Below are positions 1 through 45,587 of a stretch of DNA of 45,587 nt, piece after piece; within the stretch, counting starts at the first letter, position 1, and the number at the start of each line of letters is the position of its first letter. Origin of the DNA: Acidimicrobiales bacterium (GTDB taxonomy: Bacteria; Actinomycetota; Acidimicrobiia; Acidimicrobiales; UBA8190); contig DATKSK010000014.1 in NCBI GenBank assembly GCA_035531755.1, positions 1 to 45,587 of the forward strand, read 5' to 3'. The translations under genes were made by a program, and so were the position numbers. Below the pieces are notes generated by a model that was not told where the DNA came from, ran no database searches, and saw only the letters and a list, made by a program, of their open reading frames with translations.

Positions 1-157
1 TCCCGCCGACCACGTCGTCGGCCTCGAGCACCATGGCGTCGCGCCCCGCCTTGGAGAGCTGGTAGGCGGCCGTGAGGCCGGCCGGCCCTGCGCCGATCAC
101 CACCACCGGCCGGTCGTCGCGCCACGCCGTCGTCTGCGTCAACTCACCCAGCTCCAC
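1..157 (-). CDS. FAD/NAD(P)-binding oxidoreductase, N-terminal fragment
   Basis: Only the first 52 codons are in the window; the rest lies beyond position 1. The translation contains the dinucleotide-binding motif VVVIGAGPAGLTAAYQLSKA followed by an acidic strand end (VLEADD) and VGG. This is the N-terminal Rossmann fingerprint of flavin amine oxidase, UDP-galactopyranose mutase and phytoene-desaturase type flavoproteins. I place the start at the GTG at 157, preceded by an AGGAAG-like ribosome site; the frame is open upstream, so the start is not certain. It lies 109 nt downstream of the SDR gene on the same strand and may share its transcript. The substrate cannot be told from this fragment. 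Confidence 0.7.
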   Translation of the reverse strand, partial: MELGELTQTTAWRDDRPVVVIGAGPAGLTAAYQLSKAGRDAMVLEADDVVGG

Positions 158-266
158 TTCGTCCGGCTTCCTGCCGTTCCGCAGGGTAGTTGCTGGGGCC
201 TTGCCACCCGCGGACGGGGTCGGGGAGTTGGCTTCTGGGGCTGGGCCTCGGGCGGGAGCGCGTGAT

Positions 267-1316
267 TCAGCTTTCCCCGGTCGAGTGCACGACCGCGGGG
301 GAGTGGCGGAAGAACTGCTCGATGTCCTGGGAGTAGGTGTACGACGGTGGAGCGTCCCCCACGCTGCGCCGGAGCCGCACGGCGCCGATGAAGCTCTCCA
401 CGGCCCCGGCGGTCGTGTAGCGGCACGAAAAGCCGGTCTTGTCGATCCGGGTGGTGTCGACGCCCCGGCCGTAGCGCAGCAGGCCCTCCAGCTCGGGCGG
501 GAATTCGATGAGCCCGAGGCGGATCAGGGGGGCGGCCGCGGTGTGCGTCCCCACGGGCGGGATGGGCAGGAGGCGGGTGCCGCAGATGGACGCCACCTCG
601 CTCCACGGCAGCTTGCCCGCCCCCGCCACGTTGTAGAGGCCCGGGACCCGGTGCCGGGTCACGTGTTCCAGGCACCGGGTGACGTCGTCCTCCTCGATGA
701 ACTGCACGAGGGGGTCGTAGCCGGCCACCGCCGGGCACAGCGGTCGCGACAGGTTGGTGCTGATCGGCGTCACGATGTCGGTGCCGAGCACGTTGGCGAA
801 GCGCAGGACCGACACCACCGTGGCCGGGTTGTCCTCGGCGAAGTCCCGCACGAAGCCCTCCACCTCGAGCAGGGAGCGTTCCACCCGCGTGCGCGCCGGC
901 GACGTGCGCGGCACCTCCTCGCGGAACCACGCCGGGTCGGTGGGGGCCGACCCGTAGACCAAGGTGGACGACTTCACCACCACCTGGCGCACCGGGGACC
1001 CGGACTGCCCCGCGGCGGCCAGGAGGTTCATGGTGCCGATCACGTTGATCTCGTGCAGGGCGCGGCCCGGCACGCGCGTCGAGTCGACCACGAGGAAGGT
1101 GTGGACGATGGTGTCCACCTGCGTCGCCCGGACGATGCGCGACAGGATCGAATAGGTCTGGTCGGCCCGGACGAACTCGGCCCGCTCGAGCGGCACCGAC
1201 GGCTCGCGCGTCCCCATGCCCAGGATCATCTCGACTTCGGGGTCAGACTCCAGGGCCTGGGCCATGCGGCCCCCCCAGAACGAGTCGAGGCCGGTGATCA
1301 GGACGCGTCGGCCCAC
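267..1316 (-). CDS. NAD-dependent epimerase/dehydratase family protein (extended SDR)
   Basis: A 349-residue extended short-chain dehydrogenase/reductase. The N terminus has a nucleotide-binding loop TGLDSFWGG right after the first strand (RVLITG). Further on are NVIGTMNLLAAA and KSSTLVYG, all typical of the NAD(P)-binding epimerase fold. The classic YxxxK catalytic pair is not evident: the equivalent helix reads TRVERSLLEVE. It may therefore be an atypical or non-redox member. The GTG at 1316 is chosen because the Rossmann strand begins two residues later and the codon lies 7 nt after the stop of the acyltransferase gene; in-frame upstream sequence overlaps that gene. It is co-directional with the PlsC-like gene, suggesting a lipid or cell-envelope role (inference). 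Confidence 0.8.
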   Translation of the reverse strand: MGRRVLITGLDSFWGGRMAQALESDPEVEMILGMGTREPSVPLERAEFVRADQTYSILSRIVRATQVDTIVHTFLVVDSTRVPGRALHEINVIGTMNLLAAAGQSGSPVRQVVVKSSTLVYGSAPTDPAWFREEVPRTSPARTRVERSLLEVEGFVRDFAEDNPATVVSVLRFANVLGTDIVTPISTNLSRPLCPAVAGYDPLVQFIEEDDVTRCLEHVTRHRVPGLYNVAGAGKLPWSEVASICGTRLLPIPPVGTHTAAAPLIRLGLIEFPPELEGLLRYGRGVDTTRIDKTGFSCRYTTAGAVESFIGAVRLRRSVGDAPPSYTYSQDIEQFFRHSPAVVHSTGES

Positions 1317-1323
1317 GCGCGTC

Positions 1324-2256
1324 TCAGCCGAACCAGACGCTGCGCCGCTCGCGCAGCATCTCGTAGATCGTCTCCTGCATGGCCGTCCGGATCTTCTCGG
1401 CCTCTTCCATGACACGGCTCTTCGAGTACCGGTCCTGGCCGCTCGGGACGTCGAAGGTGACAGGGTCGAGGACGCGGAGCTTGAACTTGGCCGGGAAGTA
1501 CAGCGCCAGCCCGAGCGGGCCGAACGCCAACATGTTGGCGGTGACCGGCACGTAGGGGACGCCGAGGACCCGGGCGAGCGAGGGCAGGCGGAAGATGATC
1601 GGCATCGACTCCTCGGCGCCCACGACGGCGATGGGGATCACCGGGACGCCGGCGCGCATGGCGATCTCGACGAAGCCGCCCCGGCCGAAACGTCGCAGCC
1701 GGTAGCGGTCCGCGTACGTCTTCGAGGGGCCCTTGGTGCCCTCGGGGAACACCAGTGCGAGCTGCCCCTGGTCGCGCAGTAGGCGCAGGGCGTTGTCCGG
1801 GTGGGCGGGCACGCCGCCGACACGGGCCCATGCGGTGCCGAACCACGGCACGCCGCGGAAGAAGAAGTCGGCCATGCCGTAGACCGGGCGGCCGAGCTCG
1901 ACCTCGATGCCGTGCATGATGACCGGGGCGTCCGAGGGGATCGCCGCCGCGTGATTGGCCACGAGGAGCGCGCCGCCGCTGCGGGGGATCTTCTCGAGGC
2001 CCTCCCACTCCACCCGGAACCAGTTGTTGTAGAGCGGGGCGAACAGCCGCCGGGCGACGTCCCGGGCGTGCTCGGAGCGGCCCCACTCGTCGACGTCGGT
2101 CAACCGGTGGCCGGGGATGGCGGCCTCGCCGGCCCTGGGGAGCGGGACGAGCGCGGCGCGCTGGCCCTGCTGCTCGCGCTGGACCGTCTCCTTGCCCGTC
2201 ACGGGGTCATGGTACCCGGGGACGCCGATCGCCCCCGCGGCGTCCGAGAGCGCCAC
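1324..2256 (-). CDS. 1-acylglycerol-3-phosphate acyltransferase-like (PlsC family)
   Basis: A 310-residue lysophospholipid acyltransferase family protein. Motif I is NHAAAIPSDA, the longer-spaced H...D form seen in one actinobacterial branch. Motif III is FPEGTKGPSK and motif IV is VPVIPIAVVGAEE, the acceptor and phosphate-binding segments of the PlsC fold. Members transfer an acyl group from acyl-CoA or acyl-ACP to a glycerolipid at the membrane; the exact acceptor is unknown here. The GTG at 2256 is preferred because all longer in-frame starts run into the upstream NlpC/P60 gene, which ends 17 nt away. The stop is 7 nt from the following SDR gene, so the three genes look like one operon. 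Confidence 0.83.
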   Translation of the reverse strand: MALSDAAGAIGVPGYHDPVTGKETVQREQQGQRAALVPLPRAGEAAIPGHRLTDVDEWGRSEHARDVARRLFAPLYNNWFRVEWEGLEKIPRSGGALLVANHAAAIPSDAPVIMHGIEVELGRPVYGMADFFFRGVPWFGTAWARVGGVPAHPDNALRLLRDQGQLALVFPEGTKGPSKTYADRYRLRRFGRGGFVEIAMRAGVPVIPIAVVGAEESMPIIFRLPSLARVLGVPYVPVTANMLAFGPLGLALYFPAKFKLRVLDPVTFDVPSGQDRYSKSRVMEEAEKIRTAMQETIYEMLRERRSVWFG

Positions 2257-2273
2257 CGGCGCGCCACGCGGGC

Positions 2274-3539
2274 CTACGGCCGGCCGGCGCCCACCAGGCC
2301 CTCGTACCAGACCGGGTCGAATTCCACCACGGTCCCGGTGTGGGCCGCCTGGATGATGGTGGCGGCCCCGTAGGCGCCCGTCCCCACGTACATGACCACG
2401 TGGTCGATGCCCGATCCGTCGAGGTCGTAGAAGAGGAGGTCCCCCGGGTGGACCTGGGCGAGCGGGATGTGGGTCGTCTCGTCGTACTGGATCGCCGCGG
2501 AGTGCACCATGTCCACGCCGGCCGCGTGCCAGGCGAGCATGGTCAGGCCCGAGCAGTCGAGGCCGCCGCCGTCCGCCCCGCCCCACAGGTAGGGCACACC
2601 GAGGAACGTGCGCGCCTCGGCCAGGGCCACGGCGCCGGGCCCGGTGGCCGCCTGGGGCGCGCCCGTCCCGACGACACCGGTGACGCCGGCGCTGGCCGCC
2701 GCCTGGTTGGCCGCGTCGGTGGCCTGGGCCGCCGCCGCCGAGCCGCCGTCGAGCGTCTGGGCGACCTGCGCCGCCTGGGCCGCCTGCTCGGCCGCCTGCT
2801 GCCTGGCGGCTTGACTGGCCGCCGCCGCGGCTGCGACCGCCGCCGCGGCCGCCTGCGCGGCGGCGCGCTGGGCCACGAGCCGCGCCAGGGTGCCCTTCAC
2901 CTGGGTCAGCGTCGCTTCGGAGGCGGCGTCGGCGGCCTGGGCGGCGTGTTGCGCCCGCCCGACCTGGCTCGTCTGCGCGGCCGCGTCCTGTTCCTGGAGG
3001 CGAAGCGTGGACTCGGCCGCCCCGAGCTGTCGTTCGCTCGATTCCAAGCGCAGCACGGCGTCGCTCACGTTGCCGATGGCGGCGCGCTGGTACTCGTCGT
3101 GCAGTTCGGCGGTGTCCGACGTCGGAGAGAACAGCGAGCTGATGTGTCCCGTCGGCGTGTCGAACATGTAGGCGTTCACCGCGGCGACCTGTAGTTGGTG
3201 GTGCGCGGCGGCGCGCGCCGCCCTGGCGTCGGCGAGGCGTGCGTCGGTCAGCGCCAGTTGGGCCTGCACCTGCTGGAGCCGCACCGTCGCCTGGTCGTAC
3301 TGCTCCGACAACGAGGCCAGCGTCTGCTGCTGCGCGGCGACCTGGGCCTCCACCGCGTCGACCTGGGCCTGGGTGGCGCCGATGTCGGCCCCCACGGGGG
3401 TGCTCGTGCGCCCCGCCGCGGCCGCCGGCACGGCCGCGTCGATGCCCGCGACGACGACGGCCCCCACCACCGCGGCGCGCAGCCGGGAGGCGGTGACCTG
3501 GGTCCGGGCGCGACGGAACAGGCCAGTCACAAATGCCAC
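2274..3539 (-). CDS. Secreted coiled-coil NlpC/P60 peptidoglycan endopeptidase
   Basis: A 421-residue exported cell-wall hydrolase. A signal sequence (basic FRRAR, then a hydrophobic Ala/Val run ending near residue 42) precedes a long Ala/Gln-rich coiled coil. A C-terminal NlpC/P60 domain fills about the last 110 residues. Catalytic residues visible are the Cys of LDCSGLTM, the His of DHVVMYVG and a third polar residue, the His of QAAHTG. Such RipA-like proteins cut the stem peptide of peptidoglycan during cell separation. The GTG at 3539 is chosen because a TACTGT hexamer lies 7 nt upstream, consistent with a leaderless transcript; a GTG at 3530 is the alternative. A paralogue with the same ending (GLVGAGRP) lies at 10.8-11.9 kb. 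Confidence 0.87.
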   Translation of the reverse strand: MAFVTGLFRRARTQVTASRLRAAVVGAVVVAGIDAAVPAAAAGRTSTPVGADIGATQAQVDAVEAQVAAQQQTLASLSEQYDQATVRLQQVQAQLALTDARLADARAARAAAHHQLQVAAVNAYMFDTPTGHISSLFSPTSDTAELHDEYQRAAIGNVSDAVLRLESSERQLGAAESTLRLQEQDAAAQTSQVGRAQHAAQAADAASEATLTQVKGTLARLVAQRAAAQAAAAAVAAAAAASQAARQQAAEQAAQAAQVAQTLDGGSAAAAQATDAANQAAASAGVTGVVGTGAPQAATGPGAVALAEARTFLGVPYLWGGADGGGLDCSGLTMLAWHAAGVDMVHSAAIQYDETTHIPLAQVHPGDLLFYDLDGSGIDHVVMYVGTGAYGAATIIQAAHTGTVVEFDPVWYEGLVGAGRP

Positions 3540-3546
3540 TTTGTCA

Positions 3547-3552
3547 ACAGTA
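3547..3552 (-). promoter_or_regulatory. -10 element (TACTGT) of the NlpC/P60 gene
   Basis: TACTGT on the minus strand ends 7 nt before the GTG at 3539, and no Shine-Dalgarno sequence is present. This is the geometry of a leaderless actinobacterial promoter. A TTGACA found just downstream overlaps the start region and has no -10 at the right distance. Confidence 0.5.
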
Positions 3553-3589
3553 CCCAGCTCTGGGGCTGTGCGGTAGGGCCAGTGACCCA

Positions 3590-3619
3590 TTGACCAGCCT
3601 GGGGATATCCCCGTACCGT
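3590..3619 (+). promoter_or_regulatory. Promoter of the carboxylesterase gene
   Basis: A TTGACC -35 box (3590-3595) and a TACCGT -10 box (3614-3619) are separated by 18 bp. The predicted start of transcription leaves a leader of about 45 nt that carries the GGAGGT ribosome site. Confidence 0.55.
3601..3612. promoter_or_regulatory. Perfect 12-bp palindrome in the promoter spacer
   Basis: GGGGATATCCCC is a perfect inverted repeat lying entirely between the -35 and -10 boxes of the carboxylesterase promoter. That is a typical place for a repressor operator. No regulator gene is adjacent, so the binding protein is unknown. Confidence 0.45.
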
Positions 3620-3672
3620 GCCTGGGGGGCTCTGCGTTCGGGGAGGGGCTCCCGCTGTGTGGGAGGTGGACC

Positions 3673-5214
3673 GTGGAGGGCGTGGCCCGCACGACCGCCG
3701 GGGCCCTCCGAGGGGTGGAGGAGCCCGGCGTGTGGGTGTTCAAGGGCATTCCCTACGCCCGCGTCGGGGCGGCGGGTCGATGGCGCGCGGCGCACGATCC
3801 GCTGCCGTGGACCGGGACCCGGGTCGCGGACACGTGGGGCCCGATCGCACCCCAGTCGGCGCCGGTGCCGGGCTTCAGCCTTCCGGGCGACCCCACGGCA
3901 TCGGACGAGGACTGCCTCAACCTCAACGTGTGGACGCCGCGGCCCGATGGCGGCGCCCGGCCGGTGATGGTGTGGGTGCACGGAGGCGGGTTCACCACGG
4001 GCACCGGGTCCAGCGCGTTGTTCTCCGGCCGCCGTCTGGCGTCGAGGGGCGTGGTCGTCGTCACCATCAATTACCGGTTGGGCGCCCTCGGCCTGCTCGC
4101 CCATCCCGAGTTGGCCGATGACGGTGACGGCGGATGGGGGAACTGGAGCCTGCACGACCAGATCACGGCGCTTGGCTGGGTGCAGGACAACATCGGCGCC
4201 TTCGGGGGGGATCCCGCCAACGTGACGGTGTTCGGCGAGTCCGCCGGCGCCATGAGCATCGCCGGGCTGCTGGCGTCGTCAGCGGCCTCGGGCCTGTTCC
4301 ATCGCGCCGTGCTGCAGAGCGGCCCGCCGGCCACGGCCAGCGCGGCGTGGGCGATGCGACGCGCCGAGCAGCTCGCACACCATGCCGGTGTTCCCGGCGC
4401 CGTCTCGTCACTGCGCGACGTGCCGGCGGACCGGCTGGTCGAGGCGACGCAGCACCTGGCCGCACAGGCCCCGAGGGACGGCGGCCTGCCGCTCCCCCTC
4501 CTCCCCGTGGTCGACGACGGCCTCCTCGACCGCCCACCCGGCGACGTGATCACCGACGGGTACGCGGCGTGCGTCCCGCTCCTGGTCGGCACGACCCGGG
4601 ACGAGACCGCGCTGTTCACCGTGATGGACCAGTCGAACGCCGCGCTCGACGACAGCCGCGTCGGGGCGCGGCTGGTGCCATTCGTCGGGCACGGCGCGGC
4701 TCGCGACGTCGTGGCCGCGTACGCCGCGGCCCGCCGGGACCGAGGAGAGCCCGCGTGCGGGCGCGACCTGTGGACCGCGGTGACGACGGACTATGTCTTC
4801 CGGCTCCCGCTCCTGGCGCTCGCCGCCGCGCATGCCAAGTACCAGGCCAAGACGTTCTCGTACCTGTTCACCTGGGAGTCACCGTTCCTCGGGGGGGTGT
4901 TCGGCTCGTGCCACGGGCTCGAGATCCCGTTCGTGTTCGGCACCGTCGAGGACGCCCCCGTGCAGCCGTTCACCGGCTCGGGGCCCGCGGCCAGCCGGCT
5001 CTCGGAGCAGATGCAGGCCGCCTGGGTGGCCTTCGCGCGCGACGGGGACCCGTCGTGCGAGGAGGCGGGGGAGTGGCCCGCCTACGACGCCATCCGTCGT
5101 CAGACCATGGTCTTCGGGCCCGGGGGCGGGGTGGAGGACGACCCCCGCCGGGCCGAGCGGCTGGCCTGGGAGGAGGCGGGCACCGACCTCGGCGTGGGCC
5201 ACCACCACCACTGA
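3673..5214 (+). CDS. Type B carboxylesterase
   Basis: A 513-residue alpha/beta-hydrolase of the carboxylesterase/cholinesterase family, close to the usual length. Visible motifs are FKGIPYA, DEDCLNLNVW, the oxyanion loop HGGGF, the nucleophile elbow GESAGA, an acidic member near TTRDETALF and the His of SCHGLEIPFVFG. It hydrolyses carboxylic esters; the natural substrate is unknown. No signal peptide is seen, so it is probably cytoplasmic. The GTG at 3673 is preceded by GGAGGT at an ideal distance. The C terminus ends in a natural run of four His residues. Divergent from the NlpC/P60 gene, with a promoter containing a palindrome. Confidence 0.9.
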   Translation: MEGVARTTAGALRGVEEPGVWVFKGIPYARVGAAGRWRAAHDPLPWTGTRVADTWGPIAPQSAPVPGFSLPGDPTASDEDCLNLNVWTPRPDGGARPVMVWVHGGGFTTGTGSSALFSGRRLASRGVVVVTINYRLGALGLLAHPELADDGDGGWGNWSLHDQITALGWVQDNIGAFGGDPANVTVFGESAGAMSIAGLLASSAASGLFHRAVLQSGPPATASAAWAMRRAEQLAHHAGVPGAVSSLRDVPADRLVEATQHLAAQAPRDGGLPLPLLPVVDDGLLDRPPGDVITDGYAACVPLLVGTTRDETALFTVMDQSNAALDDSRVGARLVPFVGHGAARDVVAAYAAARRDRGEPACGRDLWTAVTTDYVFRLPLLALAAAHAKYQAKTFSYLFTWESPFLGGVFGSCHGLEIPFVFGTVEDAPVQPFTGSGPAASRLSEQMQAAWVAFARDGDPSCEEAGEWPAYDAIRRQTMVFGPGGGVEDDPRRAERLAWEEAGTDLGVGHHHH

Positions 5215-5295
5215 CCTGCGACCCGGGCCCTGTCACCGCACCCCGGTGGCGCCGATGGTGTCGTTCGCCGCACGCCGGCGCGACAGAATGGGGGC

Positions 5296-6609
5296 GTGAG
5301 CCGTTCTGAGCTGGGTCCCGTGCCGGCGTCGGCGGCCGGCTCGAGCGCTCCCCCGGGCACCACGCTCTCGTCGGTGACGTCCGCCGGCGACCCCGACATC
5401 GAGCTCCTCCTGCCCGGCCACGACGTCGAGGACCCCGAGGTCTCCATCGTCGTCCCGGCGGTCGACGAGGAGCTCACGATCGCCGACTTCGTGGCGTGGT
5501 GCCGCCAGGGCCTCGCCGACGCCGGCACGACGGGCGAGATCCTGATCGTCGACAGCTCGACCGACCGGACGGCGGAGCTGGCGCTCGCCGGCGGCGCCAG
5601 GGTCCTGCGCACGCCCAAACGAGGGCTGGGGCGTGCCTACATCGACGCCCTGCCCTTCATCCGGGGGCGCTACGTCGTGATGGGCGACGCCGACTGCACC
5701 TACGACTTCCGGCTCCTCGGCGGGTTCGTCGAGAAGCTCCGGCAGGGCTACGACTTCGCCATGGGGTCGCGCTGGCTCGGGAGCATCGAGCCCGGCTCCA
5801 TGCCCGCGTTGCACCGCTATCTGGGGACGCCGGTGACGACGTGGATCCTCAACCGGCTCTACGGCAGCCAGTTCACCGACATCCACTGCGGGATGCGCGG
5901 CATCAGCCGCGACGCCCTCGATCGCATGGGCCTCACCTCGCAGTCCTGGGAGTACGCGTCGGAGATGGTGCTCAAGTCGGTGCGGATGAAGCTCAGAACG
6001 AGCGAGGTGCCCGTCACCTTCTACAAGGACCGGGAAGGGCGGCTCTCCCACCACAAGCGCTCCGGATGGTTCTCGCCGTTCCAGGCGGCCTGGATCAACC
6101 TCCGCGCCATGTTCATCTACCGCGCCGAGTTCTTCGCCCTGAAGCCGGGCCTGCTCTTTCTTGTCGCGGGGCTGGTCCTCACGCTGCCGCTCAGCTTCGG
6201 ATCGATCTCTGTCGGCTCGGTCACGTTGAGCCTCTACTGGATGCTCCTCGGGGTGACCCTGGCCGTACTCGGGCTGCAGAGCTTCTTCTTCGGCGTGCTC
6301 GCGCAGGTGCTCTGCGACTACACCGGGGACGCGCGCGACCGCTGGACGGGGCTCTTCCGGTACACGCCGGCGGTCATGGCGAGTGCCGTGCTCTTCCTGT
6401 TGGGCCTGGGGCTCGCCGGTGCGCTCGTCGTCAGCTACCTCAGCCACAGCTTCACGCTCCCGCCGCCCTCGGCGCTGCTGGACCACCTGGCGGTGACGGG
6501 CTCGCTGCTCATGATCATCGGGTTCTCCGGGTTCTGCTTCACGCTCCTTCTCCACGCCACGGGCGTCCGCTACGGAACGGCTCGTGCTCCCGAGGACCGG
6601 CACCGGTGA
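5296..6609 (+). CDS. Family 2 glycosyltransferase with C-terminal membrane domain
   Basis: A 437-residue protein. A GT-A domain starts near residue 48 (VSIVVPAVDEE), with the DxD-type motif MGDADCTYDF and the helix GSRWLGSIEPG. These are characteristic of dolichyl-phosphate mannose synthase-like enzymes. After about residue 270 there are several hydrophobic segments, probably four membrane helices. Such enzymes pass a sugar from a nucleotide donor to a polyprenyl-phosphate or other lipid acceptor. The start is GTG 5296, with a CAGAAT hexamer 6 nt upstream and no clear ribosome site, so it may be leaderless. The stop overlaps the start of the methyltransferase gene by 4 nt. Confidence 0.86.
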   Translation: MSRSELGPVPASAAGSSAPPGTTLSSVTSAGDPDIELLLPGHDVEDPEVSIVVPAVDEELTIADFVAWCRQGLADAGTTGEILIVDSSTDRTAELALAGGARVLRTPKRGLGRAYIDALPFIRGRYVVMGDADCTYDFRLLGGFVEKLRQGYDFAMGSRWLGSIEPGSMPALHRYLGTPVTTWILNRLYGSQFTDIHCGMRGISRDALDRMGLTSQSWEYASEMVLKSVRMKLRTSEVPVTFYKDREGRLSHHKRSGWFSPFQAAWINLRAMFIYRAEFFALKPGLLFLVAGLVLTLPLSFGSISVGSVTLSLYWMLLGVTLAVLGLQSFFFGVLAQVLCDYTGDARDRWTGLFRYTPAVMASAVLFLLGLGLAGALVVSYLSHSFTLPPPSALLDHLAVTGSLLMIIGFSGFCFTLLLHATGVRYGTARAPEDRHR

Positions 6610-7229
6610 GCCCGGCCGACGCCACGAGGTCCGAAGCCTTCGGGCAGCGCCGCGCCATGTCGCCCGCAGACCGGCTGGGCGTGTGGCTGTCGGGACGCCG
6701 GATCCGCAAAGAGGTCGGCACGTTCCGCGGGAAGGCGATCGGCGACTTCGGCTGTGGCTACCAGGCCCGGTTCGCCCGGACCGTCCTCGACGAGGTGGCG
6801 TCGGCCACGCTCATCGACGTGGCCCTGGCCGACGACCTGAAGGCCGACCCCAGAGTGCGCGCCGTCGAGGGGTCGCTCCCGGACGCGTTGGCCGACCTCG
6901 CCGACGGATCGCTCGACGTCGTCCTGTGCGTGTCGGTGCTCGAGCACCTGTGGCATCCCGACGCCGCTCTCGCCGAATTCCACCGGATCCTGGCGCCCGG
7001 GGGCACGTGCGTGGTGAACGTCCCGAGCTGGCGCGGCAAGCGGTTCCTGGAGCTGTCCGCCTTCCGTCTGGGGCTGAGCCCGCCCGAGGAGATGGACGAC
7101 CACAAGTGGTACTTCGACCCGCGCGACCTCTGGCCGCTGCTGGTGCGGGCCGGGTTCGTCCCGCACGCGGTCCGCTGCTACCGCCACAAGTTCGGGCTCA
7201 ACACGTTCGCCGCGTGCAAGAAGTCGTGA
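6606..7229 (+). CDS. Class I SAM-dependent methyltransferase
   Basis: A 207-residue methyltransferase of the Methyltransf_11 type. Motif I is IGDFGCGYQARFA, followed by an acidic strand end (LIDVALAD). The post-motif is SLDVVLCVSVLEHLWHPDAAL and a later segment is ILAPGGTCVVNVPSW. The GTG start overlaps the TGA of the glycosyltransferase (GTGA) and is preceded by GAGGA, so the two are translationally coupled. The pairing suggests a substrate made by the glycosyltransferase, such as a lipid-linked glycan, but that is inference. Longer in-frame extensions upstream are shadows of the glycosyltransferase gene. Confidence 0.83.
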   Translation: MSPADATRSEAFGQRRAMSPADRLGVWLSGRRIRKEVGTFRGKAIGDFGCGYQARFARTVLDEVASATLIDVALADDLKADPRVRAVEGSLPDALADLADGSLDVVLCVSVLEHLWHPDAALAEFHRILAPGGTCVVNVPSWRGKRFLELSAFRLGLSPPEEMDDHKWYFDPRDLWPLLVRAGFVPHAVRCYRHKFGLNTFAACKKS

Positions 7230-7293
7230 CCACCGGCCTCCGCGTCGACGGCGCCGGGGCTCCGCCGGGACGGGTCTGCACGCCACGCACCTG

Positions 7294-7367
7294 GGGGGTG
7301 TAGCCCAACCGGCAGAGGCAGGGCGCTTAAAACGTCCCCAGTGAGGGTTCGACTCCCTCCGCCCCCA
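7294..7367 (+). tRNA. tRNA-Leu (anticodon UAA), short variable arm
   Basis: A 74-nt cloverleaf can be folded by hand. The acceptor GGGGGTG pairs with CGCCCCC, with one G-U pair and discriminator A. The D arm has a 3-bp GCC/GGC stem and an 11-nt loop containing GG. The anticodon stem GGGCG/CGTCC closes loop CTTAAAA, with anticodon TAA at 7328-7330. The T arm is GAGGG/CCCTC with loop TTCGACT. CCA is not encoded. The variable loop is only 5 nt (CCAGT), whereas bacterial tRNA-Leu normally has a long class II arm. The D arm and discriminator still look leucine-like. I saw no in-frame TTA codon in the window's genes, though the check was by eye. Confidence 0.85.
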
Positions 7368-7400
7368 CGATTCGGAACCCCACGACGTCGCGGACCGTCG

Positions 7401-7862
7401 TCACCGGCAGCCCGGCTCGGTGGCGACCTTGTCGAGCGCGTCGGCGAGCGCGACGAGCTGGCGCCGGCTGAGCCGGTCCACGAAATGGCGGCGGACCTGA
7501 TCGACGTGGTCGGGGGCCACCGCCTCGAGGCGGGCGCGCCCCGCCGGCGTGAGCTCGGCGAACGAGCCGCGCCGGTCGGTGGGGCACTGGCGGCGCTCGA
7601 CCAACCCGGCGCGCACCAGGCCCTCGAGCCGGCGCGTGAGCCCGCTCGGGGACAGCAGGAGGCGCTGCGCGAGCTCGCTCATCCGCAGCCGGCCGTCCTC
7701 CTCCTCCGACAGCTGCACCAGGACGCCGTAGTCGGCGACCGAGATGCCCTGGCTCGCCTGCAGCTCGGCATCGAGCCGTCCGAGCACGCGCGAGTGCGCC
7801 CGCAGCAGCGACCGCCACGCGTGCATCTCGAGCTCGTCGAGCCAGGGTGTCGTTTCGGACAC
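7401..7862 (-). CDS. MarR family transcriptional regulator
   Basis: A 153-residue winged-helix regulator. The N-terminal helix ELEMHAWRSLLRAHSRVL is followed by the DNA-binding core (SELAQRLLLSPSGLTRRLEG recognition region) and the wing (ERRQCPTDRRGSFAELTPAG). The C-terminal helices form the dimer interface. MarR proteins usually repress their own and neighbouring genes and release DNA on binding small ligands. The GTG at 7862 has TACGCT 6 nt upstream. A TTGC/GCAA palindrome covers the -35 position, consistent with autorepression. It is convergent with the tRNA gene and divergent from the TIGR03084 gene. The ligand is unknown. Confidence 0.9.
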   Translation of the reverse strand: MSETTPWLDELEMHAWRSLLRAHSRVLGRLDAELQASQGISVADYGVLVQLSEEEDGRLRMSELAQRLLLSPSGLTRRLEGLVRAGLVERRQCPTDRRGSFAELTPAGRARLEAVAPDHVDQVRRHFVDRLSRRQLVALADALDKVATEPGCR

Positions 7863-7868
7863 AACCCC

Positions 7869-7874
7869 AGCGTA
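7869..7874 (-). promoter_or_regulatory. -10 element (TACGCT) of the marR-type gene
   Basis: TACGCT on the minus strand ends 6 nt before GTG 7862. The spacing leaves no room for a ribosome site and implies a leaderless message. Confidence 0.45.
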
Positions 7875-7889
7875 TCGGAGGACAGTTGG

Positions 7890-7901
7890 TTGCGTATGCA
7901 A
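7890..7901. promoter_or_regulatory. Probable MarR operator
   Basis: TTGCGTATGCAA has TTGC/GCAA arms and closely resembles the TTGC-type inverted repeats bound by many MarR proteins. It covers the expected -35 position of the MarR gene, 28 bp upstream of its start codon, and lies 120 bp upstream of the divergent TIGR03084 gene. Confidence 0.5.
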
Positions 7902-8009
7902 TGAGATGGGATCGGGATCCCCGCCGCCTGCCGTCGGGTCGGCGCTCGAGCGACCGGTGCCTCCCCCGACCGGCCCGGGGGCTCGTGCCCTGGTCGGGGC
8001 CGGACCCCG

Positions 8010-8015
8010 TAGCCT
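8010..8015 (+). promoter_or_regulatory. -10 element (TAGCCT) of the TIGR03084-type gene
   Basis: TAGCCT lies 6 nt before ATG 8022 with no Shine-Dalgarno sequence between them, a leaderless arrangement. Confidence 0.5.
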
Positions 8016-8021
8016 GAGCCG

Positions 8022-8852
8022 ATGGCGCCCGCACCCACCACGCTCGAGTCCCTGCTCCAGGACCTCGAGGACGAGCACGCCGACCTCGACGGTCTGGTGG
8101 GCCCGCTCGACGAGGCGTCCTGGGCGCTCGGCACCCCGGCCGCGGGCTGGGCCGTGCGCGACCAGATCAGCCACCTGGCCTTCTTCGACGATGCCGCCAC
8201 CATGGCGATCACGGAGCCGGCGCGGTTCTCGGCCATGGCCGAGGCCGCCATGGCGGCGGCGGGCGATCCCATGGAGGAGCACCTGCGCAGGGGCCGGGCC
8301 ATGGCCGGGCACGACGTGCTGGCGTGGTGGCGCACCAGCAGGCACGCCATGACGGCCGCCGCCGGTTCCCTCGGGCCCCGCGACCGCGTGCTGTGGTTCG
8401 GTCCGCCGATGGGCGCCCTGTCGTTCGTGTCCGCCCGGCTGATGGAGACCTGGGCCCACGGCCAGGACGTCGCCGACGCCCTCGGCGTCACCAGGGTGCC
8501 CACGGCGCGGCTGCGCCATGTCGCCCATCTGGGCGTCCAGGCCCGTCCCTTCTCGTACGTGGTGCGCGGGCTCGAGGTCCCGACCGCGCCGGTGCGCGTC
8601 GAGCTCACGGGGCCGTCGGGCGAGCAGTGGGAGTGGGGGGATGACGACGGCCCCGACGCCGTGCGCGGCACCGCCCTCGACTTCTGCCTGATCGTCACGC
8701 AGCGCCGCCACCTCTCCGAGACGGGGCTGACGGTGCAGGGCGCGGGGGCGGCCGAGTGGCTCGCCATCGCGCAGGCGTTCGCCGGCCCGCCGGGGCTCGG
8801 CCGCCAGCCCGGCGCCGTGGGCACGCCGTCGGGCGCACGACACCAGGGCTAG
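8022..8852 (+). CDS. TIGR03084-type metal-binding protein (mycothiol-dependent isomerase-like N domain)
   Basis: A 276-residue protein resembling the actinobacterial TIGR03084 family, related to the DinB-like fold of mycothiol-dependent maleylpyruvate isomerase. The N-terminal helical bundle carries the motif DQISHLAFFDDAA, with a conserved His, and METWAHGQDVADALG with a second His-x3-Asp. These supply the metal ligands of this fold. The C-terminal part is a separate domain (VRVELTGPSGEQWEWG). The family is thought to act in thiol-dependent reactions, but a substrate for this branch is not known to me. ATG 8022 is directly preceded by a -10-like hexamer. It is convergent with the lgt-like gene and divergent from the MarR gene that may control it. 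Confidence 0.72.
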   Translation: MAPAPTTLESLLQDLEDEHADLDGLVGPLDEASWALGTPAAGWAVRDQISHLAFFDDAATMAITEPARFSAMAEAAMAAAGDPMEEHLRRGRAMAGHDVLAWWRTSRHAMTAAAGSLGPRDRVLWFGPPMGALSFVSARLMETWAHGQDVADALGVTRVPTARLRHVAHLGVQARPFSYVVRGLEVPTAPVRVELTGPSGEQWEWGDDDGPDAVRGTALDFCLIVTQRRHLSETGLTVQGAGAAEWLAIAQAFAGPPGLGRQPGAVGTPSGARHQG

Positions 8853-8867
8853 CGGGTTGGACGCGGC

Positions 8868-9722
8868 TCAGACCGAGGGGGCGGCGGGCTCCGGTTCGCC
8901 GGTGACGTCGCCGAGACGGTCCTCGGCGTCGGGTCGTCGGCCGTCGTCGGGTGCCGCGGGGCCGTGCCCCCGCCGGCGTCGGTGCAGGAACGCCATGACG
9001 ACGAGGCCGGCGGCGAACAGGGCGAGGCCGGCGACCTGGACCAGGACCGACCCGAGGTGGCCGATCTCGCCGAGCCAGAGGCGCTCCTCGAGGAAGCGGG
9101 CGAGGCCCCACAACGCCATGGTGGCGGCCAGGACGAACCCGACGGGCCGGTCGCGGTAGTAGCGCTCCACCAGCAGGAGGATCCCGAAGATCACGAAGCT
9201 GTCGATGGCCTGGAAGATCGGCACCGGCACGCGCTCGCCGATCTGACCCGCGTACTGCATCCCGAACCATGCATGGGTGGGATGACCGCCGCCGTTCACC
9301 ATGAGTTGCGGGCCGAGGAGCCGCCCGACGCCCCAGGCGGCCATGAGCACGGGCGCGACGATGTCCAGGCCGCGCATGGCGGTGAGCTCGGGGCAGCGCC
9401 TGCGGACGAAGACGAGGCCGGTGGGGACGCCGAACAACAGCCCTCCGAACGACGACAGCCCGCCGTGCCACACCTGCAGGATCTGGCCCGGGTCGGCGGT
9501 GTAGGTGGAGAGGTTGGCGAGCACGTGGAGGAGGCGGGCCCCGATGATCGAGGTCGCCACGATCCACAGGAACGCGGCCGTCAGCCATTCGGTGGGGTAG
9601 CCGTTGGTCCGCAGCCGCCGCTCGAAGTACCGGTAGGCGAACCAGAAGGTGATCGCCAGCCCGATGCCGTAGGTGTGGACCACGAGGGGCCCGATATGGA
9701 AGGAGACGGGGATTGGTTTCAC
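8868..9722 (-). CDS. lgt: Prolipoprotein diacylglyceryl transferase homologue (Lgt family), divergent
   Basis: A 284-residue polytopic membrane protein of the Lgt fold, close to the normal length. It has the N-terminal FHIGPLVVHTYGIGLAI segment, the central WHGGLSSFGGLLFG loop, GVGRLLGPQLMVNGG and the C-terminal ARFLEERLW helix. Lgt moves diacylglyceryl from phosphatidylglycerol to the lipobox Cys of prolipoproteins. Aligned by eye to E. coli Lgt, the His of the FHGG loop is Phe here. The Asn and Glu of GRxGNFxNGE are also missing, although the Arg is kept. It may therefore be a paralogue with altered activity. GTG 9722 has AGGA 5 nt upstream; a TACGCT hexamer further up (9772-9777) could be its -10. 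Confidence 0.78.
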   Translation of the reverse strand: MKPIPVSFHIGPLVVHTYGIGLAITFWFAYRYFERRLRTNGYPTEWLTAAFLWIVATSIIGARLLHVLANLSTYTADPGQILQVWHGGLSSFGGLLFGVPTGLVFVRRRCPELTAMRGLDIVAPVLMAAWGVGRLLGPQLMVNGGGHPTHAWFGMQYAGQIGERVPVPIFQAIDSFVIFGILLLVERYYRDRPVGFVLAATMALWGLARFLEERLWLGEIGHLGSVLVQVAGLALFAAGLVVMAFLHRRRRGHGPAAPDDGRRPDAEDRLGDVTGEPEPAAPSV

Positions 9723-9771
9723 GATGATCCTGGGCGGTCGACCGGGCCCGAGCGTGCCCGCGATCGGGGCC

Positions 9772-9777
9772 AGCGTA
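9772..9777 (-). promoter_or_regulatory. Candidate -10 element (TACGCT) of the lgt-like gene
   Basis: TACGCT on the minus strand would give a leader of about 40 nt that ends in the AGGA ribosome site before GTG 9722. No convincing -35 box is visible. Confidence 0.3.
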
Positions 9778-9836
9778 GCGCCGAGCCCGGGCCCGTCCCG
9801 ATCGCGCCCGGCGCGACTGCCGGCTCCCCCCGCCTG

Positions 9837-9866
9837 TTCGACGCGTGGGCGGGGTCCCATTAGCGT
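9837..9866 (+). promoter_or_regulatory. Promoter of the SDR gene
   Basis: TTCGAC (9837-9842) and TAGCGT (9861-9866) are separated by 18 bp. The resulting leader of about 40 nt carries GAGGAGG before ATG 9912, so this gene is leadered, unlike many of its neighbours. Confidence 0.45.
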
Positions 9867-9911
9867 CGAAGCGCCTCCCGTGGACGGGACCGGCACGACG
9901 AGGAGGGTGTG

Positions 9912-10730
9912 ATGGCAGCGCTGCAGGGGAAGGTCGCCGTCGTGACGGGCGGCGCCTCGGGCATCGGGCTGGCGAGCGCCCGGCTGCTCGCGTCCGAGGG
10001 CGCCACCGTGGTCGTCGTCGATGCCAACGGCGACGGTGCCGAGAAGGCCGCGGCCGCGCTCGGCGGCATCGCCGTGCGCGCCGACGTCGGGAACGTCGGG
10101 GATTGGGCGGCCATCGTCGGCGCGGCGCGCCATCTCGGTGGCCTCGACATCGCCTACCTGAACGCAGGTGTGACCACCGGCGAGGAGGACATCACCAAGC
10201 TGACCGACGAGCAGTACCGGCGGATCATGTCGGTGAACGTCGACGGCATCGTGTTCGGCACCCGGGCCGTGGTACCCGAGCTCGTCGCACGCGGTGGCGG
10301 CTCGGTGGTGGCGACGTCGTCGCTGGCGGGGATCGTCTCGTTCCCCGGCGACCCGATCTACACCCTGACCAAGCACGCTGTCGTGGGTTTCGTGCGCTCG
10401 GTGGCGGCGCGCCTCGCCGAGCAGCACATCACCATCAACGCCATCTGCCCGGGCCTCGTCGACACGCCGCTCATCGACGGCGAGATCCGCGACGTCCTCG
10501 CGGAGTCCGGCTTCCCGTTGATCTCGGCGGAGTCCGTGGCCGAGGCCGTGCTCGGGTGCGTGCTGGGCGAGCAGACCGGCCAGGCGGTGGTGGTGCAGCT
10601 CGGGCGCGAGCCCGTCGCCTACCGGTTCGGGCGACCCCCGGGCCCTCGGGCGTCCGGCGTGGAGGGCAAGATCCCGCCGGGGTGGTTGGCGGCCCAGGAC
10701 GGCGGCGCCTCGTCGCCCGCCGGCGACTGA
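9912..10730 (+). CDS. Short-chain dehydrogenase/reductase (classical SDR)
   Basis: A 272-residue NAD(P)-dependent oxidoreductase with all classical SDR marks. These are the cofactor loop TGGASGIG near residue 13, the acidic residue after the second strand (VVVDANG, favouring NAD), YLNAG, the catalytic Ser in ATSSLAG and the IYTLTK YxxxK pair, followed by NAICPGLVDTPL. The substrate is not predictable. ATG 9912 is preferred over the in-frame GTG at 9909 because GAGGAGG lies six bases upstream. The last codons fall in a 31-bp tandem duplication that also contains the stop codon of the convergent NlpC/P60 gene. Confidence 0.9.
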   Translation: MAALQGKVAVVTGGASGIGLASARLLASEGATVVVVDANGDGAEKAAAALGGIAVRADVGNVGDWAAIVGAARHLGGLDIAYLNAGVTTGEEDITKLTDEQYRRIMSVNVDGIVFGTRAVVPELVARGGGSVVATSSLAGIVSFPGDPIYTLTKHAVVGFVRSVAARLAEQHITINAICPGLVDTPLIDGEIRDVLAESGFPLISAESVAEAVLGCVLGEQTGQAVVVQLGREPVAYRFGRPPGPRASGVEGKIPPGWLAAQDGGASSPAGD

Positions 10731-10775
10731 CCGTCAGGGGCGACAGCCCGCCGGCGACTGACCGTCAGGGGCGAC
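10715..10775. repeat. 31-bp tandem duplication across two convergent stop codons
   Basis: A 30-nt unit at 10715-10744 is repeated exactly at 10746-10775 with one extra base between. Each copy holds a TGA for the plus strand and a TCA (TGA on minus). The SDR gene ends in the first copy and the NlpC/P60 gene in the second. Confidence 0.9.
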
Positions 10776-11892
10776 CGGCGCCCACGAGCCCGGTGGTCCA
10801 GATCCCCGTGATCTGCACGAGCGTCCCGGTCTCCATGGCCTGCACCATCCGCCCGGGCCCCACGTACATCGTGACGTGGCCGATGGTCCCGCCCTCGTCG
10901 TAGAAGAGCAGGTCGCCGGGCTGCAGGTCCGACAGGGGCACGTGGACCGTCTCGACGTACTGGTCGGCGGCCGAGTGCGACAGCGCGACGCCGGCGCGTC
11001 CCCACGCCCACATGGTGAGGCCCGAGCAGTCGAAGGCCGCACCGGGTATGTCGCCGCCCCACACGTACGGCACCCCGATCTGGGACTCGGCGGCGGCCAC
11101 GGCGCGCCCCCCGGCCCCGTCGGGCGCCGGCGGCGCCGAGGAAAGCCCGTCACCGGCGGCGGCTCGTTGCGCCGCCATGCGCGCCTGGAACGCGGCCGCC
11201 TGGGCGGCCGCGGCGGCGGCCTGCTGCTGGGCGACGAGCGTGGCGATCTGGCCCTTCACCTTCGAGAGGGTCGCCTGCTGGTCGGCGAGCGCGCTCTGGG
11301 CGCCCTGCCGGGCGGCACGCGTGGCGGTGAGCGCCGCCTGGGCCTGGTCCTGCGTCTGTTGGAGTTGCGCCTGCTGCGCGTTGAGGACGCTCTCGGACTG
11401 GTCGAGCCGGTCGATGGCGCCGGCGATGCTCCCGCTGGCGACCTGTTGGTACTCGCGCACCGCCGCCGAGCGCTCCCCTCCGGGGACGAACAGCTGCTCC
11501 ACGCCGGCGTTCGACCCACCGGTCGTGTAGTCCTCGATGGCCTGCTGGCGCAGGGCGCTCCGGGCCGCGGCCACCTCGGTCCTGGCCCTGGCCACGTCGG
11601 CCTGGGTCTGCGAGATCTGCTGGTCCAACTGCTGGACGTGGATCTGGTCCTGGTCGTACTGCTCGGACAGGGCGGCGAGCTGCTCACCCTGCGCCTGGAT
11701 CTGCGCGGCGATCTGCGCGGCCTGGGCGCGGGCCTGCGACAGCTGGTCGGCGGCAGCAGGTCGTGCGGGGGAGAGCGCCGCTCCGGCGACGACGGACGCC
11801 GCCGCGATCGACGCCGCGACGAGACGGCGGGATCGAACAGAGCGCGGCGCCCGCGCGGGCCTCGCATTCGCGTGCTGCTCGCGGCACGTCAC
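10765..11892 (-). CDS. Secreted coiled-coil NlpC/P60 endopeptidase (paralogue 2)
   Basis: A 375-residue RipA-like cell-wall hydrolase. A signal sequence (SRRLVAASIAAASVVAGAAL, cleavage near ARPAAAD) precedes a Gln/Ala-rich coiled coil. The coiled coil opens with a segment (LAALSEQYDQ) nearly identical to the paralogue at 2.3-3.5 kb. The C-terminal NlpC/P60 domain has the catalytic Cys of FDCSGLTMWAW and the His of IGHVTMYVG. The third catalytic position is Glu (QAMETG) instead of the His of the other copy. GTG 11892 is fixed by a promoter that ends 9 nt upstream. It cuts peptidoglycan stem peptides outside the membrane. Confidence 0.88.
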   Translation of the reverse strand: MTCREQHANARPARAPRSVRSRRLVAASIAAASVVAGAALSPARPAAADQLSQARAQAAQIAAQIQAQGEQLAALSEQYDQDQIHVQQLDQQISQTQADVARARTEVAAARSALRQQAIEDYTTGGSNAGVEQLFVPGGERSAAVREYQQVASGSIAGAIDRLDQSESVLNAQQAQLQQTQDQAQAALTATRAARQGAQSALADQQATLSKVKGQIATLVAQQQAAAAAAQAAAFQARMAAQRAAAGDGLSSAPPAPDGAGGRAVAAAESQIGVPYVWGGDIPGAAFDCSGLTMWAWGRAGVALSHSAADQYVETVHVPLSDLQPGDLLFYDEGGTIGHVTMYVGPGRMVQAMETGTLVQITGIWTTGLVGAGRP

Positions 11893-11901
11893 AACGACTC
11901 G

Positions 11902-11930
11902 TGTCTAGCAACCGGGCCCACCCGGTTCAA
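11902..11930 (-). promoter_or_regulatory. Promoter of the second NlpC/P60 gene
   Basis: On the minus strand TTGAAC (11925-11930) is followed after exactly 17 bp by TAGACA (11902-11907), then 9 nt to GTG 11892. It is one of the few leaderless-type promoters here with a recognisable -35 box. Confidence 0.6.
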
Positions 11931-12006
11931 GCATTTCGCCATGCCGGGGCACCTCCCGGGTCGGCCGCGCCCTGCGCGGCGCGGGCCGGTCACGCCCCGG
12001 CCCCGG

Positions 12007-12012
12007 TAGCGT
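12007..12012 (+). promoter_or_regulatory. -10 element (TAGCGT) of the IF-2B-like gene
   Basis: TAGCGT is followed by 7 nt and GTG 12020, with no ribosome site, a leaderless layout. Confidence 0.5.
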
Positions 12013-12019
12013 CGGGTGG

Positions 12020-12673
12020 GTGCACCCGATCGAACGCCTCCGCTACGTGGCCCGCGCCGGATGGGCGCCACCCGCGGTGCTCGCCGCCGAGGCGGCGTGG
12101 GCGCTGGGCGACCTCGCCGTGCACGAGGAAGCGGCCGTCCTTCCGGCTTGCCGCCGACTGCTCGACCGCCACCCGGGGTGCGGGCCGCTGTGGTGGGTGG
12201 CGGCGCGGATCCTCACTGCCGGCGACGCCGTCGAGGAGGCGGAGCGCTGCGCGCACGAGCTCGAGTCCGACCGCACGCCCGACCGGTTGCACGAAGATCT
12301 CGCGGCTGCCGGCAGGGTGGTGCGCCACGGCGGGATGGGTGAGGTAGCGAGCGCCGACGTCGTGCTGGTCGAGGTCGACGCCATCGGCCCCGGCGGCATG
12401 GTGGTCGACGCCGACGACACGGGCCTGATCGCCGCCGCGCTCGCCGTGGACGTGCCCGTGTGGGTCGAGGCCGGCGTGGGACGGGTCATGCCCCGTCGAC
12501 TCTGGGAGGCGCTCGTTCGTCGCGTCGACGGCGCGCCGACGGGCCGGGGCGGCATCGTCGTCGCCCTCGACGGTGTCGACGCCGTGGTCGGGCCCGACGG
12601 CTCGCAGGCGGTGCGCGTCGCGCTCGCCTCGACCGACTGCCCCGAGCCGGGCGAGCTCCTGGCGCGCTGGTAG
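12020..12673 (+). CDS. Hypothetical protein with initiation factor 2B/MtnA-like C-terminal half
   Basis: A 217-residue protein I do not firmly recognise. The first third is helical (RLRYVARAGWAPPAVLAAEA...). The second half, from ADVVLVEVDAIGPGG through LIAAALAVDVPVWVEAGVGR, has the alternating pattern of the eIF-2B alpha/MtnA Rossmann-like domain. There a similar run (VGADAVLPNG... followed by GVPVYV) binds a sugar phosphate or nucleotide. This may be a degenerate sugar-phosphate isomerase-like protein. The catalytic Cys and Asp of MtnA are not identifiable. GTG 12020 is chosen because a TAGCGT hexamer ends 7 nt before it. No partner gene nearby suggests its role. Confidence 0.5.
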   Translation: MHPIERLRYVARAGWAPPAVLAAEAAWALGDLAVHEEAAVLPACRRLLDRHPGCGPLWWVAARILTAGDAVEEAERCAHELESDRTPDRLHEDLAAAGRVVRHGGMGEVASADVVLVEVDAIGPGGMVVDADDTGLIAAALAVDVPVWVEAGVGRVMPRRLWEALVRRVDGAPTGRGGIVVALDGVDAVVGPDGSQAVRVALASTDCPEPGELLARW

Positions 12674-12683
12674 GCGCCGCGGG

Positions 12684-12792
12684 GGCCCGGCATGGTCGGC
12701 GTGGGACCGATCGACGCCGCGGAGGCCCGGCATGGTCGATCGACGCCGGGGCGTCGGCGTGGGACCGATCGACGCCGGGGCGTCGGCGTGGG
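12684..12792. repeat. Interspersed direct repeats between two genes
   Basis: GGCCCGGCATGGTCG occurs at 12684-12698 and 12724-12738. A 25-nt unit starting GTCGGCGTGGGACC occurs at 12695-12719 and 12753-12777, and its first part recurs at 12783-12793. The array fills the space between the IF-2B-like gene and the dienelactone hydrolase gene and runs into the -10 hexamer of the latter. Confidence 0.85.
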
Positions 12793-12798
12793 TATGGT
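12793..12798 (+). promoter_or_regulatory. -10 element (TATGGT) of the dienelactone hydrolase gene
   Basis: TATGGT ends 8 nt before ATG 12807. It lies in a degenerate third copy of the local repeat, so the promoter may have arisen from the repeat. Confidence 0.4.
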
Positions 12799-12806
12799 CG
12801 GCGGCC

Positions 12807-13487
12807 ATGGGCGAGATGATCGAATTCCCGAGCAACGGATCCCCGGGCCAGGGGTACCTGGCGGTGCCCGCAGCAGGCACCGGGCCGGGCGTGGTCGTGA
12901 TCCAGGAGTACTGGGGGCTGGTGCCGCACATCAAGGACGTCGCCGATCGCTTCGCCGCCGCGGGGTTCGTGGCGCTGGCGCCCGACCTCTACCGGGGCAA
13001 GCAGGCCTCCGAGCCTGACGAAGCCGGCAAGGAGATGATGGCCCTCCAGCTCGACCGGGCCGCCCGGGACATGTCGGGGGCCGTGGACGAGGTGCTGCAC
13101 CGCTCGTCGGGCAGCGTCGTGGGCGTGGTCGGCTTCTGCATGGGGGGCGGCCTGGCGCTCGTGCTCGCCACCCAGCGGCCCGACGCCGTGGCGGCCTGCG
13201 TGCCCTTCTACGGGCTGATCCCGTGGCCCGACGCGCAGCCCGACTTCTCGGCGATGTCGGCCGCCGTCCTGGGGCACATCGCGGGGGCCGACGAGTACTT
13301 CCCGCCGGAAGCCGCCGCCGCGTTGCAGGCACAGCTGCGCGGCCTCGGCAAGGAGGCCGACTTCCACGTGTACGAGGGCGCCCATCACGCGTTCTTCAAC
13401 GACACGCGGCCCGAGGTCTACGACGCCGACGCGGCGGCGACGGCCTGGGCCCGGACGATCGACTTCCTGCGCGCCCGGATCGGGTGA
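12807..13487 (+). CDS. Dienelactone hydrolase family protein
   Basis: A 226-residue alpha/beta-hydrolase of the dienelactone hydrolase family, the usual length. The family's opening strand and IQEYWGL segment are present. The triad is visible as Cys in VGFCMGGG, Asp in AGADEYF and His in EGAHHAFFN. In aromatic degradation these enzymes open dienelactone to maleylacetate; many homologues have other ester or lactone substrates, and no catabolic cluster surrounds this one. ATG 12807 follows a TATGGT hexamer by 8 nt. The stop overlaps the start of the DUF885-type gene (GTGA), indicating coupled translation. Confidence 0.9.
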   Translation: MGEMIEFPSNGSPGQGYLAVPAAGTGPGVVVIQEYWGLVPHIKDVADRFAAAGFVALAPDLYRGKQASEPDEAGKEMMALQLDRAARDMSGAVDEVLHRSSGSVVGVVGFCMGGGLALVLATQRPDAVAACVPFYGLIPWPDAQPDFSAMSAAVLGHIAGADEYFPPEAAAALQAQLRGLGKEADFHVYEGAHHAFFNDTRPEVYDADAAATAWARTIDFLRARIG

Positions 13488-14719
13488 CGCCCGCCGACGC
13501 GGCGCGGGGCCTGATCGGCCGCTACCTCGAGCTCGGGCTGGGGCTCGGTCGCCACGTCGACGGCCTGGTTGACGCCTACTACGGCCCGCCCGAGCTCGCC
13601 GTGCGCATCGACGCCGCGCCGCTTCGCGCCCCCGCGCAGCTCGTGGCGGACGGTCGCGCCCTGGTCGCCGCCCTCGACGCCGGTGAGCCGCTCGACGACG
13701 GCGCGCCCGGCGAGCCGGGGCCCGACCCCGGCGCGGACGCCCGGCGCCGTCGGTGGGTGCGGGCGCAGGCCGTCGGACTGCTCACCACGGCCCGCCGCCT
13801 GACCGGTGAGCCCATCGCCTACCCCGACGAGGTGGAGGCGTGTTACGGCGTCCGCCCCCACGTGGTGCCGGAGGAGGAGCTGGCCGCGGCCCACCGACGC
13901 CTCGACGACGCACTCCCGGGCAGCGGGCCGCTGGCGGACCGACTCATCGCGTGGCGCGAGGCGCAGGCCGTCCCGCCCGACACGTTGACGGCCGCCATCG
14001 GATCGCTGGCGGAGGAGCTGCGACAGAGGACCGACGACCTCTTCGGGCTCCCCGACGGGGAGCATGTCGAGTTCGAGCTGGTGACGGACAAGCCGTGGTC
14101 GGGCTTCAACCACTACCTGGGTGGGTTGCGCTCCTCGGTGGCGGTGAACACCGACCTCCCCGTTCTCTCCACGTCGCTCGCCCACCTCGTCGCGCACGAG
14201 GCCTACCCGGGGCACCACACCGAGCACTGCCGGAAGGAGGTCGGCCTCGTCCGGCGCCGGCACTGGCTCGAGGAGACGATCTTCCTCGTCGGCACGCCGC
14301 AGTGCCTGCTGGCCGAAGGCCTGGCCGATCTCGGCCTCGAGGTCGTCCTCGGGCCCAGGCCCGAGCCGGTGGTGGCCGGTCACCTCCACCCGCTCGGCAT
14401 CCGCTACGACGCCGAGGTCGTCGCCGCGCTGGCCGAGTCGGCCGAGACCCTCGGGGCGGTACGCGGCAACGCCGCCTGGCGGCTGCACGTCGAGGGCGCC
14501 GACCCCGAGCTCGTCGTCGACGAGGTGGCTCGCTGGGCGCTGCTTCCCCGTCGGCGCGCCGCCAAGGCCGTGGAGTTCCTGCTCCACCCGACGTGGCGCG
14601 CCTACGTGTCGTGCTACGTCGAGGGCCTGCCGCTGTGCCGGCGTTTCGTCGGCGGTGACCCGGCGCGCTTCGCCGAGCTCCTGAGCGAGCAGCTCGTCCC
14701 GGCCGACCTGGCCGCCTGA
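13484..14719 (+). CDS. DUF885-type putative metallopeptidase
   Basis: A 411-residue protein. The key motif is LVAHEAYPGHHTEHC, an HExxxGHH signature characteristic of the DUF885 group of putative zinc peptidases; a downstream segment AEGLADLGLEVV could supply another ligand. The N-terminal half is helical with no signal peptide, so the protein is probably cytoplasmic. GTG 13484 overlaps the TGA of the dienelactone hydrolase gene by 4 nt, so the pair is one transcriptional unit. The family's natural substrate is not known to me; peptide hydrolysis is inferred from the metal motif. Confidence 0.75.
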   Translation: MTPADAARGLIGRYLELGLGLGRHVDGLVDAYYGPPELAVRIDAAPLRAPAQLVADGRALVAALDAGEPLDDGAPGEPGPDPGADARRRRWVRAQAVGLLTTARRLTGEPIAYPDEVEACYGVRPHVVPEEELAAAHRRLDDALPGSGPLADRLIAWREAQAVPPDTLTAAIGSLAEELRQRTDDLFGLPDGEHVEFELVTDKPWSGFNHYLGGLRSSVAVNTDLPVLSTSLAHLVAHEAYPGHHTEHCRKEVGLVRRRHWLEETIFLVGTPQCLLAEGLADLGLEVVLGPRPEPVVAGHLHPLGIRYDAEVVAALAESAETLGAVRGNAAWRLHVEGADPELVVDEVARWALLPRRRAAKAVEFLLHPTWRAYVSCYVEGLPLCRRFVGGDPARFAELLSEQLVPADLAA

Positions 14720-14775
14720 GGGGTCGTGGCCGGGCGCGGCCCGGGCCCACGTGGAGTCCGGTCGGGTGCCGCCGG

Positions 14776-14781
14776 TAGCAT
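14776..14781 (+). promoter_or_regulatory. -10 element (TAGCAT) of the CoA-lyase gene
   Basis: TAGCAT lies 6 nt before ATG 14788 with no ribosome site, a leaderless layout. Confidence 0.5.
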
Positions 14782-14787
14782 GCGCCC

Positions 14788-15726
14788 ATGTCCGAACGAA
14801 GCCGGAACCTTCCCCGCCGATCCTGTTTCTCCACCCCCGGCTCGAACGAGCGCTTCCTCGAGAAGGCGCCCACGGTGCCCGCCGACATGTCGTTCCTCGA
14901 CCTCGAGGACTCCGTCGCCCCCCTCGAGAAGGAGGCCGCCCGGGCCAAGGTGGTCGAGGCGATCCGCAAGCAGGCGTGGGACGACCGCGTCCTGTGCGTC
15001 CGCATCAACGCCTGGGACACGGAGTGGACCTACGGCGACGTCATCGAGGTGGTGGGCAACGCCGGCGAGCGCCTCGACGAGGTGATGCTCCCCAAGGTGC
15101 AGTCGGCGGCCGAGGTCGTCGCCCTCGACCTCCTGCTCACCCAGGTCGAGAAGAAGCACGGCCTGCCGCCCCGGCACATCGGCATCGAGGCGCAGATCGA
15201 GACGACCCGGGGCCTCATCAACGTCGACGAGATCTGCGCGGCGTCGCCCCGGCTGGAGACGATCATCTTCGGCCCCGCCGACTTCGCGGCGTCGATGGAG
15301 ATGCCCGTGCTGACCGGCGGCGTCCAGATCCCCGAGTACCCCGGTGACCATTTCCACTACGTGTTCAGCCGGATCCTCATGGCCGGGCGCGCCAACGGCC
15401 TGCAGGTCATCGACGGCCCGTACCTGAGGGTCAAGGACATGGAGGGGCTGCGCGACTTCGCCCAGCGAACCCGTGTCCTCGGCTACGACGGCAAGTGGGC
15501 CCTCACCCCCGATCAGGTCACGGTGCTCAACGAGCTGTACTCGCCGACCCAGGAGCAGTTCGACCACGCCTGGGACATCCTCGACGCCTACCAGAAGGCG
15601 ACCGAGGACGACCGCAAGGGCGCCGTGATGTTCGGCGACGAGATGATCGACGAGGCCAGCCGGAAGATGGCGACCAAGTTCGTCGTCCGGGGCGAGCGCG
15701 CCGGGCTCAGCCGCTCCACGGGGTAG
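14788..15726 (+). CDS. HpcH/HpaI (CitE-like) CoA-ester lyase, probable malyl-CoA/beta-methylmalyl-CoA lyase
   Basis: A 312-residue TIM-barrel lyase of the CitE/malyl-CoA lyase group. Visible conserved segments are CFSTPGSNERFLEKA, FLDLEDSVAP (metal-binding acids), VRINAWDT with the substrate Arg, MLPKVQSA, IEAQIET with the metal Glu and FGPADFAASM. Such enzymes cleave malyl-CoA or beta-methylmalyl-CoA into glyoxylate plus acetyl- or propionyl-CoA using Mg2+. A methylsuccinyl-CoA-dehydrogenase-like gene follows on the opposite strand and a MaoC hydratase lies 2.7 kb away, supporting a role in an ethylmalonyl-CoA-type route (inference). A plain CitE-like lyase of other specificity remains possible. 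Confidence 0.83.
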   Translation: MSERSRNLPRRSCFSTPGSNERFLEKAPTVPADMSFLDLEDSVAPLEKEAARAKVVEAIRKQAWDDRVLCVRINAWDTEWTYGDVIEVVGNAGERLDEVMLPKVQSAAEVVALDLLLTQVEKKHGLPPRHIGIEAQIETTRGLINVDEICAASPRLETIIFGPADFAASMEMPVLTGGVQIPEYPGDHFHYVFSRILMAGRANGLQVIDGPYLRVKDMEGLRDFAQRTRVLGYDGKWALTPDQVTVLNELYSPTQEQFDHAWDILDAYQKATEDDRKGAVMFGDEMIDEASRKMATKFVVRGERAGLSRSTG

Positions 15727-15729
15727 TGG

Positions 15730-17346
15730 TCAGCCCGCCGCCTGCTCCACGAGCCGTCGGGCCACGACCTTGAGCGCCAGTGTCTCGTCGGCGCCCTCGA
15801 AGATCGACAGCACCCGGGCGTCGACGAAGTACCGGCTCACCGGGAACTCCTCGGCATACCCCATGCCGCCGTGGATCTGCATGGCTTCGCGCGTCACCCA
15901 CTCGGCGGCGCGGCACACGTAGGCCTTCAACATCGACGCCTCGAGCGTCCCTTCACCCTTGGCCATGAGGCGGGCCACCTCGTACGAGAACTGCCGGGCC
16001 ACCTGGATCAGCACCGCCATGCGAGCCAGCTTCGCCCGGGTCAGCTGGTAGTCGCCGACGGGCCGCCCGAACACCACGCGGTTGGCGGCGTAGTCGGTGG
16101 CGGCCTCGTAGGCGGCCTGCATGACCCCGAGCGCCCGCGCCGCGGTCTGGAGGCGGCCGTTCTCGAACCCGGCCATCTGGAAGTAGAAGCCCCGGCCCAC
16201 ACCCTCCTCACCACCCACCAGGTTGGCGTCGGGGACGAACCAGTTGTCGAAGGCGATCTCGTAGGAGTGCATGCCCCGGTAGCCGAGGGTGTCGATGGGC
16301 CGTCCCTCCATGCGACCCCCGGGGTCGCGGCGCCCGTCCGCGGCGGCGTCCTGCTCGAAGACGAACCCGCTGCCCTCCCCGCGGGGCTTCTCGACGACGA
16401 ACAGCGACAGGCCCCGGTGCGCTTTGGCGCGGTCGGGGTCGGTGCGGGCGAGGAGCATGAGGACGTCGGCGCGGGCCGCGAACGTGCACCAGGTCTTCAC
16501 CCCGTTGACGAGCCAGCCGCCGTCGGTGCGCGCCGCCGCGGTGACGATGGCGGCGACGTCGGAGCCGAAGTCCGGCTCGGTGACCGCCACCGCGTTCATG
16601 ACCTCGCCCGAGGCCAGCCTCGGCAGCCACAGCTGCTTCTGCTCCTCCGTCCCTCCCGCCACGAGGGCACGGCTGAGGATCTCGGGCCTCGTGATCAGTG
16701 ACCCGCCGGCCCCGAGGGATCCCCAGGACAGCTCTTCGGTGGCCACCACCATGCCCAGGTAGTCGCTGTCTCCCCCCGAGGCGAACCCGCCGTACTCCTC
16801 GGGGATCGACAGCCCCAGCGCGCCCATGTCGGCGAGGCCCGTGATGATCTCTTCGGGGATGTCGTCGTTGGCCCGGTGGATGTGCTCGGCGCGGGGCCGG
16901 ATCTGCTCCTCGGCGAAGCGGTGGAAGGTGTCGCGCACGAGGGCGAAGTCGGCGTCGAGACGGCGGTCGCCTTCGGTGCCCGCCAGCCCGGCGAGGAACA
17001 CCGGGTCGCGGTGGGCGGCGACGAACGGCCGGGCCGGTCCCATCCAGTCCGGCGTCGTGCCGAAGGCCTCCTCCCGCCCGACCAGGCGGGCGGCGAGGTC
17101 GGCGAGTGCGTCGGCCACGAAGGCACAGGCGATGCGGGCCTCGTCCGCGCCGGTGGCGCCGTAGGTGAGGGCGGCCTCCGCGGCGCGCACGCCGGCGGCG
17201 GCGTGGGCGAGGTCGTACGCCACGACCTGGTCGGCGTCGGGGCCGCCGCCCGCCGCCACCCGCCGGGCGGCGTCGCCGACGACCGACGACGCCAGGGCCA
17301 GCGCGGCCGTGGCCGCCTCGAGGTTCGGGGTCGGGCTACCGGGCAC
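15730..17346 (-). CDS. Acyl-CoA dehydrogenase with N-terminal extension, methylsuccinyl-CoA dehydrogenase-like
   Basis: A 538-residue flavoprotein. Residues 1 to about 125 form an extra Ala-rich helical region. The acyl-CoA dehydrogenase core then starts at LVRDTFHRFAEEQIRPRAEH. Core marks are IPEEYGGF, VTEPDFGSDVA, WCTFAARADVLMLLAR, YQLTRAKLARMAVLIQ, QIHGGMGYAEEF and the C-terminal IFEGADETLAL; Glu517 is the probable catalytic base. Length and extension match methylsuccinyl-CoA dehydrogenase of the ethylmalonyl-CoA pathway better than ordinary ~390-residue enzymes. It converges on the lyase gene with stop codons about 3 nt apart. GTG 17346 starts 9 nt after the methyltransferase gene, probably in one operon. 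Confidence 0.83.
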   Translation of the reverse strand: MPGSPTPNLEAATAALALASSVVGDAARRVAAGGGPDADQVVAYDLAHAAAGVRAAEAALTYGATGADEARIACAFVADALADLAARLVGREEAFGTTPDWMGPARPFVAAHRDPVFLAGLAGTEGDRRLDADFALVRDTFHRFAEEQIRPRAEHIHRANDDIPEEIITGLADMGALGLSIPEEYGGFASGGDSDYLGMVVATEELSWGSLGAGGSLITRPEILSRALVAGGTEEQKQLWLPRLASGEVMNAVAVTEPDFGSDVAAIVTAAARTDGGWLVNGVKTWCTFAARADVLMLLARTDPDRAKAHRGLSLFVVEKPRGEGSGFVFEQDAAADGRRDPGGRMEGRPIDTLGYRGMHSYEIAFDNWFVPDANLVGGEEGVGRGFYFQMAGFENGRLQTAARALGVMQAAYEAATDYAANRVVFGRPVGDYQLTRAKLARMAVLIQVARQFSYEVARLMAKGEGTLEASMLKAYVCRAAEWVTREAMQIHGGMGYAEEFPVSRYFVDARVLSIFEGADETLALKVVARRLVEQAAG

Positions 17347-17355
17347 GGCCAGAGG

Positions 17356-18015
17356 TTAGCGATCGCCCGCGCCAGCTTCGGGCACGCGCCCGATGACCGT
17401 GACGAGCGGGGGGAGGACGACGGGGTCCTGCCCGGGGTCGACGCCGGTCAGCGACTGCAGGTACGCCGTCACGGGCCCGGGCCCGACGCCGGCGGGCGCC
17501 TCCGCCCAGGCGTCGACGATGTCGAGCCCCGCGTCGCGTGCCAGCGCCGGGAGCAGCGCGCCGACGTCGGGATGGCGCGCGCCGGGCATGGACATCGGTG
17601 TCCCGCCCACGCGCCCCGCCGAGGTGACGGGCTCCTGCGCGACCACCCAGCCACCGGGGCGCACCGCCGCCCGCATCCGCCGCAGCACGACGGCAGGGTC
17701 GGCCACGTGCATCAGCAGGAACCGGCAGAACGCCAGGTCCACGGCCTCGGGGAGGAGGAGGTCCTCGCCCGCCTGGGTGATGGCGAGCACCTGGCTGAAC
17801 GCCGCCGCGGCGGTGGCGGCCTCGTCCCGGGCGCGCGGGTCGCTGTCCACGGCGTACACGCGCCCGTCGTGCCCCACGATCTCGGCGAGGGCCACCGACA
17901 CGTCCCCGCCCCCCGCGCCCACGTCGACGCACCGCCAGCCGGGGCCGATCCCGAGGCGTTCGAGGGCGGTGGCGAGGGGACGCCGGTACACGTCGTCGCG
18001 CAGGGCGTCCGGCAC
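17356..18015 (-). CDS. Class I SAM-dependent methyltransferase
   Basis: A 219-residue methyltransferase. Motif I is CVDVGAGGGDVSVALAE, motif II region AVDSDPRARDEA, then DLAFCRFLLMHVADP and MRAAVRPGGWVVAQEP. The fold is clear but the substrate is not. GTG 18015 is preceded by TAGCGT at 7 nt, a leaderless arrangement, and the promoter faces that of the DUF6941-like gene. The TAA stop lies 9 nt before the start of the acyl-CoA dehydrogenase gene; those same bases form a TAACCT hexamer, so a separate promoter for the dehydrogenase is possible but not needed. Confidence 0.83.
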   Translation of the reverse strand: MPDALRDDVYRRPLATALERLGIGPGWRCVDVGAGGGDVSVALAEIVGHDGRVYAVDSDPRARDEAATAAAAFSQVLAITQAGEDLLLPEAVDLAFCRFLLMHVADPAVVLRRMRAAVRPGGWVVAQEPVTSAGRVGGTPMSMPGARHPDVGALLPALARDAGLDIVDAWAEAPAGVGPGPVTAYLQSLTGVDPGQDPVVLPPLVTVIGRVPEAGAGDR

Positions 18016-18022
18016 GGATCAG

Positions 18023-18028
18023 ACGCTA
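18023..18028 (-). promoter_or_regulatory. -10 element (TAGCGT) of the methyltransferase gene
   Basis: TAGCGT on the minus strand ends 7 nt before GTG 18015. It lies only 7 bp from the divergent -10 of the next gene, so the two promoters overlap. Confidence 0.5.
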
Positions 18029-18035
18029 CCGGCTG

Positions 18036-18041
18036 TAGCCT
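18036..18041 (+). promoter_or_regulatory. -10 element (TAGCCT) of the DUF6941-like gene
   Basis: TAGCCT is followed by 7 nt and GTG 18049 without a ribosome site. Its -35 region would lie inside the divergent methyltransferase gene. Confidence 0.5.
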
Positions 18042-18048
18042 GCCGGAC

Positions 18049-18477
18049 GTGAAGGTCACGATGCTGCTGTGCGACTCCGCCCAGGTCGCCGACGGGAAGC
18101 TGTTCGTGCTGGGGGGTGGGTGGTCCCTCACGGGGCCCGAGCCGATGCCCTCGGCCATCGCGCTCAAGATCGACGTGGGATGGCACGAGGCCGACCAGGT
18201 GCACCACTGGGAGCTGTACCTCGAGGACGCCGACGGCCGGCCGGTCATGGTGGACACCCCGGAGGGGACCCACCCGGTGGAGGTGCGCGGGGAGTTCAAC
18301 GTCGTGCGGCCGACGACGGTCCCGGTGGGGACGCCCATCGACGTCGCCCTGGCGGTCAACCTCGGCCCGCTCCCGCTCGAGCCCGGCAACCGCTACACGT
18401 GGCGCCTGTCCATCGGCGGCGAGTCCGAGGCCGACTGGGCCCTCGGGTTCACCACCCGGCCGAGGCCGGCGCCATGA
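18049..18477 (+). CDS. Conserved hypothetical protein (DUF6941-like)
   Basis: A 142-residue soluble, beta-rich protein. It begins VKVTMLLCDSAQVADGKLFV and continues with GGGWS, a pattern I associate with the uncharacterised actinobacterial DUF6941 family. The rest alternates short strands (HHWELYLEDADGRPVMVDT, VDVALAVNLGPLPLEPGNRY) like a small beta sandwich. No catalytic motif is visible and no function is known to me. Its stop overlaps the ATG of the MaoC gene (ATGA), so the two are translationally coupled and the protein may assist or be co-regulated with that hydratase. Confidence 0.65.
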   Translation: MKVTMLLCDSAQVADGKLFVLGGGWSLTGPEPMPSAIALKIDVGWHEADQVHHWELYLEDADGRPVMVDTPEGTHPVEVRGEFNVVRPTTVPVGTPIDVALAVNLGPLPLEPGNRYTWRLSIGGESEADWALGFTTRPRPAP

Positions 18478-18986
18478 CCACCTACGACCGCCCCTTCGGC
18501 CGGTACTTCGAGGACTTCGAGCCCGGTGACATCTACCGGCACTGGCCGGGGAAGACCGTCACGGAGTACGACGACCACCTCTTCTGCATGATCACGATGA
18601 ACCACCATCCCCTGCACACCAACGAGTGGTTCGCGCAGAACGAGACGGTGCACGGCAAGAACGTCGTGGTGGGCAACCTCGTCTACTCGCTGGTGCTCGG
18701 GATGAGCGTCCCCGACGTGAGCGGGTCGTGCATCGCCAACCTCGAGGTGGAGTCGCTCGTCCACCGCTACCCGACCTTCCACGGCGACACCATCTACGCC
18801 GAGACGAGGGTCATCGGGAAGGTCGAGTCCTCGTCGAAGCCCGACCGGGGCATCGTCACGGTGGAGACGAAGGGCTTCAACCAGCGCGGCGAGGAGGTCT
18901 GCTACTTCCGCCGCAAGCTCATGGTGTGGAAGCGCGAGGCCGCCCCCGAGCGCCGGCGTCCCTACGGGGCCGACGTCTGGGACTGA
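18474..18986 (+). CDS. MaoC family dehydratase, mesaconyl-CoA hydratase-like
   Basis: A 170-residue hot-dog fold hydratase. It has FEDFEPGDIYRHWPGKTVTE at the N terminus. MITMNHHPLHTNEWFAQ, with its Asn-His pair, sits where MaoC proteins carry the catalytic Asp/His segment. KNVVVGNLVYSLVLGMS and FHGDTIYAETRVIGKVES follow. This looks like the single-domain mesaconyl-CoA hydratases found in actinobacterial ethylmalonyl-CoA gene sets, which hydrate mesaconyl-CoA to beta-methylmalyl-CoA, the substrate of the lyase at 14.8 kb. The specificity is inferred from neighbourhood and overall look. ATG 18474 overlaps the previous stop by 4 nt. Confidence 0.8.
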   Translation: MTTYDRPFGRYFEDFEPGDIYRHWPGKTVTEYDDHLFCMITMNHHPLHTNEWFAQNETVHGKNVVVGNLVYSLVLGMSVPDVSGSCIANLEVESLVHRYPTFHGDTIYAETRVIGKVESSSKPDRGIVTVETKGFNQRGEEVCYFRRKLMVWKREAAPERRRPYGADVWD

Positions 18987-19864
18987 CCGCCCCACCGGCG
19001 GGACCAGCCCTCGGCGCGCTGCGACGGGCCGTCCTCGGCGTGGGCCGGGACGGCCTGCGCCCCTTCCCCTGGCGCTCGACGCGCGACCCATGGGCGGTCA
19101 TGGTGAGCGAGGTCATGCTCCAGCAGACGCAGGCGTCGCGTGTGGTCGAGCCCTACGCGCGCTTCATGCTTTCCTTCCCGACCCCGCGCGCCTGCGCCGA
19201 CGCGGGGCCGGCCGCGGTGCTCCGGGCCTGGGCCGGCCTCGGGTACAACCGCCGTGCGCGCCAGCTCCACCGGGCCGCGCAGGCGATCTCGGAGCGCCAC
19301 GGCGGCTCGGTCCCGGCCGACCGCCGGGCGCTCGAGGCCCTGCCCGGCGTCGGGGCGTACACGGCCCGTGCGGTGCTCGCCTTCGCCTTCGAGCGCCACG
19401 AAGCCGTGGTGGACGTCAACGTGGCTCGGGTCCTGGCGCGGGCCGTGGCCGGCGCACCCCTGACGACCGGTGGCGCCCAGTCGCTGGCCGACGGCCTCGT
19501 GCCGAGGGGCCGGTCGTGGGAGTGGAACCAGGCGATCATGGAGATCGGCGCGGTGGCGTGCACGGCGCGTCGCCCGGCGTGCGGTCGCTGCCCCCTGGCG
19601 CGGCGCTGTGCGTGGCGCCGCGCCGGAGGCGTCACGCCCGACCCCGCGGCCGCACCGACCCGGCAAGCCCCCTTCGGCGGCTCCGACCGCCAGGGACGGG
19701 GGCGCCTCGTCGCCGCGCTCCGGGCGGGCCGCGTACCCGCCGCGCAGGTGGCGGCGGTGTGCGGCTGGCCCCACGACGCCGCCCGCGCCCGACGCGTCGC
19801 CGACGCGCTCGTCGCCGAGGGCCTGGCCCGGCGCGGGCCGGGGGGCACGCTCACCCTTCCGTGA
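18983..19864 (+). CDS. mutY: A/G-specific adenine glycosylase (MutY)
   Basis: A base-excision repair glycosylase of up to 293 residues that removes adenine opposite 8-oxoguanine. Visible are RDPWAVMVSEVMLQQTQ with the catalytic Glu, the helix-hairpin-helix LPGVGAYTARAV, the catalytic Asp in VVDVNVARVL, and the iron-sulfur ligands in a C-x6-C-x2-C-x5-C pattern (CTARRPACGRCPLARRC). The C terminus is a short winged-helix-like segment instead of a NUDIX-like domain. The start is unclear: no ATG, GTG or TTG fits the conserved first helix. I use a CTG overlapping the MaoC stop (CTGA). GTG 19040 would delete that helix, and GTG near 18923 would overlap MaoC by about 60 nt. Confidence 0.87.
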   Translation: MTAPPAGPALGALRRAVLGVGRDGLRPFPWRSTRDPWAVMVSEVMLQQTQASRVVEPYARFMLSFPTPRACADAGPAAVLRAWAGLGYNRRARQLHRAAQAISERHGGSVPADRRALEALPGVGAYTARAVLAFAFERHEAVVDVNVARVLARAVAGAPLTTGGAQSLADGLVPRGRSWEWNQAIMEIGAVACTARRPACGRCPLARRCAWRRAGGVTPDPAAAPTRQAPFGGSDRQGRGRLVAALRAGRVPAAQVAAVCGWPHDAARARRVADALVAEGLARRGPGGTLTLP

Positions 19865-19865
19865 T

Positions 19866-19930
19866 CGCCGGGCCCCGCCGACACGGGCGCCGTCGGGCGC
19901 CGCCGGCGAAGACACCGCCGGGCCCCGCCG
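19866..19930. repeat. 15-bp direct repeat between convergent genes
   Basis: CGCCGGGCCCCGCCG occurs at 19866-19880 and 19916-19930, either side of a GC-rich segment between the ends of mutY and the hydrolase gene. It could form a GC-rich stem, but there is no T run. Confidence 0.7.
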
Positions 19931-19933
19931 TGC

Positions 19934-20800
19934 TCAGGTGAGGAAGCGCAGGACGTGGTCCCGCACGAGATCGGGCTGCTCCAGATGGAGAAAGTGGCCG
20001 GCACGCTCGACGGTCACCCGCTCGGAGCCTGCGGGCAGGAGCGCGCCCACGTCCCCGATGGCGTCGAGGCCCATGGCGCCGTCGTCGGTGCCGTGCAGGT
20101 ACATCGTCGGCTGCGACGGCACCTCGGCCGTCGCCGCCTGGGCCTCGGCGTACACGGGGTCCTGGTACGCCGGGTCGAACAGCGATCGGTAGTAGCCGAT
20201 GGCGGCAGCGAGGTTGGCGGGGTCACCGATCGACTGCTTCACCTGGGCCACGTCCCATGTGGCGTCGTATCCCGGCGACCAGTCCGCCCACAAGTGGTCG
20301 AGGAACGCCAGGCCGTCGGCGGCCACGGCCATCTCGGCCATGGGGAGCTGGAAGAGAAAGACGTAGAAGCTGCGCTTCAGCTGCGCGTAGGTGAAGAACG
20401 ACTCTGCCGACGCCGCCAGGGGCGGGACGGCCATGGCGACCACCCGGCGCCACCGGTCCGGGTGCAGCACCGCCGCGCCGTAGGCGGCGTACGCCCCCCA
20501 GTCGTGGCCGATCACCACGGCGTCGCCGTCGCCGCCGAGCGCACCGTGGAGGGCGCAGGCGTCGCTGGCCAGGGCGCCCACCTGGTAGACGCCGTCCGTC
20601 GGGACGGCCGTGGGCGCGTACCCCCGCATCCACGGCGCCACCACGTGGTACCCGGCGTCGGCCAGGGCCGGCATGAGGTGCCTCCACGTGTGCGCCGTGT
20701 CAGGGAAGCCGTGCAGGCACAGGGCCAGGGGCCCGGCGGCGGGCCCGGCCTCAAGGTAGGAGAACGCGATGCCGTTGACAGTGACGAGCCGCGATTGCAT
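19934..20800 (-). CDS. Alpha/beta hydrolase (epoxide hydrolase-like)
   Basis: A 288-residue hydrolase. Motifs are the oxyanion region LCLHGFPDTAHTWRHLMPAL, the nucleophile elbow GHDWGAY with Asp as nucleophile (as in epoxide hydrolases and haloalkane dehalogenases), a helical cap, then YLHGTDDGA and the catalytic His of RAGHFLHLEQP. The HGFPD motif favours epoxide hydrolase over dehalogenase; the substrate is unknown. ATG 20800 is preceded by TACTCT at 6 nt with no ribosome site. It converges on mutY and is divergent from the MBL gene. Confidence 0.85.
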   Translation of the reverse strand: MQSRLVTVNGIAFSYLEAGPAAGPLALCLHGFPDTAHTWRHLMPALADAGYHVVAPWMRGYAPTAVPTDGVYQVGALASDACALHGALGGDGDAVVIGHDWGAYAAYGAAVLHPDRWRRVVAMAVPPLAASAESFFTYAQLKRSFYVFLFQLPMAEMAVAADGLAFLDHLWADWSPGYDATWDVAQVKQSIGDPANLAAAIGYYRSLFDPAYQDPVYAEAQAATAEVPSQPTMYLHGTDDGAMGLDAIGDVGALLPAGSERVTVERAGHFLHLEQPDLVRDHVLRFLT

Positions 20801-20806
20801 GGTCGG

Positions 20807-20812
20807 AGAGTA
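20807..20812 (-). promoter_or_regulatory. -10 element (TACTCT) of the epoxide hydrolase-like gene
   Basis: TACTCT on the minus strand ends 6 nt before ATG 20800, a leaderless arrangement. Confidence 0.5.
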
Positions 20813-20919
20813 GTGTCGGCGCCCGAGGGGCCTCCCCGGCTCCCTGGGGCCGGTCCGCTCGCCGGGAGATCGCCGGGAGGCCGCCGGGCACCGGCGGGGG
20901 AGACAGAGGGGGTCGTTCG

Positions 20920-21771
20920 CTGCGAGTCACGTTCTTCGGCGTCAGGGGCTCGTGCCCGTGCTCGGGTGAGCACTACGTGCGCTACGGCGGCAACACCGCG
21001 TGCGTCACCGTCGAAGTCGGTGACGAGCCGCCGATCGTCCTCGACCTCGGGACCGGCCTCCGCCCGCTCGGGCACGCGCTCGAGGACCGCTACGGGCTCG
21101 GCAACCCCGTCGAGGTCACCGCCTTCCTGACGCACCTGCATTGGGACCACATCATCGGCCTGCCCTTCTGCACGCCGCTGCTGCGCGAGGGCGGGCGCAT
21201 GGACGTCTACGGGCCGCCCCAGGAGGGCGGCACGCTCCACGACATCATCGACAGGGTGGTGAAGCCCCCCTTCTTCCCCGTGCAGGTGAAGGAGCTCCAG
21301 GGCAAGATCGAGTTCAACGAGGTGACCGACGAGGTCATCGCCGTGGGGTCGGCCAAGGTGCGGGTTCGGCGCGTCCCGCACGTGGGCACCACCCTCGGGT
21401 TCCGGATCGAGGCCGGAAACGCCTCGGTGGCCTTCGTGAGCGATCACCAGGCCCCCGACGACCGGTCCGTGGTCGCGCCGGCGGTGCTCGAGCTGTGCGA
21501 CCACGCCGACCTCGTCATCCACGACGCCCAGTACACCGAGGAGGAGTACCGGGCCAAGGCCACGTGGGGGCACTCCACCATCGGTTACGCCGTGCACGTG
21601 GCGGCGGCCGCCGGCGCCCGGCAGCTGGCGCTGTTCCACCACGACCCGCAGCACACCGACGACGACATCGACGGGCTCCTGGCCCAGGCGAAGGTGGCGC
21701 CCGACGCCGCCCGTCTCGACGGCGTCGTGGCCGCCAGGGAAGGATTGGTCATCGACCTCGGGCGCCCCTGA
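20920..21771 (+). CDS. MBL-fold metallo-hydrolase
   Basis: A 283-residue metallo-beta-lactamase fold protein. The conserved opening strand RVTFFGVRGSCPCSG is followed by YGGNTACV, LDLGTG, the zinc site THLHWDH, and later His/Asp ligands in VPHVG, VSDHQAP, HDAQYT, WGHST and FHHDP. The set matches phosphodiesterase or RNase Z-like hydrolases of the family; the substrate is unknown. No ATG, GTG or TTG precedes the conserved first strand in frame. A CTG at 20920 with AGAGGGGG and a 7-nt spacer is the best start. GTG 20977 would remove the first strand. The flavin reductase gene follows after 35 nt. Confidence 0.85.
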   Translation: MRVTFFGVRGSCPCSGEHYVRYGGNTACVTVEVGDEPPIVLDLGTGLRPLGHALEDRYGLGNPVEVTAFLTHLHWDHIIGLPFCTPLLREGGRMDVYGPPQEGGTLHDIIDRVVKPPFFPVQVKELQGKIEFNEVTDEVIAVGSAKVRVRRVPHVGTTLGFRIEAGNASVAFVSDHQAPDDRSVVAPAVLELCDHADLVIHDAQYTEEEYRAKATWGHSTIGYAVHVAAAAGARQLALFHHDPQHTDDDIDGLLAQAKVAPDAARLDGVVAAREGLVIDLGRP

Positions 21772-21806
21772 CGGCACCCGAGCGTGGCGAGCAGGACGAG
21801 GAGACC

Positions 21807-22352
21807 ATGAGCGACACTGCGGCGGAGGGGATCGGGGCGGTCGACGCCGACGGCGACGACATGGGGGCGTCCGGGGCGTCGACGTTCGACGCCGGGCGCT
21901 TCCGCGAGGTCCTCGGCCACTTCGCCACGGGGGTGACCATCGTCACCGCCATGGAGGACGCCGAGCCCGTCGGGTTCACCTGCCAGGCCTTCACGTCCCT
22001 GTCGCTCGAGCCGCCCCTCGTGGCGCTGGCACCCGGGAAGAGCTCCACCAGCTGGCCCCGGATCGTGGCGGCCGGCTCGTTCTGCGTCAACATCCTCGCC
22101 GAGGACCAGGAGGCGCTCAGCCGGGACTTCGCCATCTCGGGCGGGGACAAGTTCACGGGCGTGGGCTGGCGCTCGGCGGGCAACGGCGCCCCCATCCTCG
22201 ACGGCGCCCTGGGCTGGGTCGAGTGCGCGTTCGTGGTCGCGCACGACGCCGGCGACCACGAGCTGGTCGTGGGCCGTGTCCAGGACATGGGCGTCCGCCG
22301 GGGCCGGCCGTTGCTCTACTACCGGGGTGGCTTCGGCCGGTTCGAGCCGTAG
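21807..22352 (+). CDS. Flavin reductase family protein (FMN-binding split barrel)
   Basis: A 181-residue flavin-reductase-like domain protein. After about 30 acidic residues comes FREVLGHFATGVTIVTA, the family hallmark. It is followed by GFTCQAFTSLSLEPPLVAL, SFCVNILAEDQEALSRDFA and the C-terminal LLYYRGGFGRFEP. Such proteins reduce FMN or FAD with NAD(P)H and pass it to a two-component monooxygenase; two LLM-class flavoproteins lie elsewhere in the window, but none is directly adjacent. ATG 21807 has a GAGGAG ribosome site. Probably co-transcribed with the MBL gene. Confidence 0.87.
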   Translation: MSDTAAEGIGAVDADGDDMGASGASTFDAGRFREVLGHFATGVTIVTAMEDAEPVGFTCQAFTSLSLEPPLVALAPGKSSTSWPRIVAAGSFCVNILAEDQEALSRDFAISGGDKFTGVGWRSAGNGAPILDGALGWVECAFVVAHDAGDHELVVGRVQDMGVRRGRPLLYYRGGFGRFEP

Positions 22353-22411
22353 GGCGCGGGCGCGCCGGGGCGACAGGGCGGCCCCGTCTCGATCGGCGCG
22401 TCGTCCGGCGG

Positions 22412-22417
22412 TAGCCT
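22412..22417 (+). promoter_or_regulatory. -10 element (TAGCCT) of the RmlC-like gene
   Basis: TAGCCT is followed by 8 nt and GTG 22426, with no ribosome site. Confidence 0.45.
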
Positions 22418-22425
22418 CACCGGCC

Positions 22426-22977
22426 GTGCCCCGGATCATTCCCTCCGACGAGATCGCCGACGTGGTCGTGGTCGAGCCCGACGTCCACGGCGACGAGCGC
22501 GGTCGCTTCATCGAGACCTACCGGCGGTCGTGGTTCCCGCTCGGACGCGAGATGGTCCAGGGGAACCGCTCCGAGAAGCAGGCGGGCGCCGTCGTCGGCC
22601 TGCACTACCACCTCCACCAGGCCGACTACTGGTACGTCCTGCGTGGCACGGCCCGGGTCGTCCTCCACGACCTGCGCATCGGGTCTCCGACCGAGGCCGT
22701 CACCATGTCGATCGACCTGGACGGCGCGCGCGACACGGGCGTGTTCATCCCGCCGGGCGTGGCCCACGGGTTCGCATCGCTCACCGATGTCCTGCTGTGG
22801 TACCTCGTGGACGGCTACTACAACCCCAACGACGAGTTGGGTGTGGCCTGGGACGACCCCGAAGTCGGTGCGGACTGGGGCATCGCCGCCCCCGTGCTGT
22901 CGGCGCGCGACCAGTCCAACCCCCGCCGCTCGGACCTCGACCCGGCCCTCTGCCCCCGCTACGGCCTGCGGACGTGA
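22426..22977 (+). CDS. dTDP-4-dehydrorhamnose 3,5-epimerase family protein
   Basis: A 183-residue cupin of the RmlC family. Diagnostic segments are DERGRFIETYR near the start and VVGLHYHLHQADYWYVLRGT, corresponding to the RmlC GLHYQ motif with the catalytic His. HDLRIGSPT, FIPPGVAHGFASL and WYLVDGYYNPNDELGVAWDD follow. RmlC epimerises dTDP-4-keto-6-deoxyglucose on the way to dTDP-rhamnose; other members act on related nucleotide sugars. No rmlA, rmlB or rmlD lies nearby, so the exact substrate is uncertain. GTG 22426 follows a TAGCCT hexamer by 8 nt. Confidence 0.83.
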   Translation: MPRIIPSDEIADVVVVEPDVHGDERGRFIETYRRSWFPLGREMVQGNRSEKQAGAVVGLHYHLHQADYWYVLRGTARVVLHDLRIGSPTEAVTMSIDLDGARDTGVFIPPGVAHGFASLTDVLLWYLVDGYYNPNDELGVAWDDPEVGADWGIAAPVLSARDQSNPRRSDLDPALCPRYGLRT

Positions 22978-23120
22978 CGCGGGCCGGGGCGCCCCGCTCC
23001 GGCGGCCCCCGCGCCGGGGCCACGGGCGCGGAGGCGCCCCGTGACGACTCGATCCGGTCCGCGGTGCGCGTGGCGCGCCGGGGGCTGGACTGGCGCGCCG
23101 AGAACCGGCACGCTGGCGGC

Positions 23121-23534
23121 GTGGACGAATCGCAGCAATGGGTGGAGTTCGGGCGCTGGGTGGCGGAGCAGCGCGAGCAGCGGGGCCTGCGCCGCCGCGA
23201 CGCCGCCCGGCGGGCGAAGATCCCCGAGACGCTGTGGCGCGACCTCGAGACGGGGCGCAAGGAGGCCATCGGGGGTATCCGGCTCCTGCCCAATCCCAGC
23301 GCGGACGTCCTCGAGCGCCTGGCCGGCGCGCTCGAGGTCCCCGTCGAGGACGTCCTGGCCCGCATCGGCCGGCCCGCCCGGGCACCGAAGCCCGCCGCCC
23401 GCGCCACCGACGCCGGGCGCTCCGGGGACGACGGCTCGTTGTTGGGGGTGAAGCTGCGCCGCCTGTCCGACCGCGACCGGCTGCTGGTCGAGCGGCTGGT
23501 CGACGCCATGCTCGAGCACGACGACCGCGGCTAG
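23121..23534 (+). CDS. XRE-type helix-turn-helix protein
   Basis: A 137-residue protein. The N-terminal half is a lambda-repressor-like helix-turn-helix (FGRWVAEQREQRGLRRRDAA, RAKIPETLWRDLETGR) followed by VLERLAGALEVPVEDVLARI, the last helix of the domain. A Pro/Ala linker leads to a C-terminal helix (SDRDRLLVERLVDAMLEHDD) that may dimerise. It is likely a DNA-binding regulator; the target and signal are unknown. The start is GTG 23121 with a CACGCT hexamer 6 nt upstream; longer in-frame versions overlap the RmlC-like gene. The LLM flavoprotein gene begins 16 nt after it. Confidence 0.78.
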   Translation: MDESQQWVEFGRWVAEQREQRGLRRRDAARRAKIPETLWRDLETGRKEAIGGIRLLPNPSADVLERLAGALEVPVEDVLARIGRPARAPKPAARATDAGRSGDDGSLLGVKLRRLSDRDRLLVERLVDAMLEHDDRG

Positions 23535-23542
23535 TCGGCTAG
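23531..23542. repeat. Short direct repeat at the XRE/LLM gene boundary
   Basis: CTAGTCGG is repeated in tandem around the TAG stop of the XRE gene, producing CTA-N6-TAG. A TAGTCG hexamer in the second copy lies 5 nt before GTG 23551. Confidence 0.5.
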
Positions 23543-23550
23543 TCGGTCGC

Positions 23551-24801
23551 GTGCGATTCGGCGTCTTCTACGAGCTGCAGCTTCCCCGCCCTTGGGCCGA
23601 GGACGCCGAGCACCGGTTGTTCAAGGACGCGCTCGATCAGATCGAGCTCGCCGACGCCCTCGGCTTCGACTACGTGTGGGAGGTGGAGCACCACTTCCTC
23701 GAGGAGTACTCGCACTCCTCGGCCCCCGAGGTCTTCCTGGCCGCGGTCAGCCAGCGGACGAGCCGCATCCGCCTCGGGCACGGCATCGTCCAGCTGCCGG
23801 TGGGCTACAACCACCCGGCGCGCGTGGCGGAGCGGGTCGCCACCTTGGACCTCGTGTCCGACGGTCGCGTCGACCTCGGCACCGGTGAGTCCAGCTCGGA
23901 GGCCGAGCTGGGCGGCTTCGGCGTGGCCCGGGCGACCAAGCGCGCCCAGTGGGACGAGGCGCTCGACGTCGTCACCCGTCTCATGGTGGAGACCCCCTTC
24001 GCGGGGCACGAGGGGCGGTTCGTGCACATACCCCCCCGCAACCTGGTGCCCAAGCCGTTGCAGCGGCCTCACCCGCCGCTGTGGGTGGCGTGCAGCCGGC
24101 GCGACACCATCCACCTGGCGGCCGAGAAGGGCATCGGCGCGCTGACCTTCTCGTTCGTCGAGCCGGACGAGGCCAAGACGTGGGTCGACGACTACTACGC
24201 CACGATCACCTCCGACCGGTGCGTGCCGGCGGGCTTCGCCGTCAATGCCAACCTCGCCTGTGTCCTGCCGCTCATGTGCCATGCCGACGAGGCGACCGCC
24301 ATCGACCGCGGGCTCGACGGCAGCCACTTCTTCGGCTACTCGCTCGGGCACTACTACCTGTTCGGGATGCACTCGCCCGGGCTCACCGACGTCTGGCAGG
24401 AATTCCAGGAGAACCGCGATCGGTTCGGCTTCAGCCGCGACATCGCCGCCCGGACCGGCCAGCAGCTCGGTGCGCAGCTCATGGAACAGGGCCTCGGGTC
24501 GCTGCGCGGGGCCGTGGGGACGCCCTCGCAGATCAGCGACCTCGTCCGCGCCTATGAGGCCGCGGGCGTGGACCAGCTGATCTTCGTCAGCCAGGCGGGC
24601 CGCAACCGCCACGAGCACATCTGCGAGTCCCTGGAGCTGTTCGCCCGCGAGGTCATGCCGGAGTTCCGTGACCGCGCCGAGTCGATCGAAGAGGCGAAGG
24701 CGCGACGACTGGCGCCCGCCGTCGCCGACGCCCTGGCCCGGCGAGCTCCGCCGCGTGCCGCCCCGCCCGACTACGCCTTTCCCTCCATGCCGCAGTCCTG
24801 A
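23551..24801 (+). CDS. LLM class flavin-dependent oxidoreductase
   Basis: A 416-residue luciferase-like monooxygenase fold protein. It starts RFGVFYELQLPRPW, then ALGFDYVWEVEHHFLEEYSHSSAPEVF and RIRLGHGIVQLP with NHPARVAERVATLDLVSDGR, the standard barrel strands of the family. PLWVACSRRDTIHLAAEKGIG and a C-terminal LESLELFAREVMPEF-like region follow. Such enzymes use reduced FMN or F420 in monooxygenation or hydride transfer; which one cannot be told by eye. GTG 23551 is used. The close spacing to the XRE gene suggests co-transcription. Confidence 0.87.
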   Translation: MRFGVFYELQLPRPWAEDAEHRLFKDALDQIELADALGFDYVWEVEHHFLEEYSHSSAPEVFLAAVSQRTSRIRLGHGIVQLPVGYNHPARVAERVATLDLVSDGRVDLGTGESSSEAELGGFGVARATKRAQWDEALDVVTRLMVETPFAGHEGRFVHIPPRNLVPKPLQRPHPPLWVACSRRDTIHLAAEKGIGALTFSFVEPDEAKTWVDDYYATITSDRCVPAGFAVNANLACVLPLMCHADEATAIDRGLDGSHFFGYSLGHYYLFGMHSPGLTDVWQEFQENRDRFGFSRDIAARTGQQLGAQLMEQGLGSLRGAVGTPSQISDLVRAYEAAGVDQLIFVSQAGRNRHEHICESLELFAREVMPEFRDRAESIEEAKARRLAPAVADALARRAPPRAAPPDYAFPSMPQS

Positions 24802-24995
24802 TCGGCGTCGCCGCTCGGGGCGCCCCTGCGGCGGGCACGGAGTCCCTGCGACGGGACCGCCGGCCCGGCCCCGTCCGGCTGCGTGCCGGTGACCGTTCGG
24901 GCCACCTGGGGTTCGGACGACGGGTGGTGATGGGTCTCCCACGCAGGGAGACACTCGTGGGCTCGCGATACCCAAAGCCGATCATGTTCGTTTGA

Positions 24996-25799
24996 ATGGT
25001 GGCGATGACTACGGCGCTCATCGTCGGTGTGATCGCCCTCGGCGGGGCCATCGTGGCCCGGGTCACGTGGCGCCGGGTCGCCGACGAGCGCCAGTCCGTC
25101 CAACACCACCAGCACACCCTCGAAACGCTGCGCCACATCGCCGACAGTCGGGAACAGCCCCTCCGGGGGCCGGTGCCGAGCCCAGGGGCCGGTGCGCGGC
25201 CCCGGCCGCCCCGGCTGCCCCGGCGTCACGAGCCGCCGGGCCCGCCACCGGCACCGGGCGGTCCCCCGTCGGGCCCGGGGCGGCGCGCCGAGCGCGTCGG
25301 CCGGCGGGAAGTCCGTGGGAGGGGTCGCGCCGTGCTCGCCGTGGCTGCGGTCGTCGTCGTCGGCGCGGCGGCCGCCGTCGCCGTTGCCGTCGGGTCGTCG
25401 TCGACGTCACCCGGCAGTCACGGCCCACACCACGGCGGAGGAGTCGCCGCGGGCCGTGGGACCACCACGGTGCCCCCGCACGAGTCCGGCGCGCCGGTGA
25501 GCGACACGGCCTCCGGCGCGACGTACGTGGCGACGCGTGCGCACTACACGGTCGTGCTCGACGCCACCGGCCCGTGCTGGGTGATGGCCAGGGACACCGC
25601 GACCGGCGCGGTCGTCTGGACCGGGACCCTGCCGGGCGGGGACACGCACTCGCTGTCGGCCACCGGGACGCTCGCCGTGGAGCTCGGCGCGCCCGGCTCG
25701 GTCAGCGTGTCGATGGACGGCACGCCGGTCCGGTTCCCGGCGGGGTACGTCGCGCCGTTCACGATGACCTTCGAGGCCGGCGCGGCCGGCGCCTCCTGA
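24996..25799 (+). CDS. Membrane protein with DUF4115-like extracytoplasmic domain
   Basis: A 267-residue protein. A hydrophobic N-terminal stretch (MTTALIVGVIALGGAIVA) is followed by a charged, Pro/Arg-rich linker. A second membrane segment (VLAVAAVVVVGAAAAVAVAV) near residue 115 comes next, then a Gly/His/Thr linker. The last ~100 residues (YTVVLDATGPCWVMARDTAT... WTGTLPGGDTHSL... VSVSMDGTPV) resemble the DUF4115 beta domain at the C terminus of RodZ-like proteins. No helix-turn-helix is present, so it is not RodZ itself. ATG 24996 has CATGTT 7 nt upstream and no ribosome site. Its role may concern cell envelope or shape (weak inference). Confidence 0.62.
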   Translation: MVAMTTALIVGVIALGGAIVARVTWRRVADERQSVQHHQHTLETLRHIADSREQPLRGPVPSPGAGARPRPPRLPRRHEPPGPPPAPGGPPSGPGRRAERVGRREVRGRGRAVLAVAAVVVVGAAAAVAVAVGSSSTSPGSHGPHHGGGVAAGRGTTTVPPHESGAPVSDTASGATYVATRAHYTVVLDATGPCWVMARDTATGAVVWTGTLPGGDTHSLSATGTLAVELGAPGSVSVSMDGTPVRFPAGYVAPFTMTFEAGAAGAS

Positions 25800-25850
25800 G
25801 CTGCCGGCGGCGCCCCGTCGCCGGTGTGCAGGGGGCGCGGGTGCGCCCGA

Positions 25851-28172
25851 TCAGGTGGCGGCACCGACGGCGTCGAGGACGAACGCCACGACGAAGGCTT
25901 CGTCGCGCCAGGCTTCGTAGCGTCCCGAGGGCCCCGCGTGCCCGGCGTCGAGCTCCACCTTGAGCAGCACCCGCCCGCCCGGGTCGGCGGCCCGGAGCTT
26001 CTGCACCCACTTCGCCGGCTCCCAGAAGCCGACACGGGGGTCCTCGAGCCCCGCCGTGACGAGCATGTCTGGATAGCGCACGGACCGCACGTTCTCGTAC
26101 GGGGTGTACGCCTTCATCACGGCGTACACGGCCGGGTCGACGATGGGGTTGCCCCACTCCTCCCACTCGATGACGGTGAGGGGCAGGGAGTCGTCGAGGA
26201 TGGTGGTGAGGCAGTCCACGAACGGGACCTCCGCCACCATCGCACGGAACAGCTCGGGCGCGAGATTGGCGACGGCCCCGATCAAGAGGCCGCCCGCCGA
26301 CCCGCCGCGGGCCACGAGCCGCCCGGGCGTGGTCCATCCCCCGTCGACGAGCGTGCGCGCGCACGCCACGAAGTCGCTGAACGTGTTGGGCTTGGCGAGC
26401 AGCTTCCCCTCCTCGTACCACCGGCGCCCGAGCTCTCCACCGCCGCGCACATGGGCGATGGCGAAGACGAACCCGCGGTCGAGGAGGCTGAGGCGCAGCG
26501 ACGAGAAGACGGGGTCCATGCACGCCTCGTACGACCCGTAGCCGTACAGGAGGCACGGCGCGCTGCCGTCACGCGGCACGTCCCGGCGGTACACGACGGA
26601 CATGGGGACCTCGGTGCCGTCGGGGGCGACGGCCCACAGCCGCTCGGTGGCGTAGCGCGCCGGTTCGTACCCGCCGAGGACACGCTGGCGCTTGCGCAGC
26701 ACGGCCGTGCCGGCGCCCATGTCGAGGTCGAACACCGAGCGCGGGGTCACGAGCGACGAGTACTCGTAGCGCAGCGTCGTGCTGTCGAATTCCGGGTTGG
26801 GGCCGCCCCACGACGACGACGGGGTCTCGGGGGACGGGACGAGGACGCCCTCGGGGAGGGGGTGGCGCCACGGGTCGTCGCCGTCGGGGACCGGCACCAC
26901 GCGGATGCGTGGCATCCCTTGGCGCCGTTCGTAGCTGACCAGGTGGCCGGCGAACACGTCGAGCCCCTCCAGGCGGACGTCGGGCCGGTGCGGGATCACC
27001 TCGCGCCAGCCGTCCCGGGCCGGCGCGTCGGCCGCCGTGGCGACGACCCGGAAGTTCTCGGCGTCGTCGTTGGTGAGCAGGAGGAATGTCCCCCGATGGT
27101 GCTCGACGCCGTACTCCACCCCCTGGGCCCGGGGCTCCACCACGCGCGGGGCGTCCTCGGGGCGGTCGGCAGGGATCGCCAGGACCTCCGACGTGACCCG
27201 CGAGTGCAGCTCCACGAGCACGTACGCCCCGTCCTTGGTCCTGCCGACTCCCAGGTGGAACCGCTCGTCGGGCTCTTCGAGGACCAGCACGTCGTCGTCC
27301 GGCGCGCTCCCGACGCGGTGGCGCCAGAGCTGGTGGGGCCGGTTGGCGTCGTCGGGCCGGGTGTAGAAGACGGTGGCGTCGTCGTCGGCCCACGCCACGC
27401 CGTACGACGTGCCGAGGATGGCGTCCGCGAGGTCACCGCCGCCACCGGGGTCACCGCCGCCGCCGGGGTCACCGCCGCCGCCGAGGTCGCGCAGCCGGAG
27501 CGTGAAGCGCTCGTCACCGGTGGTGTCGACGGCGTAGGCCAGGCGGGTGTGGCCCGGGCTCACGGCGATGTTGGCCACGTCGAGGTAGGGATGGGACCCG
27601 GCCAGCGTGTTCTCGTCGAGCAGCACCTCTTCGTCGGGCCACGGTCCCGCCGCCTCGGCGGCGCCCTTCCGGGGGCTGGTCGACGCGCCGTCCTCCCGGG
27701 GGCTCGTCGACGCGCCGTCCTCCCGGGGGCTCGTCGACACGGGGTCCTCGTCCCCGGCGCGGGGGAGCGGGGGCGTCGCCGGGTCGCGTCCGGGGCCGTG
27801 CACCGGCAGGCGGCAGTGGATCGGGTAGGCCTGACCCTCGAGGGTGCGCTCGTAGTACCACCACGGTCCCTTGCGCACGGGGACGCTGAGGTCGGTCTCC
27901 ACGATGCGGGCCCGGAACTCGGAGAACAGCTCCGCCCGGAGCTCGGCGAGGTGTGCGGTCTGCTCCTCGGTGAAGTCGTTCTCGGCCCGGAGGTGGGCGA
28001 CCACCTCGGGGTCGTCGCGCCGGCGGAGCCAGAACCAGTCGTCGACCCGCCGGTCTCCGTGGGCCTCCAGGACCGTGGGGCGCCGGGGGGCCGCCGGGGC
28101 CGCCGCCGACCGGTCGGGCACGGGTCCGGGGGTGGTCCCCCCCGGCGGGCGACGATGATCGGGACCGGTCAT
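25851..28172 (-). CDS. S9 family prolyl oligopeptidase (oligopeptidase B-like)
   Basis: A 773-residue serine peptidase: N-terminal beta-propeller, C-terminal alpha/beta-hydrolase. Family marks are DDWFWLRRRDDPEV at the N terminus, YGYGSYEACMDPVFS, HVRGGGELGRRWYEEGK and the nucleophile in ARGGSAGGLL. Then come EVPFVDCLTTI, the Asp in TAGLEDPRVGFWEPAKW and the His in LDAGHAGPSGR. Such enzymes cleave short peptides, often after basic residues. Two in-frame repeat insertions interrupt the propeller: a 9-residue unit around residues 146-170 and GGGGDP units around 231-247. ATG 28172 is chosen over GTG 28202. It is divergent from sufB and convergent with the DUF4115-like gene. Confidence 0.9.
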   Translation of the reverse strand: MTGPDHRRPPGGTTPGPVPDRSAAAPAAPRRPTVLEAHGDRRVDDWFWLRRRDDPEVVAHLRAENDFTEEQTAHLAELRAELFSEFRARIVETDLSVPVRKGPWWYYERTLEGQAYPIHCRLPVHGPGRDPATPPLPRAGDEDPVSTSPREDGASTSPREDGASTSPRKGAAEAAGPWPDEEVLLDENTLAGSHPYLDVANIAVSPGHTRLAYAVDTTGDERFTLRLRDLGGGGDPGGGGDPGGGGDLADAILGTSYGVAWADDDATVFYTRPDDANRPHQLWRHRVGSAPDDDVLVLEEPDERFHLGVGRTKDGAYVLVELHSRVTSEVLAIPADRPEDAPRVVEPRAQGVEYGVEHHRGTFLLLTNDDAENFRVVATAADAPARDGWREVIPHRPDVRLEGLDVFAGHLVSYERRQGMPRIRVVPVPDGDDPWRHPLPEGVLVPSPETPSSSWGGPNPEFDSTTLRYEYSSLVTPRSVFDLDMGAGTAVLRKRQRVLGGYEPARYATERLWAVAPDGTEVPMSVVYRRDVPRDGSAPCLLYGYGSYEACMDPVFSSLRLSLLDRGFVFAIAHVRGGGELGRRWYEEGKLLAKPNTFSDFVACARTLVDGGWTTPGRLVARGGSAGGLLIGAVANLAPELFRAMVAEVPFVDCLTTILDDSLPLTVIEWEEWGNPIVDPAVYAVMKAYTPYENVRSVRYPDMLVTAGLEDPRVGFWEPAKWVQKLRAADPGGRVLLKVELDAGHAGPSGRYEAWRDEAFVVAFVLDAVGAAT
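27432..27485. repeat. Three 18-bp tandem repeats inside the oligopeptidase gene
   Basis: Units begin GTCACCGCCGCC at 27432, 27450 and 27468, with one or two base differences. They encode repeated Gly-Gly-Gly-Gly-Asp-Pro in frame. Confidence 0.9.
27669..27734. repeat. 27-bp tandem repeats inside the oligopeptidase gene
   Basis: Two identical 27-bp units at 27681-27707 and 27708-27734 follow a partial copy. They encode a repeated 9-residue Ser/Thr/Pro/Arg/Glu/Asp/Gly/Ala unit in frame. There are no spacers, so this is not a CRISPR array. Confidence 0.9.
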
Positions 28173-28227
28173 CGCAGGATGATCCCAGACAGGGCCCGCC
28201 ACGGTCGCACCGCCACCCCCTGGTTGT

Positions 28228-28252
28228 TACTATCTGGATAGGAGAAATCTCC
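28228..28252 (+). promoter_or_regulatory. sufB promoter region with two adjoining inverted repeats
   Basis: A TACTAT hexamer (28228-28233) is a likely -10, giving a leader of about 70 nt. CTATCTGGATAG (28230-28241) overlaps it, and GGAGAAATCTCC (28241-28252) follows directly; each has 5-bp arms around a 2-bp centre. They could bind an iron-sulfur-sensing repressor. Both the promoter and the operators are inferred from position. Confidence 0.4.
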
Positions 28253-28310
28253 CGAGCGGCCCCGAGGCTCGGTCGGGCGGTGCGTCCGGCTCCTCGGGCC
28301 AGAGGTGATC

Positions 28311-30857
28311 ATGACCACAGCCGATCTCGACCTGGGCCGGTACAAGCTGGGCTGGAGCGACGCCGAGGACTACGTCTTCAAGCCGAAGAAAGGCCTGTCG
28401 GAGGAGATCGTCCGGGAGATGTCGGGCATGAAGGGGGAGCCCGACTGGATGCGCGACTTCCGGCTGAAGGCGCTCAAGCGGTTCTTCGCCCGGCCCATGG
28501 CGCAGTGGTTCGCCGTGAACATGCCGGACCTCGACTTCGACAACATCTACTACTACGTGAAGCCCACCGAGGGTCAGGTGAAGGACTGGGACGCCCTGCC
28601 CGAGTCCATCAAGACGACCTACGAGAAGCTGGGCATCCCCGAAGCCGAGCGGAAGTACCTCGCCGGGGTGACGGCCCAGTACGAGTGCCTCCGGGGATCG
28701 ACGCGCGTGTGGACCACCGCCGGGATGCGGCCCATAAAGGAGCTCGTGCCCGGGGACGAGGTCTTCTCGCTGGACGAGGCGAGCAAGGACATGGTCGCCG
28801 CCCGTGTCGTCGGGCAGCGGTGCTCCGGGGACAAGGAGGTCTTCGAGATCACGGCGCGGGGCCGGACCATCGGCGCATCGTCGAACCACCCGTTCCTCGT
28901 CCTGCGCGACGAGCGCCGACCGGGCGCGAAGAAGGCCCGGTTCCGTCCCACGTGGGTGCCGGTCGAGGACCTGGTGGTCGGCGACCTGGTGGCGATCGCC
29001 ACCGACGTCCCTGAATTCGGCCGACCCGCGGCGCTGTTGCCTCCGGACCGGCCCGAGGCGTCGCGGTTCCCGGTGGTGACGACGGACGACCTGTGCTGGT
29101 GGGCCGGCGTCTACCTGGGTGACGGCTATCTGAAGCGTGGCACGCACCCCGTCGTCGAGATCGCCGTGGATCGGACCGACGAGGTGCTGGTCGAGGAGAT
29201 CCGGCGCGTCACGCGGGAGCTGTTCGGCATCGAGCTGGCCCTGTCCCCCGACGGCTCCCGCCTCCGGGGCAGGGGCACCGCGGCCCTCGCCGAGTTCGTC
29301 GAGCGCAACGGGCTCGGAGGGACCTCGCACACCAAGCGCCTCCCGGACTGGTGCTTCGGGCTCCCCCGGTCCCAGCGTCTGGCGCTGATCGCCGGCCTGC
29401 TCGACGCCGACGGCTACGTGCGGGACAACGCCACCAGCAAGGACGCCATGTTCTGCAGCGCCAATCGCGACATGCTGTCCCAGCTGAAGGAGCTGCTCGC
29501 CCTGTGCGGTATCGGGAGCAGCCGCGTCATCGACGTTCGCAACCGGCACCCGTTCGACCGCGACCGGATCCTGCAGGCGTACCACCTCCGGCTGAGCGGG
29601 CGCTTCGACCAGATGCCGGCGCGCTCCGCGCGTCGCCGTGACCGCCTCGGCCGGCGGCAGTACGTGCACACGTACCGGACGGCCAAGGGCACGGTGTTGC
29701 GCGCCCACACCAGCGAGATGCTCGGATTCGTCGAGGTCGAGTCGATCGAGTCGGTGGGCGTCGAGCCCGTGTTCGACATCGAGGTGAGCGGGCACCACAA
29801 CTTCGTCGCCGAGGGGTTCGTCGTCCACAACTCCGAGGTGGTGTTCCACCGCAATCGCGCCGACCTCGAGGCGCAGGGCGTGTTGTTCTGCGACATGGAC
29901 ACGGCCGTGCGCGACTACCCGGACCTCGTCCGGCGCTGGTTCGGGTCCATCATCCCTCCCAACGACAACAAGTTCGCCGCCCTCAACTCGGCCGTGTGGT
30001 CGGGCGGCTCGTTCATCTACGTCCCGCCCGGCGTGCAGATCGACATGCCGTTGCAGGCCTACTTCCGGATCAACGCCGAGAACATGGGCCAGTTCGAGCG
30101 GACGTTGATCATCGCCGACGAGGGATCGCAGGTGCACTACGTCGAAGGGTGCTCGGCGCCGGTCTACTCGACGGACTCGCTGCACTCGGCCGTGGTCGAG
30201 CTGGTGGCGCTGCCCGGCTCGCGCATCACCTACACGACCATCCAGAACTGGTCCAACAACGTCTACAACCTCGTGACCAAGCGGGCGCGGGCGGAGGCCG
30301 AGGCCCGCGTCGAGTGGATCGACGGCAACATCGGGTCGCGCCTGACCATGAAGTACCCGTCGGTGTACCTGATGGGCCCCAAGGCCTCGGGCGAGGTGCT
30401 GTCGGTGGCCTACGCCGGTGCGGGACAGCACCAGGACGCGGGGGCGAAGATGATCCATGCCGCCCCCGAGACGACGTCGACGATCGTCTCCAAGTCGATC
30501 TCCAAGGACGGCGGCCTGTCGACGTACCGGGGCCTGGTCAGGGTGGAGGAGGGGGCGAAGCACGCCAAGAGCTTCGTGCGCTGCGACGCCCTCATCCTCG
30601 ACGAGCAGTCCACCTCCGAGACCAAGCCCTACATGGAGGTGGAGGAGCGCGACGCCCAGATCGGCCACGAGGCGACGGTGTCCAAGGTGGGCGAGGACCA
30701 GCTCTTCTACCTCATGAGCCGCGGCCTGTCGGAGAGCCAGGCCATGAGCATGATCGTCAACGGCTTCATCGAGCCCGTGGTGCGGACCCTGCCCATGGAG
30801 TACGCGGTCGAGTGGAGCCGGCTCATCGAGCTGCAGATGGAGGGCGCGGTCGGCTGA
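28311..30857 (+). CDS. sufB: SufB Fe-S scaffold protein precursor containing an intein
   Basis: The 848-residue precursor contains SufB residues 1-125 and 508-848 (466 residues after splicing) around a 382-residue intein. SufB marks are [28 protein letters not shown], then after the intein [82 protein letters not shown], the conserved Cys of RCDAL and [20 protein letters not shown]. SufB forms the SufBCD complex that builds iron-sulfur clusters in the cytoplasm. ATG 28311 follows AGAGGTG; GTG 28305 is a less likely start. It is first in a plus-strand group with the small Cys protein. Function depends on protein splicing. Confidence 0.96.
28686..29831 (+). other. SufB intein with LAGLIDADG homing endonuclease
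   Basis: An in-frame insertion of 382 codons, precursor residues 126-507. Block A begins [10 protein letters not shown] with Cys1. Block B is [12 protein letters not shown], with Ser in place of the usual Thr and His193. The two dodecapeptide motifs of a LAGLIDADG endonuclease are GVYLGDGYL (Asp271) and [12 protein letters not shown] (Asp367); both acidic residues are kept, so the nuclease may be active. Blocks F and G are [20 protein letters not shown], ending in His506-Asn507, followed by Ser508 as first C-extein residue. The insertion point is AQYE/SEVV of SufB. All residues needed for canonical splicing are present. Confidence 0.95.
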
Positions 30858-30916
30858 CCGCACCGGCGCCGCGCCCCGGCGCCCGCCGCCCCGCCCCGGG
30901 ATGGGATGATGGCACC

Positions 30917-31264
30917 GTGCCCATGCGTGAGGAGTGCAAGCACTTCCAGAGCCGGACCTACGACAGCGGCGACGTCGTGCGGTTCTGTGAGCTCGACCTC
31001 GCCCCCGAGGCGCCCTGGCGCTGCCCCGACGACTGTGCGTCGTACGAGCCCCGGCTGGCCGACGTGGGGTGGGTCCACGGCTCGCTGGTCGAACCGCCCG
31101 TCGAGGACGAACCGGCCACGGGGCCCGACGTGGTGCGACTCCTCGAGGATGCCGAGGACATCATCGACGCCGTCGTCCCCGAGACCCTGGCCGAGGTCCA
31201 GCGAGAGGAGCGCCGCCCGCCGCGCCCCCGCGACCGGCGTCGGTGGCCGTGGCGCCGCCGCTGA
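30917..31264 (+). CDS. Small Cys-containing protein downstream of sufB
   Basis: A 115-residue protein I do not recognise. The first 45 residues hold four Cys in the arrangement EECKHF, RFCELD and WRCPDDCASYEPR, which could bind zinc or an iron-sulfur cluster. The middle is acidic (EDAEDIIDAVVPETLAEVQ) and the C terminus is strongly basic (RRPPRPRDRRRWPWRRR), suggesting contact with nucleic acid or an acidic partner. It starts at GTG 30917 (GATGAT hexamer 6 nt upstream) or ATG 30923, about 60 nt after sufB. Position within the suf region suggests a link to cluster assembly, but this is inference. Confidence 0.62.
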   Translation: MPMREECKHFQSRTYDSGDVVRFCELDLAPEAPWRCPDDCASYEPRLADVGWVHGSLVEPPVEDEPATGPDVVRLLEDAEDIIDAVVPETLAEVQREERRPPRPRDRRRWPWRRR

Positions 31265-31277
31265 GCGAGGTGCGGGC

Positions 31278-32192
31278 TCAGCGCCCCCGGAATTCCGGCG
31301 GGCGCTTCTCCATGAAGGCGGTCATGGCCTCGACGAGGTCGTCGGACTGGAGGAACCCGGCGTTCCAGGTGGCCACGTAGTCGAGGCCGTCCGCCACCGA
31401 CTTGTCCTCGCACGCGGCGAGCACCGCCTTGGTGCCCTGGACCGCGAGGGGTGAGTTGGCGGAGATCTCGGCGGCCAGCCGGTACGCCGCTCCCAGGGCC
31501 GACTCGGCGTCGGGCAGCACGTCGTTCACGAGCCCGATCTCCCTCGCCCGGGCGGCGGTGATGTCCCTGCCCGTCAGCGCCAGCTCCGCCACGTGGCCCT
31601 TGCCGATGATGCGCGGCAGCCGCTGCAGGCTGCCGAGGTCGGCCACGATGGCGACACGCGTCTCGCGCACCGAGAAGACGGCGTCGGCGCTCGCCACCCG
31701 GATGTCACAGGCCGCGGCCAGGTCGACGCCACCCCCGATGCAGTACCCGTGGATGGCGGCGATCACGGGCTTCGGGCACTCGGCCACCGCCGTGACCGAC
31801 CGCTGCATGCGCAGGATGCTCGGCCGGGCCGTGAACGCCCGCGCCGCCATGGAGGGCCGGCCGCCGCCGGGCCCGCCGGCGTCGCCGGACCCGTTCGAGC
31901 CCCCGGGCCCGCCGGCGTGGCCGGGGCCGTCGTCCGGGCCGTGGGACCCGCCGCCCCCGTCGCCGGTGAGCAGCCCCGCCATCGCCTTCAGGTCGAGCCC
32001 CACGCTGAAGTGCGGGCCGCGGGCGGCCACCACCACCGCTCGCACCGAGCGGTCGTCCGACAGCTCGCCCATGGCGAGCGGCAGGTCGGCCCAGAACGCC
32101 GGCCCCATGGCGTTGCGGGCCTCGGGCCGGTCCAGCCAGAGGGTGGCGACGTGGCCGTCGCGTTCGATGGAGAGCACCTCGGAGTTCGCCAT
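31278..32192 (-). CDS. Enoyl-CoA hydratase/isomerase family protein (dienoyl-CoA isomerase-like)
   Basis: A 304-residue crotonase-fold enzyme. Motifs are LWLDRPEARNAMG, GPHFSVGLDLKAMAG, KPVIAAIHGYCIGGGVDLA forming the oxyanion hole, and FSVRETRVAIVADLGSLQRLP. The Asp of VADLGSLQRLP resembles delta-3,5-delta-2,4-dienoyl-CoA isomerases. Residues 77-112 form a Gly/Pro/Asp/Ser-rich insertion not expected in the family, probably an expanded loop before the AFTARPSILRMQRS helix. It acts on CoA thioesters in fatty-acid breakdown. ATG 32192 follows TAGTGT by 7 nt. The gene lies against the grain between the sufB group and sufD. Confidence 0.87.
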   Translation of the reverse strand: MANSEVLSIERDGHVATLWLDRPEARNAMGPAFWADLPLAMGELSDDRSVRAVVVAARGPHFSVGLDLKAMAGLLTGDGGGGSHGPDDGPGHAGGPGGSNGSGDAGGPGGGRPSMAARAFTARPSILRMQRSVTAVAECPKPVIAAIHGYCIGGGVDLAAACDIRVASADAVFSVRETRVAIVADLGSLQRLPRIIGKGHVAELALTGRDITAARAREIGLVNDVLPDAESALGAAYRLAAEISANSPLAVQGTKAVLAACEDKSVADGLDYVATWNAGFLQSDDLVEAMTAFMEKRPPEFRGR

Positions 32193-32199
32193 GGCCGCC

Positions 32200-32205
32200 A
32201 CACTA
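32200..32205 (-). promoter_or_regulatory. -10 element (TAGTGT) of the enoyl-CoA hydratase gene
   Basis: TAGTGT on the minus strand ends 7 nt before ATG 32192, with no ribosome site. Confidence 0.5.
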
Positions 32206-32288
32206 CGGCCCCGCCCGGGGCGCCGGGATGGGGGCGGGGTCCAGCTCAGCCGGGAATTCCGCCGGGAGAGGGGTGCGGTCGCGGCCGG

Positions 32289-32294
32289 TAGGAT
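32289..32294 (+). promoter_or_regulatory. Candidate -10 element (TAGGAT) for sufD
   Basis: TAGGAT would start a transcript about 75 nt upstream of the sufD start; the leader carries AGAGAGG before the CTG start. This suggests that sufD, the Rieske gene and sufC are transcribed separately from sufB. The -35 is not obvious. Confidence 0.35.
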
Positions 32295-32376
32295 GCGACG
32301 AGAGGGCCCGCCGGCCGCGGGCGTCGCCGGCCTGGCCGCGTCGACATGGCCCCGCACGTTCGAGAGAGGTTGACCG

Positions 32377-33846
32377 CTGACCACCTTCACCGCCGACGCC
32401 TCCGTGGCACTGGGCGGCCCCGACTGGTTGACCGCCCGCCGGGCCGGGGCCTGGGAGCGGTTCGCGGCCTCGGCCGTCCCGACCGAGGCCGAAGAGGTGT
32501 GGCGCTACAGCGGCATCGACGCCTTCGACCTCGACGCCTACGCCCCGGCGGCCGTCCCGGTCGCCCCGTCCGGCGCCGCCCTCGCCCTCGCCCGGGGGCT
32601 CGCCGACTCCCTGGGGCCCCGTGCCGGGCTGGTGGTGACCCGCAACGGCCACGTCGAGGCCGTCGAGATGTCGCCCTCGGTCCCCTCCGACGCCGTGTCG
32701 GTGACCAGCGCGCGCGCTGGGGGCCCGATCGTCCCCGAGCACCTCGGCGAGCTCGCACCGGCGCGTGACGCCTTCGGGGAGCTGCACGACGCCTTCGTCG
32801 CCGACGCCGTGGTCGTGCGCGTGGCTCGCAAGGCCGTGGTGGGCGATCCGGTCGTCGTCGTCCACCTCGTCGACGCCGCGGTCGACGACCTGGTCGACAC
32901 CGCCGTCGACGGCGACTCGGGCGGCCGCGGCGTCTCGGTGTTCCCGCGCGTGCTGGTGGCGCTGGGCACGTCGGCCGAGGCCGGGGTCATCGAGCTCACG
33001 GCACCGGCCTCCATGGTGGACGGCCGCCGCCCGGCGGGGGGCGAGGGCGACAGCGATCCCCGCGCCGCCCTCGTGGTGCCCGTCACCGAGCTCCACGTGG
33101 CCGACGACGCCCGCCTGCGCTACGCCAACCTCCAGGTCCTGGCGCGCGGCACCACGTGCATGGCCGTGCAGGCCAGCCGCGTGGGACGCGACGCCACGTT
33201 GCGGTCGTTCACGGCGGGGCTCGGCGGGCGCTACTCGCGGGTGCGCACCGACTCGGACCTCGTGGGCCAGGCCGGCCGCACCGCCCTGCTGGCCGCGTAC
33301 CTCGGCACCGGGGACCAGGTCCATGACTTCCGGACCCTCCAGGACCACCACGCGCCGCGCACCGAGAGCGAGCTTCTGTTCAAGGGGGCCGTCGCCGACA
33401 CGGCGCGCTCGGTCTACAGCGGCCTGATCCGGATCCGCCGGGGGGCACGCGGGGCCAACGCGTTCCAGACCAATCACAACCTCGTGCTCTCCGAAGGGGC
33501 GCACGCCGACTCGGTGCCGAACCTCGACATCGACGAGAACGACGTCCGGTGCAGTCATGCCTCCACCGTCGGCCCCATCGACGAGGACCAGCGCTACTAC
33601 CTCGAGACGCGGGGCATCGAGCCGGTCGTCGCGGAGCGGCTCGTCATCCTGGGCTTCTTCTCGGATCTGGCCGGGCGCGCCCCGTTCCCGGGCGTCGGGC
33701 GGTGGGTGGAGGACGCCGTGGGGGCCCGTCTGACCGGGCGCCTGCCCGCCGAGCGCGGGGCGGGGGAGCACGGCGCCGCCGCGGGCCACGGCGGGAGCGG
33801 CGCCACGAGCGGCGCCACGAGCGGGCCGGACGGCGACGATGGGTGA
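32377..33846 (+). CDS. sufD: SufD, Fe-S cluster assembly protein
   Basis: A 489-residue SufD. Family marks are GGPDWLTARRAGAWERFA at the start, EEVWRYSGIDAFDLD, then the beta-helix core with LRSFTAGLGGRYSRVRTD, HDFRTLQDHHAPRTESELLF, FQTNHNLVLSEGAHADSVP and the conserved CSHASTVGPIDEDQRYYLETRG. SufD pairs with SufB and SufC in the scaffold complex and helps iron entry. The C terminus has a Gly/Ser/Thr repeat (GATSGATSG). The conserved N terminus (TTFTADA) is preceded only by CTG, which has AGAGAGG and a 7-nt spacer; GTG 32404 would lose nine residues. The stop overlaps the Rieske gene. Confidence 0.92.
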   Translation: MTTFTADASVALGGPDWLTARRAGAWERFAASAVPTEAEEVWRYSGIDAFDLDAYAPAAVPVAPSGAALALARGLADSLGPRAGLVVTRNGHVEAVEMSPSVPSDAVSVTSARAGGPIVPEHLGELAPARDAFGELHDAFVADAVVVRVARKAVVGDPVVVVHLVDAAVDDLVDTAVDGDSGGRGVSVFPRVLVALGTSAEAGVIELTAPASMVDGRRPAGGEGDSDPRAALVVPVTELHVADDARLRYANLQVLARGTTCMAVQASRVGRDATLRSFTAGLGGRYSRVRTDSDLVGQAGRTALLAAYLGTGDQVHDFRTLQDHHAPRTESELLFKGAVADTARSVYSGLIRIRRGARGANAFQTNHNLVLSEGAHADSVPNLDIDENDVRCSHASTVGPIDEDQRYYLETRGIEPVVAERLVILGFFSDLAGRAPFPGVGRWVEDAVGARLTGRLPAERGAGEHGAAAGHGGSGATSGATSGPDGDDG

Positions 33847-34156
33847 CGTCGTGCGCCTGTGCGGGCGCGACGAGCTCCCGGCCGGGAGCGCCCGCCGGTT
33901 CGACGCGGGCACCCACCGGATCGCGCTCGTGCGCATCGAGGACGACTACTACGCCATCGGTGACACCTGCAGCCACGAGGACTACTCCCTCGCCGAGGGG
34001 GAGATCCTCGCCGGCGCGTGCGAGATCGAATGCTGGAAGCACGGCTCGATGTTCGACCTGCGCACCGGCGAGCCCCGGTCGCTGCCGGCGACCAAGCCCG
34101 TCCCGGTCTACACGGTGCGGGTCGAGGGTGACGACGTGCTCGTGGAGCTCCCGTGA
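33839..34156 (+). CDS. Rieske [2Fe-2S] ferredoxin-like protein of the SUF operon
   Basis: A 105-residue Rieske domain. The cluster ligands are Cys and His in DTCSHEDYSL and Cys and His in ECWKHGSMFDL, matching C-x-H and C-x2-H. The fold start (VVRLCGRDELPAGSARRF) and end (YTVRVEGDDVLVELP) are typical of ferredoxin subunits of non-heme iron oxygenases. Similar small Rieske proteins sit in many actinobacterial suf operons and may supply electrons for cluster assembly (inference). ATG 33839 overlaps the end of sufD by 8 nt. Its stop overlaps the start of the following sufC (GTGA), so the three genes are translationally coupled. Confidence 0.9.
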   Translation: MGDVVRLCGRDELPAGSARRFDAGTHRIALVRIEDDYYAIGDTCSHEDYSLAEGEILAGACEIECWKHGSMFDLRTGEPRSLPATKPVPVYTVRVEGDDVLVELP

Positions 34157-34968
34157 CGATCCCGGCTGCCGGCCGCGGCGGATCGCACCAGCTGGTGGTG
34201 CGCGGGCTGCGCGCCGGCGTCGCCGGGCTCGACGTGCTCACCGGGGTCGACCTCACGGTGCGCGGCGGCGAGGTGCACGCCGTCATGGGCCCGAACGGCT
34301 CCGGGAAGAGCACGCTGGCGCACGTCCTCATGGGCAAGCCCGGCTACCAGGTCCTCGGCGGCGACGTCACCCTCGACGGTCAGGACCTCCTCGCCCTGCC
34401 GCCGTGGCGCCGGGCCCGTCTGGGGCTGTTCCTGGCGCCCCAGGACCCCACCGAGGTGCCCGGCGTCGGCCTGCACCAGGTTCTCACCGAGGCCCTGCGC
34501 GGCCGGGGTCCGGGCCCCGACGACGACGGCCGGGCCCTGGTGGCGTCGGCGTCGGCCGAGGCGGCGCGCGTCGGGCTGGAGGCGCGCCTGCTCGACCGGC
34601 CCCTCAACGTCGACCTGTCAGGGGGAGAGCGCAAGCGCAGCGAGACGTTGCAGCTGGCGCTCCTGCGGCCGACGATCGCCGTCCTCGACGAGCTCGACTC
34701 GGGCATCGACGTCGACGGGCTTCGCGACGTGGCACGGCGCGTGCGCGAGGGCGTCGATGAATGGGGCCTCGGGGTGCTCGCCATCACCCACTACCGCCGG
34801 TTGTTGTCGGTGCTGCGCCCCGACGTCGTGCACGTGTTCGTGCAGGGCCGCATCGTGGCGAGCGGCGGCCCGGAGCTCGCCGACGAGCTCGAGCGCTCCG
34901 GCTACGGCGCGTTCGAGGCGTTGGCCAGGGAACAAGGCCAAGGTTCGGGCGGCGCCGGCGGCTCGTGA
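34153..34968 (+). CDS. sufC: SufC-type ATPase, divergent paralogue (plus-strand arm)
   Basis: A 271-residue ABC ATPase. Walker A is GPNGSGKST, the signature is LSGGERKRSE, Walker B with catalytic Glu is IAVLDELDSGID and the switch His is in ITHYRRLL. The C-terminal VHVFVQGRIVASGGPELADELE is SufC-like. Compared with the canonical copy at 40.6-41.3 kb it has LDELDSG instead of LDETDSG and APQDPTEVPGV instead of AFQYPEEIPGV. It also carries a Gly/Pro-rich insert after ALRGRG. It should power the SufBCD complex. GTG 34153 overlaps the Rieske stop. Two SufC proteins in one SUF region is unusual; they may be specialised. Confidence 0.9.
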   Translation: MTIPAAGRGGSHQLVVRGLRAGVAGLDVLTGVDLTVRGGEVHAVMGPNGSGKSTLAHVLMGKPGYQVLGGDVTLDGQDLLALPPWRRARLGLFLAPQDPTEVPGVGLHQVLTEALRGRGPGPDDDGRALVASASAEAARVGLEARLLDRPLNVDLSGGERKRSETLQLALLRPTIAVLDELDSGIDVDGLRDVARRVREGVDEWGLGVLAITHYRRLLSVLRPDVVHVFVQGRIVASGGPELADELERSGYGAFEALAREQGQGSGGAGGS

Positions 34969-34999
34969 CGGTGATTCGTTCCGCCTGACGGCGCAGGGG

Positions 35000-35005
35000 T
35001 ACCCT
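35000..35005 (+). promoter_or_regulatory. Candidate -10 element (TACCCT) of the second LLM gene
   Basis: TACCCT precedes a leader of about 30 nt that carries AGGAGG (35032-35037) 5 nt before GTG 35043. This gene therefore looks leadered. Confidence 0.35.
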
Positions 35006-35042
35006 GGCCGCCCGCCCAGGGGATCCGACGCAGGAGGCCGCC

Positions 35043-36251
35043 GTGCGCTTCTTCAGCTTCCACCTCATGCCGTACTCGGGCCTTCCTGCCGACTACGACG
35101 GGCCGGCGTGGATCACCTGCCCGAACGAGCTGTTCGACCCGGTGCTGGGCGGTGAGCTGTACAACCGCTACATCGACGACCTCGTCTACGCCGAGGAGCT
35201 CGGCTTCGACGGCGTCTGCGTCAACGAGCACCACCAGAACGCCTACGGCATCATGCCGTCGCCGAACCTGATCGCCTCGGTCCTCGCCCGCGAGACCTCG
35301 CGGGTGAAGATCGCGGTGGTGGGGAACGCGCTCCCGCTCTACGACCCGCCGACGCGGGTGGCGGAGGAGTTCGCCATGATCGACTGCATCAGCGGTGGCC
35401 GCCTCATCGCCGGGATGGTGGTCGGCGGTGGCCCGGAGTACTACTCGTTCTCCTTGAACCCCGCGCACGCCCGGGAGCGCTTCGCCGAGGCCCACGACCT
35501 GATCATCAAGGCGTGGACCGAGCCCGGCCCGTTCGAGTTCATCGGCAAGCACTACAAGCTCCGCTACGTGAACACCTGGCCCCGGCCCGTCCAACAGCCG
35601 CATCCCGAGATCTGGATCCCGGGGGTGGGCTCGCTCGAGACGCTGGAATTCGTGGCCCGGCACCACTACGCCTACATGGGGATCCCGTACTTCCACATCG
35701 ACGTCTTCGAGCGCATGTTCTCCATGATGCGGGACGCCTGCTCCCGGGAGGGCTACGAGGCCGACCCCCTCCAGCTCGGGTGGCTGGTGCCCGTCTTCGT
35801 GGCCGAGACCGACGCCGAGGCGCGTCGGCGCTACGAGGAGCACTTCTGGTATTTCGTCCGCCGACTGCTCCCGGGCATCAACATCTCCCCCCCGGGCTAC
35901 ACGTCGGTGCGATCGGTGGAGAACATCATGAAGAGTGCCGGCACGTTCGCCCTGAACCTCGACACCTGGGACCAGGTGGTGGAGGGCCAGTACGCCATCG
36001 TGGGCTCCCCGGACACCGTCGCCGAGCTGCTGGCCGCCAACGTCGAGCGCCTGGGCGTGGGGAACCTGCTCGGCCTGTTCCAGCTGGGGACGCTGCCCGC
36101 CGCCGACACCAGGCGGAATCTCGAGCTCTTCGCCACCGAGGTCATGCCGAGGCTGCGGGCGCGGTTCCCGGGCGCGGCGCCGGCCATGGGGCCGGCCACG
36201 GCCACGGCTACGGCCACGGGGCCGGCGGCGAACGGGGCGGCGACACCGTGA
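35043..36251 (+). CDS. LLM class flavin-dependent oxidoreductase
   Basis: A 402-residue luciferase-like enzyme distinct from the one at 23.5 kb. The N-terminal strand is RFFSFHLMPYSGLP, then LGFDGVCVNEHHQNAYGIMPSPNLIAS, VKIAVVGNALPLYDPPTRVAEE and the flavin-binding segment GRLIAGMVVGGGPEYYSF. QQPHPEIWIPGVGS and GSPDTVAELLAAN follow near the C terminus. The tail is an Ala/Thr repeat (TATATATG) encoded by a short GC-rich repeat. It would use reduced FMN or F420; the substrate is unknown. GTG 35043 has an AGGAGG ribosome site. Its stop overlaps the start of the hydrolase gene (GTGA). Confidence 0.88.
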   Translation: MRFFSFHLMPYSGLPADYDGPAWITCPNELFDPVLGGELYNRYIDDLVYAEELGFDGVCVNEHHQNAYGIMPSPNLIASVLARETSRVKIAVVGNALPLYDPPTRVAEEFAMIDCISGGRLIAGMVVGGGPEYYSFSLNPAHARERFAEAHDLIIKAWTEPGPFEFIGKHYKLRYVNTWPRPVQQPHPEIWIPGVGSLETLEFVARHHYAYMGIPYFHIDVFERMFSMMRDACSREGYEADPLQLGWLVPVFVAETDAEARRRYEEHFWYFVRRLLPGINISPPGYTSVRSVENIMKSAGTFALNLDTWDQVVEGQYAIVGSPDTVAELLAANVERLGVGNLLGLFQLGTLPAADTRRNLELFATEVMPRLRARFPGAAPAMGPATATATATGPAANGAATP

Positions 36252-37060
36252 GCGCGGTGACCCCCGGGTCGCTCGACACCGCGGTCGGCCGCATCGAGGT
36301 CCATCGCGGCGGTACCGGTGGCCCGGCGCCGCTCGTCTACCTCCATTCGGCGCAGGGCGAGGTGCCGGGCATGCCGCTCCTCGAGCAGTTGGCCGCCACC
36401 CGCGCCGTCGTGGCGCCGCTGTTCCCGGGCTTCGGCGCCTCCGAGGGCCTCGAGCACATCGACGACATCGAGGACGCCGCCTTCCACCTGCTCGATGTCC
36501 TCGACCGCCTCGACGTGACCACGTGCGACGTCGTGGGCATGTCGCTCGGGGGCTGGATGGCTGCCGAGCTCGCCGTGCGATGGCCCGACCGGGTGCGCCG
36601 CATGGTGCTCGTGAACCCCGTGGGCCTGTACGTGCAGGGCGCGCCCATCACGGAGATCTTCGGCAGGCCGCTCGACGAGCTGGCCGACGAGCTCTTCGCC
36701 GATCCCGGCCATCCCGTGGCGGCGTTCATGCACGCCATGGCCGCGGCGGAGGCGGACCTGTCGCAGGTGCCCTTCGAGCTCGTCCGCCCCATGCTCCAGG
36801 CCATGGCGGCCACGGCGAAGATCGGCTGGAACCCGTACCTCCACGACCCCAAGCTGCCCGGGCGCCTCCCGCGGATCGGCGCGCCCACGCTCGTGGTCCA
36901 CGCGGTCCGGGACGGCATCGTGCCCCGGGCCCACGCCGAGGCGTACGCGTCGGCGATCCCCGACGCCCGGCTCACCGACCTCGACGGCGCGGCGCACCTG
37001 GCGGCGGTCGAGCGTCCCGACGAGGTCGCCGCGCTCGTGGTCGAGCACCTCGGGCACTGA
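36248..37060 (+). CDS. Alpha/beta hydrolase
   Basis: A 270-residue hydrolase translationally coupled to the LLM gene by a 4-nt overlap. It has LVYLHSAQGEVPGMPLLEQL, where the usual HG oxyanion pair is replaced by HS. The nucleophile elbow is VVGMSLGGWMA, the acid is in HAVRDGIVP and the His is in LDGAAHLAAVERP. It resembles hydrolases such as meta-cleavage product or lactone hydrolases. Pairing with an LLM monooxygenase suggests successive steps on one ester or ketone substrate, for example Baeyer-Villiger oxidation followed by hydrolysis (inference). Confidence 0.85.
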   Translation: MSAVTPGSLDTAVGRIEVHRGGTGGPAPLVYLHSAQGEVPGMPLLEQLAATRAVVAPLFPGFGASEGLEHIDDIEDAAFHLLDVLDRLDVTTCDVVGMSLGGWMAAELAVRWPDRVRRMVLVNPVGLYVQGAPITEIFGRPLDELADELFADPGHPVAAFMHAMAAAEADLSQVPFELVRPMLQAMAATAKIGWNPYLHDPKLPGRLPRIGAPTLVVHAVRDGIVPRAHAEAYASAIPDARLTDLDGAAHLAAVERPDEVAALVVEHLGH

Positions 37061-37146
37061 TTCCCTATACCTCGGGCACCGAGACCCCCGCTTCACAGGT
37101 CGGGCGCGCGCCGGATGCCCGACCTGGCGGCCCCCGGGCACGCTGG

Positions 37147-37152
37147 TACCGT
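37147..37152 (+). promoter_or_regulatory. -10 element (TACCGT) before the small ORF and LCP gene
   Basis: TACCGT ends 9 nt before ATG 37162, suggesting an almost leaderless transcript for the small ORF and the coupled LCP gene. Confidence 0.4.
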
Positions 37153-37161
37153 TGCCCCGCA

Positions 37162-37305
37162 ATGGCCCGCCGTCCTCCCCGCAGCACCGTCGCGGGCCGT
37201 CGCCCCCGCGACGTCCGCCCCCGCCCCGCCTCGCCTGCCCCCGCGACGCCCGGCACCGCCCGGCCCCGCCCTGCCCGCCACCGCGCCGCCCGGGTGGTGA
37301 CGTGA
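37162..37305 (+). CDS. Possible 47-residue Arg/Pro/Ala-rich small protein upstream of the LCP gene
   Basis: An ORF of 47 codons that begins 9 nt after a TACCGT hexamer and ends in a TGA overlapping the GTG of the LCP gene (GTGA). Nearly every third base is G or C, as in real genes here. The product is very basic (ARRPPRSTVAGRRPRDVRPR at its start) with no membrane segment. It could be a leader peptide that couples translation to the LCP gene, or a small nucleic-acid-binding protein. A chance ORF in GC-rich DNA cannot be excluded. Confidence 0.45.
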   Translation: MARRPPRSTVAGRRPRDVRPRPASPAPATPGTARPRPARHRAARVVT

Positions 37306-38576
37306 CCGGTCCCCAGACACCCGGCGGGGGCTCCCGGTCCCGGCCTGACGCCTCCCCGCCCACACCGGCCGCCCCCGCGCCCTCCCGGCGCCGCCACCGT
37401 CGGCGCACCCGCGGCGAGCGCGCCATCCGGTGGGCGGTCGTCATCGTGGCGGTCGTGCTCCTCGTGGCGGGCTCGGTCTACGGGTACCTGTGGTACCGGC
37501 TGGGACAGATCAAGTCGTTGAAGTGCCCGTCGTGCGCGTCGGAGGCACCGGGCGCCCCGTACAACGTGCTGATCGTGGGGTCCGACTCGCGCGCCGGCGA
37601 CACCGGGAGTGCCGCGCAGGCCTTCGGCAGCGCCTCGCAGGTCGGCGGGCAGCGCAGCGACACCATCAAGATCCTCCATGTGGACCCGTCGGCGGGGACG
37701 GCCCGCCTCCTGTCGATCCCGCGCGACACCTACGTGCGGCTCTCGGGCATGCCGTCGGGCACCGGGCTGGCGACGCATAACAAGATCAACACCGCCTTCA
37801 ACAGCGGGCCGACCCCGCTCATCGACACCATCGAGAACACCTTCGGCATCACCATCAACCACTTCGTCATCGTGAACTTCAACGGCGTCATCAACCTCGT
37901 CAACTCGGTCGGGGACATCAGCCTGAACTTCCGCTACCCCGTGCGCGACAACGACAACGGGAACAACAACTCAGGACTCAACATCCAGCAATCCGGCTGC
38001 CAGAAGCTGAACGGCAACATGGCCCTCGCCCTGGCCCGGTCCCGCTACTACCAGTACGAGGTCCGCCCGGGCGTCTGGTACTACGACGGGAGCGGTGACC
38101 TGGGGCGCATCCAGCGGCAGAACACGGTGATCGAGGCCGTCATCAACAAGGCGAAGTCGAGCTACAACCCGCTCACGCTCAACGCCTTCCTCGGTTCACT
38201 CGTCCACGACATCACCAAGGACGACCAGATGTCGACGGGCATGATCGTGTCCCTGGCGCAGCGCTACCACGCCTTCTCGGGGTCGTCGCTCAAGACCTTC
38301 ACGCTGCCCACGCTGGGCGCCTACTCGGGCGTGGCGGGGTCTGTGGAGGTCGTCCAGGAGCCGGCCGCCACCCAGGTGATCAGCCAGTTCCTCGGGGCCG
38401 ACCCGAACGCGATCGTCACGCCCCCGCTCACCGGCTACGGGGCGTCGGTCACGGTGCCGCCGACGACCACGACCACGACCACGCGGCCGTCGCACCCCGG
38501 CGGCGGGAGCGTCGCGACGACGACCACGACCACCCTGCTGCCCGGGTCGGGGCCGTTCAACCCGACCCCCTGCTGA
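37302..38576 (+). CDS. LytR-CpsA-Psr (LCP) family cell-wall ligase
   Basis: A 424-residue membrane-anchored protein. A basic cytoplasmic N terminus (RRRHRRRTRGER) is followed by one membrane helix at about residues 42-63. The LCP domain then starts at YNVLIVGSDSRAGD. Conserved parts are RSDTIKILHVD, LLSIPRDTYV, NKINTAFN, INHFVIVNFNGVINLV, ALALARSRYYQYE and DLGRIQRQNTVIEAVI. LCP proteins transfer polymers such as arabinogalactan or teichoic acid from lipid carriers to peptidoglycan. A CPSC motif just outside the membrane and a Cys as the last residue are unusual. The C terminus is a Thr-rich tail. GTG 37302 overlaps the stop of the small ORF. Confidence 0.88.
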   Translation: MTGPQTPGGGSRSRPDASPPTPAAPAPSRRRHRRRTRGERAIRWAVVIVAVVLLVAGSVYGYLWYRLGQIKSLKCPSCASEAPGAPYNVLIVGSDSRAGDTGSAAQAFGSASQVGGQRSDTIKILHVDPSAGTARLLSIPRDTYVRLSGMPSGTGLATHNKINTAFNSGPTPLIDTIENTFGITINHFVIVNFNGVINLVNSVGDISLNFRYPVRDNDNGNNNSGLNIQQSGCQKLNGNMALALARSRYYQYEVRPGVWYYDGSGDLGRIQRQNTVIEAVINKAKSSYNPLTLNAFLGSLVHDITKDDQMSTGMIVSLAQRYHAFSGSSLKTFTLPTLGAYSGVAGSVEVVQEPAATQVISQFLGADPNAIVTPPLTGYGASVTVPPTTTTTTTRPSHPGGGSVATTTTTTLLPGSGPFNPTPC

Positions 38577-38626
38577 GCGACATTCGGGCGCCGGGGGCCC
38601 GCCCGCGGGCGGAGGGCGCCGGGCGC

Positions 38627-39175
38627 TCACCGGGCCGGCGCGGCGTCCTTGTCGAGCTCGTCGAGGCCCTGCGCGAGGGTGTTCCACGACAGGGTCGCGC
38701 ACTTGATGCGGACCGGGAACTTCACGACACCCTGCAGCGCGGCCAGCTCCCCGAGCGACTCCGGGTCCGTGGCGGCGGCGTCGGGCCCCTCGCCGTCCGA
38801 CCCGTTGCCGCTCGCGGGGCCATCGGGCCCCTCGGGCCCCTCGGGGCCGTCGCCGTCACCGAGGCGGGCCTCGTGGACCGACATCATGGCCTTGAAGGTG
38901 CGGATCAGGCCGCGCACCTCGGGGACCGACTTCCCCTTCACCGCTGCCGACATGAGCGACGCCGAGGACTGGCTGATCGAGCAGCCCTGCCCGGCGAAGC
39001 GGATGTCGCGGACGGTGCCGTCCTCGACCTGCACGTAGACGACCACCTCGTCCCCGCACAGGGGGTTGAACCCCTCGACCCGGTGGGCGGGGGGCACGGC
39101 CAGCTCGCCGCGATTGCGCGGGCTGCGGTAGTGGTCGAGGATGATCTCGCGATAGAGGTCTTCGAGACCGGTCAT
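38627..39175 (-). CDS. sufU: SufU/NifU-like Fe-S assembly sulfur-transfer protein
   Basis: A 182-residue SufU. It starts DLYREIILDHYRSPRNRGEL and has the three conserved Cys in NPLCGDE, GQGCSISQSSASLM and VRIKCATLSW. SufU takes sulfur from SufS using a zinc site formed by these Cys and an Asp. Between the second and third Cys is an acidic Gly/Pro/Asp/Glu insertion of about 30 residues, from about residue 106, encoded by short GGGCCC-containing repeats. ATG 39175 has a GAGGAG ribosome site. It is the last gene of the minus-strand sufC-sufS-sufU group and converges on the LCP gene. Confidence 0.92.
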   Translation of the reverse strand: MTGLEDLYREIILDHYRSPRNRGELAVPPAHRVEGFNPLCGDEVVVYVQVEDGTVRDIRFAGQGCSISQSSASLMSAAVKGKSVPEVRGLIRTFKAMMSVHEARLGDGDGPEGPEGPDGPASGNGSDGEGPDAAATDPESLGELAALQGVVKFPVRIKCATLSWNTLAQGLDELDKDAAPAR

Positions 39176-39187
39176 GTGCTCCTCGTC

Positions 39188-39221
39188 GTCAGTGGCGGCA
39201 TCAGGTCAGTGGCGGCATCAG
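39188..39221. repeat. 17-bp tandem repeat between sufS and sufU
   Basis: GTCAGTGGCGGCATCAG occurs twice in direct tandem (39188-39204 and 39205-39221), followed by GTCAGG, in the 111-bp gap between sufS and sufU. Confidence 0.9.
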
Positions 39222-39286
39222 GTCAGGGAAGGCGTCCCGACGGAACGGCGTCTCGGGGGCATGTGCATCGGGCGACCGCGCACCCC

Positions 39287-40566
39287 CTACCCGAAGAGGC
39301 TACCGGCCTCGGCCAGCGCGTCGGCCAGGGCGTCGACGTCGGACTCGTCGTTGTAGAGGTAGAGCGAGGCGCGGGCCGTGGCCGTGACACCCAGCCGCCG
39401 CATCAGGGGCTTGGCGCAGTGGTGGCCGGCGCGGACGCACACCCCGGCCTGGTCGAGGACCTGGGCCAGGTCGTGCGGGTGGACGTCGCGGTACGCCAGC
39501 GACAGCACGCCGCCGCGCTCGGCCGTGCCGGAAGGGCCGAAGACCCGGATGTCGTCGCCGAACCGCTCCGCCAGCGTGCCCAGCGCGTAGGCGGTGAGCT
39601 CGACCTCGTGGGCACGGATGGCGGCGAGCCCCACCCGCTCGAGGTAGGAGACCGCCGCCCCGAACCCGACGGCCTCGGCGATCGGGGGCGTCCCCGCCTC
39701 GAACTTCCAGGGAAGCACGTTGGCGGTGAAGCCGTCGTGGCGGACGTCGCGGATCATGCCGCCGCCGCCCAGGAACGGCGGCATCTCCTCGAGCAGCTCG
39801 CGCCGGCCCCACAGCACGCCGATCCCGGTGGGCCCGAGCATCTTGTGGGCGCTGAAGGCCAGGAAGTCGCAGCCGAGCTGCCCGACGTCGGTGGGGAGGT
39901 GGGGGACGGACTGGGCCCCGTCGGCCAGCACGAGCGCCCCGGCCCGGTGGGCCGCCTCGGCGATGCGGCTGAACGGGGTGATCGTCCCGAGCACGTTGGA
40001 CATGGTGGTGCACGCCACCAGCTTCACGCCGTCGACCAGGTGGTCGAGGTCGGAGAGGTCGAGGCGGTACTCGTCGTCCACGGCGATCCACCGCAGCACG
40101 ATGCCGTGCTCCTCGGCCAGCATCAGCCAGGGGACGATGTTGGCGTGGTGCTCCATGTCGGTGAGCAGGACGACGTCGCCGCGCCGGAGGTTCGCCCGGG
40201 CCCAGGTGGCGGCCACCAGGTTGATCGCCTCGGTGGCGTTCTTCGTGAAGACGACCTCGTGCGCCGGGTCGGGTGCCCCGATGAACCGACCGACGGCGAC
40301 GCGCGCCGCCTCGTAGAGCCGGTCCGCCTCCTCCGCCATGGCGTACACGCCGCGGTGCACGTTGGCGTGGGTCGTCTGGTAATAGGCGTCCATGGCGTCG
40401 AGCACGGACTGCGGGCGCTGCGCGGAGGACGCCGAGTCCAGGTACACGACGCGCCGGCCGTGCACCGTGCGGCTCAGCACGGGGAAGTCCGCCTTGAGCG
40501 CCGAGAAGTCGGCGCGCGACGCGCACGCGCCCTGCACGCGGTCGGCCTCGTCGACCCGGAAGTCGG

Positions 40567-40570
<4 letters not shown>
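39287..40570 (-). CDS. sufS: SufS cysteine desulfurase
   Basis: A 427-residue PLP enzyme of the group II cysteine desulfurases. Marks are YLDSASSAQRPQSVLDAMDA, the THANVHRGVY segment, FTKNATEAINLVA, DMEHHANIVPW, LVLADGAQSVPHLP, the PLP-binding Lys in FLAFSAHKMLGPTGIGVLWG and the active-site Cys in RAGHHCAKPLM. It strips sulfur from cysteine and hands it to SufU. The GTG at 40570 overlaps the sufC stop by 3-4 nt and has GAAGG 5 nt upstream; GTG 40585 is an alternative. It is the middle gene of sufC-sufS-sufU. The electron acceptor and scaffold partners are on the opposite strand 6-12 kb away. Confidence 0.94.
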
Positions 40571-41316
<746 letters not shown>

Positions 41317-41323
41317 GCCCGGG

Positions 41324-41329
41324 AGTCTA
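41324..41329 (-). promoter_or_regulatory. -10 element (TAGACT) of the minus-strand suf operon
   Basis: TAGACT on the minus strand ends 7 nt before GTG 41316, with no ribosome site. Confidence 0.55.
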
Positions 41330-41347
41330 CCGTCGCGACGGGATTTG

Positions 41348-41363
41348 CACTACGGCCGTAGTG
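41348..41363. promoter_or_regulatory. Perfect 16-bp palindrome over the suf promoter -35
   Basis: CACTACGGCCGTAGTG is a perfect inverted repeat, flanked by TTG on one side and CAA on the other. It covers the -35 position (about 41347-41352) of the sufC-sufS-sufU promoter, as expected for a repressor site. It shares CTA-N6-TAG with the inverted repeat at the sufB promoter. Confidence 0.5.
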
Positions 41364-41439
41364 GCAATCGGGGAACGGGCCCGCCGGCGGCCCCAGAGAC
41401 CCCTCCGACCTGGTGATTCGGTGCGGCGTGCCGGTCCGG

Positions 41440-41445
41440 TAGCGT
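41440..41445 (+). promoter_or_regulatory. -10 element (TAGCGT) of the debranching-enzyme gene
   Basis: TAGCGT is followed by 7 nt and GTG 41453, without a ribosome site. Confidence 0.5.
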
Positions 41446-41452
41446 CCCCCGG

Positions 41453-43597
41453 GTGAGCGAGCCCTGGACATTCGCGGGCAAGGTGGCCACCGTGGGCCAG
41501 TCCGGGGGTGCCATCACCCTCGTCGACGAATCGACCTTCGCCATCAGCGGCCGCGACGGCGACGTGATCGCCCCCTCGGCCGAGGGCCTCTTCGTGCGCG
41601 ACACCCGGATGCTCTCCCGGTTCGAGCTGCGGGTGAACGGGGCCCGGCCCGAGGGACTGACGGTGGTCTCCGACGACCCGTTCTCCGCCACCTTCGTGTC
41701 GCGGTGCCCGCCGGGCCCGGGCCGGGCCGACTCCACCCTCATGGTGTTCCGCCGCCGCTATGTGGGCCAGGGGATGCGCGAGGACGTCGTGGTCCGCAAC
41801 TTCGGCGACGAGCCCACCTTCTGCTCGGTGGAGCTCTTCCTCGACTCGGATTTCGCCGACCTCTTCGCCGTCAAGGAGGGTCGCTTCGGCGATCCCGACG
41901 GGGACATCTCCCGCGAGCGGCGCGACGGGCAGCTCGAGTTCTCCTACCGGCGGGGAACCGTCAATCGCGGGCTCGTGGTCCACATCTTCCCCGTGCCGGC
42001 CGTGCTCGCCGACGACCTGGTGCGCTTCGAGGTGATCGTGCCCGCCCGGGGAGAGTGGACCGGTTGCCTGGAGTTCCACCCCGTGATCGAGGGCAAGGCC
42101 ATCGACCCGCGCTACCTGTGCGGCCAGCCCGTCGACCGTGCCGCCCCGGCGGAGCGACTCGCCAAGTGGCGCCGCCAGGTCCCCCAGGTGGAGACCGACC
42201 ACGAGGGTCTGCGGACGGTGATCGCCGCGAGCGCCGAGGACCTCGGCGCGCTGCGGATCTTCGACCCGGACTTCCCCGAGCGCGTGGTGCTGGCGGCGGG
42301 CGCCCCCTGGTTCATGACGGTGTTCGGGCGCGACTCGCTCATCACGTCCTGGATGGCGCTGTTGGTCGACCCCGACCTGGCCCTCGGCGTCCTGCAGACC
42401 CTGGCGCGCTTCCAGGGGGAGAGCATCGACCCCCGCAGCGAGGAGCAGCCCGGCCGGATCCTCCACGAGATGCGCTTCGGCGACGCGCCGTCGCTGTCGC
42501 TCGGCGGGGGGAGCATCTACTACGGGACCGCCGACGCCACGCCACTGTTCGTCATGCTCCTGGGCGAGCTGCGTCGGTGGGGCCTGGCGCGCGAGGTCGT
42601 CGACGAGCTCCTTCCCAACGCCGAGCGGGCCCTCGAGTGGATCGACAACTACGGCGACCTCGACGGTGACGGGTATGTCGAGTACCAGCGGATGACCGAC
42701 CGCGGACTCGCCAACCAGGGGTGGAAGGACTCGGGCGACGGCATCCGCTACGCGGACGGCCGCATCGCCAATGCCCCCATCGCGTTGTGCGAGGTGCAGG
42801 CCTACGTCTACGGCGCGTACCTGGCCCGCGCCCACTTCGCGCGCGAGGCGGGGGACGAGGCGACCTTCGAGCGCTTCCGCGCCAAGGCCACCAGGCTCAA
42901 GACGGAGTTCAACCGCGACTTCTGGCTCGAGGACCGCGAGTGGCTCGCCATCGGGCTCGACGCCGACAAACGGCCCATCGACTCGCTCACGTCGAACATG
43001 GGCCACTGCCTGTGGACGGGCATCGTCGACGACGACAAGGCACGGATCGTCGCCGACAAGCTGATGGCCCCCGAGCTGTTCAGCGGGTGGGGGGTCCGCA
43101 CCCTGGCGTCCTCCATGGGCGGCTTCAACCCCATCAGCTACCACTGCGGGTCCGTGTGGCCCCACGACACTGCCATCGTCGCCGCCGGCCTGGCCCGGTA
43201 CGGGTTCATGGAGCACGCCCTGCGGCTGGTGTGCTCCCTGCTGGACGCGGCCACGAGCCTCGGGGGCCGGCTGCCGGAGCTGTTCTGCGGGCTCGACCGT
43301 TCGGAGTTCTCCTCGCCCGTCGGCTACCCCACCTCGTGCTCGCCGCAGGCATGGTCGGCGGCCTCGCCGCTGCTGTGCCTGCGCACCATGCTCCGCCTCG
43401 ACCCGTGGGTGCCCTACGGCAAGACGTGGCTCTCGCCGATGCTCCCCGACGGGATGAAGTACCTCAAGGTGCAAGGCATCCCGCTCGCCGGGTCGCGTGT
43501 GACGGTCGAGGTCGACGGTGACGACGTCGACGTGTCCGGGCTGCCGCCCGAAGTCGAGCTCGTCACCGAGCCGCGCCATCCCGCCACCGCGGTCTGA
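41453..43597 (+). CDS. Glycogen debranching-type amylo-alpha-1,6-glucosidase family protein
   Basis: A 714-residue protein. Residues about 20-225 form the N-terminal beta domain of bacterial glycogen-debranching-like enzymes (LVDESTFAISGRDGDV, FVRDTRMLSRFELRVNG). The rest is an (alpha/alpha)6 glucosidase barrel with WFMTVFGRDSLITSWMALL, GWKDSGDGIRYADG, GHCLWTGI, MGGFNPISYHCGSVWPHD and YPTSCSPQAW. The acidic residues in GRDS and KDSGDG are candidate catalytic residues. It likely cuts alpha-1,6 branches of glycogen or a related glucan in the cytoplasm; the exact glycan is uncertain. GTG 41453 follows a TAGCGT hexamer by 7 nt. It is divergent from the sufC operon. Confidence 0.88.
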   Translation: MSEPWTFAGKVATVGQSGGAITLVDESTFAISGRDGDVIAPSAEGLFVRDTRMLSRFELRVNGARPEGLTVVSDDPFSATFVSRCPPGPGRADSTLMVFRRRYVGQGMREDVVVRNFGDEPTFCSVELFLDSDFADLFAVKEGRFGDPDGDISRERRDGQLEFSYRRGTVNRGLVVHIFPVPAVLADDLVRFEVIVPARGEWTGCLEFHPVIEGKAIDPRYLCGQPVDRAAPAERLAKWRRQVPQVETDHEGLRTVIAASAEDLGALRIFDPDFPERVVLAAGAPWFMTVFGRDSLITSWMALLVDPDLALGVLQTLARFQGESIDPRSEEQPGRILHEMRFGDAPSLSLGGGSIYYGTADATPLFVMLLGELRRWGLAREVVDELLPNAERALEWIDNYGDLDGDGYVEYQRMTDRGLANQGWKDSGDGIRYADGRIANAPIALCEVQAYVYGAYLARAHFAREAGDEATFERFRAKATRLKTEFNRDFWLEDREWLAIGLDADKRPIDSLTSNMGHCLWTGIVDDDKARIVADKLMAPELFSGWGVRTLASSMGGFNPISYHCGSVWPHDTAIVAAGLARYGFMEHALRLVCSLLDAATSLGGRLPELFCGLDRSEFSSPVGYPTSCSPQAWSAASPLLCLRTMLRLDPWVPYGKTWLSPMLPDGMKYLKVQGIPLAGSRVTVEVDGDDVDVSGLPPEVELVTEPRHPATAV

Positions 43598-43622
43598 ACG
43601 CCGGGCGCCGGCGCCCGAGGGG

Positions 43623-44789
43623 TCAGTCCCCGGCCAGCGTCCGCAGCACGTCGACGGGGCCGAGCGCGGCGTGCGGGATCCCGGCCTGCACGTTCCCGAG
43701 GGGGACCACGCCGTCGACGACCTCGTCGTGGGCACCCGCACCGCAGTCCGGTCCGAACGGGACGCGCGCCACCACCTGCACGCCGCCGCCGGTGCCCGCC
43801 ACGGTCCCGGTGCGTGCGCCCGCGCCAACGCCGGCTGCGGTGCCCGTCCCGCCGGCGCTCGCCTGGACCTGCGTCCAGCCGTAGTAGCTGGCGCAGGCGG
43901 GCAGGCTGACGTGCACGGCGGTGCTGGCCGGCCCGACGGGCTGCCAGGGAACGGAGACGAGCTCGGCGGGGCTCGACACCAGGGGTGACGTCGCCGCCCC
44001 GCCACACGGTGACGGGCCGCCGCTGGTGTACGTGACGGCGTCGGTCCCCGTTCGGGCGTCGAAGATCACCGCCGTGTAGCGGGTGGCGGTGTGCGCCGCG
44101 CCCGCCGCCGACGTGGTGGGCGCCCCGGCCCGCGCCGGGCAGCTCGCGCCCCACACGATCCCCACCCAGGCCAGGCGATGGTCGAATGGCGGAAGCGGCA
44201 GGGTCTGGGGTCCTCCCGGGAGCACGCCCGGGATCGTCACCGCCGGTGCCCCCGTCGTCGTCGTCGGTCCGGTCGTCGCGACCGCGCCGGGGGGCGCCGA
44301 GCCCGTGGTCGTCGTCGGCCCCGTGGTCGTCGTCGGCCCCGTGATCGTGGTCGGCCTGGTGGTCGCGGTGGTGCTCGCGGTGGTGCTCGCGGTCGCGGTG
44401 GTGCTCGCGCTCGTGGCCGCTCCGGTCGCTCCGGTGGTCGTGGTCGACGCGCCCGTCGTCGTCGAGGTGGCCACGCCGGGTGCGATGGTGACCAGGCCGA
44501 GGCCGAAGATGGAGAACTGGTAGGTGCCCGACACGGCGTCGGTGGCGCGGAACATGGCCTGTGCCCGGGCGGCGGCGACACGCGGTGTCGCCGCGCCCGC
44601 GGGCTCGACCGTGAGACCGCCGCCGTCGAGGGCGACGGTCGAGACGAAACGACCGTTGTCCACCGAGGCCGGCGCCGGCAGCGTCGAGCCGTTGGCGGCA
44701 GCTCCGCCGTGGTGGTTCGAACAGGCCCCGAGGAGCCCTCCGGCGACGAGCACCACGACGGCGCGACGCAGCGTCGGCGGGGGTCGCAT
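43623..44789 (-). CDS. Secreted lipoprotein with Thr-rich stalk, function unknown
   Basis: A 388-residue protein. A basic start and hydrophobic segment end in the lipobox LLGAC, so it should be lipidated on Cys and anchored outside the membrane. After about 80 residues of ordered sequence (FVSTVALDGGGLTVEPAG) comes a 70-residue Thr/Ser/Ala/Gly stalk with repeated TTTTG units. A C-terminal domain has several Cys (GASCPARAG, PSPCGG, LPACASYYGW, FGPDCGAG) that may form disulfides. I do not recognise the domain. ATG 44789 has CAGACT 7 nt upstream. It is divergent from the sugar kinase gene with 40 bp between start codons. Confidence 0.72.
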   Translation of the reverse strand: MRPPPTLRRAVVVLVAGGLLGACSNHHGGAAANGSTLPAPASVDNGRFVSTVALDGGGLTVEPAGAATPRVAAARAQAMFRATDAVSGTYQFSIFGLGLVTIAPGVATSTTTGASTTTTGATGAATSASTTATASTTASTTATTRPTTITGPTTTTGPTTTTGSAPPGAVATTGPTTTTGAPAVTIPGVLPGGPQTLPLPPFDHRLAWVGIVWGASCPARAGAPTTSAAGAAHTATRYTAVIFDARTGTDAVTYTSGGPSPCGGAATSPLVSSPAELVSVPWQPVGPASTAVHVSLPACASYYGWTQVQASAGGTGTAAGVGAGARTGTVAGTGGGVQVVARVPFGPDCGAGAHDEVVDGVVPLGNVQAGIPHAALGPVDVLRTLAGD

Positions 44790-44817
44790 GGGCCACAGTC
44801 TGCCCGCAGTGCGGCGT

Positions 44818-44823
44818 TAGGCT
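44818..44823 (+). promoter_or_regulatory. -10 element (TAGGCT) of the FGGY kinase gene
   Basis: TAGGCT is followed by 6 nt and ATG 44830, a leaderless layout. It lies 15 bp from the CAGACT hexamer of the divergent lipoprotein gene. Confidence 0.5.
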
Positions 44824-44829
44824 GCGCCA

Positions 44830-45587
44830 ATGTCGGTCACCGTCAGCGATCCCGACGGGGCCGGCTCCCCGGCGCCGGCGCAGGACGTCGTGCTGGCCGT
44901 CGACCTCGGCACGGGCGGCCCCAAGGTGGCGCTCGTCTCCGCCACGGGACGGATCGAGTCGAGCGCGTTCGAGCCGGTGGGCACCCGTCTCGTCCCCGGG
45001 GGTGGGGCCGAACAGGACCCCGCCGCCTGGTGGGCGGCGATCACGTCGGCGAGCCGGCGGGTGCTGGGCGCCACCGGGGTGCGGCCGGCACGGGTCATCG
45101 GCGTGGGCTGCACCGCCCAGTGGTCGGGAACGGTGGCCGCCGACGCCGACGGGACGCCGCTGCGCCCCGCGGTGATCTGGATGGACTCGCGCGGGTCGCA
45201 GGCGATCGGGCGCCAGGTGCGGGGCCCGGTGAGCGTGCTCGGCTACGACGTCCGCAAGCTGCGGCGCTGGATCAAGCTGACCGGCGGTGCCCCCGGCCGA
45301 TCCGGGAAGGACCCCACCGCGCACATCCTGTGGATCCGCGACACCGAGCCCGACGTCTACCGGGCCGTGCACAAGTTCCTGGAGCCCGTCGACTGGCTGA
45401 ACCAGCGGCTCACCGGTCGCTTCGCGGCGTCGTTCGACTCGATCGTCGCGCACTGGGTCACCGACAACCGGCGCATCGCGTCGGTCGACTACGACGAGAC
45501 CCTGCTGCGCATGGCCGGCCTCGAGCGTTCCACGCTTCCCGACCTGGTCCCGTCCGGCTCGGTCGTGGGGCCCTTGCGGCCCGAGGC
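44830..45587 (+). CDS. FGGY family carbohydrate kinase, N-terminal part
   Basis: Only the first 252 codons are in the window. After about 18 low-complexity residues the kinase starts at DVVLAVDLGTGGPKVALVS, the phosphate-1 loop of the FGGY/actin-fold sugar kinases. It is followed by EQDPAAWWAAI, GVGCTAQWSGTVAADADGTPL and VIWMDSRGSQAI, typical of xylulokinase- or gluconokinase-like proteins. The LEPVDWLNQRLTGRFAAS segment also fits. The sugar substrate cannot be decided from this half. ATG 44830 is supported by a TAGGCT hexamer 6 nt upstream. The gene runs off the right edge. Confidence 0.85.
   Translation, partial: MSVTVSDPDGAGSPAPAQDVVLAVDLGTGGPKVALVSATGRIESSAFEPVGTRLVPGGGAEQDPAAWWAAITSASRRVLGATGVRPARVIGVGCTAQWSGTVAADADGTPLRPAVIWMDSRGSQAIGRQVRGPVSVLGYDVRKLRRWIKLTGGAPGRSGKDPTAHILWIRDTEPDVYRAVHKFLEPVDWLNQRLTGRFAASFDSIVAHWVTDNRRIASVDYDETLLRMAGLERSTLPDLVPSGSVVGPLRPE

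Follow-up and report, generated by a model that had tools for sequence, protein, structure and literature searches.

Structure of the tRNA-Leu Gene

The window (the whole stretch of 45,587 nucleotides that was analysed) comes from a draft genome of 3.28 Mb, 96% complete, in which it is contig 14. ARAGORN called a tRNA-Leu(TAA) at 7294-7368, and the Rfam tRNA model RF00005 matched at 7294-7367 with 50.2 bits against a gathering score of 29. The features of the gene and of its surroundings are listed in Table 1. The leucine anticodon and the 3-bp D stem with a large D loop are those of a classical tRNA-Leu, but the long variable arm that also belongs to the classical (class II) form is absent, only the 5-nt CCAGT being present. 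All the leucine elements compiled in PMC9976931 that we looked for are there: A73, U8/A14, A15-U48, G18G19, and A20a, of which A14, A15, G18G19, and A20a lie in the D arm. One sister copy is identical to the window tRNA at 71 of the 74 bases.

Table 1: Features of the tRNA-Leu(UAA) locus in the window.
Feature	Position	Strand	Details	Basis
Class I tRNA-Leu(UAA) gene	7294..7367	+	74 nt, CCA not encoded	ARAGORN, Rfam, predicted fold, family conservation
Acceptor stem	7294-7300/7360-7366		7 pairs, one G-U	Read from sequence
Leucine-type D arm	7303..7319	+	Stem GCC/GGC, 3 bp; 11-nt loop CAACCGGCAGA	Read from sequence
Anticodon stem	7321-7325/7333-7337		5 pairs, one G-U	Read from sequence
Anticodon UAA	7328..7330	+	Reads UUA	ARAGORN
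Variable loop	7338..7342	+	CCAGT, 5 nt, ends in U48 (pairs with A15)	Read from sequence
T stem			GAGGG/CCCTC	Read from sequence
Discriminator base A73	7367	+		Read from sequence
Upstream genes	5296-7229		Resemble a glycosyltransferase and a methyltransferase	By eye
Downstream gene	7401-7905	-	MarR-like	By eye

The predicted fold shows the acceptor, anticodon, and T arms. Its energy barely beats that of shuffled sequences (z -1.26), so the case for a gene is made by the covariance score and the conservation. The initial annotation as a tRNA-Leu(UAA) with a class I variable arm is upheld by ARAGORN, Rfam, and direct reading, and the D-arm dimensions, discriminator A, and CCAGT that it gave can all be read in the sequence. 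An allo-tRNA or tRNA-Sec-like identity was considered and rejected: such tRNAs combine a long variable arm with 8/4 or 9/3 acceptor/T stems (PMC7609411), and the window tRNA has a 7/5 fold with its 5-nt variable loop.

tRNA Set of the Genome and Flanking DNA

In the source genome 42 tRNAs were found and typed. The leucine tRNAs with anticodons CAA, CAG, GAG, and TAG are class II, and UAA is present as class I only. The whole-genome search for a class II tRNA-Leu(UAA), which had been proposed at the outset, thus returned none among the 42 tRNAs, and none was found by pattern search in the 17 genomes of the window's family (f1). Since the genome is 96% complete, it is possible that a second UAA tRNA sits in an assembly gap. 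Also absent from the set are tRNA-Lys(UUU), tRNA-Ala(GGC), and tRNA-Gly(CCC), probably because of assembly gaps. The tRNA-Lys(CUU) of the genome has A73, A15, and U48 too, but with a 4-bp D stem, so the leucine core set (A73, A15-U48, and the rest) is neither sufficient alone nor unique to leucine tRNAs.

In a scan of the flanks, neither a promoter nor a terminator consensus turned up near the tRNA. It may be transcribed by read-through from the upstream gene, which ends at 7229, or it may have a promoter type outside the scan's consensus. Across the family the tRNA is conserved but its flanking DNA only slightly so. The arrangement of upstream and downstream genes given in Table 1 recurs in one relative (L062) but in few others.

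Distribution in the Order and across Actinomycetota

We surveyed 397 genomes of the order with one pattern for any leucine-like UAA tRNA and another for the class I form only. The former matched in 320 genomes and the latter in 96, of which 80, spread over 18 families, hold true class I UAA tRNAs as judged by eye. The window's family has the class I form in 15 of its 17 genomes. Five of the 80 class I genomes gave an extra long-gap match with the broader pattern; those in G160 and G246 are not tRNAs, and the others (G111, G169, and G193) come from genomes that are richer in AT and whose control counts are similar. The window tRNA has its nearest named relative, at 90.5% identity, in an Acidimicrobiaceae MAG, and another close one in an Acidimicrobiia MAG. 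Taken with the kinship table, which sets the genome in an order of over 60 families within an actinobacterial phylum, these relatives point to Acidimicrobiales. A class I UAA tRNA of another type, whose D stem has 4 bp and which carries a G1-U72 pair, was seen at L042 1467-1542 and L071 1486-1561 (genomes G041 and G053); G053, which is 63% complete, additionally carries a class II UAA tRNA (L052). This type may belong to another family or come from a mixed bin.

An rpoB tree was built from 39 genomes of the order, with the reading frame chosen by BLAST. The class I form is concentrated in a single deep clade, which has 14 class I genomes and 2 class II; exceptions occur in the other clade, chiefly in family f14. 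The class of the tRNA changes at least six times on this tree. One of the exceptions, G295, may be a mixed bin.

The phylum sample comprised 278 Actinomycetota genomes with a completeness of at least 95%, and the match lists were counted by eye. The class I UAA tRNA was present in 67 and the class II form in about 115; the rest were hit by neither of the two patterns, which therefore overlook some tRNAs. No genome had both, the two apparent overlaps (G246 and G732) being non-tRNA matches, and the hypergeometric probability of this exclusion is about 2e-19 with relatedness ignored. Since the two forms never occur together, one stands in for the other: in the source genome, in its family, and in the phylum sample the class I tRNA replaces rather than accompanies the class II tRNA of the same anticodon. 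The premise of the initial annotation that bacterial tRNA-Leu is class II therefore fails for many Actinomycetota. As a case that would contradict its reading, the initial annotation had named a gene that is the standard UUA reader of the whole clade, and this is what the surveys show for the family and for many other actinobacterial families. In Mycobacterium asiaticum, for which the full set of 46 tRNAs was typed, the UAA and CAA leucine tRNAs are class I and are the sole readers of UUA and UUG, and those with CAG, GAG, and UAG are class II.

LeuRS was considered as well, as the partner of the class I tRNA; its insertion types do not track the class of the tRNA, so a change in LeuRS could not be linked to the class I form. 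The LeuRS of the window's genome (L369, G000) and that of G005 align to the model without interruption, whereas in G008 and G002, two genomes of this family, the match is split around model positions 568-604. This may point to an exchange of LeuRS between members of the family.

Survey of the Armless Body

The body of the tRNA was searched with the pattern CCCAAN{1,3}GGNAGAGG ... YTNNNR ... GTTCRA, which fixed parts of the D arm and of the T loop and in which the anticodon and positions 73 and 48 were left free. It has one match in the window and none in 100 shuffles. Named genomes and viral contigs were then covered, and the counts are samples taken among the matches listed. From named genomes, 125 of the 126 matches listed are tRNAs, all with leucine anticodons (TAA 68, CAA 34, TAG 12, CAG 8, AAG 2, GAG 1). 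The named hosts among these matches are mostly Actinomycetota (Nocardia, Mycobacterium, Rhodococcus, Corynebacterium, Nocardioides, Bifidobacterium, and others), with a few in cyanobacteria and other phyla. From viral contigs, 130 of the 131 listed are leucine tRNAs and one is His(GTG). This last, at L296 527-575 on viral contig IMGVR_UViG_3300044858_005214, is the sole non-leucine tRNA among the 256 tRNAs listed. On the plasmid pTY66_01 of Mycolicibacterium sp. TY66 (L106 1-1320) about 15 tRNAs form an array, a class I tRNA-Leu(UAA) and a tRNA-Thr(AGU) among them.

The 255 class I leucine tRNAs among the matches listed have the D-arm layout of the window tRNA in common. They carry A73 in 255 of 255 cases, U8 in 255 of 255, and U48 in 252 of 255, none of these being fixed by the pattern. 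This conservation agrees with the leucine elements of E. coli, where LeuRS is independent of the anticodon and uses A73, A15-U48, G18G19, A20a, and D/T-loop contacts, and where tRNA-Leu variants without the long arm stay active (PMC9976931). Because the body is joined to six leucine anticodons and almost no others, the sequences argue that the armless body itself carries leucine identity.

UUA Codons and Alternative Roles

UUA codons were counted in 666 kb of the source genome, where a simple codon-score method called 604 genes. UUA is the rarest codon, with 8 of 190,748 codons in 8 genes (1.3%), which agrees with the very rare codon that the initial annotation had considered. It had also reported an apparent absence of TTA from the genes of the window, and this was confirmed (0 in 42 genes), about 0.5 TTA genes being expected at the genome rate. 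The listing of TTA genes that it proposed, run over the 666 kb, gave the 8 genes, among them proS and the trigger-factor gene. In the trigger-factor gene the UUA position corresponds to Leu in each of the three trigger factors displayed; in proS it corresponds to Leu, Val, and Ile in three ProRS. The mean relative position of UUA in its gene is 0.65, and none lies in the first 10%.

These codons bear on the suggestion that the tRNA acts as a bldA-like regulator, that is, a scarce UUA reader whose supply controls a set of UUA-containing genes. The rarity of the codon fits such a role, but it is expected at 73% GC, and the codon is neither kept out of housekeeping genes nor placed near gene starts. 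UUA at Leu or aliphatic sites in proS and the trigger-factor gene fits a leucine tRNA and speaks against the regulator. Moreover, the bldA type is a class II tRNA-Leu(UAA), which is the form present in the Streptomyces-like genomes that are the home of bldA, whereas the window tRNA is class I. We therefore regard a bldA-like role as very unlikely. The same two housekeeping proteins speak against charging by another synthetase with another amino acid, UUA being recoded in the clade. Such a non-canonical use was suggested by the missing arm, and in overall identity the tRNA does resemble other class I tRNAs (0.66-0.74 to those of its own genome, and 0.68-0.72 to the leucine tRNAs of that genome). 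However, 255 of the 256 tRNAs that share the body among the matches listed are leucine tRNAs, with A73 invariant and U48 near-invariant in them, which leaves recoding highly improbable.

A decayed or silent gene, for instance the remnant of a mobile element, would agree with the lack of a recognisable promoter, with the tRNA score, which is the lowest in the genome, and with the similar genes found in phages. Against this, every stem pairs, the gene is kept in 15 of the 17 family genomes and in 80 genomes of the order while its flanks have diverged, and another UAA reader was not found in the source genome. Decay has very little probability in our view, in line with the early reading that the gene is intact.

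Proposed Function and Significance

The structure of the gene, its conservation, the leucine-only anticodons of its relatives, and the exclusion with class II are observed directly, and the gene at 7294-7367 is very probably the organism's working tRNA-Leu for UUA, a class I tRNA charged by LeuRS that replaces the class II form. We infer both its expression and its charging with leucine, the latter from the leucine-only anticodons of the body in the sequences compared. The armless tRNA would retain the LeuRS contacts (A73, U8/A14, A15-U48, G18G19, A20a, and the fit of the D and T loops), so that LeuRS could load leucine onto it. The ribosome would then employ it, as the sole UUA reader of the cell, at the few UUA codons of this 73% GC genome, and in this lineage it would occupy the place of the usual class II tRNA-Leu(UAA).

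Textbooks ascribe the long variable arm to all leucine tRNAs. A review of 2023 states that the long arm of tRNA-Leu is kept everywhere except in animal mitochondria (PMC9976931). The open-licence papers that we searched did not describe any bacterial tRNA-Leu of class I. The window gene thus appears to be one member of a widespread form that is itself undescribed in those papers, and subscription literature or database annotation may already mention it. The surprise lies in the scale, since the class I tRNA is the sole UAA form in about a quarter of the sampled near-complete Actinomycetota genomes and class I tRNA-Leu is the sole UUR reader in a mycobacterium. This offers a natural and testable case of how LeuRS separates leucine tRNAs from other class I tRNAs. 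It bears on the replacement of tRNA isoacceptors and on the reason why phages carry such tRNAs, and it is relevant to annotation tools that assign the isotype by the variable arm.

Origin and Comparison with Known Leucine tRNAs

The body is common to hosts and phages, the two classes exclude each other, and the class changes at least six times on the rpoB tree. These observations suggest, as a tentative and rather doubtful reading, that a class I tRNA-Leu family which also travels in phages repeatedly took over leucine decoding in its hosts and displaced the class II isoacceptor in many bacterial lineages, the source genome being one case. Alternatively, the long arm may have been lost in place. 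The window tRNA has an identity of 0.70-0.73 to the class II UAA tRNAs of sister families and of 0.78 to a cyanophage class I tRNA, values that are too close for 75-nt genes, so that loss of the arm and replacement are hard to separate.

The phage tRNAs with the same armless leucine body include a UAA tRNA of cyanophage P-RSM6 (the one with 0.78 identity) and those of Mycobacterium phage Bonray (GAG), Streptomyces phage Comrade (CAA), and Pseudomonas phage XD2 (UAG). They accompany other phage tRNAs and have several leucine anticodons, whereas the window gene is chromosomal and fixed in its family. The class I UAA and CAA leucine tRNAs of mycobacteria and other Actinomycetota, for example those of M. 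asiaticum (L474, L481), likewise have a 5-nt variable loop ending in U48, the CCCAA..GGNAGAGG D arm, A73, and UUR anticodons, and there too class II has been replaced. They differ in the acceptor stem, which is of the GCCCCC type and not GGGGGTG/CGCCCCC as in the window tRNA, and in that CAA is also class I, when in the window's genome only UAA is class I and CAA is class II.

The class II tRNA-Leu(UAA) of sister families and of Streptomyces (the bldA type) has the anticodon and decoding task of the window tRNA as well as the 3-bp D stem, large D loop, and A73. It differs in the long variable arm, and in the genomes sampled across the phylum it never occurs together with the class I form. Animal mitochondrial tRNA-Leu resembles the window tRNA in having no long variable arm and is charged by its LeuRS without it (PMC9976931). 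That tRNA is organellar, whereas the window tRNA is bacterial and has a stable and complete cloverleaf.
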